Shown here: piece after piece, positions 1 through 38,411 of the stretch
Layout: each line of letters opens with the position of its first letter
Numbering within the stretch: position 1 is the stretch's first letter
From: a virus
DNA length: 38,411 nucleotides
Direction: 5' to 3' (one strand)
IMG/VR virus record: IMGVR_UViG_3300046524_000267
Location: 1 to 38,411 of that record
Made by a program: the position numbers and the translations under genes
The notes under the pieces: model-generated
The model's database searches: none
What the model saw: only the letters and a program-made list of their open reading frames with translations
What the model was told of the DNA's origin: nothing

Positions 1-2
1 AG

Positions 3-101
3 AAGATGGGCGCCGGTTGGGCCGTGATGGACGACAAGGGCGACACGGGAATGATCACCATCGCCAATGTGATGCAATCGAACGGCGTGATCCACTGTTA
101 G
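3..101 (+). pseudogene. Fasciclin-domain protein, C-terminal fragment cut by prophage
   Basis: The frame starting at base 3 reads KMGAGWAVMDDKGDTG, then MITIANVMQSNGVIHC and a stop at 99-101. The stretch ending NVMQSNGVIH is the hallmark end of a fasciclin (FAS1) domain, which normally continues with hydrophobic residues (about VIDxVLxP) in secreted adhesion-type proteins. Here the last codon and the stop lie inside the putative phage terminus TGTTAG at 96, so the host frame is broken just before the last strand of the domain. The upstream part is outside the window. The family call rests on a short stretch, but the motif is characteristic. Confidence 0.7.
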
Positions 102-119
102 GTGACACGTGGTCTTAGA
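96..119 (+). repeat. Prophage left end (attL), terminal transposase site
   Basis: The sequence begins TGTTAGGTGACACGTGG and ends TCTTAGA. Compared with the reverse complement of 38371-38394 (TGTAGCGCGACATTTGC then TCTTAGA), 17 of 24 positions are identical, including terminal TGT, GACA at positions 9-12 and TCTTAGA at 18-24. Mu-like elements end in 5'-TG...CA-3' with transposase sites at the ends, so I infer this is the left terminus. It coincides with the break in the host fasciclin frame. Confidence 0.72.
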
Positions 120-400
120 CTGTGGGTGCTGGGGCGGGATATCGCGGGCTTGGGCGGGATTTTCCGGGACGAATGGCTGTTTTCCGCCAAAATTGGCCTC
201 GCGGCAAGCGCATCGCGCGGCGGCGGGTTGTCAAGAGTCGGCGCCGGTTTAGACAACCCAGTGACAGGACCGGCGGGAGCGCGGGCATCTTAGAGGGTCA
301 ATCGATGCAGGGCCTCTAAACTGGCGCTGCAGGAGGGAAAACAGGCCCCCTACCCTCTAAAAGTGGCCTGCGAACGGCCTGAGACGGCGAAAGGCGCCGG
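120..400. other. Non-coding left-end region with repeated TTTAGAGG-type motifs
   Basis: No convincing gene. Motifs sharing a TYTTAGAGG core occur at 248-253 (TTTAGA, plus strand), 288-297 (TCTTAGAGGG, plus strand), 313-320 (CCTCTAAA, minus-strand core) and 353-362 (CCCTCTAAAA, minus-strand core). A GTGACAGG element at 261-268 resembles GTGACA in the terminal repeat. By analogy with the multiple MuA sites at the ends of Mu, I infer further transposase-binding sites. A short palindrome GCCAAAATTGGC lies at 187-198. Confidence 0.5.
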
Positions 401-434
401 GGAAGTGGGACGATTCCCGGTCCCACTTCCTTTT
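401..434 (+). terminator. Perfect 11-bp inverted repeat followed by TTTT
   Basis: GGAAGTGGGAC (401-411), an 8-base loop and GTCCCACTTCC (420-430) are followed by TTTT on the plus strand. This fits an intrinsic terminator read left to right, which could insulate the prophage from host transcription entering at the left end. It could instead be a protein-binding palindrome. Half of it (AAGTGGGACC) recurs near 510 inside the end of the next gene. Confidence 0.4.
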
Positions 435-492
435 GGGGCGTCGAAATGCCGATAAACGGCGGTATTCCGCCAAATTCCTGCCGCCGGCGCGG

Positions 493-885
493 TCAACCGG
501 CGCCGGCGCAAGTGGGACCATTTTCCGGGGCGCCGGTCATGCCCTCCAACCACGCCCGGCGGTGGCTCCAGCGGCCTACCGAGGTACCGACGACCTGTCC
601 GGTCGGGAACTCGATGAAGAGGTCGCTATCGGTCGCCCCATCGTCGAGCCCTCGGGCAGTGATCGGGCGCACACCGGCGGCGCTGAAAAGCCAGCCGATC
701 ACCGGTGACGCAAAGATCGTGTGGGTCGCCGGTTCGTCGCCCTCTCCTGGCTCAACAAGAAGGTCCAACACCGACGTGCCGGGGATGGCTGGGAAAATAT
801 CGGGCACACCACGCTGCGGCTTGCCCTCGCCGCGATACCAGAAGCCGTACATCGCGCTCCACGAATATGGGGACAGCCCAGGCAT
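493..885 (-). CDS. Hypothetical cargo protein (about 130 aa)
   Basis: I do not recognise a family. The protein starts MPGLSPYSWSAMYGFWYRG and is rich in aromatic and acidic residues, with no signal peptide or membrane segment, so probably cytoplasmic. I chose the ATG at 885 because it overlaps the stop of the gene before it (TGATG), a typical coupled start; a TTG at 900 in the same frame would add five residues. It is the last gene of the minus-strand set that follows the repressor, so it is probably made in the lysogen. Its 3' end is 60 bases from the inverted repeat at 401-430. Confidence 0.6.
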   Translation of the reverse strand: MPGLSPYSWSAMYGFWYRGEGKPQRGVPDIFPAIPGTSVLDLLVEPGEGDEPATHTIFASPVIGWLFSAAGVRPITARGLDDGATDSDLFIEFPTGQVVGTSVGRWSHRRAWLEGMTGAPENGPTCAGAG

Positions 886-1121
886 CAGTAGCAGGTCCAA
901 TCAAGCTCTGCGTCTTCGAGAGCTACATGCATGTCAGGGTCGGCTTCGAGGGTATTAAGGCGTGCGGAGATCGCGCCAAAGTCGCCGTCGGTCGGGAAGC
1001 CCGGATCAGCTGCGGCGGCCTTTGCTAGGCGGCCAATGTCATCGGTGCGATCACGCTGCTTCAGCAGCCAGGCGCCCAAGGTTGGGCGCGGTTTGCGGTA
1101 TCGGTCTTGCGAAACTTCCAT
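885..1121 (-). CDS. YozE_SAM-like small protein
   Basis: The 78-residue product contains GAWLLKQRDRTDDIGRLAKA followed by D-x-x-FP and an acidic tail. This matches the pattern of the YozE SAM-like fold (a small helical bundle beginning with a FxxWLxxQxxRxDxIGxLAxD motif), found in many small bacterial and phage proteins of unknown role. No membrane or export signal is seen. The start at 1121 is preceded by a strong AAGGAGA at good distance, but that ribosome binding site lies in one arm of a long hairpin (1125-1158). The stop overlaps the start of the next cargo gene. Confidence 0.75.
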   Translation of the reverse strand: MEVSQDRYRKPRPTLGAWLLKQRDRTDDIGRLAKAAAADPGFPTDGDFGAISARLNTLEADPDMHVALEDAELDWTCY

Positions 1122-1124
1122 GTC

Positions 1125-1158
1125 TGTTCTCCTTCGAGCGACTCGCTCAAGGAGAACA
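1125..1158 (-). promoter_or_regulatory. Long hairpin covering the ribosome binding site of the YozE-like gene
   Basis: TGTTCTCCTT (1125-1134) pairs with AAGGAGAACA (1149-1158), and inside it GAGCG (1136-1140) pairs with CGCTC (1144-1148). On the minus strand the 3' arm carries AAGGAGA, the ribosome binding site of the gene starting at 1121, so the folded RNA would hide it. The element also sits just after the stop of the upstream membrane protein gene at 1162. It may be an attenuator, a processing site or a partial terminator. Confidence 0.5.
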
Positions 1159-1161
1159 AAT

Positions 1162-2076
1162 CTAGAACATTCTCCAACACTGGAATAGGAAGAATCCTAG
1201 ATTGAATAGCTGCACGAACTGAGGGACCTCGGGAAAATTCTGAGCCAAGTTGGCCACCAAGGCCACCACAGCGCCGGCCGTCAGCAATCGCGGCGCCCAG
1301 GTGTCGTAGAACGTGAACATATACCGCTCGCGGTCACTGAGGCTCCTGCTTAGCTTGGCGATATCGGTGTGCGCGACCTTCAGGATCGCTCCGGCCGCCG
1401 TCATCTGCTCCTGCACCTGCTCCAAGCGTCCGATCGCCTGGTCCGCCTGGCTCTTGTGCGAAAGGTTCGCCTCAATGCCCGGCTTCAAGAGCCCCAACAC
1501 GTCAGCCTTCACCAGCTCTGGCAATCTGTCGAGATCAACCTTCAACTGCTCCAGCACGCCAAGATAGCCCTGCGGCGTCCTCTCTTTCGACACCACGATT
1601 TCTGCCGACCGGGCGATCGCTTCGTTGATCTTCATTTGTGCATATGACGGTGACGTGACGTCTTCTGGTCGCGGATTATAATCGGGCGCGAACTGGCGAT
1701 ACGTCCGCTCGACCATCATCAGTTCCTCGGACAAAAGCGAGACCTTCGCGGCAAACTCGTGAACCGGCTGCAGCAGGCGTATTATCGCCGCCTCCGGGTC
1801 GGTGTCTTCGGCAACGCCTGAGTAAATCAGCTCGCGATAAGCGGCGCTGGCGCGGCGCTGCTCATGCTCGAAACCGATGTACAGATAGGCGGTGTACACC
1901 AGCAGCCCGAGGCTAATTATCCAGGATTGGATCTTGACGCCGTGGCCGAGCACTTGCGGCTCGAAATCAGGGCCGATGGAGGCAAGACCGTAAAGGATCG
2001 CAACTGCTGCGATCGCTAGCAAAGCGCGCTTGGCTTTCCGGAATTGCTCGCCCGGTTCGAGCACCGGCTCCGCCAT
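1162..2076 (-). CDS. Membrane protein with cytosolic helical region (cargo)
   Basis: The 304-residue protein has two N-terminal membrane segments (about residues 18-36 and 51-69), a long polar helical middle (about 70-255, rich in Glu, Arg and Leu and likely coiled coil), and one or two hydrophobic segments near the C terminus (about 264-278 and 288-301). No catalytic motif is visible and I do not recognise the family. Its start follows AGGGG and lies three bases after the lipoprotein stop, so the two genes are coupled. Direction and position behind the repressor suggest expression in the lysogen; superinfection exclusion or an envelope effect are possible roles, but this is inference. Confidence 0.75.
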   Translation of the reverse strand: MAEPVLEPGEQFRKAKRALLAIAAVAILYGLASIGPDFEPQVLGHGVKIQSWIISLGLLVYTAYLYIGFEHEQRRASAAYRELIYSGVAEDTDPEAAIIRLLQPVHEFAAKVSLLSEELMMVERTYRQFAPDYNPRPEDVTSPSYAQMKINEAIARSAEIVVSKERTPQGYLGVLEQLKVDLDRLPELVKADVLGLLKPGIEANLSHKSQADQAIGRLEQVQEQMTAAGAILKVAHTDIAKLSRSLSDRERYMFTFYDTWAPRLLTAGAVVALVANLAQNFPEVPQFVQLFNLGFFLFQCWRMF

Positions 2077-2079
2077 GAA

Positions 2080-2487
2080 TCACACCCCTAAATTTTCCCC
2101 ATCGCGGCATCGCACGTGGCCGAGGCTCGCGCCTCGGAAATCGCCACCAGATCGGTTGAGCTTGGCGAGATCGACGATGCGAACGTCTGTCCGCAGGTCG
2201 ACCAGCTGCTTTTCCGCCAGCAGTTGGCATACGTACTGGGCTAGACCGACACGGTTCGTCCCGTCGTCGTCGACCCCGATCTGCCAGGCCACGCCTTCGC
2301 CCTCGTTGAAGGTGACATCGCGAATTTTGGGCTCGGCGAGCAGCTGTTTCTTCATCCCGACGACGGCAGCCGGCGCGAAGTGCTTCGGCGAAGGCGCCGC
2401 GTGCGCTTGCGCGTTGCTGGCTGTCGTCGCACCGCCATTCGAGCAGCCGGCGACGACGATCGCTGAGGCGAGGCATAGGAGGCGCAT
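2080..2487 (-). CDS. Small lipoprotein (cargo)
   Basis: The 135-residue product starts MRLLCLASAIVVAGCSNGG, a short lipoprotein signal peptide with lipobox VAGC and Cys15 as the predicted lipidation site. A Ser/Gly/Ala-rich linker follows, then a small domain containing two more Cys residues (in YVCQLL and HVRCRDG) that could form a disulfide. I do not recognise the domain. TAAGGA, which overlaps the repressor stop codon, is a well-placed ribosome binding site, so it is read with the repressor. Together with the membrane protein after it, it suggests an envelope-acting pair. Confidence 0.75.
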   Translation of the reverse strand: MRLLCLASAIVVAGCSNGGATTASNAQAHAAPSPKHFAPAAVVGMKKQLLAEPKIRDVTFNEGEGVAWQIGVDDDGTNRVGLAQYVCQLLAEKQLVDLRTDVRIVDLAKLNRSGGDFRGASLGHVRCRDGENLGV

Positions 2488-2496
2488 CGATAGTCC

Positions 2497-3186
2497 TTAG
2501 AGTTTCGCCAGCATCCGCGCATGGATGCGGGCGATTGGTTGCACGTCGCCGCCCTGTAGATCAGCAGCGGTTATGAAAGCCTCACCGAGTTGCTCCGCGG
2601 CCGCCAAGCGCTCGGGCGCTGGCCGGTTGCTATAGCGCGCCACGAACGGGCCGCCTTGTCCCCGGAACAGGCAGACCCAGCCCTCTTCGGGGCCGGCGCC
2701 CGCGCGCGCAACGATGTCCGAACAGATCACCACATCGCCCTCGGCTAAGCCGATCGCATCGTAATCCGATGGAAGTTCGGTGAGCCATAGGTCGTTGGCG
2801 CGCAGCAACCGGCGGTTGAGCCAGTCCCGTCGAATCGGGATCGTTTCTACGCGGTTGCCCTTGCTACTGTCGGTTATCGACCGCAGGTCGTATTGCGGCA
2901 CATTGACCCAATCAGCGTCGGCCGCGTCGATTAGCGGTTCGGCTGTCGGTCCAATTCCTTCGACCAGCCAGCGAGCGCTAACCTTCAAAGCATCGGCCAG
3001 CGAGAACAATTTCTCGGACCCACAAAAGCGCTCGCCGTGCCAATAGCCGGCCATCGACTGCTTTTTGATACCGGCCAAACGGCCGATTTCTGCGCTTTCC
3101 AAGCCCAACTCCGCCGCGCGCTCGCGAATGCGACGCCCGAACGCTGCTGGCGCTTGACGGTCCAATTCTCCATCCTTATGGTCCAT
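2497..3186 (-). CDS. Prophage repressor, Cro/CI-type HTH with S24-like C-terminal part
   Basis: The N-terminal third holds a Cro/CI-type helix-turn-helix (around SAEIGRLAGIKKQSMAGYW, then SLADALKVSARWLVEG). The C-terminal part resembles the LexA/CI peptidase S24 fold, with LAEGDVVICSD matching the usual GDxVxxD strand. The canonical GDSM catalytic serine motif is not visible, so self-cleavage is doubtful. The frame stays open to an ATG at 3219, but I prefer the ATG at 3186 because the longer form would overlap ner; neither has an ideal ribosome binding site. It is divergent from ner and should bind the palindrome at 3181-3196 to silence early transcription. Mu itself uses a different repressor type. 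Confidence 0.85.
   Translation of the reverse strand: MDHKDGELDRQAPAAFGRRIRERAAELGLESAEIGRLAGIKKQSMAGYWHGERFCGSEKLFSLADALKVSARWLVEGIGPTAEPLIDAADADWVNVPQYDLRSITDSSKGNRVETIPIRRDWLNRRLLRANDLWLTELPSDYDAIGLAEGDVVICSDIVARAGAGPEEGWVCLFRGQGGPFVARYSNRPAPERLAAAEQLGEAFITAADLQGGDVQPIARIHARMLAKL
3154..3182 (+). promoter_or_regulatory. Putative early promoter
   Basis: TTGACG (3154-3159) and TATGGT (3177-3182) are separated by 17 bases, a reasonable sigma70-type pair reading towards ner. The predicted RNA start is near 3189, giving a leader of about 30 bases with AAGGA (3206-3210) before the ATG at 3218. The palindrome at 3181-3196 overlaps the -10 end and the start site, and a half-site GGTCCAATTC lies in the spacer, as expected for a repressed promoter. 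Confidence 0.55.
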
Positions 3187-3196
3187 TTTATTGGAC
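3181..3196. promoter_or_regulatory. Operator palindrome copy 1
   Basis: GTCCATTTTATTGGAC has perfect 5-bp arms (GTCCA/TGGAC) around 6 bases and sits between repressor and ner, over the predicted early promoter start. The same arms and spacing recur at 3418-3433. I infer it is the binding site of the repressor, of Ner, or of both. Confidence 0.65.
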
Positions 3197-3217
3197 TCAA
3201 CGGCTAAGGATTTGGCC

Positions 3218-3484
3218 ATGCTAGCTCAGGGCCTCCATCGGGAGGACATCAAGGCGCATCTGCGCAAGCGGTACGGTTCGGTTCGCGCGTGGGCGCATAG
3301 CCGCAACCTGAAGCCGCAGGCGGTTGCCGACTTCATGCGCGGTCGCGCCAGCCAGCATGTGGCCCACGAAATTGAGGCAGAGCTTCAGACGGTCGATCAC
3401 AATGGCGAGGCCCCCGAGTCCATTAAGTTGGACAGTAGCGCCGCTTCGTCGGACGCGCACGGTCTAAATGCGGGGGCTCGCTAG
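3218..3484 (+). CDS. ner: Ner-like DNA-binding regulator
   Basis: The product starts MLAQGLHREDIKAHLRKRYG and continues with SVRAWAHSRNLKPQAVADFM, then RGRASQHVAHEIEAEL, the layout of the Ner/Nlp helix-turn-helix family (Mu Ner lowers early and repressor transcription during lytic growth). The C-terminal 30 residues are polar and probably disordered. I chose the ATG at 3218 because AAGGA lies seven bases upstream; an in-frame TTG at 3191 would start inside the operator. It is the first gene of the early operon and is followed two bases later by the ParB-like gene. Codons near its end contain the second operator palindrome. Confidence 0.82.
   Translation: MLAQGLHREDIKAHLRKRYGSVRAWAHSRNLKPQAVADFMRGRASQHVAHEIEAELQTVDHNGEAPESIKLDSSAASSDAHGLNAGAR
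3418..3433. promoter_or_regulatory. Operator palindrome copy 2
   Basis: GTCCATTAAGTTGGAC lies within the 3' end of ner, 54 bases before the ParB-like gene. It shares 13 of 16 positions with 3181-3196, differing only in the three central bases. Its coding translation (SIKLD) is unremarkable, so selection on DNA binding is plausible; it may allow looping between two repressor-bound sites or act as a roadblock. Confidence 0.6.
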
Positions 3485-3486
3485 AC

Positions 3487-4437
3487 ATGGCGACCGCACC
3501 CGCAAACGACTTCGCCGATCCGATCGTCGCTGGCGAGATCATCATCGTCGATCCCCGGCGCGTCCGCATGGGCGATCGCCTTCGCGCGGTCGATCCGATC
3601 TGGGCGGAAGCGCTCGGCGCCGCGATCGAGCGCGACGGGCAGATAACGCCGATCGACGTCTGTCCGATCTACGACGACCCTGACTTCGATTGGGAGCTCG
3701 CCGGGCCTGGCGGGCACCGCCTGCAGGGCGCGGTGACCCGGAATCACGACGGGATAGAGGCGCGGATCGTTTCGAGCGACCGGGACGTCCAGCGTCGGCG
3801 CGAGGCAGCAGAGAACCTATTCCGCCGCGCTAACGACCCGATGGAGCGCGCGGCGGCGATCGCCGAGTTGGTGCGTATCTCGAAGCAGCGCGTCGGCGTC
3901 GACCCGCAAAAGGACGGTCGCGCCGTCTCGGCAGCGGTCCGGTGGCAAAAGGCGGTCAAAACCGAGGCGAGCGATGCAAACGTCACGATGACGGTTGCAT
4001 ACGGCTTCACCGCTGACGTCGCCGCAGAGCTGGGCCTATCGGCCAGCACGATCGAGCGCGACTTGATGCTCTATCGCCGGCTGGCGCCATCGCTGCTGGC
4101 TCGCCTTCGCGACGCCAAGCACCCGATCGCCAAGAACGCCGGCCAACTGCGCGCGCTGGCCAAGCTCGACGACGAAACCCAGCTCAAGGTCGTCGAGAAC
4201 CTGACCCGCCACGTGAACAAGCTCTCGCAGTTCCACGGCACGAAGGCCCTCGGGTCCGTCGCGGAAGCGCTGGCGGTCGGCCAGCCCGGCGCCAAGGTCG
4301 CCGATCCCGAGGCAAAACGGTTGTCGACCTTCCTCGGCACCTTCCAGCGCATGGGCCTCGCCGAGAAGAAGGGCGCACTCGCCCATCTCTCTGGAATGCT
4401 GCCTGCCGGGTTCACCCTGGTGGAGGCGGGCAAATGA
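3487..4437 (+). CDS. ParB/Spo0J-like domain protein
   Basis: The 316-residue protein has an N-terminal ParB-like module: VDPRRVRMGDRLRAVDP, then a strand ending ITPIDV and the motif GPGGHRLQGAV, comparable with the GxHRxxA box of ParB/Srx domains. A helical middle follows with ELGLSASTIERDLMLYRRLA (about residues 182-201), a KorB/ParB-type helix-turn-helix, then LARLRDAKHPIAKNAGQL. Mu-like phages of alphaproteobacteria often carry such a protein early in the operon; its role there is not established. It follows ner by two bases. The CTP/NTP-binding residues cannot be judged with certainty by eye. Confidence 0.8.
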   Translation: MATAPANDFADPIVAGEIIIVDPRRVRMGDRLRAVDPIWAEALGAAIERDGQITPIDVCPIYDDPDFDWELAGPGGHRLQGAVTRNHDGIEARIVSSDRDVQRRREAAENLFRRANDPMERAAAIAELVRISKQRVGVDPQKDGRAVSAAVRWQKAVKTEASDANVTMTVAYGFTADVAAELGLSASTIERDLMLYRRLAPSLLARLRDAKHPIAKNAGQLRALAKLDDETQLKVVENLTRHVNKLSQFHGTKALGSVAEALAVGQPGAKVADPEAKRLSTFLGTFQRMGLAEKKGALAHLSGMLPAGFTLVEAGK

Positions 4438-4553
4438 AGCTCGCCAGCATCCTGGGCCTTCGTGGCCCTCTCACCCTCCGCAACTGGATCGAACTCGCAT
4501 TGCTGATCGGCATGACCGCGATCGCGATCCTCGTCCTGGGACTGCGCAGATGA
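4434..4553 (+). CDS. Tiny membrane protein, 39 aa
   Basis: The reading frame MKLASILGLRGPLTLRNWIE continues with a hydrophobic stretch LALLIGMTAIAILVLGLRR, one predicted membrane helix ending in basic residues. It starts four bases before the ParB-like gene stops (ATGA overlap) and its own stop overlaps the next start, so it sits exactly in a coupled chain, which supports it as real. No function is known. Confidence 0.6.
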   Translation: MKLASILGLRGPLTLRNWIELALLIGMTAIAILVLGLRR

Positions 4554-5080
4554 CGCCGCAACAGCTCAAGATCTTCGACTTCGTCCGCGATCGTATCCTG
4601 GAGGCGGGCTTCTCGCCCAGCTATCAGGAGATCGGCGACGAATTCGGCTTCACCGCTACAGCCGCCTTCTATCATTGCGACGCGCTAGTCCGTGGCGGCT
4701 ATCTCGCCCGCGATAGCCACGTGGGCAGCGGCCCTGGCAAGCGCGTGCTGCGCGTCGCCGGCGAACCTGATCTTCGGACAGCATCGATCGACGCGATTCT
4801 TGCCGAGTTGGCGCGGCGCGGGAAGACCTTCGGGGCGCTTGATGCGGCGACGCGGCCGTGCTTCTCGCGCGCCGCGGTGAGCTGCGCGGCGGATTGCTGC
4901 CAGATGCAGGTCAAGCCCGGCCAGCTGTTCTGTCTAACGCATTGGCGCGCGATTCCGCACGATCTCCAGCGCGGCATCCTCGCGGCTCATCGTCGGCGCG
5001 ACATCGTCGATTACGAGCAGCTGCTGACGCGGGCGCGCGATATCGCCGATGGCACCGCCCGCCAGGACGAAGCGGCATGA
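4550..5080 (+). CDS. LexA-type winged-helix protein with Cys-rich C-terminal domain
   Basis: Residues 1-50 (MTPQQLKIFDFVRDRILEAG, then FSPSYQEIGDEFGF) match the DNA-binding domain of LexA: same opening phrase, spacing and helix pattern. The LexA protease domain is missing. Instead residues 104-131 hold C-x7-C-x3-CC-x10-C-x2-H followed by W-x-x-I-P, a likely zinc-binding module; small phage proteins often show this CxxHW pattern. It may bind early or host SOS-type promoters; that is inference. Start and stop overlap both neighbours by four bases. Confidence 0.75.
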   Translation: MTPQQLKIFDFVRDRILEAGFSPSYQEIGDEFGFTATAAFYHCDALVRGGYLARDSHVGSGPGKRVLRVAGEPDLRTASIDAILAELARRGKTFGALDAATRPCFSRAAVSCAADCCQMQVKPGQLFCLTHWRAIPHDLQRGILAAHRRRDIVDYEQLLTRARDIADGTARQDEAA

Positions 5081-5325
5081 GCAAGCGCCCCACTGACGAA
5101 GCGCACGGCATGAGCCAGCGCGAGCAGGCGATCATGGACCTAGCCGAGGATGGCATGACGACGGCCGCGATCGCCGCCGAGCTCGGCATCAAGGCCGGCT
5201 ACGTCCGCAAGGTCTACTCGATGTATTCGAGCGACGGCGACCACACCGCCTTTTGCATCATGGCACGGCAAGGCTGCGCCGCGATGGCCGCGGCGATCGC
5301 CGCGACCGGGCGAGGCTACGCATGA
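5077..5325 (+). CDS. Small helix-turn-helix protein
   Basis: The 82-residue product contains QREQAIMDLAEDGMTTAAIA followed by AELGIKAGYVRKVYSMY, a sigma-70 region 4/LuxR-like helix-turn-helix covering most of the chain. It is a likely DNA-binding accessory regulator in the early operon. The ATG overlaps the stop of the LexA-like gene (ATGA) and its stop overlaps the next start. An internal Met at residue 12 is an alternative start. I do not recognise a named family. Confidence 0.65.
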   Translation: MSKRPTDEAHGMSQREQAIMDLAEDGMTTAAIAAELGIKAGYVRKVYSMYSSDGDHTAFCIMARQGCAAMAAAIAATGRGYA

Positions 5326-5564
5326 TGGCCAGTACGGCAGCCCGCGCCGAACAGCTGCGCAAGCATCGCGTCGAATTCGAACGCGCTTGCCTCGACAACG
5401 TCTCGCTCGACGAAGCGCGCCTGCGCATCGCTCGCGAGGCCTGCACCGCAGCTGAGCGTCGCCTGGCCGAACGCCAGGCGGCGACAGCGCGCTGCGGCAC
5501 CCAGGCCGATCAAATCGGGCACCGCCCGCGCTGGTTCACCGAAACGAGGGGAGATTGGGAGTGA
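5322..5564 (+). CDS. Hypothetical helical protein, 80 aa
   Basis: The product (MMASTAARAEQLRKHRVEFE...) is almost entirely charged and helical, rich in Ala, Arg and Glu, and ends RPRWFTETRGDWE. No known motif, signal or membrane segment is seen. It overlaps both neighbours by four bases (ATGA and GTGA), which supports translation as part of the chain. The role is unknown. Confidence 0.55.
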   Translation: MMASTAARAEQLRKHRVEFERACLDNVSLDEARLRIAREACTAAERRLAERQAATARCGTQADQIGHRPRWFTETRGDWE

Positions 5565-5734
5565 AGATTACGTCGATCGGCTATTTCGGCCCAACCACAA
5601 ACCTGCGCGCACCGCTGCAGCCGCTCGACACCGAGCAGCTTGCGGCCGCGATCGCGGCGCTGCCAGCACGCAAGCCGCTTGGCCGTCCGGCTGCCGAGGT
5701 CGTGTCGATCGAGGAGGCACGCCGTGGTGCGTAA
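5561..5734 (+). CDS. Hypothetical small protein, 57 aa
   Basis: A GTG at 5561 overlaps the previous stop and follows GAGGGGAGA. The product starts MKITSIGYFGPTTNLRAPLQ, continues with a short helix and ends EEARRGA. The N terminus is well formed and the start site is good, but no family is recognised. Its last codons contain GAGGAGG, the ribosome binding site of the next gene, showing tight packing. Confidence 0.55.
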   Translation: MKITSIGYFGPTTNLRAPLQPLDTEQLAAAIAALPARKPLGRPAAEVVSIEEARRGA

Positions 5735-6266
5735 CGTCTCTCCTGAGCAGCTCCGCATCAATCGCGTGGTCGGCACGATGCTGAGCGACCCGTCGAAGGT
5801 GTGGAAAGCGGCGGATTTGGCGCGGGCTACCAGTCTCACCCTGGGCTCGGTCAACGAGATCGTGCGCTCGCTCCGTTACAAGGGCCAGATCGCGTTCGAC
5901 CGCATCCAGCTTTCGCCCTCCATGATTGAGCGGCCATCGGTCGCGTCCGCAGTGAAGCAAGAGGCGGTCCCTGCGGCCGCTCAGCCCTCGCTCGCCGAAC
6001 AGGTCCATGCGGAGGCGCTGGCGATCGGCGCGAACCGCGCCGCGGCACGCAGCTCCGGCAGTATTCGCGGCCCTGCGGCTATCCGGTCGACCAAGCTGAT
6101 CGAGCAACTTCAGGGAGCATTAGTCGCCACTCCTAGCGATCTCGTCGAAACGACCAGGCGCGCTTGGCCTGAACTTTGGGCGCGATGCGTCGCGCGGTCG
6201 CGTGCCGAGCAGGCTTCACCGGGTAGCGTGCTGATTGCAGCGATCGAGCGGGGGCTTGAGCAGTGA
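5724..6266 (+). CDS. Winged-helix-like early protein, about 180 aa
   Basis: From the GTG at 5724 (GAGGAGG six bases upstream) the protein begins VVRNVSPEQLRINRVVGTML and has a segment WKAADLARATSLTLGSVNEI followed by VRSLRYKGQIAFDRIQL, which looks like a winged helix-turn-helix. A Pro/Ala-rich linker leads to a second helical part containing TRRAWPELWARCVARSR. It probably binds DNA; the exact family is not recognised. It lies in the early chain, overlapping the next start by four bases. Confidence 0.6.
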   Translation: MVRNVSPEQLRINRVVGTMLSDPSKVWKAADLARATSLTLGSVNEIVRSLRYKGQIAFDRIQLSPSMIERPSVASAVKQEAVPAAAQPSLAEQVHAEALAIGANRAAARSSGSIRGPAAIRSTKLIEQLQGALVATPSDLVETTRRAWPELWARCVARSRAEQASPGSVLIAAIERGLEQ

Positions 6267-6427
6267 CGATGCTGTTTACCGGCACCCCCGATGTCCGGCT
6301 CGACGAGTTCGATCGCGACGAGTGGCGCGAGGTCACTCGCCTCGTTCGGCCTGACTGGTCCGACGAGGACTTCGATCGCGCCTGGGCCGAATTTCTCGAT
6401 GCGAAGCGCCGCAGGGCAATGCACTGA
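6263..6427 (+). CDS. Hypothetical acidic protein, 54 aa
   Basis: A GTG at 6263 overlaps the previous stop; an ATG at 6269 is the alternative. The product is strongly acidic and aromatic (LDEFDRDEWREVTRLVRPDW, then SDEDFDRAWAEFLDAKRRRA). Such compact acidic proteins sometimes act as DNA mimics or inhibitors, but nothing here proves this. It ends in a TGATG overlap with the next gene. Confidence 0.55.
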   Translation: MTMLFTGTPDVRLDEFDRDEWREVTRLVRPDWSDEDFDRAWAEFLDAKRRRAMH

Positions 6428-6888
6428 TGGCGAAGCGCCGCCCTTCCCTCGATGCGAACCAACTTGGGTTCACCTTCGATGCGCCGGTCCAGCCGACGCG
6501 CGAGGCGGACTTGGCTGGGCTCGATCGTATGGTCGCGGCGGCGGTGGCTCAGGCGCTCAAGGGCGATGAGCGGGACCGGTTCGAACTCGCGGCTGCGATG
6601 TCGCGGCTCCTCAACGAGGAGGTCACCAAGTTCATGCTCGACGCCTACGCGTCGGAGGCGCGCGAGGATCACAACATCCCCGCGCACCGTTTCCTCGCGC
6701 TCGTCGCGGTGACCGATCGCTACGACCTGTTCGACGCGCTGGCCCGCAAGATCGGCGCCGCGCTGCTGGTCGGCGAAGAAATCGTCACCGCCGAGCTCGG
6801 CCACATCGAACGCCAAATGGCGGCGCTCCGGGCACGTCAGAGACAAATCAAGGGCCGTGCGCCCATCATCCGAGGGGGCAAGCGTTGA
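6427..6888 (+). CDS. Conserved-type protein upstream of transposase, 153 aa
   Basis: The product starts MAKRRPSLDANQLGFTFDAP and is mostly helical, ending with a basic tail (RARQRQIKGRAPIIRGGKR). The LGFTF segment near the N terminus resembles a short interaction peptide. There is no membrane or export signal. It immediately precedes transposase A and overlaps its TTG start by four bases, so co-expression with A is likely. I do not recognise the family. Confidence 0.6.
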   Translation: MAKRRPSLDANQLGFTFDAPVQPTREADLAGLDRMVAAAVAQALKGDERDRFELAAAMSRLLNEEVTKFMLDAYASEAREDHNIPAHRFLALVAVTDRYDLFDALARKIGAALLVGEEIVTAELGHIERQMAALRARQRQIKGRAPIIRGGKR

Positions 6889-8855
6889 AAGCTGGCGGGG
6901 GGAAAGAGTGGTTTACCGCGGCAGAGCTGGCCGAGCTGGCGCTGCCCGGTCTGCCGACGACCAAGCGTAAAATGAATGAGCGCGCGTCTGCCGACATGTG
7001 GGCGATGCGCGTCGGCAATAACGGCGAGCCGCTGGCGCGTGCCAGCGGCCGTCGCGGCGGCGGGCTGGAATATCACTGGTCGGTGGTCCCGGCCGCGGCA
7101 CGCGCTGCGCTCGCCGCACGCGCGATCGAGGCGGTGGCCGACGTATCGGCGCAACCAGAGACGCGCGCCGCCGCGAAATGGCGCCATTTCGAGCGCCAGA
7201 CGGCAAAGGCGAAGGCGGAAGCGCATCGTCGGGCAACGGCGATCGCCATGATCGAAAACTATGTCGACATCGGCGGCCTCACCAAGTCGGCAGCGGTCGC
7301 CAACACGGCGGCGCGGATGAAGATCGGCGCGGCGACCTTGTGGAATTGGCTCAAGCTGGTCGAAGGCGTCGCCGCGGCTGATCGGCTCGCATACTTGGCG
7401 CCCGGCCATGCCGGCGGCGGCGCGGAGGTCGAGATAGATCCCGACGCGCTTAAAATCCTGCTGTCGGACTATCTACGCCCCGAACAGCCGACCTTCTCAT
7501 CCTGCTATTATCGTCTGCTCAAAGGCTATGCCGAGCCCAAAGGCATCAAGCTGCCCTGCGAACGCACGCTTCGCCGTCGCCTCGACAAGCAACTCGACCG
7601 ACGCGTCGTCACGGCACGTCGCGAGGGAGCGGAAGCGCTTCGCAGGTCGCTGCCGTCGCAACGGCGCACCGTAGAGGCGCTCCAGGCGATGGAGCTGGTC
7701 AATATCGACGGGCACAAATGGGATGTCTTCGTCCAATGGCCGGACGGCACGATCGCTCGCCCGCTCATGGTGGCTATCCAGGACATCTACAGCCGCAAGA
7801 TGCTGGCTTGGTCGATCGGCCGCACCGAAAGCGCGGTCGAGACACGACTCGCCTTCGCTCAGCTATTCGAGAAGTACGGCATCCCGGCCGCCTGCCTATT
7901 GGACAACGGCCGTGCGTTCGCCAGCAAGTGGATCACCGGCGGGGCCGCGAGCCGCTTCCGGTTCAAAATCCGTGAGGAGGAGCCGCTCGGCGTGCTCACT
8001 GCGCTCGGCGTCAAAATCCATTGGGCGACCCCATACCGCGGCCAGTCCAAGCCGATCGAGCGGTGCTTCCGGGACTTCTGCGATTCGATCGCCCGCCACC
8101 CGGCGTTGGCCGGCGCCTACACAGGCAACGGGGTCGACGCGAAGCCGGAGAATTACGGCAGCAAGGCGATCCCGATCGAGCAGTTCCGTGAGGTCGTCGA
8201 GGCGGGCATCGCCGCCCACAACGCACGGACGGGCCGGCGCACCGAAATGGGCGCTGGCGTGCGCAGCTTCGACCAGGTGTTCGCCGAATCCTATGCGGTC
8301 GCGCCGATCGGCAAGGCGACACCGGAGCAACTGCGGCTCGCGCTGCTCGCGGCCGACGATCGCCCCACCGACAAGCGGACGGGCGTCATCACTCTCCACG
8401 GCAACCAATATTGGGCTGAGGAGCTATCGCAGATCGCCGGCGATCGCGTCACGATTCGCTTCAATCCCGACGACCTGCACGCGCCAATCCACGTCTACAC
8501 CCGCGACGGGCGGTATCTCTGCGCCGCACCGGCGTTCCAGTCGACCGGCTTCATCGATGTCGAGGCTGCCAAGGACAGGGCGCGGATGGAGAAGCGGCAC
8601 AAGACTGCCGTGCGCGAGATGATCGAGGCCGAGCAACTGCTGTCGGCCGCCCAGGTCGCCGACATGCTCCAGCGCACCGCGAACGAACCGCTGAACGCGC
8701 CCGGCGTCATTCGTCCCGTTCGTCACCGTGGCCAGACCGCCGCGGCGCTCAAACCCCTGACCCAGGCGGTGCCAATCGCCCGCGAAGAAGCCGCCCAGGA
8801 CGCCCGCATCGACCGCATGGCAGGCGGCATGCGGCGCCTGCGGCCTGTTGAGTAA
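6885..8855 (+). CDS. A: Mu-type DDE transposase A
   Basis: The 656-residue protein follows the MuA plan. The N terminus has a Mu-type DNA-binding domain (EWFTAAELAELALPGLPTTK), followed by helical end-binding domains (about 100-240). The catalytic core has D275 in VNIDGHKWD, D340 in LLDNGRAF and E392 in KPIERCFRD, in the DDE spacing of MuA, then a beta-barrel region and a basic C-terminal tail for contact with B. It cuts and joins prophage ends in integration and replicative transposition. The TTG start at 6885 overlaps the preceding stop and has GAGGGGG upstream. Confidence 0.96.
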   Translation: MKAGGGKEWFTAAELAELALPGLPTTKRKMNERASADMWAMRVGNNGEPLARASGRRGGGLEYHWSVVPAAARAALAARAIEAVADVSAQPETRAAAKWRHFERQTAKAKAEAHRRATAIAMIENYVDIGGLTKSAAVANTAARMKIGAATLWNWLKLVEGVAAADRLAYLAPGHAGGGAEVEIDPDALKILLSDYLRPEQPTFSSCYYRLLKGYAEPKGIKLPCERTLRRRLDKQLDRRVVTARREGAEALRRSLPSQRRTVEALQAMELVNIDGHKWDVFVQWPDGTIARPLMVAIQDIYSRKMLAWSIGRTESAVETRLAFAQLFEKYGIPAACLLDNGRAFASKWITGGAASRFRFKIREEEPLGVLTALGVKIHWATPYRGQSKPIERCFRDFCDSIARHPALAGAYTGNGVDAKPENYGSKAIPIEQFREVVEAGIAAHNARTGRRTEMGAGVRSFDQVFAESYAVAPIGKATPEQLRLALLAADDRPTDKRTGVITLHGNQYWAEELSQIAGDRVTIRFNPDDLHAPIHVYTRDGRYLCAAPAFQSTGFIDVEAAKDRARMEKRHKTAVREMIEAEQLLSAAQVADMLQRTANEPLNAPGVIRPVRHRGQTAAALKPLTQAVPIAREEAAQDARIDRMAGGMRRLRPVE

Positions 8856-8872
8856 GCAAGAGAGGAGCTCCC

Positions 8873-9850
8873 GTGAACACTCCCGATTCAGTCGCAATCG
8901 ACGTCGAAGCCGAGCTGGAATGGCTCAAGGATTACAAGGCGAAAAAGGGTCTGAGCTGGACCCAGCTCGGCCAGCTGTCGAACATCTCGCCGGGGTCGCT
9001 GAGCGCCCTCTACACGCCGAACTATCCGGGCAAGAAGGATAACCAGGCGAAGCGCATCTTCCAGTTCCGGCAGAAGGTCGAGAGCCAGGAACACCGCAAG
9101 CAATTCGTGCTTGAGCGGCCGCGCTGGATCGAGACACCGACCGCACGACGTGTCCAATTTCTGCTGGAGGTCGCGCACATGGGGCGCATCACGGTCGGAG
9201 CGATGGCGCCCGGCACCGGCAAGTCGATGACCGCGCGCCATTACAAGGACAGCATCGGGGATTCGGTGTTCCTCGTGACCATGCTCGATTCGACGTCGTC
9301 GACTGCCGGCATGGTTCGCCAGGTCATGCAGGCGATGGGCCTAGCGGTTCGCGCTAGCTGGACGCAGCAAATGTCGGCGCTGGTCATCGACAATCTGATG
9401 CATCGCAAGTGCCTGCTGATCGTCGACGAGGCCAATTTCCTGTCGCTCAAAGCGCTGGAGGAATTGCGCGGGTGGCATGACGCAACGGGCGTCGGCATTT
9501 GCCTGCTCGGCAACGAGGAGCTGCTCCATCGCATCCGCGGTCGGGACACTAACGATCGCCATGCCTATGCGCGGTTGAACAGCCGCATTGCCAACAGCCA
9601 CGTCGCTGACAGCCCGCGCCGCGACGATGTCGAAGCCTATCTCGATTATTACGATCTCATCGAGCCTGACATGCGCGAGCCACTTATCGAGCGCGGCCTC
9701 GCGCCAGGCCATGGCGGTTTGCGCGAGGTCCAGCAGATCCTGGAAGCGGCGAACATGCTGGCGATCGGCGACGACGAAGTTCTGTCGGCCAAGCACATCA
9801 CCGACGCAATCCGCTCGCGCGCGACCGTCCAGATGCGGAGGGCGGCATGA
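8873..9850 (+). CDS. B: Transposition target-selector ATPase B (AAA+)
   Basis: The 325-residue product has an N-terminal helix-turn-helix (KGLSWTQLGQLSNISPGSL, about 26-44), a Walker A APGTGKS (112-118), Walker B LLIVDEAN (181-188), and a helical C-terminal domain. This is the MuB layout: an ATP-dependent DNA-binding protein that forms filaments on target DNA, delivers it to A and gives target immunity. The start is a GTG at 8873 with GAGAGGAG upstream. It follows A by 17 bases. Confidence 0.93.
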   Translation: MNTPDSVAIDVEAELEWLKDYKAKKGLSWTQLGQLSNISPGSLSALYTPNYPGKKDNQAKRIFQFRQKVESQEHRKQFVLERPRWIETPTARRVQFLLEVAHMGRITVGAMAPGTGKSMTARHYKDSIGDSVFLVTMLDSTSSTAGMVRQVMQAMGLAVRASWTQQMSALVIDNLMHRKCLLIVDEANFLSLKALEELRGWHDATGVGICLLGNEELLHRIRGRDTNDRHAYARLNSRIANSHVADSPRRDDVEAYLDYYDLIEPDMREPLIERGLAPGHGGLREVQQILEAANMLAIGDDEVLSAKHITDAIRSRATVQMRRAA

Positions 9851-9981
9851 CGTTCCTCCACTGGTTGAAGACCGAGGCACGGCAATACCCGCTGCTCACC
9901 GCAGGTGCGTGCGGCGCTTTCACCGCATGGCTGGCGCTCAATCTTCGGCCGATCGTCGACGCGATCGCGGGAGTGCTGTGA
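9847..9981 (+). CDS. Tiny membrane protein, 44 aa
   Basis: The frame starts MTFLHWLKTEARQYPLLTAG and has one hydrophobic helix (about residues 16-34). Its ATG overlaps the B stop (ATGA) and its TGA overlaps the next ATG, which argues for translation. The function is unknown; it is one of several very small membrane peptides in the early operon. Confidence 0.55.
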   Translation: MTFLHWLKTEARQYPLLTAGACGAFTAWLALNLRPIVDAIAGVL

Positions 9982-10394
9982 TGATGCAGGTCATCATACG
10001 GGGCGAGCGTTTGCCCTTCGAGTTGCTCGACGCGCTGTGCGCGACGATCGGCGCCGACATGGCGGTGCTGCACGGCGATCGCGTGGCCGCGGCCGGGCCG
10101 TCGATCGGGCAGATCATCGCCGATGTCGCCTTCGAAACCGGCCTGGCCGAGGCGCGCATTCTCAGTTCCAGCCGTCAGCGGCCGTTGTTCCGGGCGCGGG
10201 CTGCGATCTCCTACATCGCCAAAACGGTTACGAGTCTGAAGGCCACGGACATCGGCGCGGCCATGGGCTTCCGCGATCATTCGACCATTGCCAACCAGCT
10301 GGTCGCCGCCGAGCTACTACGCGCCGGCTCGGACCCGGCGTTCAAGCGCCTGACTGATCGCCTGGTTGCCCGCTATCGGGGGCGCGGCGCATGA
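9981..10394 (+). CDS. Stand-alone DnaA domain IV-like protein
   Basis: Residues from about 45 to the end align in pattern with the DNA-binding domain IV of DnaA: a helix leading to RAAISYIAKTVTSLKATDIG, then AAMGFRDHSTIANQLVAAE. FRDHSTI corresponds to the DnaA signature with DHSTV. The AAA+ domain of DnaA is absent, so it cannot act as a full initiator. It may bind DnaA-box-like sites or affect host replication around transposition; this is inference. It overlaps both neighbours and lies between B and gemA. Confidence 0.82.
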   Translation: MMQVIIRGERLPFELLDALCATIGADMAVLHGDRVAAAGPSIGQIIADVAFETGLAEARILSSSRQRPLFRARAAISYIAKTVTSLKATDIGAAMGFRDHSTIANQLVAAELLRAGSDPAFKRLTDRLVARYRGRGA

Positions 10395-11077
10395 GGGCTA
10401 CAGCTCGCCCAGCGGCGTTCGACGCTTCGACCCAGTATCACCGCGCGCTCCTGGCCAAAGTTCATGTCGCGAAGAAGGTGCTTGGCCTCGACGACGACAC
10501 CTATCGCGCCGTGCTGCTGCGCGTCGCCGGCGAGACCAGCGCCGCCAATTGCTCGGATGCTCAGCTGGTCGCCCTGGTGAAGGAATTCGAAGCCAAGGGG
10601 TTCACCGCCAAGGCAAAGAAGCCGTCGCCCCGGCCGGCGGATCACCCGCTCGCGCTGAAGGCCCGCGCCATGTGGATTTCGCTTTATCAGCTAGGCGTCG
10701 TCGAAAATCCCAGCGAGCAGGCTCTGGAAGCCTTCGCCTGCCGTCAACTCGGCGTCGCCAAGTTGCAATGGGCGAACCAGCGCGAAGGCAACAAGCTGAT
10801 CGAGGCGCTGAAGGCAATGGCCGAGCGCGCCGGCTGGTCGCAGGATCTATCCGGCGTGGCGCCGGCCATGCGCGTGCTGGTGCTACGTCGACGCCTGGTC
10901 GTGGCGCTTCTCGACCACCTCCGCGAGGCGTGCCTTATCCCGAATAATTGGGACCTGCGTCGCGCCGCCTGGGAACTGGGCGGCGTGGAAATCCGCAACG
11001 TCTCGCTGCTGGAGCATGGCGAGATCGATGTGCTCGCCAAGACGTTCGGCAAAAAGCTTCGCGGGGCGATCCGGTGA
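10391..11077 (+). CDS. gemA: GemA / Mu gp16 family protein
   Basis: The 228-residue protein contains LAKVHVAKKVLGLDDDTYRA followed by VLLRVAGETSAANCSDAQL, the typical start of the Mu gp16/GemA (DUF1018) family, and later KAMWISLYQLGVV-like and EAFACRQLGVAKLQW segments also seen in the family. In Mu, GemA affects host gene expression and DNA supercoiling; the exact biochemistry is unclear. It is cytoplasmic, in the second half of the early operon just before mor, as in Mu. Both ends overlap neighbours. Confidence 0.88.
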   Translation: MRATARPAAFDASTQYHRALLAKVHVAKKVLGLDDDTYRAVLLRVAGETSAANCSDAQLVALVKEFEAKGFTAKAKKPSPRPADHPLALKARAMWISLYQLGVVENPSEQALEAFACRQLGVAKLQWANQREGNKLIEALKAMAERAGWSQDLSGVAPAMRVLVLRRRLVVALLDHLREACLIPNNWDLRRAAWELGGVEIRNVSLLEHGEIDVLAKTFGKKLRGAIR

Positions 11078-11166
11078 TGCGCTGGCTGATGCACCCGGAA
11101 CGGGCCGACATCGCCGCTATAGTCGCTATGCTGGCGATCGCGGGGCTCATGGCGGCGTTCGCCTGA
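11077..11166 (+). CDS. Micro membrane protein, 29 aa
   Basis: The frame MRWLMHPERADIAAIVAMLA ends IAGLMAAFA, a single predicted membrane helix. The ATG overlaps the gemA stop (TGATG) and the TGA overlaps the mor ATG. Its size makes coding evidence weak, but the exact fit between two real genes supports it. Confidence 0.45.
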   Translation: MRWLMHPERADIAAIVAMLAIAGLMAAFA

Positions 11167-11546
11167 TGAACGCGCAACGTCCGATATCTGCCGCGGCCGA
11201 GCAGCTGGAGGAACTCGCCCAGGTCATCGGCCAGGTGAACTTGTCGACCCTGTGCAAGGTGTTCGGCGGTACGAAGATCTATATCCCGGCCAAGATGGGG
11301 CACAACCACCCTATCGCCGAAGCGATCGGGCTGAAGGCCGCCGCGCTCATGGCCGAACACTATTTCGGGACTTCGATCGACTTTCCTAAAGCGCATCTGC
11401 GCCGGCAACGCGTGATCGAGCTCGCAAAGTCGGGCAAGATGACCGTTGCGGATGCGGCCCGAGCCTGCGACTATACCGAGCGTCGGGTGTACCAGCTGCT
11501 CGCGGCTGAAAAGGACGACGACAACCAGCTCGACCTGTTCCGTTGA
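11166..11546 (+). CDS. mor: Mor-family transcription activator
   Basis: The 126-residue product matches the Mor/C family: a dimerisation region LEELAQVIGQVNLSTLCKVF, then GGTKIYIPAK and a C-terminal helix-turn-helix HLRRQRVIELAKSGKMTVAD with ERRVYQLL. Mor and C of Mu bind an inverted repeat upstream of a weak -10 and recruit RNA polymerase. It is the last early gene, and the palindrome CCTGAAATTCTTCAGG starts four bases after its stop, before the endolysin gene. I see only one Mor-type gene, so it may control all late units directly. Confidence 0.92.
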   Translation: MNAQRPISAAAEQLEELAQVIGQVNLSTLCKVFGGTKIYIPAKMGHNHPIAEAIGLKAAALMAEHYFGTSIDFPKAHLRRQRVIELAKSGKMTVADAARACDYTERRVYQLLAAEKDDDNQLDLFR

Positions 11547-11549
11547 TTT

Positions 11550-11601
11550 CCTGAAATTCTTCAGGTCAGCGTCGCCGCCCGACCTAGACCATAGCAGCCC
11601 C
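11550..11601 (+). promoter_or_regulatory. Late promoter 1, Mor-type site
   Basis: CCTGAAATTCTTCAGG (11550-11565) has perfect 6-bp arms. CCATAGC follows at 11589-11595 as a weak -10-like element, and the endolysin ATG lies 52 bases after the palindrome start. The same palindrome, CCATAGC and 52-base distance occur at 22036. If RNA starts about 43 bases from the palindrome centre, as for Mor at the Mu middle promoter, the start is at or next to the ATG. Confidence 0.78.
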
Positions 11602-12252
11602 ATGGGTGGGGAACCGGACATCGTCGTCGTCGCTTACACCAAGCGATTCGATGCGGCCTGCGATCGGTTGATCCCGATCGAGGGCGGCTATGTCAACAAG
11701 CGCGCCGATCCGGGCGGTGCCACCAAATACGGCATCTCGTTGCGTTTCCTGCTGGGCGAGGGCTTAAAGGACGTCGACCTCGACGGCCACGGCGACTTCG
11801 ACCTGGACATGGACGGCGATATTGATGTCGACGACATCAAGGCGCTGACGCCGGCCGACGCGAAATCGCTCTATTACCGCTGTTTCTGGAAGCCGTTGCT
11901 CTGTGAGCGGTGGCCGGCGCCGATCGGCGAAGCGATGTTCGACCAAGGCGTCAACGGCGGACTGACGGCAGCGAAGAAGCTGCTCCAGGTCGCCATCAAC
12001 GCTTGTCTTGCGCGTCGTGCCGGGTTCGCTGGGCGCCCGGAAGCCCTCATCGTTGACGGCGCCCTGGGCGAGAAAACGGCGAACGCGTTCGCTTGGGTGC
12101 TTACCCATCCCGGCGACGGAATGCCGGCGTTGATCGCCGCTTATCGCGCCGGCGCTGAGGCGCGGTACCGCGACCTTGTCGCCCGCAACCCCAAGCTCGG
12201 CGAGTTCCTCGGCGGCTGGGTCAAGCGTGCTCGCAACTTGGGGGTCTCATGA
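11602..12252 (+). CDS. Endolysin, GH108-type N-acetylmuramidase
   Basis: The 216-residue protein has LIPIEGGYVNKRADPGGATK followed by YGIS, the catalytic Glu (E27) and fold signature of GH108/secretion-activator type lysozymes that cut peptidoglycan glycan chains. Near residues 54-78 there is an Asp-rich insert (DLDGHGDFDLDMDGDIDVDD) that looks like an EF-hand or dockerin-type calcium loop. The C-terminal half resembles the family's peptidoglycan-binding part (VDGALGEKTANAF). There is no signal peptide, so release needs a holin. No ribosome binding site is seen before the ATG; the mRNA may be leaderless. Confidence 0.87.
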   Translation: MGGEPDIVVVAYTKRFDAACDRLIPIEGGYVNKRADPGGATKYGISLRFLLGEGLKDVDLDGHGDFDLDMDGDIDVDDIKALTPADAKSLYYRCFWKPLLCERWPAPIGEAMFDQGVNGGLTAAKKLLQVAINACLARRAGFAGRPEALIVDGALGEKTANAFAWVLTHPGDGMPALIAAYRAGAEARYRDLVARNPKLGEFLGGWVKRARNLGVS

Positions 12253-12800
12253 ACTTGAAACTGATTGGCTGGGTCGCCGCGATCATTGCCGCGATCGGCG
12301 TTGCCTGGGGTGCCATCGCCATGATCGGCGACGCGATCGAGAACATCCATGATGGCAAGGCGGCTAAGCAATGCGAGCTCGGCGCGCGGACGCCGTCCGG
12401 TGCGCTCGACACCTGCAGCAGCGCGATCAAAACGCTGGCACAGGAAGCGCGCCAGGCGCGCGAGTGCGACGCGGCGCTTGCGGTATACCGGGTCGCGGCG
12501 CCGGAATCGGCCGCGCTGGGCCAGTCCGCCTTCTCCATCAAGATGAGCTGCAGCGAGCCGGTCAAGGCACTGGTGGCGCGAGCAGACGCCGACGCGGCCA
12601 ACCTAGCCGATGCCAAGGCGCAGCTAACCACCGCCGTCAAAACCACGGCCGACGCCGTGAAACGCGCCGAGGCGCGCGCCCTAAACACCGCCAATCGAAA
12701 GGCAGCCGACGATGCCGTTATTTCCGCCCAGCCGCGCACTGCCGACGGCAATGTTACTTGCGATGCTGACTGCCTGCGCCGCCTCTCAGGCGCCCCTTAA
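12249..12800 (+). CDS. Inner-membrane spanin-like protein (Rz-like)
   Basis: The 183-residue protein begins MNLKLIGWVAAIIAAIGVAW, one N-terminal membrane segment, followed by a long Ala/Lys/Glu-rich helical region and a Cys-containing C terminus. A second gene with a lipobox starts inside its 3' end in another frame, the classical Rz/Rz1 layout, so I infer the inner-membrane spanin that disrupts the outer membrane at lysis. It overlaps the endolysin gene by four bases. Sequence alone does not identify the family, as Rz proteins are very diverse. Confidence 0.65.
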   Translation: MNLKLIGWVAAIIAAIGVAWGAIAMIGDAIENIHDGKAAKQCELGARTPSGALDTCSSAIKTLAQEARQARECDAALAVYRVAAPESAALGQSAFSIKMSCSEPVKALVARADADAANLADAKAQLTTAVKTTADAVKRAEARALNTANRKAADDAVISAQPRTADGNVTCDADCLRRLSGAP

Positions 12801-13011
12801 GCCCGCCGCAGACCCGATCGTCACGACTCGAACGGTGACGCGTACCGTGTGCCCGGCGGAGGTAACGGCCGCCAGTCCCGACCCGGTGCCTGCGTATGTC
12901 GGCGCGGCGATCGTCGTCCCGCCTGTCTATCTTGCGTGGGTCGCCGCTCACTTGCGCCGCGAACGCCTGCTCGACGCCCGCGCCGCCGATGCCCGGAGCC
13001 AGTGCCCGTAA
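12712..13011 (+). CDS. Outer-membrane spanin lipoprotein (Rz1-like)
   Basis: The product starts MPLFPPSRALPTAMLLAMLT with lipobox LTAC and Cys22 as the lipidation site, then a Pro-rich stretch typical of Rz1. Its first 89 bases lie within the Rz-like gene in another reading frame. The mature part (to residue 99) has a second hydrophobic patch (YVGAAIVVPPVYLAWVAA), longer than usual for Rz1. The stop overlaps the next ATG (TAATG). Nested Rz/Rz1 architecture supports the call. Confidence 0.68.
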   Translation: MPLFPPSRALPTAMLLAMLTACAASQAPLKPAADPIVTTRTVTRTVCPAEVTAASPDPVPAYVGAAIVVPPVYLAWVAAHLRRERLLDARAADARSQCP

Positions 13012-15638
13012 TGTCCGTATTTCAAGGAAACCCTGACGCTTCGCCCGATGTGCGCCTGGCTGCCCTGGAGGCAGCTGTCGCCGCGCTTGGTGGGCTTATC
13101 GAGGCGAACAAGGCCGCTGCCGACCAAGGGCTGGCAGCGGCGGGCGACAGCATCGAGAGTCTCGACGTAACCCAGCAGGGCCGGGTCAACGGGGAACAGC
13201 AAGGGCGCGAGGCTCGCGATCAGCTGCTCGCAGATCTGATCGCCGACGAGGAAGCCCAGCGCGTTAACGCGGTGGAGATATTGACCGGCGCCGTCTCGGT
13301 CGAGGTAAATGCGCGCACCGCGGCCGACACCGCGCTGGGCGGCCGGATCGACGACGAGGTGACGACGCGCACCGAGGCGATCACCGGCGAAGCCACCGCG
13401 CGCACCGTAGCCGACACGGCGCTGGGTGGCAGGATCGACGACGAGGTGACGGCACGCACCGCGGCGATCGCGGGTGAAACGACAGCGCGTACCGCCGCCG
13501 ATACCGCTTTGGGCGGCCGGATCGACGACGAGGTGACGGCACGCACCGCGGCGATCACTGGCGAAGCCAACGCGCGCGCCGCAGCGATCACGGGCGAAGC
13601 TACTGCACGCACCGCTGCCGACACCGCGCTGGGCGGCCGGATCGACGACGAGGTGACGGCACGCACCGCGGCGATCACCGCCGAAGCCAACGTGCGCGCC
13701 GCGGCAATCACGGGCGAAGCCACCGCACGCACCGCGGCCGATACCGCGCTGGGCGGCCGGATCGACGACGAGGTGACGGCACGCACCGCGGCGATCACCG
13801 CCGAAGCCAACGTGCGCGCCGCGGCGATCACGGGCGAAGCCACCGCACGCACCGCGGCCGACACCGCGCTGGGCGGCCGGATCGACGACGAGGTGACAGC
13901 ACGCACCGCGGCGATCACCGGCGAAGCCACTGCGCGCACAGCAGCCGATACGGCGCTGGGCGGTCGGATCGACACCGAAATCACTGCGCGAACCTCCGCT
14001 GACGCCTTACTCGCCGCCTCGGCGACGGCTGCCGCGCCCAGCGTCCGCGATCGCGCGCCCAAGGCGACCGATGACACCACCAAGGGCTATGCGATCGACG
14101 ATCTGTGGGCCATGCGTGACGGCCGCCAATACAAGGCTCTGTCCGTCGTGGCGGGGGCCGCCGTCTGGTCGAAAACCGCGCAAAGCAACACCCAAATCCC
14201 CGAAGACATGATCGGTGATCGCGTGCCAGGCGCGTCGTTGCTGATCGCGCCATTCAAGCTGCGCGCGGCGTACACGGGTTATTGCTTTCGGGTGAAGCGG
14301 GGGAGCGACAACACGACGCTCGATATCGGCTTCGTCTATGACGGCAACTTCAAGCTGTACGTCGCCGACTGGGCCGCTTGTGACAAGTTCATCGATGGCA
14401 CCACCGGTTGGTACAACATCATCTACGACCAGAGTGGCAACGGGTACGACCTGACCGAAGTCGCGGGGCGGCCGGTTTCCATCAACCACGCGATCACCAA
14501 CAACAAGAACGACATCAACGGCCTGCGCACCTTCTGCTTTTGGGGCGGCCCAACGACCGGCATGAAGATCGCGGATGCCCACACGGTCGAGCGGACGAAC
14601 TGCACCGTCATATCGGCTGGCCTTGTCGAGAGCTCAGGGCATGGCAACGCCTTTTGCGAGCTCGGTAACGATGCCAGTTACCTCAATCGCCTCCTGCTGA
14701 CGACGATCGTGCGCGACGGTCGACTGCAACCCATCGGGAACACGAACCTGGTGGGACCGCGCGTCGAAAGCAGCCTGCACGTCTTAGGGGCAGCGTTCGG
14801 GGTTAGCGCCGTCAACTACATGTGCAACGACGCCGTCGCGACGTCGGGCGCCTTGTCTTCGAAGACCCTCGCCAGCGGCTACGTCGGCGCGGCCAATACA
14901 TTCAGCTACACTTACTGGGGCGATTACGGGGCGTTCATGGTCTATCCGACCGCTCTGTCGCCCGCCACGATGCAGTTCCTCCGCCGGCTGCTGACACGGG
15001 CACTGCGGATCCAGCCTCAATGTCGCGATCGCATGGTCATCGTGGGCGATTCGATAACGGTAGGTGCCGACACGCCGGCTCAGCCGTGGTGGCGTCAAGC
15101 ACTCCCTTCGTTCGACGGCGACTGGAAGATCTACAACAATGCGCTTGAAGGCGACCGTGTTGCGCCCGCCTTGCCCGGCTACTCGGTGGCAGGGGGCAAC
15201 GCCTATGCCTCTGGCCGCCGCAACGTCATGGTCGTTGCCTACGGGACCAACGATCTGGCGCAGATGAACCCTGCGAACGGCGATGCCGCCAACGCTACAA
15301 CCGTTTACAACGACTTGGTGACCTGGTGCGGTTTAGCGCGCGCGACGGGCTACAAAGTCGTGATCTGCACGATCCTCCCGCGCAACAACTCGTTTACTGG
15401 CGGCCAGACCGTGACGTCGTTCGAGGCATCACGTCTGCTCTTGAACGCGCAAATCGTGGCCAATTGGGCCACCTTCGCAGACGGTTTGGCAGACTACGGC
15501 GGCGACCCGTACATCGGCCAACTCGCGAACGTTACCGACCTGACCTGGATGAATGGCAACCTTCATCCGAAGTCGCGCGGCCATGCGATCATGAGTGGTT
15601 ATGTCGTTTCCGCGGTCAACGGACTTGTCTGGCCGTGA
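13011..15638 (+). CDS. Tail fibre / receptor-binding protein with SGNH esterase domain
   Basis: The 875-residue protein has a helical N terminus, then coiled-coil repeats (about residues 100-330; unit ARTAADTALGGRIDDEVTAR with hendecad AITGEANVRAA), a middle domain with LRAAYTGYCFRVKRGSDNTT and YDQSGNGYDLTE, as in the LamG-like catalytic domain of arabinofuranosidase B, and a C-terminal SGNH/GDSL hydrolase with IVGDSIT (Ser681), GTND (about 745) and LHPKSRGH (His852). I infer a trimeric fibre that binds and deacetylates surface polysaccharide. It lies between the spanins and a holin-like gene, far from the tail genes. The start overlaps the Rz1-like stop. Confidence 0.85.
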   Translation: MSVFQGNPDASPDVRLAALEAAVAALGGLIEANKAAADQGLAAAGDSIESLDVTQQGRVNGEQQGREARDQLLADLIADEEAQRVNAVEILTGAVSVEVNARTAADTALGGRIDDEVTTRTEAITGEATARTVADTALGGRIDDEVTARTAAIAGETTARTAADTALGGRIDDEVTARTAAITGEANARAAAITGEATARTAADTALGGRIDDEVTARTAAITAEANVRAAAITGEATARTAADTALGGRIDDEVTARTAAITAEANVRAAAITGEATARTAADTALGGRIDDEVTARTAAITGEATARTAADTALGGRIDTEITARTSADALLAASATAAAPSVRDRAPKATDDTTKGYAIDDLWAMRDGRQYKALSVVAGAAVWSKTAQSNTQIPEDMIGDRVPGASLLIAPFKLRAAYTGYCFRVKRGSDNTTLDIGFVYDGNFKLYVADWAACDKFIDGTTGWYNIIYDQSGNGYDLTEVAGRPVSINHAITNNKNDINGLRTFCFWGGPTTGMKIADAHTVERTNCTVISAGLVESSGHGNAFCELGNDASYLNRLLLTTIVRDGRLQPIGNTNLVGPRVESSLHVLGAAFGVSAVNYMCNDAVATSGALSSKTLASGYVGAANTFSYTYWGDYGAFMVYPTALSPATMQFLRRLLTRALRIQPQCRDRMVIVGDSITVGADTPAQPWWRQALPSFDGDWKIYNNALEGDRVAPALPGYSVAGGNAYASGRRNVMVVAYGTNDLAQMNPANGDAANATTVYNDLVTWCGLARATGYKVVICTILPRNNSFTGGQTVTSFEASRLLLNAQIVANWATFADGLADYGGDPYIGQLANVTDLTWMNGNLHPKSRGHAIMSGYVVSAVNGLVWP
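13314..13996 (+). repeat. Mixed 87-bp and 120-bp in-frame tandem repeats
   Basis: The phrase encoding DTALGGRIDDEVTART begins at 13326, 13413, 13500, 13620, 13740, 13860 and 13947, giving spacings of 87, 87, 120, 120, 120 and 87 bases. The longer unit has one extra 33-base (11-residue) block, AITxEANxRAA. The copies starting 13620 and 13740 are almost identical at DNA level. All units keep the frame, so recombination would change fibre length without breaking the protein. Confidence 0.9.
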
Positions 15639-16093
15639 TGAGCTCGACCTACAACCTGCTGAGGCAAACCCTCGCAATGCCGATTGCCCTCGCGTTCAGC
15701 TCGGCCGGCACGCGCATCGTACTGCCCGGACCCGAGCTGATCGGGGTGTTCGGCGTCGACATACCCGTATTCTCCGCGATCTTCGGCATTACCGGGGTGC
15801 TCGCTGGCCATTGGCTGGCCCCGGCCGCGCCGGCGCCGCTCGACTGGCGCAAAACCACGCTGCTGCTCGCGACCCTCTCCCTGGTGACCGTGGCGATCGT
15901 CGTGGCCACCGGCCAGCGCCCAGTAGTGGCGATCGGTTGGGGCATCGGCCTCGGCTTCAGTGGCGTTTCGAGCGTCCAACTGCTCGGCAGCCAGGCCGGT
16001 GGCGGAATCAAGACCATTACCGATGCGTTCTTCAACATGATCGCCGCCCGCATCAGCGGCAAGTCGAAGGAAGATGACAGTGCCACTAAGTGA
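15638..16093 (+). CDS. Holin-like membrane protein
   Basis: The 151-residue protein has three predicted membrane segments (about 33-57, 72-91 and 94-114) and a short charged C terminus (GKSKEDDSATK), which is the general build of phage holins. Position after the lysis genes supports that reading, since the endolysin lacks a signal peptide. The start at 15638 overlaps the fibre gene stop (TGATG). No family signature is clear, so the holin call is by context. Confidence 0.6.
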   Translation: MSSTYNLLRQTLAMPIALAFSSAGTRIVLPGPELIGVFGVDIPVFSAIFGITGVLAGHWLAPAAPAPLDWRKTTLLLATLSLVTVAIVVATGQRPVVAIGWGIGLGFSGVSSVQLLGSQAGGGIKTITDAFFNMIAARISGKSKEDDSATK

Positions 16094-16490
16094 CCTCGCC
16101 TCGATCGCGATCACCGGGCTGATACTCGGCCTGGCCGTGCTGTCGGCGTGGCGATACGGCCGTCTGAACCCAGAAAACACGGGCCGGCTCGGCAAAGAGA
16201 TCGGCAAGCTGAGCAGCGATTTCAAAAAGCTCGAGGAGCGCGTGGGCGGCTGCGCCACGACGGCGGCTCTGGGCCTTCTGGCGTCCGAGGTTCGGTCGTT
16301 GGAGGCTGGAGCCGCGAGTAGCGGTGAAATGCTCGCGCTGGAGGGCAAGATCAACGCTCTGGCCGAAAAGATAGACGCCACCGTTGGCGGGCTCCGGGAG
16401 TCTAGCGATCGAACGTGGGAGGCGGTCGACCGGATGCAGCGCTTTTTCATTGAGGAAGGCCTGCGCAGCATGGGGGGCAACAAGTCGTGA
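16074..16490 (+). CDS. Mu gp25-like protein (DUF2730)
   Basis: The 138-residue product has one N-terminal membrane segment (IAITGLILGLAVLSAW, about 11-26) followed by coiled coil with KIGKLSSDFKKLEERV-type heptads. This build and its place just before the gp26/gp27/terminase genes match the DUF2730 family of Mu-like phages. Its role is not known; a membrane-anchored coiled coil could act in lysis or assembly. It overlaps the holin-like gene by 20 bases and the next gene by four. Confidence 0.75.
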   Translation: MTVPLSDLASIAITGLILGLAVLSAWRYGRLNPENTGRLGKEIGKLSSDFKKLEERVGGCATTAALGLLASEVRSLEAGAASSGEMLALEGKINALAEKIDATVGGLRESSDRTWEAVDRMQRFFIEEGLRSMGGNKS

Positions 16491-16789
16491 GTAACTTCTT
16501 CGCGTTCACCATGGAGCACGTCCGGCTAACCGCATTGAGGGTGCTGGCCGAGGCGCCGGCCTATCGCGCCAACGATAGCGTGCTCGCCCAGGCGATCGAC
16601 GCGATGGGCTTGCCCTGTACCCGCGACCAACTCCGAGGCCAGCTCGCCTGGCTGGAGGAGCAGGGCCTAGTGCGCCTGGACCACCCGACGCCGACGCTGA
16701 CCGTCGCGATCGCGACCGAGCGCGGCTGCGACGTGGCCCACGGCCGGGCCATCCAGCCAGGGGTTCAGCGGCCGTCGCCGGGGGCGTGA
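16487..16789 (+). CDS. Mu gp26-like winged-helix protein
   Basis: The 100-residue product contains MEHVRLTALRVLAEAPAYRA followed by NDSVLAQAIDAMGLPCTRDQ and LAWLEEQGLVRL, a winged helix-turn-helix like the Mu gp26/ArsR-like family. It is placed directly before the small terminase homolog, as in Mu. A GTG at 16487 overlaps the previous stop. DNA binding during packaging or late regulation is possible; the family's role is not settled. Confidence 0.78.
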   Translation: MSNFFAFTMEHVRLTALRVLAEAPAYRANDSVLAQAIDAMGLPCTRDQLRGQLAWLEEQGLVRLDHPTPTLTVAIATERGCDVAHGRAIQPGVQRPSPGA

Positions 16790-17352
16790 TGGCGAAAAAG
16801 CAAACTCCATCGACCATCGACCGGCTGCCGCCGGAGATCCGCGACATGATCGGCGGTCTGCGCCGCGGCGGCCGGACGATCGACGAGATTCTCGCAAAGC
16901 TGCGCGAGCTCGACGTCGACGTGTCTAGATCTGCGCTTGGCCGCCATGTGAAGGGGCTGGCCGAGGTAACGGCGCGGCTGCAGCACAGTCGGCAGGTCGC
17001 CGAGGCGCTCGTCGGACAGTTCGGCGACGAGCCCGATAATCGGCTCGCACGCGTGAACTTGGAGCTGATGCACTCCGTCGTGCTTCAGGCGATCACCGCG
17101 GCCGAGGTCGACGAGGAAACCGGCGAAGCCAAGCCGGTGACCTTCGACCCCGAAAGCGTGATGTTCCTGTCGCGATCCCTGCAGAGCTTAGCGTCCGCCG
17201 AGAAGACCAATAGCGACCGCATAGCGAAGGCGCAGGAGGCGGCGACGAAGAAGGCGGCCACCAAGGCGGCCGGCGCCGCGCGGGCGAAAGGCCTGTCGAA
17301 GGAAACGGCCGACTTCATCTACGACCAGGTGCTCGGCGTCGGGGCCGGCTGA
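16789..17352 (+). CDS. Small terminase subunit, Mu gp27-like (DUF3486)
   Basis: The product begins MAKKQTPSTIDRLPPEIRDM and continues with LRRGGRTIDEILAKLRELDV then DVSRSALGRHVKGL, the characteristic opening of DUF3486, the Mu-type small terminase. The middle is helical, the C terminus Lys/Ala-rich. It should recognise the phage end to start headful packaging. The ATG at 16789 makes a TGATG overlap; a GTG at 16786 is possible. Its stop overlaps the large terminase start. Confidence 0.88.
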   Translation: MAKKQTPSTIDRLPPEIRDMIGGLRRGGRTIDEILAKLRELDVDVSRSALGRHVKGLAEVTARLQHSRQVAEALVGQFGDEPDNRLARVNLELMHSVVLQAITAAEVDEETGEAKPVTFDPESVMFLSRSLQSLASAEKTNSDRIAKAQEAATKKAATKAAGAARAKGLSKETADFIYDQVLGVGAG

Positions 17353-18863
17353 TGGTGCGCGATCCCACGACCCAGCAGCGCGAAGAGGAGCGGTCAGCGA
17401 CCGAGCAGGCGCTCGTGCGCCTTGACCGCGGCAACTTGCTGCTCGGCTATCAGGCAGAGACGCTGGCCGAGCTACGATCCGGCGTTTCGCTGCTTGTGAT
17501 CGAGAAGTCCCGACGCATCGGTGAGACCTGGGCGGTAGCGGCGTTCGCCGCGCTCAGCGCATCCAGCCAGGCCTCGGCCGGCGGCGATAACTGCTGGTAC
17601 ATGGGCTACGACATGGAGATGGCCCGCGAGTTCATCGAGACGTGCGCCATGTGGTCGCGGGTGTTCGGCCTCGCCGCCGCCGAGGTCGACGAGGAAGTGC
17701 TTGAGGGCGACGACGACAAGCCGGTGCTGGCGTTCCGCATCCGCTTCTCGTCCGGCTTCAAGATCGTCGCGCTGCCTTCGGTGCCGCGGGCCATCCGCGG
17801 CAAACAGGGCAAGGTGCTGATCGACGAGGCGGCATTCCACAAGAACATCGGCGAAACGCTGAAGGCGGCGCTCGCGCTGCTGATGTGGGGCGGCCAGGTC
17901 GTGGTCTGGTCGACGCATGACGGCGTCGACAATCCGTTCAATCTGCTGATCGACGACATTCGCGGCGGCCGACGCAAGGGCAAGGTGCTCACGTTCGACT
18001 TCGATCGCGCGATCGCGGACGGTCTCTATGAGCGCATCGCCCTGGTCGCTTCGGTCAAGGGCCGGTCGGTTCTGCCCAAGGCGGAATGGATCGCGGACAT
18101 CTTCGCCACCTATGGCGACGCCGCCGACGAGGAGCTGCGCTGCATCCCGAGCGCGGGCAGCGGGGCGCTGATCAAGCCCGAGGATCTAACCGCAGCCGAG
18201 CACGACGAGGCGGGCATCCCCGAACTCTACACTGGCGGGTTGTACGGCATCGGCCGCGACGTCGCCCGCCGGCGCGATGGCCAGATCATTCTGGGCGGCG
18301 AGCTGGTGGGACCGGTCGCTTGGGTGCGCGACGAGTATAACGAGGTCGGCCAGACCTTCGCGCACCAGGACGCCTATTTCGATGCGCTGATGCGCGATCG
18401 CCGCGTGCTCCGCGCGATGATCGACCAGACCGGCATGGGCGAAAAGGTCGTCGAGGATCAGCAGCTCAAATGGGGCACCTATCGTGTCGAAGGCGTACTG
18501 CTCACCGGGCCGAACCGGTTGGACCTGGCGCTCGGCCTCGCCGACGGCTTCCAGCGTAACCTGCTGCGCATCCCGGCCAACCGCCCGGACATTCGCGTCG
18601 ACCTGCGCGCCATTAAGCGGATCGGCAGCGAGGAGTCCGGTTCGATCCGTATCGTCAACGACGGCGCGGTCCATGCCGACTGGTTCTGGGCGCTCGCGCT
18701 GATGTGGGGCGCCCTCCAAACCCCGGAACAGCTGATCGAATATCGATCAGTCCCGAAGCCGGGGTTCGGCGCCAGGTCGGCCCAAGACGGCGCCACCGAT
18801 TTCGCCACCCGGCACGGCCGGCAACCCGAAGGCACCGGCCGTTTTGGTGGCCGCAGCTGGTAA
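17352..18863 (+). CDS. Large terminase subunit, Mu gp28-like
   Basis: The 503-residue protein has an ATPase part with a Walker A-like EKSRRIGETW (residues 51-60, the deviant form also seen in Mu gp28) and Walker B VLIDEAAF (155-162), then a nuclease part with acidic GIGRDVARRRDG and DQTGMGEKVVED. It is the motor that packages prophage plus flanking host DNA by headful. It stands between the small terminase and portal genes in Mu order and overlaps the former by one base. Confidence 0.93.
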   Translation: MVRDPTTQQREEERSATEQALVRLDRGNLLLGYQAETLAELRSGVSLLVIEKSRRIGETWAVAAFAALSASSQASAGGDNCWYMGYDMEMAREFIETCAMWSRVFGLAAAEVDEEVLEGDDDKPVLAFRIRFSSGFKIVALPSVPRAIRGKQGKVLIDEAAFHKNIGETLKAALALLMWGGQVVVWSTHDGVDNPFNLLIDDIRGGRRKGKVLTFDFDRAIADGLYERIALVASVKGRSVLPKAEWIADIFATYGDAADEELRCIPSAGSGALIKPEDLTAAEHDEAGIPELYTGGLYGIGRDVARRRDGQIILGGELVGPVAWVRDEYNEVGQTFAHQDAYFDALMRDRRVLRAMIDQTGMGEKVVEDQQLKWGTYRVEGVLLTGPNRLDLALGLADGFQRNLLRIPANRPDIRVDLRAIKRIGSEESGSIRIVNDGAVHADWFWALALMWGALQTPEQLIEYRSVPKPGFGARSAQDGATDFATRHGRQPEGTGRFGGRSW

Positions 18864-18875
18864 TGGAGACACGAC

Positions 18876-20573
18876 GTGCCCGGTACTGACCTGGTTCCCT
18901 ATCAAGCGCCGCAGCCGCCCGTGCTGGTCGACAGCCGAGGCAGGCCGCTACGTGACGCGATCGAGCGCCTGACCGGCGAGATCGCCGGCCCCACCATGAC
19001 GGGCATGCGGTCGATCCTGTCGGGGCATCCCGCACAGGGGCTAGATCCCGGCCGGCTGGCCGACATCCTCCGCCAGGCCGAGCAAGGCGACGCGATCGCG
19101 TACCTCGAACTCGCGGAGGAGATGGAGGAGAAATACCCTCACTACCAATCTGTGCTGGCCACCCGGAAACGCGCCGTCACGAAGCTGCCCATCGCCGTCG
19201 TCGCAGCCGGCGACAGTCCGGAAGAAGAAGGCGACGCCCAACTGGTCCGCGACTGGCTAAAGCGACCGACACTCCGTTCGGAGCTGCGCGACATCATGGA
19301 CGCGCTCGGCAAGGGCTATTCGGTAACGGAGATCATCTGGGCCTTCTCGGCCACCAGCTGGAAGCCAGGGCAGCTAAAATGGCGGTCGCCGACGTTCTTC
19401 GAATTCGACCGGGTCACCGGCGAGCAATTGCTGCTCAAGGGCGGCGAAGACGGCCAAGGCGGTCTGCCGCAACCCTTGGCGCCCTATAAGTTCATCACCC
19501 ACTTCGCCCAGGCGAAGTCGGGCCTTCCGATCCGCGGCGGCCTCGCCCGGACGGTCGCCTGGTATTACCTGTTCGTCAATTTCACGATCAAGGACTGGAT
19601 CACCTTCCTGGAGGTCTACGGGCTGCCGTTGCGCGTCGGCAAATATGCCAATGGGACCAGCGAGGGCGATATCCGCAAGCTCGCCCAGGCGGTCGCGCAG
19701 ATCGGTAGTGATGCCGGCTGCGTCATTCCGCAGTCGATGATGATCGAGTTCGTGAAGTCTGACGGCGGGGCGAGCAACCCGGACATGTTCAGGGCGTTTT
19801 GCCAGTACGCCGACGATGCGATTTCGAAGGCGGTGCTCGGACAGACCAGCTCGGCCGACGCCAAATCGGGCGGGCTTGGCACGGGCCAAGCCAACCTTCA
19901 CGGAGAAGTTCGCGAGGATATCCGCGACGACGACGCCGAGCAGCTCGCCGCCACATTGATGCGCGACCTGGTCGTGCCACTGGTGATGTTCAACCGCGGC
20001 CCGCGCGAGAACTACCCGCTGATCGAGATCGGCGAGCCCGACGCAGTCGACCAGGAAACTGCGCTCAAAGGCATCGAAGCAGCCGTCAGCTACAATGTGC
20101 CGGTCGGTGAAAGCTACTTTCGCGAGGTCACTCGGGTGCCAACACCGGACCCCGATGAGAAGCTGTTGCAGCGACCGGCCACGGCGCCGCTGGGCGGCGC
20201 GGATGGCACCGACCTTGCCGCTGGCACCCCGAACCCCTCTAAAGTGGCCTCTAAGGCCCCTAAAGCGGCTATTCAGGATGCCAGCGCCAATCCCGTCGCG
20301 GCGTCGGCCGAACATGACGATCGCGAACCCGATGCAATCGACCGGCTCGCCGAGCAGCTGATCGCAGCAATGCCGGAGCTCGGTGACGCGATGATGGGCA
20401 AGTTCGAGGAGCTCATCCAGGACGCCACCTCTATGACCGAGATTCGCGAGATCATCGCGATCGCCGCAGGCGACGCGATCATGGGCATGGACACCGACCG
20501 CTTCGTCGAGATCGCGGCCGGCGCTGGGTTCTCCGCGAAGATCGCCGGCATAGTCGCAGAGCCGGGAAGCTGA
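18876..20573 (+). CDS. Portal protein, Mu gp29-like (DUF935)
   Basis: The 565-residue product shows DUF935 features: a segment QAEQGDAIAYLELAEEMEEK followed by YPHYQSVLATRKRAV, then PYKFITHF and GLPIRGGLARTVAWYYLFVN, and a helical C terminus. It forms the ring through which DNA enters the head. The start is a GTG with GGAGA seven bases upstream. Residues 454-463, in a variable linker, are encoded by rare TCT/CCT plus AAA codons that create three CTCTAA-type motifs (20235-20264) like those at the phage ends. Confidence 0.92.
   Translation: MPGTDLVPYQAPQPPVLVDSRGRPLRDAIERLTGEIAGPTMTGMRSILSGHPAQGLDPGRLADILRQAEQGDAIAYLELAEEMEEKYPHYQSVLATRKRAVTKLPIAVVAAGDSPEEEGDAQLVRDWLKRPTLRSELRDIMDALGKGYSVTEIIWAFSATSWKPGQLKWRSPTFFEFDRVTGEQLLLKGGEDGQGGLPQPLAPYKFITHFAQAKSGLPIRGGLARTVAWYYLFVNFTIKDWITFLEVYGLPLRVGKYANGTSEGDIRKLAQAVAQIGSDAGCVIPQSMMIEFVKSDGGASNPDMFRAFCQYADDAISKAVLGQTSSADAKSGGLGTGQANLHGEVREDIRDDDAEQLAATLMRDLVVPLVMFNRGPRENYPLIEIGEPDAVDQETALKGIEAAVSYNVPVGESYFREVTRVPTPDPDEKLLQRPATAPLGGADGTDLAAGTPNPSKVASKAPKAAIQDASANPVAASAEHDDREPDAIDRLAEQLIAAMPELGDAMMGKFEELIQDATSMTEIREIIAIAAGDAIMGMDTDRFVEIAAGAGFSAKIAGIVAEPGS
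20235..20264. other. Cluster of end-type CTCTAA motifs inside the portal gene
   Basis: CCCTCTAAA (20235-20243), CCTCTAAGG (20248-20256) and CCCCTAAA (20257-20264) lie about 10-12 bases apart. The first, with its following GTGGCC, closely matches the left-end site CCCTCTAAAAGTGGCC at 353-368. The location is within about 1 kb of the prophage midpoint. Transposase binding or a centre-located topological role is inference. Confidence 0.4.
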
Positions 20574-20574
20574 C

Positions 20575-20817
20575 ATGGCGGACATCATCGACCTTGGGGC
20601 CGAGCGCGCGCGGCGCGACGATCCCGATCCGGAGTTTCTCGCGACCGACCAGTGGGGCCGGACGATGTACACTTTCGCGCTCAGCTATCAGCTGGGGGAG
20701 AAGACCTTCGGTGTGAACGTCCTTGCCTATGACTTCGATGACGCCGAGGCGCGCGTCGGCGCCATGCGCGCGTCACTACAGCTCGACGGCAAGGTAATCA
20801 GCGAGCGCCCGGACTGA
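20575..20817 (+). CDS. Hypothetical protein between portal and F, 80 aa
   Basis: The product starts MADIIDLGAERARRDDPDPE and has a beta-type middle (MYTFALSYQLGEKTFGVNVL) with an acidic tail. No membrane or export signal is present and I do not recognise the family. It starts one base after the portal stop and its TGA overlaps the ATG of the head morphogenesis gene, so it is likely translated with the structural genes. Confidence 0.65.
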   Translation: MADIIDLGAERARRDDPDPEFLATDQWGRTMYTFALSYQLGEKTFGVNVLAYDFDDAEARVGAMRASLQLDGKVISERPD

Positions 20818-21965
20818 TGCCAGGCCCCGCCGACCTGCCAGCTGCCGGCGTTGCGCCACAGGAAGCAATAGACTTCTTCCGGTCGAAGGGGTTCCGAATC
20901 GGCTTCTCCTGGCTCGACATCTTCAAGGGCGAGCACGCGCGCTGGTTCACGGTCGCTAAGGCGATGAGCATGGCAGTGCTCGAAGATATCCGGGCCGAGG
21001 TCGACCAGGCGATCGCGGACGGCACAACGCTGGCCGAGTTCAAGAAGAACCTGCGCCCGAAACTGCAGGCGCGCGGTTGGTGGGGGCAAAAACGCGTGCT
21101 CGACCCTCAGACCGGCCAACACGAGCTCGCCCAGCTCGGCAGCGATCGCCGGCTGAAGACGATCTTCGACACCAACCTCCGGACCGCCTACGCGGCCGGC
21201 AAATGGGAGCGAATCCAGCGCACCAAGGCGGCGCTGCCGTTTCTGGAGTACAGTGCGCTGCTGGACGGTCGCGAGCGGCCGCAACATCACGCCTGGAATG
21301 GCACGATCCTCCCCGTCGACGATCCCTGGTGGGATACCCACTATCCGCCCTGCGGTTGGCATTGCCGCTGCTCAGCCGTTCAGCGCAGCCAGCGCATGCT
21401 CGACAGCCAGGGCAAGGAGATCACTCAGCCCGAGGTGTTCCCGCAGGTGCCCTGGACCAACCAACGAACCGGCGAGACCGGAACGCGCGAGCTCGGCGTG
21501 AGCAAGGGTTGGGATTACAATGTCGGCAAGGAATATCTCCGTGGCCTGGCGCCGGCACCGCTGCCGTCCAGCTTTGACGGCAACGACGAGGTTGGTGCAG
21601 CGGCAGACTTGACCTCGACCCAGCAAAGCCTGGTGAACCGCTTCCTGAAGAATTTCGGGATCGACCCCGGCAAGGAAGCGATTTGGCTCGATCGCGACGG
21701 GTGGCCGCTATCAATCGGCCGCAGCTGGTTCATCGGCGATGACGGCCGCGCGCGGCTTCCATCGGGCGCTGCCGGCGTCACGATCGACGCGATCGCCGGC
21801 GCGATCACCGATCCCAGCTCGATCGCTTGGGTCTGGGTCACGGCGCGCGATGGCAGTCAGATGATCATGCGGCGCTACATACGAAGAACGCCGTCGGGCA
21901 ATCGATCGACGGTCGTCGACGTGGGTCGCCAGGGGTGGCGCTGGACGGTGCGTGCCGGTCGCTAG
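20817..21965 (+). CDS. F: Head morphogenesis protein, Mu gpF-like (SPP1 gp7 family)
   Basis: The 382-residue product has the SPP1 gp7/Mu F signature: a region LKTIFDTNLRTAYAAGKWER followed by YSALLDGRERPQHHAWNGTI and HYPPCGWHCRCSAVQ, with the conserved Cys/His residues of this minor head family. It joins the portal and head assembly. It ends the packaging cluster. A 15-bp palindrome (TAGATCGGCGATCTA, 21963-21977) spans its stop codon. Confidence 0.92.
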   Translation: MPGPADLPAAGVAPQEAIDFFRSKGFRIGFSWLDIFKGEHARWFTVAKAMSMAVLEDIRAEVDQAIADGTTLAEFKKNLRPKLQARGWWGQKRVLDPQTGQHELAQLGSDRRLKTIFDTNLRTAYAAGKWERIQRTKAALPFLEYSALLDGRERPQHHAWNGTILPVDDPWWDTHYPPCGWHCRCSAVQRSQRMLDSQGKEITQPEVFPQVPWTNQRTGETGTRELGVSKGWDYNVGKEYLRGLAPAPLPSSFDGNDEVGAAADLTSTQQSLVNRFLKNFGIDPGKEAIWLDRDGWPLSIGRSWFIGDDGRARLPSGAAGVTIDAIAGAITDPSSIAWVWVTARDGSQMIMRRYIRRTPSGNRSTVVDVGRQGWRWTVRAGR

Positions 21966-21985
21966 ATCGGCGATCTAGACAATTG

Positions 21986-22014
21986 GGCTCGCCGCTGTAA
22001 TCGTCCGGCGAGCC
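21986..22014 (+). terminator. Hairpin between gene F and late promoter 2
   Basis: GGCTCGCC (21986-21993) and GGCGAGCC (22007-22014) form perfect 8-bp arms around a 13-base loop. There is no T-run after it, so it is a weak or factor-dependent terminator candidate. It separates the packaging unit from the next late promoter. Confidence 0.4.
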
Positions 22015-22035
22015 GCGACCCGACGCATCCGCGCT

Positions 22036-22087
22036 CCTGAAATTCTTCAGGTTAGGGAATGCCTAGGCGAGCGCCATAGCCCGGCTC
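22036..22087 (+). promoter_or_regulatory. Late promoter 2, Mor-type site
   Basis: CCTGAAATTCTTCAGG (22036-22051) is identical to the element at 11550, with CCATAGC at 22074-22080 and the ATG of gene I exactly 52 bases from the palindrome start. The bases after the start (ATGGGCGGGGAAC) also match those at the endolysin (ATGGGTGGGGAAC). A shared activator site for the head unit is well supported; no ribosome binding site is visible upstream of the ATG. Confidence 0.8.
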
Positions 22088-23236
22088 ATGGGCGGGGAAC
22101 TTCAACAGGTTGGATTGGCCGAAGCGGCCGAGCGGATGGCCGCGGTTGCCGGCACGCATCCATGGCAGGCGCGCCAGCACCTCGAAATGGTTGCTGCCGC
22201 CCCCGCGCTGGACGAAGTGCTCGCGTCGGCCGCGGCACCGATCGACCTCGTCGACGGCGCGGCGCCCGAGCGGGTCAAGATTCTACCGATGGGCGAGATC
22301 AAGCTGCGCGACGGTCGCGGGCCGTATCAGCTTCGCGACCAGGCGCATGCCCAGCAAGTGATTGCCAACACGCGAACCTATCTTGGCTCCCTCGACTTTA
22401 GCTTCGATTACAACCACGCCGTGACCGTCGCCGGCAGCGACGCGAAGGCGTCGGGATGGTGCTCGCCGGCCGACCTGACCGCCGAGGCTGACGGCATCTA
22501 CGCGAACAAAGTGCAGTGGACGCCACGCGGACGCCAGGCGCTCGAAGATCGAGAGTATCGCTACATCAGCCCGCTGTTCGTCGCCGCCGGCGTCAAGGAC
22601 GGCGGCGATGTCATCCATCTCAAGAATGCGTCCCTCGTCATTATCGGGGCGATTGACCTGCCGGCGGTGGCCGCCGGCGTTTCCGGAGAAGAACACGCAA
22701 TGGATCTCGCCAAATTCCTGGCGCTGCTCGGCCTGCCGGCCGACGCGCCCGAGGAGACGGTCGCCGCGGCGATCGCCAACCTCAAGGGCTCGACCTCGAT
22801 CGCGGCGATCGCCGCGGCCGCCGGCCTGGCCGAAACCGCGACGGCCGAGGAGGTCGCCGCCGGCGTTGCCACGCTTAAGAGCGGCGCCACGATCGATCCC
22901 ACGAAGTTCGTGCCGATCGAGCAGCTGCAGCAGGTGGCCGGCCAGCTCAGCACCCTGAATGACGAGCGCGCCGAACGAGTGGTCGCGGCGGCGATCACGG
23001 CCGGCAAGGTTGCGCCGGCCGCCAAGAAATGGGCGCTCGATTATTTCAAGAAGGACGAGGCCGGCTTCAATGCCTATCTCGGCGTTGCCCCCGAGATCGT
23101 CGCTGCGGGCGCCGAGCTCGGCGATCGCAAGGTCGTGCTCGGCGACGACACCCTGACCGCCGATGAGGTCGCGGCCTGTGCCCTGACGGGCATCAGCCAC
23201 GAAGACTTCATCGCCAGCCGGAAGGAGCTCGTTTAA
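22088..23236 (+). CDS. I: Head maturation protease, Mu gpI-like
   Basis: The 382-residue product resembles the Mu I protease/scaffold: VKILPMGEIKLRDGRGPYQL opens the protease domain, FSFDYNHAVT and ASGWCSPADLTAEADGIYAN follow, with EYRYISPLFV typical of the family. His in DYNHAV and Ser or Asp nearby may be catalytic, but I cannot assign them with certainty. The C-terminal half is the scaffold, also made separately from an internal start. It is the first gene after late promoter 2. Confidence 0.9.
   Translation: MGGELQQVGLAEAAERMAAVAGTHPWQARQHLEMVAAAPALDEVLASAAAPIDLVDGAAPERVKILPMGEIKLRDGRGPYQLRDQAHAQQVIANTRTYLGSLDFSFDYNHAVTVAGSDAKASGWCSPADLTAEADGIYANKVQWTPRGRQALEDREYRYISPLFVAAGVKDGGDVIHLKNASLVIIGAIDLPAVAAGVSGEEHAMDLAKFLALLGLPADAPEETVAAAIANLKGSTSIAAIAAAAGLAETATAEEVAAGVATLKSGATIDPTKFVPIEQLQQVAGQLSTLNDERAERVVAAAITAGKVAPAAKKWALDYFKKDEAGFNAYLGVAPEIVAAGAELGDRKVVLGDDTLTADEVAACALTGISHEDFIASRKELV
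22700..23236 (+). CDS. Z: Scaffold protein Z from internal start within I
   Basis: Within gene I and in the same frame, GGAGAAG (22685-22691) lies eight bases before the ATG at 22700, which opens MDLAKFLALLGLPADAPEET. This reproduces the Mu arrangement in which scaffold Z is made from an internal start in I. The 178-residue product is helical and Ala-rich with a small C-terminal domain. It should shape the prohead and be removed by the protease. Confidence 0.72.
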   Translation: MDLAKFLALLGLPADAPEETVAAAIANLKGSTSIAAIAAAAGLAETATAEEVAAGVATLKSGATIDPTKFVPIEQLQQVAGQLSTLNDERAERVVAAAITAGKVAPAAKKWALDYFKKDEAGFNAYLGVAPEIVAAGAELGDRKVVLGDDTLTADEVAACALTGISHEDFIASRKELV

Positions 23237-23649
23237 TGGCTGCCCTCGTTGGCCCCCGCGCGGCGACCGTCGCGCGCGATAGCCGCGACTTCGTCCGCGA
23301 CGTCGCCGCAAACGTCAAAATCTTCCAGGGCGCGCTCGTCTGCCTGTCGGCAACGGGCTACGCCACGCCTGGCGCAACCGCGACGACTTTGATCGCCGAC
23401 GGTGTCGCCCAGGCTACGGTCGACAACAGCACCGGCGCCGCCGGCGCGCTCCAGGTGTCCGTCAAGAAGGGCACCTACCGTTTCAACAATTCCAGCGCGG
23501 GCGATCTGATCACTCGCACCGAGATCGGCAAGGATTGCTACGTCGTCGACGACCAGACGGTCGCGAAGACCGATGGCGGCACCACCCGATCCAAAGCTGG
23601 CCGGGTCGTCGACGTGGATAGCGTCGGCGTCTGGGTAAAGTTCGACTGA
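23236..23649 (+). CDS. Head decoration / capsid cement-like protein
   Basis: The 137-residue product is mostly beta, with VKIFQGALVCLSATGYATPG, then GTYRFNNSSAGDLITRTEIG and CYVVDDQTVAKTDGG. This pattern is shared by small capsid cement proteins found before the major capsid gene in many Mu-like phages (DUF2190-like). It should sit on the capsid shell. Its ATG overlaps the I/Z stop and the capsid gene follows after 16 bases. Confidence 0.75.
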   Translation: MAALVGPRAATVARDSRDFVRDVAANVKIFQGALVCLSATGYATPGATATTLIADGVAQATVDNSTGAAGALQVSVKKGTYRFNNSSAGDLITRTEIGKDCYVVDDQTVAKTDGGTTRSKAGRVVDVDSVGVWVKFD

Positions 23650-23665
23650 TCGGGGGACCACTGAA

Positions 23666-24559
23666 ATGATCATCAATTCCGGCAACCTGCGCACGCTCGG
23701 CGTCGCGTTCAATGCCGCCTTCAAAACCGGCCTCGGCATGGCGGAGTCGCGTCGCGGCATCGTCTCGACCGAGGTTCCCTCGACCACTGGCAAGGAAGAG
23801 TACGGCTGGCTCGGCAAATTCCCGTCCATGCGCGAATGGGTCGGCGATCGGGTCATCAACAACCTGAAGACCTATGACTACTCGATCAAGAACAAGGATT
23901 TCGAGGCGACGGTCGAGGTCGATCGCAACGACATCGAGGACGATAACATCGGCGTCTACACGCCCATGTTCCAGGAAATGGGCATCAGCGCCGTCCAGCA
24001 CCCGGACTCGCTCGTTTTCCAGATGCTCAAGGCCGGCTTCGCGACGCTTTGCTACGATGGCCAGTTCTTCTTCGACACCGACCACCCGGTGCTTGACGCC
24101 AACGGCGTCGAGCAGTCGGTCGCCAACACGGACGGCGGCGCCGGCACTCCCTGGTTCCTGATCGACGACAGCCGCGCGCTGAAGCCGGTCATCTTCCAGA
24201 ACCGCAAGAAGGCGCAGTTCGTTTCGCTCGATCGTCCCGACGACCCCAATGTCTTCAATCGCAAGAAGTTCATCCACGGCGTCGACGCTCGCTACAACGT
24301 TGGCTTCGGCTTCTGGCAGTTGGCCTGGGGCTCGAAGCAGACGCTGGATGCCGCGCATTATGGCGCGGCGCGTGCCGCGATGATGGGCATGACGGGTGAC
24401 TATGGCCGTCCGCTCGGCGTGCGTCCGCGCGTCCTGGTCGTGCCGCCTTCGCTCGAAAGTGCCGGCCTCAAACTGCTCAACAACGAGCTGGGCACGGGCG
24501 GCGAAACGAACGAGTGGAAGGGCACCGCCCGGCTCGAAGTCGTCGAGTGGCTGGCATAA
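23666..24559 (+). CDS. T: Major capsid protein, Mu gpT-like
   Basis: The 297-residue product begins MIINSGNLRTLGVAFNAAFK and contains PSTTGKEEYGWLGKFPSMRE, DYSIKNKDFEATVEVDRNDI and, near the end, RPRVLVVPPSLE, all hallmarks of the Mu-like major head subunit T. About 300 residues is the usual length. GGGGACCACTGAAATG provides a weak ribosome binding site. It lies in Mu order after the scaffold and cement genes. Confidence 0.95.
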   Translation: MIINSGNLRTLGVAFNAAFKTGLGMAESRRGIVSTEVPSTTGKEEYGWLGKFPSMREWVGDRVINNLKTYDYSIKNKDFEATVEVDRNDIEDDNIGVYTPMFQEMGISAVQHPDSLVFQMLKAGFATLCYDGQFFFDTDHPVLDANGVEQSVANTDGGAGTPWFLIDDSRALKPVIFQNRKKAQFVSLDRPDDPNVFNRKKFIHGVDARYNVGFGFWQLAWGSKQTLDAAHYGAARAAMMGMTGDYGRPLGVRPRVLVVPPSLESAGLKLLNNELGTGGETNEWKGTARLEVVEWLA

Positions 24560-25164
24560 TGCGCGGGCTCCTCCGCATCACCAAGGCCGCGCCGCCGCTT
24601 CGCCGGGGTGGCCTGGTCTTCGCCGCGATCGGCGTGCCACTGGCCGTGTCGGCGAAGCAGTTGACGGGCGAGCGCCTGGCGCAGCTGATTGCCGATCCGA
24701 CGGTCGCGATCGAAGCGGGCCAGGACGACGGCACGTTCGTGCCGGCGCCCGAGTTCATCGATGTGGGCGTCGACCAGCTCCAGATGCTGATCGATGCCGC
24801 GCCCGAAGTCGATCTTCCGGCAGAGATGGCCGCCGACCCCGTCGCCGACGCGCTCGACAGTATCTACGCCAAGTTGAACGACGCCGGGTTCACGACCATC
24901 GACCAGGCACTCCAGGCGCATGCCGACCTGACGGCGATGCGAAGCGAGAACATCGCAACGCTGCAAGCGGCGGGGTTTGAGTCGACCTACGAGTTGATCG
25001 GCGCGCTCAGCGAAACCAGCAAGGCTCGCGGAACCGAGGCCGATCGCGCCGATGTCGCGGAAAAGCGGGCTGCCGAGCTCGAAAAGGAAGTCGCCCAGCT
25101 GAAGGCGGCTGCCGCGAAGCCGGCGGCCAAGCCGGCGCCGGCCGACGACAAGCCCAAGAAGTAA
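24559..25164 (+). CDS. Mu gp35-position protein, 201 aa
   Basis: The product starts MRGLLRITKAAPPLRRGGLV, has a small folded N-terminal part with FAAIGVPLAVSAKQLTGERL, an acidic middle and a C-terminal coiled coil (about 155-190) ending in an Ala/Pro/Lys tail. Its position directly after T matches gp35 of Mu-like phages, several of which share a short basic opening like this. The function is unknown. The start overlaps the T stop and a hairpin follows the gene. Confidence 0.65.
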   Translation: MRGLLRITKAAPPLRRGGLVFAAIGVPLAVSAKQLTGERLAQLIADPTVAIEAGQDDGTFVPAPEFIDVGVDQLQMLIDAAPEVDLPAEMAADPVADALDSIYAKLNDAGFTTIDQALQAHADLTAMRSENIATLQAAGFESTYELIGALSETSKARGTEADRADVAEKRAAELEKEVAQLKAAAAKPAAKPAPADDKPKK

Positions 25165-25219
25165 CGTTTCCGGTCAGGTCCGCGGGGGCAGTCACGGCGC
25201 TCTCGATCGACCCTGATCA

Positions 25220-25254
25220 CTCCGGCGAGCTTGGGGGAAGCTCGCTCGCCGGAG
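25220..25254 (+). terminator. Strong hairpin between head and tail genes
   Basis: CTCCGGCGAGC (25220-25230) and GCTCGCCGGAG (25244-25254) are perfect 11-bp arms. A second, competing stem GAGCTT/AAGCTC (25227-25243) shares part of the first. No T-run follows. In the 119-base gap this could reduce readthrough or be an RNA processing site, lowering tail relative to capsid expression. Confidence 0.45.
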
Positions 25255-25283
25255 ACCATTTCTGAAGGACCAGCACGCTCACC

Positions 25284-25700
25284 ATGTACGCCACCGCCAA
25301 TGATATGCGCGATCGCTACGGCGAGGCGGTGCTGGTCCAGCTGACCGACAGCGACAGCTGGGACAATAGCTGCACCGCGAAGATCGAGGTGCAGCTCCGC
25401 GCCGCATCCGCCCTGGTCGACGGCTACGTCGCGAAATACTACCAGGCAGCGCCGGGTGTAGTCGTGCCGCCCCTGCTGATCGAGATCACCTGTCCGATCG
25501 CCTATTGCGACCTGGCCGCCAATCCCACCGAATACGCGCTCAAGCGTAAGTCGGACGCGATCGCGCAACTGCGCGACATCTCTCGCGGATTGCTGAAGCT
25601 GGACGAAGGTGTCCCCGATTCGATCCCGTCGCGCGAGGGGCAGATCATTGTGCCGGATGCCGAGCGCGTCTTCAGCCACGACAAGCTGAAGGGCTTCTGA
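25284..25700 (+). CDS. Mu gp36-like protein (DUF1320)
   Basis: The 138-residue product begins MYATANDMRDRYGEAVLVQL and includes RAASALVDGYVAKYYQAAPG, PPLLIEITCPIAYCDLA and a C-terminal GQIIVPDAERVFS, the DUF1320 pattern. In Mu-like phages this is a head-tail connector component placed after the head genes. It is cytoplasmic until assembled. The stop overlaps the start of the next gene by one base. Confidence 0.88.
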   Translation: MYATANDMRDRYGEAVLVQLTDSDSWDNSCTAKIEVQLRAASALVDGYVAKYYQAAPGVVVPPLLIEITCPIAYCDLAANPTEYALKRKSDAIAQLRDISRGLLKLDEGVPDSIPSREGQIIVPDAERVFSHDKLKGF

Positions 25701-26227
25701 TGGCTGGCGCCGAGTTCCGCGTCGATCTCCAGGGTCGCAGCGAGGTCGAACGCACGATGTTCGCACTGCTCGGGCGCATGCACGATCTCACGCCGCTGAT
25801 GGACACTGTCGGCGGCGTGATCGAGAGCGACGTCCACGACAATTTCCAGGGCGAGCACTCGCCCGAGGGCATTCCCTGGAAGCCGTCACAGCGCGTGCTC
25901 GAGCACGGCGGAAAGACGCTCCAGCTTAGCCGCCGCTTGGCACAATCGGTCACTCACCGGGCTGGGCGCAATTTCGTCGAGATCGGCACCAACGTCGTTT
26001 ATGCCGGTCGTCACCAGGACGGGTTCCACGGCGCCGAGCGCGTGGCCAGTCACCGGCGCACCATGCGCGAGGTGTTCGGCCACGAGCTCGCCGAGCCGAT
26101 CGAGGTGACGGTCGGCGCGTTCACCCGCACTGCCAACACCCCTGCACGCCCGTTCCTGGGCGTCTCGGCCGGCGCGCGCGAAGAGATCCTGGCGATCGCC
26201 GCCGACTATGCAGGGGTGGAGTCGTGA
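25700..26227 (+). CDS. G: Virion morphogenesis protein, Mu gpG-like
   Basis: The 175-residue product has LLGRMHDLTPLMDTVGGVIE, FQGEHSPEGIPWKPSQRVLE and, near the end, PARPFLGVS, which match the phage virion morphogenesis / tail completion family (Mu G, P2 S). It finishes the tail or the head-tail joint. It begins at the gp36-like stop and overlaps the following GTG by four bases. Confidence 0.9.
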   Translation: MAGAEFRVDLQGRSEVERTMFALLGRMHDLTPLMDTVGGVIESDVHDNFQGEHSPEGIPWKPSQRVLEHGGKTLQLSRRLAQSVTHRAGRNFVEIGTNVVYAGRHQDGFHGAERVASHRRTMREVFGHELAEPIEVTVGAFTRTANTPARPFLGVSAGAREEILAIAADYAGVES

Positions 26228-26463
26228 CCCTGGCCGCGTTCATCCTCGTCCTTTGGTTCGTTGTCAGCGGCGTATCGGCGCTCGCCTGGATATTCGAGTG
26301 GTGGCCGCAACCGGATTCGAGCCGCGTTGCATTGACGATCATGATGCCGCTCGTCGTGCTGGCCTGCGTTCTCTTGGCCATTTGGCTGGTGTTCATCGCG
26401 ATCCGCGAGGCCGGTATCGACTTGCGCTCTTGGGTCGGCGATCGCGTCGGAGACATCTCATGA
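26224..26463 (+). CDS. Two-helix membrane protein inside tail cluster
   Basis: The 79-residue product has two membrane segments, TLAAFILVLWFVVSGVSALA (about 2-21) and MMPLVVLACVLLAIWLVFIA (about 40-59), with a short charged tail. Membrane proteins are not part of the usual Mu tail set, so this is an insertion between G and gp37. A GTG at 26224 overlaps the G stop and the TGA overlaps the next ATG. The role is unknown; holin or exclusion are guesses. Confidence 0.65.
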   Translation: MTLAAFILVLWFVVSGVSALAWIFEWWPQPDSSRVALTIMMPLVVLACVLLAIWLVFIAIREAGIDLRSWVGDRVGDIS

Positions 26464-27137
26464 TCGCCGCGATCGAGCTCGCCATGCTGGAGCGCCTTCG
26501 CGTGGTCGCGGCCGCAGGCGTGCTGCCGTTCCCAAAGTGGAAGCTGCTGACCACCTATCCCGACAATTGGGAGGAATATCTCGCCTCCGACGTCGCGATC
26601 ACCTGTCCAGCCGCTTATGTCGTGTTCGCTGGGCTCGACCCCTCGGCCGAAGTCGAGCAGGACGGCGATTGGTCGGACGGGCGGGTCATCGTCTCCGGCA
26701 ATTTCGCGGTGATGGTGGTCGACGAGAACCTGCGGTCGGATGAGCAATACCGCCGGCATGGCGGACCCGACCTCGCCAAGGAACCCGGCTCGTACAATCT
26801 GCTGACCGCGGCGATCGTCAGCCTGGTTGGGCAGGATCTCGACATGCTGTCGACGCCGCTCAAGCTCAGCGCCGTCCGTCCGGTCGTGCCCACCGTCGAG
26901 GCGAAGAAGCGCAACCTCAATCGTTGGTCAGCGCTGCTCACCTGCACCTTCCCGCTCATGCTGGTTGGCAATCCGGAAGATCCTGTCGAGCTGCTCGACC
27001 TCCACGCCAACTGGGACATTCCCGACTTCGGCCGGCCGGTGCCGGTCGATGCCGCGCCTGGCACGCCAGGCGTCCAACTGCCGGACGATTTCCACGCCGA
27101 CGCGACCGACACGGTCGCCCTTAGGGAGCAACCATGA
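26460..27137 (+). CDS. Mu gp37-like protein (DUF1834)
   Basis: The 225-residue product starts MIAAIELAMLERLRVVAAAG and contains EQDGDWSDGRVIVSGNFAVM, then GPDLAKEPGSYNLLTAAIVS and LVGQDLDMLSTPLKLSAVRP, the DUF1834 pattern. The family is a tail terminator-type component in Mu-like phages. The ATG at 26460 overlaps the membrane protein stop (ATGA-type) and it overlaps the DUF2635 gene by four bases. Confidence 0.88.
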   Translation: MIAAIELAMLERLRVVAAAGVLPFPKWKLLTTYPDNWEEYLASDVAITCPAAYVVFAGLDPSAEVEQDGDWSDGRVIVSGNFAVMVVDENLRSDEQYRRHGGPDLAKEPGSYNLLTAAIVSLVGQDLDMLSTPLKLSAVRPVVPTVEAKKRNLNRWSALLTCTFPLMLVGNPEDPVELLDLHANWDIPDFGRPVPVDAAPGTPGVQLPDDFHADATDTVALREQP

Positions 27138-27352
27138 CCGATCGCCGATTCATCAAACCCGCCGAGGGCATGACAGTGCTCGACCCCGACCACGCCAACC
27201 GTCCGCTCGCGCCCGCTGGCCGCGGCGTCGAATGGTCGAGCCACTGGCAGCGTCGCCTCGACGAAGGCGAGATCGAGATGACCACGGAGGCTGAGATCGC
27301 CGCCGCCGAGAAGGCCGCGGGCAAGACGCCGCCTAAGGGAGACCCGAAGTGA
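27134..27352 (+). CDS. DUF2635 protein, Mu gp38-like
   Basis: The 72-residue product has FIKPAEGMTVLDPDHANRPL followed by APAGRGVEWSSHWQRRLDEG, the complete signature of DUF2635, a small protein always found just before the tail sheath in Mu-like phages. Its exact role is not established. It overlaps both neighbours by four bases. Confidence 0.9.
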   Translation: MTDRRFIKPAEGMTVLDPDHANRPLAPAGRGVEWSSHWQRRLDEGEIEMTTEAEIAAAEKAAGKTPPKGDPK

Positions 27353-28779
27353 CCATTGCCTTTGACACGCTGATCAGCACGCCCGTTCCCGGCAGCCAGG
27401 TCGAATTCTCGAATGTACGCGCGATCAGCGGGCTGCCGGCCGCACAGCAGAAAATCCTGCTGATCGGCATGCGCTCCAACGCCGGCCTGACGTCGGCACT
27501 GACGCCTCTCCGCATCGTCTCGAAAGACCAGGCTGCGCAGGCATTCGGGCGCGGCTCGATGCTGCACGCGATGGTGATTGCGGCGCTCGACGGCAATTCG
27601 ACGACCGAACTCTGGGCAGTCGCGCTCGACGAGAACGCCGCCGGCGTCGCAGCGACCTGGACGGTCGCGCTGACCGGGCCGGCCACTGCGGCGGGCACGC
27701 TTTCCTACATGATCGCGGGCCAGCGGGTGCAGGTAGGTGTTGCAATTGGTGATGCCGCCACGGCCATGGCTATTAATCTGGCCGCCGCCGTGAACGCGGC
27801 GCTCGATCTGCCCGTCTCCGCGACGTCCGCTGGTGCGACCGTCACGCTAACCGCGCGCCACAAAGGAACTTACGGCAACGAGATCGACGTCCGGCAGAAT
27901 CACTTCCAGGGCGAACGGCTGCCCGCCGGCGTCACCAGCACGATCGCCGCCGCGGTCGCCGGCGCGACCAACCCGGACGTGACGACGGTGTTCGCTGCGA
28001 TCGGCGATAGCTGGTTTCAGAACATCGCTACCGGCATCAACGACCCGACGAACCTGACCGCCTGCGATACCGAGATGGTTTCGCGTTGGGGACCAGCTCG
28101 CCAGCGCGAAGGGCGGGTCTACGCGGCGTTCACCGGCACGCTCTCCGCGACGTTGACGTTCGGCGCGACCCGCAATGGCATCTTCACAACTGTCGTCGGC
28201 TGCCGGAAGGTGCCGTCACCAACGTGGAAGGTGGCGGCGCACGTCTGCGCCGTCGCGGCGTTGTCCCTTGCTGCCGACCCAGCCCGGCCGCTCACCAATC
28301 TCGCGCTCCCCGGCCTGGTTGGGCCGCTCACTACGGACGCTTACACGGCGACCGAGCGCGCGCAGCTGCTCAACACCGGCATATCGACCCTGAAGCTGGA
28401 GTCGTCGGGCCAGATGGTGATCGAGCGCCTGATCAGCTGCTATCAGCTCGACGCCTACGGACTGCCCGACGGCAGTTATCGCGATATCCAGACTACCGCC
28501 ACGCTGGGCTACATCCGCTTCGCCTGGCGCCAGCGCATGTCGCAGAAGTTCCCGCGCGCCAAACTGACCGCGGACACGATCGCGTCGGTCAAGGCTGAGA
28601 CCATCGCCCTGGCGCGCGACATGGCGGACGCCGAGCTGCTGGAGGATGTCGAGGGGTTCATCGCCGGCCTCGTCATCGAGCGCGACGGGACGGTCCCGAC
28701 CCAGCTCAACCTGCTGATGACGCCGAACATCGTGAACCCGCTGCTGCAGTTCGCGGCGCGCATCGAATTCATCCTCTGA
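27349..28779 (+). CDS. L: Tail sheath protein, Mu gpL-like
   Basis: The 476-residue product starts from GTG (MTIAFDTLISTPVPGSQVEF) and has AAQQKILLIGMRSNAGLTSA, later ELWAVALDE and a conserved C-terminal domain with GDANVTTL-like RAKLTADTIASVKAETIALA and TQLNLLMTPNIVNPLLQFAA. These are features of the Mu/P2-type sheath that contracts to drive the tube into the cell. Length fits the family. Confidence 0.94.
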   Translation: MTIAFDTLISTPVPGSQVEFSNVRAISGLPAAQQKILLIGMRSNAGLTSALTPLRIVSKDQAAQAFGRGSMLHAMVIAALDGNSTTELWAVALDENAAGVAATWTVALTGPATAAGTLSYMIAGQRVQVGVAIGDAATAMAINLAAAVNAALDLPVSATSAGATVTLTARHKGTYGNEIDVRQNHFQGERLPAGVTSTIAAAVAGATNPDVTTVFAAIGDSWFQNIATGINDPTNLTACDTEMVSRWGPARQREGRVYAAFTGTLSATLTFGATRNGIFTTVVGCRKVPSPTWKVAAHVCAVAALSLAADPARPLTNLALPGLVGPLTTDAYTATERAQLLNTGISTLKLESSGQMVIERLISCYQLDAYGLPDGSYRDIQTTATLGYIRFAWRQRMSQKFPRAKLTADTIASVKAETIALARDMADAELLEDVEGFIAGLVIERDGTVPTQLNLLMTPNIVNPLLQFAARIEFIL

Positions 28780-28814
28780 GCGCCTGCTCAGCGGTCACTT
28801 AGAAGGGAGTAAGT

Positions 28815-29183
28815 ATGGCCAATCCCAATAGGGTCGTCGGCCGGGCGAAGGTGAAGATCGACGGCAGTTTGATCCCGACCGCCGGCAACATCACGCTGAC
28901 CTCGGGCGGTCCGAAGCGCGAAGGCGTTCCCGGCGACTATGTCGTCGGCGGCTTCAAGGAGTCGACCGTCGAGGCCAAGCTGGAATTCGACGTTCTGGCG
29001 ACGTCGAGCTTCGATGCCGTCGCGTTCGGCAAGCTGGACGATTCGACCGTCGATATCCTCTACGACACCGGCCAGCATTTCGTCATGCGCCACGCCTGGG
29101 CCGAGAGCGCGCCCGATATGGGCACGAGCGACGGCAAGGCGAAGTGCGTGCTGTACAGCCAGCCGGCGGAGAAGATCGCGTGA
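28815..29183 (+). CDS. M: Tail tube protein, Mu gpM-like
   Basis: The 122-residue product has RVVGRAKVKIDGSLIPTAGN, a beta stretch ending LTSGGPKREGVPGDYVVGGF and KESTVEAKLEF, the pattern of Mu M-type tail tube proteins. It forms the inner tube around which the sheath contracts. A good AGGGAG precedes the ATG, and 35 bases separate it from the sheath gene, the usual place for strong independent translation. Confidence 0.9.
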   Translation: MANPNRVVGRAKVKIDGSLIPTAGNITLTSGGPKREGVPGDYVVGGFKESTVEAKLEFDVLATSSFDAVAFGKLDDSTVDILYDTGQHFVMRHAWAESAPDMGTSDGKAKCVLYSQPAEKIA

Positions 29184-29662
29184 TGCAGCGCCTCAACCTC
29201 AAGCTCGCCTATCCCGTTTCGATCGAGCAAGGCATCGGCGAAGGGAAGCAGACCGTCACGATCGACGAGGTGGCGATCGCTCCTCGCGTGAAAGGGCGGC
29301 ATATGCTCGCGGCCGAGCACGCCGAGGGGCCGATCCAGGCGCGCCTGCTAGTGCTCATGTCACTGGCCGGCTTGCCACGCGAATATGCCGACGAGTTCGA
29401 CGAGCAGGATCTCGCGGCAATGGACGCGCTGACCGGGGGCGAGATGGCGGACATGCGCCGTGTCGCCCTGGCGCTGGGCCTCGTCGAGCATGCAAACCTC
29501 GATCAGGTGTTGGCCGCGATCGCCTCGCTGAAGGCGTCGCCCGCGGTTTCGGCGGAGGCTGCGGCGCCGGCGCCGACTGCGATGGTGGCCGCCCCTTTGG
29601 ATGGTGGCGATCCCTCCCTGGGGGATGGCCAGACGAATGGCGGCAATGCGTTAGCGAACTGA
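29183..29662 (+). CDS. Tail assembly chaperone, Mu gp41-like
   Basis: The 159-residue product starts MQRLNLKLAYPVSIEQGIGE and continues with VTIDEVAIAPRVKGRHMLAA, DEQDLAAMDALTGGEMADMR, typical of Mu gp41/phage tail assembly chaperones that coat the tape measure before tube assembly. The C terminus is Ala/Pro-rich and ends shortly after a GGGGG run. A second frame continues beyond it (29620-29766), as in other phages with a chaperone frameshift. The ATG overlaps the tube gene stop. Confidence 0.85.
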   Translation: MQRLNLKLAYPVSIEQGIGEGKQTVTIDEVAIAPRVKGRHMLAAEHAEGPIQARLLVLMSLAGLPREYADEFDEQDLAAMDALTGGEMADMRRVALALGLVEHANLDQVLAAIASLKASPAVSAEAAAPAPTAMVAAPLDGGDPSLGDGQTNGGNALAN

Positions 29663-29766
29663 CGCTCGCGTTTCGGTTCGGGCCGCGTGACTGGCTCGAC
29701 TTTGACGTCGCCGATTTGCGTTTCTGGGTAAGGCAGCTGGTCGAGCGGGAGGGCCAGCAAGAATGA
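29620..29766 (+). CDS. Frameshift extension of the tail chaperone (gp41' type)
   Basis: Beyond the GGGGG at 29620-29624 the -1 frame reads GWPDEWRQCVSELTLAFRFG then PRDWLDFDVADLRFWVRQLV, ending at 29766, one base into the tape measure start. It has no ATG, GTG or TTG that would give a normal start with a ribosome binding site. The segment fits the second part of a chaperone made by frameshifting. A slip on CTG GGG GAT is plausible but is not a classical heptamer. Confidence 0.62.
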   Translation, partial: GGWPDEWRQCVSELTLAFRFGPRDWLDFDVADLRFWVRQLVEREGQQE

Positions 29767-31232
29767 AGCTATCGCTGATCCTTCAGGCGATCGACCGGTG
29801 GAGCAAGCCGACCGAGCACGCCACCAAGGCCACCACCGGCTTGAATCGGGCGGTCGAGACGCTCGGCCGCACGTCGAACCGCTCGCGCCAGGGCGTGTCG
29901 CGCTTCTTCGGCGATGCGCAGCGCGGAGAGCGCACCGGGCAACGCTTGGGTGCAACGCTCAAGCAGGTCGCGTCGGCCGGCTTCGAACGGTTGCGGGTGG
30001 CCGCTGGTCGAGCTGGCAAGGCAATGAAGGAGTTCGGCGACAAGTCGGCGTCGTGGCTCGTCGGCAAAGCCGGCGGCCTGCTTGGCGGGCTCGTCACTGG
30101 CGGCATTGCGGCGGGCATCGGCGGCATCGTCGCGTTTGGCTACAAAGTGGTCACGGCCGGTCTGATGTTCGAGAAGTTCAGGACGCAGCTTACCGGCTTG
30201 ATGGGCTCCGTCGCCGCCGGCGATAAGGCAATGGCCTGGGTCACCGATTTTGCGCGCACCACGCCCTATGAGATCGACCAGGTCATGCAGGCGTTCGTCC
30301 AGCTCAAGGCGTACGGGATCGACCCGGCCGACGGCTCGCTGAAGACGCTGGGCGATACCGCTGCAGGCATGGGCAAGGATCTGATGCAGGCAGTCGAGAT
30401 GATCGCCGACGCGCAGACCGGGGAGTTCGAGCGCCTGAAGGAATTCGGGGTAAAGGCCTCGCAAAAGGGCGACCAGGTCACCTTCTCGTTCATGAAGAAC
30501 GGCAAGACGATGACCAAACTGGCAAAGAAGAACGGCGCCGACATCACCAAGGCCCTCTACGGGATCTTCAACGACCGCTTCGCAGGTGGAATGGACCGCC
30601 TGTCGGCGACGACCGCCGGAAAATGGTCGAACGTCATGGATCGCCTGACTATCAGCGCGAAGCGGGTGTGGGAGGCCGGCATCGGCTCCGCCGTCAACAC
30701 CCAGCTGGACCGATTGAGCGCGTGGATCGACAAAGCCGAGGCCAACGGCACCCTCAAAAAATGGGCGACGGAAACGGGCGCTGCCGTCGGGGGCCTGATC
30801 AAGCAACTCGCCAGCGCCGACTGGAAGCGATTTGCCGGCGATGTCAGCACGCTCGCCGGCGCCTTCCGAACGTTGGCGGAGTGGTCCGCAAAAGCGACCC
30901 GCGTTGCCAGCACTGGCAACGTTTGGGACATTCCGGTGAAGAAGCCGACCAGGGCGCCTGGCCCCTGGGACGCATGGGAGATGATGGACCCTTGGGGCGC
31001 CAAGGCAGGCCAGGCGCGTGATGCGGTGCGCGGGATGCTGTTCGGCCGGCCGAAGGCGACACCGGCGCCGCCGCCTCCAGCCGGCGGTTTAAAGAAGAGC
31101 AGCTACGATGGCGGGGGCGGAACCGTCCGTGTCGAGCTGTTGTTGCCCGAAGGCGTCAAAGCACGCACGCGCGGCATGATTGGCAACGGGATTCAGCTCA
31201 ACACAGGCCGCGCTATGAGCAGCGTCGCATGA
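29763..31232 (+). CDS. Tape measure protein, Mu gp42-like
   Basis: The 489-residue product opens MKLSLILQAIDRWSKPTEHA, has a glycine-rich hydrophobic region (about 95-125) and a tape-measure domain MFEKFRTQLTGLMGSVAAGD then FARTTPYEIDQVMQAFVQLK. It sets tail length and is ejected with DNA. It is short for a tape measure, so the tail should also be short. The ATG overlaps the stop of the chaperone extension. Confidence 0.92.
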   Translation: MKLSLILQAIDRWSKPTEHATKATTGLNRAVETLGRTSNRSRQGVSRFFGDAQRGERTGQRLGATLKQVASAGFERLRVAAGRAGKAMKEFGDKSASWLVGKAGGLLGGLVTGGIAAGIGGIVAFGYKVVTAGLMFEKFRTQLTGLMGSVAAGDKAMAWVTDFARTTPYEIDQVMQAFVQLKAYGIDPADGSLKTLGDTAAGMGKDLMQAVEMIADAQTGEFERLKEFGVKASQKGDQVTFSFMKNGKTMTKLAKKNGADITKALYGIFNDRFAGGMDRLSATTAGKWSNVMDRLTISAKRVWEAGIGSAVNTQLDRLSAWIDKAEANGTLKKWATETGAAVGGLIKQLASADWKRFAGDVSTLAGAFRTLAEWSAKATRVASTGNVWDIPVKKPTRAPGPWDAWEMMDPWGAKAGQARDAVRGMLFGRPKATPAPPPPAGGLKKSSYDGGGGTVRVELLLPEGVKARTRGMIGNGIQLNTGRAMSSVA

Positions 31233-32446
31233 CCGCGCCGGCTGGTTTCCAGAAGGGCACGTTCCGCGGCCTCGCCTTCGTCACCGAGGGTCAGCAGGCC
31301 AACGGCGGGCGTCGTCTGGTCGTGCATGAGTTTCCCCAATCGGAGGATCACGTCGTCGAGGAGCTGGGCCGCAAGGCGAAGCGGTTCTCGCTCGATCTCC
31401 ACATTCGCGGGGCTGACTTCATCGATCGCGCCAACGCCTTCGAAGACGCGCTCGACGCGCCCGGTGACGGCATGCTGGTTCACCCATGGCGCGGCACGAT
31501 GCGCGTTTCGGTCGACGATTACTCGCGCACCGATTCGTCCAGCGACGGTGGGATCACAACGTTCTCGGTACAGTTCGTCAAAAGCGGCCTGCCCGCATCG
31601 CCCGCACCGTCGACCGACACCGCCGCAGTCGCCACCGGCGTTGCCGCCACGACGATCGCCGGCGCGCCAGCAGCTTTCGCCAGCGGGTTCAACGTCGTCG
31701 GCGCGACGGCCTTCGTCGAAGGTGCCGCGAACGACCTGATCGCCAAGCTAGGCGACGCGACTGCGATTCAGGCCGGCTTGCTCGGTGGCGCCGGCCCCGC
31801 GCTACGCACTTTCCAGGACTATGCCGCCAGGCTCGGCGCCGGCGAGCTCGTGCGTGACGCTGCTGGCCTCGGTCTGGCGATCGTCAACCTGGTCGGTGCG
31901 GTCTCCGCACTGGGCGAGAGCGCGCCCGGCCGGATCGAGGCGTTGCGCTCGTTGCTCGGCTTCGGCGACGACTTCGACCCGATCCCCGGCGACACGCCAG
32001 CGCGAAACCTGCAGGCATCGAACGAAGCTGCGTTCGTTCAGCTGGTCAACGTGTCGGCCGCAAGCGAGCTGATCGCCGCGATCGCCGCCACCCCGTTCGG
32101 TTCCTATGACGATGCGATCGCGCTGCGCGATGGCGTCGCCGATCAGCTCTCGGCGCTGTCGCTGCGGCAGGCGGACGTCGCCGACGATACGGGGTCGGAA
32201 GCGTTCGACGCTTTGCGCCGCGCAATGATCGCCGACGTCGCGGCTCGCGCGGGCACGCTAGCCAGGCTGCAGAGCTATACGCCGGCGACGACCGAACCCG
32301 CGTTGACGATCGCGTATCGCCTCTATGGCGACGCCAATCGCGATCTGGAGATCGTCGACCGCAATCGCATCGATCACCCCGGCTTCGTTCAGGGCGGCGT
32401 GGCGCTGCATGTGCTCACGCCATCGATCCAGGTGGCCAATGGTTGA
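31229..32446 (+). CDS. N: Mu gpN-like DNA circulation / baseplate protein
   Basis: The 405-residue product starts with GTFRGLAFVTEGQQANGGRR followed by LVVHEFPQSEDHVVEELGRK and SLDLHIRGADF, the DNA circulation N-terminal domain of Mu N. The rest is helical with Ala-rich segments and a C-terminal part RIDHPGFVQGGVALHV. N is part of the central baseplate. It overlaps tape measure by four bases and P by eight. Confidence 0.92.
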   Translation: MTAPAGFQKGTFRGLAFVTEGQQANGGRRLVVHEFPQSEDHVVEELGRKAKRFSLDLHIRGADFIDRANAFEDALDAPGDGMLVHPWRGTMRVSVDDYSRTDSSSDGGITTFSVQFVKSGLPASPAPSTDTAAVATGVAATTIAGAPAAFASGFNVVGATAFVEGAANDLIAKLGDATAIQAGLLGGAGPALRTFQDYAARLGAGELVRDAAGLGLAIVNLVGAVSALGESAPGRIEALRSLLGFGDDFDPIPGDTPARNLQASNEAAFVQLVNVSAASELIAAIAATPFGSYDDAIALRDGVADQLSALSLRQADVADDTGSEAFDALRRAMIADVAARAGTLARLQSYTPATTEPALTIAYRLYGDANRDLEIVDRNRIDHPGFVQGGVALHVLTPSIQVANG

Positions 32447-33506
32447 CGCCCGCGCAGAGGCCGACAAGCTTGCCGAGCAAGTCGCGCTGCGCGTCGGCGG
32501 CCAACTCTACGACGTCTGGACCTCGATCACGATCTCGCGGTCGCTGGATAGCCTCGCGGGCACCTTCGAATTCCAGCTGGCCAACCGCCTGCGCGACCAG
32601 GACGCGCCGCTTTCAATTAAAGCGGGCGATCGCTGCCAAGTGATGATCGGGGGCGAAGTCGCCATGGATGGGTGGGTCGATCGCAAAGGCCCCACGCGCT
32701 CGGACAGCGACGCCGGCATTTCGATCTCAGGCCGCGACCGCACCGGTGACCTCGCCGATTGCTCGGCGATCGCCAAGCCCGGCAGCTGGGCCAACATGTC
32801 GATCGAGGCCATCGCCAACGAGCTGACCAAGCCGTTCGGCATCAAGGTCACGGCGAAAACGTCGACTGGCGGTCGCATCCCCAAATTCGCCTTGCAGCCG
32901 AGCGAAACGGTGCAGGCCGCAATCGAGCGCCTGCTGCGCTTCCGCGGCTTGCTGATGCAGCCGACCGCCACCGGCGATTTGGAGATCATTACGCCTGAGA
33001 CGGGCGCTCCGGCGGCAACGCTTGCGATCGGGGTGAACATCAAATCGATCGAGGCCACACACGACCACAGCGAACGCTTCAGCGACTATCTGGTAAAAGG
33101 CCAGTCCGCCGGCGACGACAAGAAGCACGGCAAGACGGTGTCGCAGGTCAAGGGCGAGGCCAAGGATAGCGCGATTAAGCGATATCGGCCGCTGATGGTC
33201 GTTGCCGAGGATCAGGTCGACGGCGCCAGCGCCGCTTCGCGGGCGAAGTTCGAAGCAGGTGTGCGCGCGGGCAAGGGCGTCTCGGCCGAGATCGTCGTGT
33301 TAGGCTGGCGTGTCACCGCTGGCGGCAAGCTGTGGCGGCCGAACGTGCCGGTCACGGTGAAGGCGCCGGCCGAGGACCTGCCCGGCAACGCGATGATTAT
33401 CACTGCCGCGACCCTGTCGAAAGACGACCAGGGCACGTTGGCGCAGCTTACGGTCATGCCACCCGGCGCTTGGGCGCAACTGGCCGATAAGGGGGCACTC
33501 AAATGA
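32439..33506 (+). CDS. P: Baseplate hub, Mu gpP-like (gp44)
   Basis: The 355-residue product has VALRVGGQLYDVWTSITISR followed by SLDSLAGTFEFQLANRLRDQ and ISISGRDRTGDLADCSAIAK, the pattern of Mu gp44/T4 gp27-like hubs; the C-terminal part carries WRPNVPVTVKAPAEDLPGNA. It forms the ring that carries the spike. The ATG at 32439 lies inside the end of N; the ORF upstream of it is a shadow. Confidence 0.93.
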   Translation: MVDARAEADKLAEQVALRVGGQLYDVWTSITISRSLDSLAGTFEFQLANRLRDQDAPLSIKAGDRCQVMIGGEVAMDGWVDRKGPTRSDSDAGISISGRDRTGDLADCSAIAKPGSWANMSIEAIANELTKPFGIKVTAKTSTGGRIPKFALQPSETVQAAIERLLRFRGLLMQPTATGDLEIITPETGAPAATLAIGVNIKSIEATHDHSERFSDYLVKGQSAGDDKKHGKTVSQVKGEAKDSAIKRYRPLMVVAEDQVDGASAASRAKFEAGVRAGKGVSAEIVVLGWRVTAGGKLWRPNVPVTVKAPAEDLPGNAMIITAATLSKDDQGTLAQLTVMPPGAWAQLADKGALK

Positions 33507-34111
33507 GCGATGCATCCACGCGCGCAATGGCTGCTCGCATCCAAGCGACCGTGCGTCGATGCGTCGTCGCCGGCGTCGACGACGACAAGAGCTGCCAGGC
33601 GCTCCAGATTGAACTGCTTGCCGACGAGACGCTCGACGAGGTCGAGCATTTCCAGCCCTACGGCTTTACGGCGCGCCCCTTTGCCGGTGCCGAAGCGGTG
33701 GCGCTCGGCGTGGGCGGCCTGCGCAGCCACACCATCGTGCTGGGCGTCGGCGATCGCCGATATCGGCTCACGTCGCTCCAGGAGGGCGAGGTCGCGATGC
33801 ATGACGACCAGGGCCAGGTCGTACATCTGACCCGCGATGGCATCCGCATCTCCAGCAGCAAGGGGATCACGATCGAGACCGAGGGCGACATGTCGCTGTC
33901 GGCCGACGGGGATCTGTCGCTGTCGGCCGATGGCAATCTGTCGATCGACTGCGCAGATTTCACCGTCTCGGCATCCGGCGCCGCCGAGCTGGGCAGCGAC
34001 GACGTCAAGATCGGCAACGGCGCCACCCTGGACGCCGCGCGTAGGACCGACGCGATCAACGACGCGGATGACAAGATTTCGGGGGGATCGAGCAAGGTGA
34101 AGATCGCATGA
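33503..34111 (+). CDS. Baseplate spike, Mu gp45-like
   Basis: The 202-residue product has an OB-type N-terminal domain (EVEHFQPYGFTARPFAGAEA then GLRSHTIVLGVGD) and a repeated beta part GDMSLSADGDLSLSADGNLS that builds a triple-stranded helix. This is the Mu gp45/P2 V-like spike that pierces the outer membrane. The iron-binding HxH seen at the tip of Mu gp45 is not visible, so the tip may be different. It overlaps P by four bases. Confidence 0.88.
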   Translation: MSDASTRAMAARIQATVRRCVVAGVDDDKSCQALQIELLADETLDEVEHFQPYGFTARPFAGAEAVALGVGGLRSHTIVLGVGDRRYRLTSLQEGEVAMHDDQGQVVHLTRDGIRISSSKGITIETEGDMSLSADGDLSLSADGNLSIDCADFTVSASGAAELGSDDVKIGNGATLDAARRTDAINDADDKISGGSSKVKIA

Positions 34112-34392
34112 CGACGGGGCTATCGCGAAATCGCCGCTGGCTGCGCCGCGAGCTCGATCCGTTGGGCGTCGACCGGATCATGCGGGAAGTTGGGTTCTCC
34201 GCAACCGCCGATCGCCCCACTGAAGGGCATGCCATGGTCGACCGTGGCGGCAACATGCGCCGCGTCCATGCCGTCTACCCCGATGGCTGGCGCGTGACTC
34301 TGACCATCAAAAAGAGCGGCGAGGGCTCGCTCAGCTGGGTGAAGAAGGTCTGCACGGTGCGCGTGACCTGTCGGCCGGAGAACGCCGCATGA
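34108..34392 (+). CDS. Hypothetical protein between gp45 and gp46, 94 aa
   Basis: The product starts MTTGLSRNRRWLRRELDPLG and has GHAMVDRGGNMRRVHAVYPD followed by GWRVTLTIKKSGEGSLSWVK, a small basic beta-type protein of unknown function. There is no signal or membrane segment. It overlaps both baseplate genes by four bases. Insertions of small genes here occur in some Mu-like phages; I do not recognise this one. Confidence 0.6.
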   Translation: MTTGLSRNRRWLRRELDPLGVDRIMREVGFSATADRPTEGHAMVDRGGNMRRVHAVYPDGWRVTLTIKKSGEGSLSWVKKVCTVRVTCRPENAA

Positions 34393-34874
34393 CAGATATC
34401 GCCCTCGTCTACCGCCAGTCGACCGCGTCGGCCGACCTCGCCATGTCAGCCGGCAGCCTATTGACCGACGACGGCCTCGAAACGGCTATGATCGTGTCGC
34501 TGTTCACCGATCGCCGGGCGCGCGCCGACGATCCTCTGCCCTACCCCGGCGCCGATCGCCGCGGGTGGTGGGGCGACGTCGCCAACGACGACGACGCTGA
34601 CGAGATCGGGTCGCGGCTATGGCTGCTTGAGCGCGAGAAGATGACCGTCGCCGTGGCGACGCGCGCCCGGGACTATGTTGTCGAGGCGCTGAGCTGGATG
34701 ATCACCGACCAGGTCGTTCATAGCGTCGATGTGGAGACGGCGATCGTGCCGATCTCGGCCCAACACCCGCTCGGGGCATTGGCGATCGGAGTGACGCTGG
34801 TCCGCCCCGACGGCCCCGCACGCGAGCGCTACGACTTCATCTGGTCCGCCACTGAAAGGAACCTCGCAGCGTGA
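34389..34874 (+). CDS. Baseplate wedge, Mu gp46-like
   Basis: The 161-residue product contains LLTDDGLETAMIVSLFTDRR followed by ARADDPLPYPGADRRGWWGD and GSRLWLLEREKMT, the signature of the GP46 family (T4 gp25-like part of the wedge). The C-terminal half is a beta domain ending in the phrase RERYDFIWSATERN. It precedes the gp47-like gene as in Mu and overlaps it by four bases. Confidence 0.93.
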   Translation: MTDIALVYRQSTASADLAMSAGSLLTDDGLETAMIVSLFTDRRARADDPLPYPGADRRGWWGDVANDDDADEIGSRLWLLEREKMTVAVATRARDYVVEALSWMITDQVVHSVDVETAIVPISAQHPLGALAIGVTLVRPDGPARERYDFIWSATERNLAA

Positions 34875-35917
34875 CTTTCGCGCGTCCGACCAAGTCCGAG
34901 ATCATCGCCCGCTGTGAAGCCGATATGGGCCAGCTTCCGGGAGCCGACGCGCGCCTGCGCCGCAGCCCGCTCAGCGTCCTCGCCAGGACGATCGCGGGCG
35001 CTTCACATGGCCTGCATGGCCGCCTCGACACGTTGTCGCACTTTCTGCCCGACGACCCAAAAACGATGTGGCTGGCACGCTGGGCGGCCATCTTCGGGCT
35101 GACGCGCAAGGCCGCGTCGGCCGCGATCGGCACCGTTACCGCTTCTGGCACCAACGGCACCAATATCCCGATCGGCACCGCGTTAGTGCGCGCTGATGGC
35201 GGCCGCTATCTAGTCACCGCTGCTGCGACGATAGCCGGCGGCACCGCAGCGCTTTCGGTGTCGGCCGAGGGCGCCGGTCTGGCGGGCACCATGGAGGCCG
35301 GCCAATCGCTAACGTTCCAGTCGCCTATCGCCGGCGTCCAGGCGATCGCAACGGTCGCAGCTGGCGGGATCGTCGGCGGTGCGGACGAAGAGAGTGACGA
35401 CGATCTGCGCACGCGCTTGCTGCTCCGCATCCGCAACCCGGTTCGGGGCGGGGCCGCGAGCGATTATGTCCAATGGGCGACGGACGTTGCTGAGGTGACC
35501 CGCGCCTGGGTCTATGAGAATTGGAACGGCCTCGGGACGGTGAAGGTGCTGTTCGTCATGGACGGCCGCGACGACATCATTCCCGAGTCGGGCGATGTCG
35601 CGGTCGTGGCGTCCTATATCGCCGAGCGACGCCCAGTGTGCGCCGACGTTACCGTCGCTGCGCCGACCGCCGACGCGCTCAACTTCAATATCACGCTGAC
35701 ACCCGCCAGTGACGGCGTGAAAGCGGCCGTGGAGGCAGAACTACGCGACTTGCTCTCGCGCGAGGCAGAGCCGGGAGGCACGCTGTTGCTGAGCCATATG
35801 CAGGAAGCGATATCGATCGCGGCCGGCGAAACTGACCACGTGTTGAACTCGCCGACCGCGAACCAAACCGCGGCGGCCGGTCATATTCACACCCTCGGCA
35901 CGATCACCTGGGCCTAG
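34871..35917 (+). CDS. Baseplate J-like protein, Mu gp47
   Basis: The 348-residue product (GTG start) matches gp47/baseplate J: TKSEIIARCEADMGQLPGAD opening, WLARWAAIFGLTRKAASAAI, a GTV/GTNGTNIPIGTALVRADG beta part, then DDDLRTRLLLRIRNPVRGGA and DYVQWATDVAEVTRAWVYEN. It forms the wedge arms with gp46 and gp48. Overlaps gp46-like gene by four bases and ends one base before the next start. Confidence 0.94.
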   Translation: MTFARPTKSEIIARCEADMGQLPGADARLRRSPLSVLARTIAGASHGLHGRLDTLSHFLPDDPKTMWLARWAAIFGLTRKAASAAIGTVTASGTNGTNIPIGTALVRADGGRYLVTAAATIAGGTAALSVSAEGAGLAGTMEAGQSLTFQSPIAGVQAIATVAAGGIVGGADEESDDDLRTRLLLRIRNPVRGGAASDYVQWATDVAEVTRAWVYENWNGLGTVKVLFVMDGRDDIIPESGDVAVVASYIAERRPVCADVTVAAPTADALNFNITLTPASDGVKAAVEAELRDLLSREAEPGGTLLLSHMQEAISIAAGETDHVLNSPTANQTAAAGHIHTLGTITWA

Positions 35918-35918
35918 C

Positions 35919-36518
35919 ATGTACTCGGCCGACGCCTATGCCCTGCAGCTCCAGCAGCACCTCCCGACCGGTGCAGCATGGCCGCGCGACCGAGCGGCGC
36001 TGCTGACCCTGCTGATGGGCGCCAGCGCGCAGGAATTCGCCCGTTTCGACGAGCGCACGGTTCAATTCGAGCAAGAGTTCGACCCCCGCTCCGCCTATGA
36101 GTTGCTGCCCGATTGGGAGCGCCTGCTCGGCCTTCCCGACCCCTGCACCGCAGCGGCCACCAGCATCGCCGCCCGCCAGTCAGCGTGCTGGCGCAAGCTC
36201 GCCTTTCAGGCAGGGCAAACGCCCGAGTTCTACACCGCGCTGGCCGCGTCGATCGGTTACGATATCGTGATCCATGAATTCGACCCGGACGTCGACGATT
36301 ACGACGGCTCGCTGACCAGCCAGATCACCGGCGGCCGATATCGCTACGTCTGGCGCGTCGAGGTGCTCAACGCCGGCGATTATTCCGTTTTCCGCTTCGG
36401 CGACCCATTTGGCGGCCGCTTCGCCGAGGGCGGCGGCGGCGCCGTCGACCTGGAGTGCGTTCTGAACGCCGCCAAGCCCGCCCACACTCACGTCATTTTT
36501 TCATATCCGGAGGCCTAG
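35919..36518 (+). CDS. Mu gp48-like tail protein (DUF2313)
   Basis: The 199-residue product has QQHLPTGAAWPRDRAALLTL, then FDPRSAYELLPDWERLLGLP and a C-terminal VLNAAKPAHTHVIFSY, the complete DUF2313/YmfQ signature. It closes the baseplate wedge and connects to fibres. It is the last gene of the conserved tail cluster and is followed directly by a fibre-like gene. Confidence 0.92.
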   Translation: MYSADAYALQLQQHLPTGAAWPRDRAALLTLLMGASAQEFARFDERTVQFEQEFDPRSAYELLPDWERLLGLPDPCTAAATSIAARQSACWRKLAFQAGQTPEFYTALAASIGYDIVIHEFDPDVDDYDGSLTSQITGGRYRYVWRVEVLNAGDYSVFRFGDPFGGRFAEGGGGAVDLECVLNAAKPAHTHVIFSYPEA

Positions 36519-37043
36519 ATGCGCGATTTCACTGGAGTGTCGGGAGCGTCCGGCGGCGATGCGAAGGTCGCGCCCGCGCCGGCGACGCAATGGACGCCGG
36601 CTGTCGCCAACTCCTGGAAGAACGAGCTCAAGAACGTCATCCTGCACCCTAGCAGCGGCATCGGCGCTCTTAATGGCGGCGACGACACTCAGCTTGTAAC
36701 GGCGCTCCTCGCGATCATCGCGGCATCCGGGGCCGGCGTTGACGTCACGACCGGCTCCTACGAGCACACGATCTCGATCGGCGGGCTGATCCTCAAAGTT
36801 GGCAATCACCTGGGCTTCTTTGGCGAGAGTTCGCTGTACACGGCCTTCGAAACGCCTTTTCCGAACGATTGTTGGGGCGCGTTCTCCATGACCCGCAACG
36901 ACAGCGGTGGCACGACGCGTGACATATGGCCGCAGGCCCAAGGCGATCCGAACGCTGCGGGGTTCACGGTCAAGCTCAACCTCGGCGGCGGCGGCACCAC
37001 CAACAATATCGACGGCATCACCTATTTCGCCATCGGGCACTGA
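36519..37043 (+). CDS. Short tail-fibre-like protein with gp53-type C-terminal domain
   Basis: The 174-residue product starts MRDFTGVSGASGGDAKVAPA, has a linker ending WKNELKNVILHPSSGIGALN, and a C-terminal beta domain with FETPFPNDCWGAFSMTRNDS and, at the end, IDGITYFAIGH. The pattern TPFPNxC...G(F)TV...YxAIGH is seen in phage tail-fibre C-terminal (gp53-like, lectin-type) domains. At this position Mu has its fibre S; this protein is much shorter, so the long fibre at 13011 may act with it. Starts right after the gp48-like stop. Confidence 0.72.
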   Translation: MRDFTGVSGASGGDAKVAPAPATQWTPAVANSWKNELKNVILHPSSGIGALNGGDDTQLVTALLAIIAASGAGVDVTTGSYEHTISIGGLILKVGNHLGFFGESSLYTAFETPFPNDCWGAFSMTRNDSGGTTRDIWPQAQGDPNAAGFTVKLNLGGGGTTNNIDGITYFAIGH

Positions 37044-37182
37044 ATTCACCCCTCTGAAAAGAGGGGGGTCGGCGCGCGCCAACGCGCCGAGCCGCGCGGT
37101 AGGGCCGCGCACCTAGCCCGGCGCGCGCCGGGTTCGATCCCCTCACCGGACGCCCCGGCGAGGGGCTGGTTAGGTTGGATTT
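37044..37182. other. GC-rich, structured non-coding leader before com
   Basis: No gene. Hairpins follow one another: CCCCTCT-GAAA-AGAGGGG (37049-37066, GNRA loop, candidate terminator after the fibre gene), the palindrome CCCGGCGCGCGCCGGG (37118-37133), and CCCCTC...GAGGGG with an inner CCGG/CCGG stem (37139-37165). GGTTCGATCC at 37132-37141 looks like a tRNA T-loop, but a full tRNA does not fold. Probably an RNA regulatory region for com and the methyltransferase. Confidence 0.5.
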
Positions 37183-37344
37183 GTGAAGGAGTCTTTTAGG
37201 TGCGCGGGCTGCGGTGCTCTCTTGTTCAAAGCGGCGCCATCGGCGATATCCGGGCCGATCGAAATCAAGTGCCGACGCTGTCGGCAATTCAACATTCTAC
37301 GGCCTCTGAGCCCCACCAAACCGACCGCCGAGGGAGCGGCATAG
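37183..37344 (+). CDS. com: Com-like zinc-finger translational regulator, 53 aa
   Basis: A GTG at 37183 opens the frame MKESFRCAGCGALLFKAAPS, then a segment with IKCRRCRQFNILRPLSP. CxxC-x19-CxxC with ALLFKA, IEIKCxRC and a polar tail is the pattern of Mu Com, a zinc-ribbon protein that binds mRNA and allows translation of mom. The mom place is here taken by a cytosine methyltransferase starting 14 bases after the com stop, so it may control that gene. No good ribosome binding site lies at the start; the short frame is easy to miss. Confidence 0.83.
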   Translation: MKESFRCAGCGALLFKAAPSAISGPIEIKCRRCRQFNILRPLSPTKPTAEGAA

Positions 37345-37357
37345 GGGACAAAGCCTT

Positions 37358-38284
37358 GTGGACTTACGTACCAACTTCCGCCCTGAATCGGGCGATCTGT
37401 TCGGCATCTCGCTCTGCGCAGGATATGCAGGTCTCGACCTCGGGCTGCACCTCGCCGAACCCAACTATCGAACTGTGGCTTTCGTCGAGCGGGAAAGCCA
37501 CGCGGCGGCCACTCTCGTGGCGAGGATGGCGGACCAGGCCTTGGGTGACGCGCCTATCTGGGACGACCTTAGAACCTTCAATGGCCGGCCTTGGCGTGGC
37601 CGCGTTCATCTCGTCTCTGCCGGTTATCCCTGCCAACCCTTCAGCTACGCTGGCCGGCGAGGCGGTAAGGACGATCCGCGACATCTCTGGCCCGATGTCG
37701 CCCGAATCGTGGAAGAGGCGGCGCCGGAGTGGGTCTTCTGCGAGAACGTTGAAGGCCACCTGTCGTTGGGATACGCCGAGGTCGCGGCAGACCTTCGACG
37801 CATGGGCTACAACCCAAAGGCGGGCCTGTTCACGGCGCGAGAGGTCGGCGCTCGCCACCGCCGGCGCCGGCTCTTTATCCTGGCCCACTCCAACAGCGTC
37901 AGACGCCGGCTATATCCCGGACCTGTTGGTCGCGGCGGGTCGGATCGGCATAACGGGGCCGACGGACATCAGCGCGGGCAGCGGAGGACAATACTCCCTG
38001 GAGCGGTCGACACGCGTCTGGACCAAGCTCTGGCTGATGCTACGCGCGTTGGGGGTCTCGACGGAGAATCTGACGATCCCATCTTCGCTCCCGGTCCGGG
38101 TGAGCTTCAGGAGTGGGAACGGGTGCTTCTACGCCGCCCTGATCTCCAACCCGCAATTCTACGAGCTGATGATGGGATGGCCGATCGGATGGACCGCACC
38201 AGGGGCGTCGGTAACGGAGTTTCCAGCCTGGCTGCAGCGCTCGCGTGGGCGGTTCTCAAGTCTGCTCACGGAATACCAGGATGA
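37358..38284 (+). CDS. dcm: C5-cytosine DNA methyltransferase
   Basis: The 308-residue product shows the order of C5-methyltransferase motifs: I (GISLCAGYAGLDLGL, 16-30), IV with catalytic Cys92 (GYPCQPFS), VI (ENV, 129-131), VIII (ARHRRRRLF, 165-173) and X (GVGNGVSSLAAALAW near 284-298). It should protect phage DNA against restriction. The start is GTG at 37358, close behind com. The region between VIII and X is low-complexity, as in many phage enzymes, and the overlapping +1 frame reads as a plausible alternative C-terminal part. Confidence 0.93.
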   Translation: MDLRTNFRPESGDLFGISLCAGYAGLDLGLHLAEPNYRTVAFVERESHAAATLVARMADQALGDAPIWDDLRTFNGRPWRGRVHLVSAGYPCQPFSYAGRRGGKDDPRHLWPDVARIVEEAAPEWVFCENVEGHLSLGYAEVAADLRRMGYNPKAGLFTAREVGARHRRRRLFILAHSNSVRRRLYPGPVGRGGSDRHNGADGHQRGQRRTILPGAVDTRLDQALADATRVGGLDGESDDPIFAPGPGELQEWERVLLRRPDLQPAILRADDGMADRMDRTRGVGNGVSSLAAALAWAVLKSAHGIPG

Positions 38285-38291
38285 CGGCTAG
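37872..38291 (+). other. Alternative reading frame overlapping the methyltransferase 3' half
   Basis: In the frame +1 to dcm the DNA reads SLSWPTPTASDAGYIPDLLV, then near the end NPQFYELMMGWPIGWTAPGA and VTEFPAWLQRSRGRFSSLLT, stopping at 38291. WPTPTASD and LMMGWPIGWT are phrases I associate with C-terminal parts of another group of phage cytosine methyltransferases. There is no clear start, so expression would need a +1 frameshift after motif VIII or an unseen start. The frame has been open since 37200, which in GC-rich DNA is weak evidence by itself. Confidence 0.45.
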
Positions 38292-38301
38292 CGGCGTCCT
38301 A

Positions 38302-38332
38302 GGCGGCTTCTACGCAGCGCGTAGGGGCCGCC
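38302..38332 (+). terminator. Hairpin after methyltransferase gene
   Basis: GGCGGC-tt-CTACGC (38302-38315) pairs with GCGTAG-gg-GCCGCC (38319-38332) around a three-base loop. It follows the dcm stop by 17 bases and no T-run follows. It is the likely end of rightward prophage transcription, shortly before the right end. Confidence 0.5.
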
Positions 38333-38370
38333 GCTACAAATCAATTGCTCCAAACCCACCTGTCACAGAC

Positions 38371-38394
38371 TCTAAGAGCAAATGTCGCGCTACA
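38371..38394 (-). repeat. Prophage right end (attR), terminal transposase site
   Basis: Read on the minus strand the element begins TGTAGCGCGACATTTGC and ends TCTTAGA, matching the left end in 17 of 24 positions. The phage should end with ACA at 38394. CCACCTGTCAC at 38357-38367 (minus strand GTGACAGGTGG) is a likely neighbouring element, as GTGACA also occurs in the left end at 103 and 261. The last 17 bases of the window are then flanking DNA with no visible feature. Confidence 0.6.
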
Positions 38395-38411
38395 GCGGCA
38401 TTTCCTTTTCC

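Follow-up and report, generated by a model that had tools for sequence, protein, structure and literature searches.

Late control outside Mu has mostly been guessed from gene names, and the locus studied here raises the question of how a transposable phage with one Mor-type protein could switch on its lysis and head genes. The window, i.e. the whole stretch of DNA analysed (38,411 bp, GC-rich, record G000), is a Mu-like transposable phage record with the gene order MuA, MuB, GemA, Mor, endolysin, Gp27 and terminase; its host is probably Sphingomonas, as judged from the relatives described below. The last gene of the early region, mor (11166..11546, + strand), encodes a 126-aa protein of the Mor/C family, scoring 33.3 bits against PF08765 (cut-off 24.9) and matching phrog_836 (late transcriptional activator) with an E value of 1.2e-23. 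PF08765 was matched by this gene only in the window, in agreement with the original prediction of a single Mor-type protein as the late activator. Profile comparison of the protein with Mu Mor (1rr7) gave a weak match (E 0.49); the helix-turn-helix part is alignable to Mu Mor (hhalign, 78%); the predicted monomer (pLDDT 79) gave no significant Foldseek match among known structures, Mu Mor included.

A late promoter had been predicted between mor and the endolysin gene, based on a palindrome. This palindrome, CCTGAAATTCTTCAGG (operator O1, 11550..11565), has perfect 6-bp arms and a 4-bp centre (CCTGAA-ATTC-TTCAGG) and is the proposed site for a Mor dimer at the lysis promoter. Its position was given correctly, the mor stop codon TGA lying at 11544-11546 and the palindrome beginning at the fourth base after it; the 52 bp said to separate it from the endolysin ATG are right when counted from the palindrome start to the ATG at 11602. 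The downstream elements CCATAGC and ATGGGTGGGGAAC were found at 11589-11595 and 11602-11614, respectively. The endolysin gene (11602..12252, + strand), the first of the lysis operon, encodes a glycosyl hydrolase 108 domain (PF05838, E 2.2e-19) and a PG_binding_3 domain (PF09374, E 1.7e-9). Because the GC-rich window contains 38 perfect palindromes of the same arm and centre lengths, the O1 palindrome alone is not beyond chance.

What raises O1 above chance is a second site. The 16 bp of O1 have one exact copy elsewhere in the window, operator O2 (22036..22051; 18 bp identical with the flanks), proposed as the Mor-dimer site of a head promoter, and the start of O2 is likewise 52 bp from an ATG, that of the head protease/scaffold gene. 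This gene (22088..23236, + strand; 382 aa) is a relative of Mu gene I, has a homologous tract at the matching place in the relatives L027-L042, and the promoter profile described below matches at 22044; its mRNA, like that of the endolysin, is proposed to be leaderless or nearly so. Ungapped comparison of the two sites showed that they have in common the palindrome plus 1 base on each side, most of a TYAG motif after it, CATAGC (with the register off by one), and CATGGGYGGGGAAC, a block which lies at 11602-11614 and 22088-22100. Between the palindrome and the -10-like hexamer only 8 of 24 bp are identical, indicating that O1 and O2 do not result from a recent duplication. The 38 palindromes of the window could be taken to mean that O1 is a chance palindrome or a coding coincidence; this reading has next to no likelihood, given the exact repeat with identical spacing, and is refuted by the comparative data below, in which the arrangement recurs with other sequences and covaries with Mor. 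The late promoter at O1 is thus supported as one of a pair, although the lone palindrome first described was not significant. Near-palindromes at 21644 and 30434 were rejected as further sites; they lie inside long reading frames and are without the -10 and the ATG.

Both sites carry a -10-like CATAGC (11590..11595 and 22075..22080, + strand), which lies 32 bp and 31 bp, respectively, after the palindrome centre. No sigma-70 consensus promoter was found in the site 1 region, and the hexamer at 11590 is recognisable, although weak, with no -35-like hexamer before it, as is typical of Mor-type promoters. Among 39 aligned sites, the clear conservation beyond the palindrome and its flank was an A/T block spanning +33 to +35 relative to the centre, with a CATA motif beginning at +30 to +33 in most of them. 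When a promoter profile was built from other phages only, with the window left out, just the O1 and O2 places were found (34.3 and 29.1 bits; next, -9.4). Two of the relatives, L027 and L028, are in records of 5.9 and 4.3 Mb, and in each of these the composite pattern occurs only twice, both times in the prophage at the lysis and protease places; the reversed control gave 0. A scan of viral contigs with a loose composite motif returned 22 matches, which looked like chance and were discarded.

The inverted repeats might also act in RNA, as hairpins that serve as terminators or processing sites ending the early and packaging operons; site 1 is only 3 nt past a stop codon, and the RNA could fold (-7.8 kcal/mol). 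However, the region yielded no site resembling a terminator followed by a T run, several relatives have palindromes that leave no loop (CCGCCATGGCGG, GGGTGAAATATTTCACCC), and the spacing from both the -10-like block and the ATG is fixed, so a role of this kind is very improbable.

Relatives were collected with the terminase, since a search with Mor only returned near-identical phages; the relatives obtained in this way were 52-93% identical in terminase and included two Sphingomonas genomes. Further prophages came from 398 genomes of the same family, which were searched with a Mor profile. In many of them, the inverted repeat nearest the mor stop codon reappears 7-12 kb downstream, before the protease gene. 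For example, CCTGAA-WTAG-TTCAGG in L028, CCTGACATTTGTCAGG in L027 and GGGTGAAATATTTCACCC in L042 are each present twice, after mor and before the protease gene. This layout is retained in the sphingomonad Mu-like relatives; the palindrome differs in most phages and is usually unlike that of the window, the diverse forms including CCGCCATGGCGG, GCCCGCTTCGGCGGGC and GGAACGCGTTCC. The check proposed with the original prediction, a search of relatives for the palindrome at the same distance, therefore bore it out in position: the palindromes keep their place after mor and their spacing from the -10-like block and the ATG, and their sequence varies with Mor. In a swap test on 20 phages, the palindrome of each phage and 19 palindromes borrowed from other phages were matched against its downstream region. 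The phage's own palindrome beat all 19 in 9 phages and was equalled by just 1-2 of them in 4 others; a clear second copy was not found in 6 of the 20. A third copy of the L083 palindrome, at L083:14135, lies before a 171-aa frame whose ATG is at +46, and that phage may thus have a third late promoter. In the L038 phage (L105:1890-2180), mor and the lysis gene are separated by another gene, after which a related element is found; the operator thus seems to be tied to the lysis gene and not to mor.

Palindrome similarity was correlated with Mor identity (Mantel r 0.59, p 2e-4), also with terminase identity controlled (r 0.47, p 2e-4), and more weakly with terminase identity when Mor was controlled (r 0.22, p 0.03); matrix tests of this type can inflate significance, and the phage sample was non-random. 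This covariation bears on whether the palindrome serves not Mor but another regulator of the late genes, activating or repressing, for instance a host factor or the phage repressor. The window does encode a CI-like repressor (2497-3219), and binding of Mor to the palindrome is a proposal. Nevertheless, palindrome similarity tracks Mor identity once terminase identity is accounted for, most relatives have the first site next to mor, and the geometry is the same as that of Mu Mor, all of which make another regulator distinctly improbable and point to Mor as the protein that would bind.

The position of the start codons was the next feature shared by the sites. An ATG was present at +43 to +46 from the palindrome centre in 26 of 42 sites, against about 1.6 expected from a background of 0.0096 per position (0.038 per site); the binomial p value of 1e-26 is a guide only, because some of the sites are related to one another. 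With one exception, these ATGs open frames of at least 57 aa, mostly lysis or protease genes. The exception, in L027 (2944-3060), opens a frame of 35 aa only, the stop codon of which overlaps the next start (CTATGACACC). At both window sites, 44.5 bp separate the palindrome centre from the A of the ATG, and the hexamer ends 7 bp (site 1) and 8 bp (site 2) before this A; from this spacing and the -10 position, RNA would be expected to start on the A, give or take a base or two. Relative to this predicted start, an inverted repeat of about 16 bp is thus centred close to -43.5 at both sites.

The start codons at both window sites are also without Shine-Dalgarno sequences. The statement that no ribosome binding site is visible before the endolysin gene was confirmed by its anti-Shine-Dalgarno duplex of +0.4 kcal/mol, the weakest among 34 starts scored, part of which were picked by eye. 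Pairing was also weak for the head protease gene (-2.2 kcal/mol), and 14 of the 32 other scored starts reach -7 kcal/mol or lower. Leaderless mRNAs are common in alphaproteobacteria, with 375 in Caulobacter (PMC4117421) and 119 leaderless TSS-gene pairs in Zymomonas (PMC7566282). The likeness to the mRNAs of these two bacteria lies in the 5′ end at the AUG, which is predicted here, and the lack of a Shine-Dalgarno sequence (PMC4117421, PMC7566282); those cases are host genes, whereas the present one concerns late phage operons under an activator.

It is also conceivable that O1 and O2 mark true Mor sites and late promoters with RNA starting upstream, giving ordinary leaders, or a few bases inside the gene, so that the ATG would lie where it does by coincidence. 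The -10 hexamer is a weak one, found 12-14 bp away from the ATG depending on the site, which makes leaders of 1-2 nt possible; in L038, L075, L083, L086, L089 and L090 the start codons are further downstream, some after a Shine-Dalgarno-like stretch. In about a third of the relatives' sites, mostly those of the protease, the start codon is 15-35 bp further downstream, and leaderlessness is therefore not essential to the system. The concentration of ATGs at +43 to +46 and the missing Shine-Dalgarno sequences speak against this alternative, as do the bases right before the ATG, which are mostly pyrimidines and make the A a likely start base. On balance it seems unlikely.

We therefore consider it likely that the sole Mor-family protein of this phage directly activates two late promoters, the mRNAs of which are leaderless or nearly so. 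Early transcription would yield Mor last; a Mor dimer on the 16-bp palindrome would then substitute for the -35 element, and RNA polymerase would use the weak -10 (CATAGC) one turn downstream. RNA would begin at the A of the start codon (position 11602 for the lysis promoter) or within about 2 nt of it, and the endolysin (11602) and protease (22088) mRNAs would be translated without a Shine-Dalgarno sequence.

Promoters activated by Mor/C proteins are an already known type. In Mu, Mor binds as a dimer to a 16-bp element, which is centred at -43.5 and takes the place of the -35 (PMC4390567); the targets of the C protein are lys, I, P and mom (PMC4461284). Applied to the window, the Mu Mor geometry would place the RNA start no more than about 1 bp from the ATG. 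The window resembles Mu Pm in the activator family, in the 16-bp inverted repeat about 43.5 bp before the start, and in a -10 without a -35 (PMC4390567). It differs in having arms of 6 bp and a centre of 4 bp, compared with 5 and 6 bp in Pm, and site 2 has no conserved A/T-rich stretch upstream. While Mu Mor acts at one middle promoter, Pm, to make C, the window has only Mor, with sites at the lysis and head genes. These places, before a lysis gene (endolysin, 11602) and a gene I relative (protease, 22088), correspond to Mu Plys and PI, which depend on one Mor/C-family activator (PMC4461284), as those of the window would. Unlike the Mu late promoters, those of the window are accompanied by no C gene, and their predicted RNA start falls on the start codon. 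A third or fourth site, as counterpart of Mu P and mom, was not found in the window. The likeness to Mu Pm, Plys and PI is well supported by sequence comparison, and late control here would be a version cut to one activator, with the start codon at the RNA start.

Similar arrangements were observed in the Pseudomonas phages of Casadabanvirus (D3112, DMS3, MP29 and JBD24), which have a mor-like gene and an element, TTGAACCCCTTCC, before the lysis region or first late frame and before the protease gene. An ATG is located 43-44 bp from the centre of this element in the D3112 group; in MP29 and JBD24 the protease frame begins with the ATG at that offset, which is also the annotated start in JBD24. 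Unlike the perfect arms of the window, TTGAACCCCTTCC is weakly palindromic, and the papers found on the D3112 group map no promoters. In the D3112 record (L100:3750, about 10749), a 115-aa frame unannotated in D3112 starts 43 bp from the shared element; JBD88a has an annotated frame at the corresponding place. No clear element common to both places was found in RS1 and Aussie, and no clear pair in Mu or in B3, where mor is at the opposite genome end; B3 and Mu were judged by eye or from short shared words only. RNA-seq of the B3-like phage Fc02 showed clustered late transcription, the first cluster starting from the holin-endolysin genes (PMC9936078), which fits a lysis promoter.

Tentatively, and with somewhat less than even confidence, we extend this reading to many Mu-like phages, in which the operator may evolve fast with Mor, selection may keep the start codons of the lysis and head genes exactly where the activated RNA begins, and late mRNAs may be leaderless. 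If so, these phages would form a natural set of separate activator-operator pairs, with transcription and translation starts fused in one element. An inverted repeat after mor with a second copy before the protease gene would be a simple rule, easy to read, by which late promoters, true start codons and the operator belonging to each Mor could be predicted. How Mor-family proteins recognise DNA could be tested directly on the many Mor-palindrome pairs. Leaderless mRNAs would make this an unusual case in which whole late phage operons depend on leaderless translation.

Several other features of the window were noted. The early region encodes a protein with a DnaA C-terminal helix-turn-helix domain (9879-10391; PF08299, E 2.7e-12), an odd neighbour for MuA and MuB. 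A tail-fibre-like gene (13000-14100) contains short in-frame coding repeats of the ARTAADTALGGRIDDEV type. At the right end, a frame at 37358-38284 resembles a C5-cytosine DNA methyltransferase (GYPCQPFSYAGRRGG).
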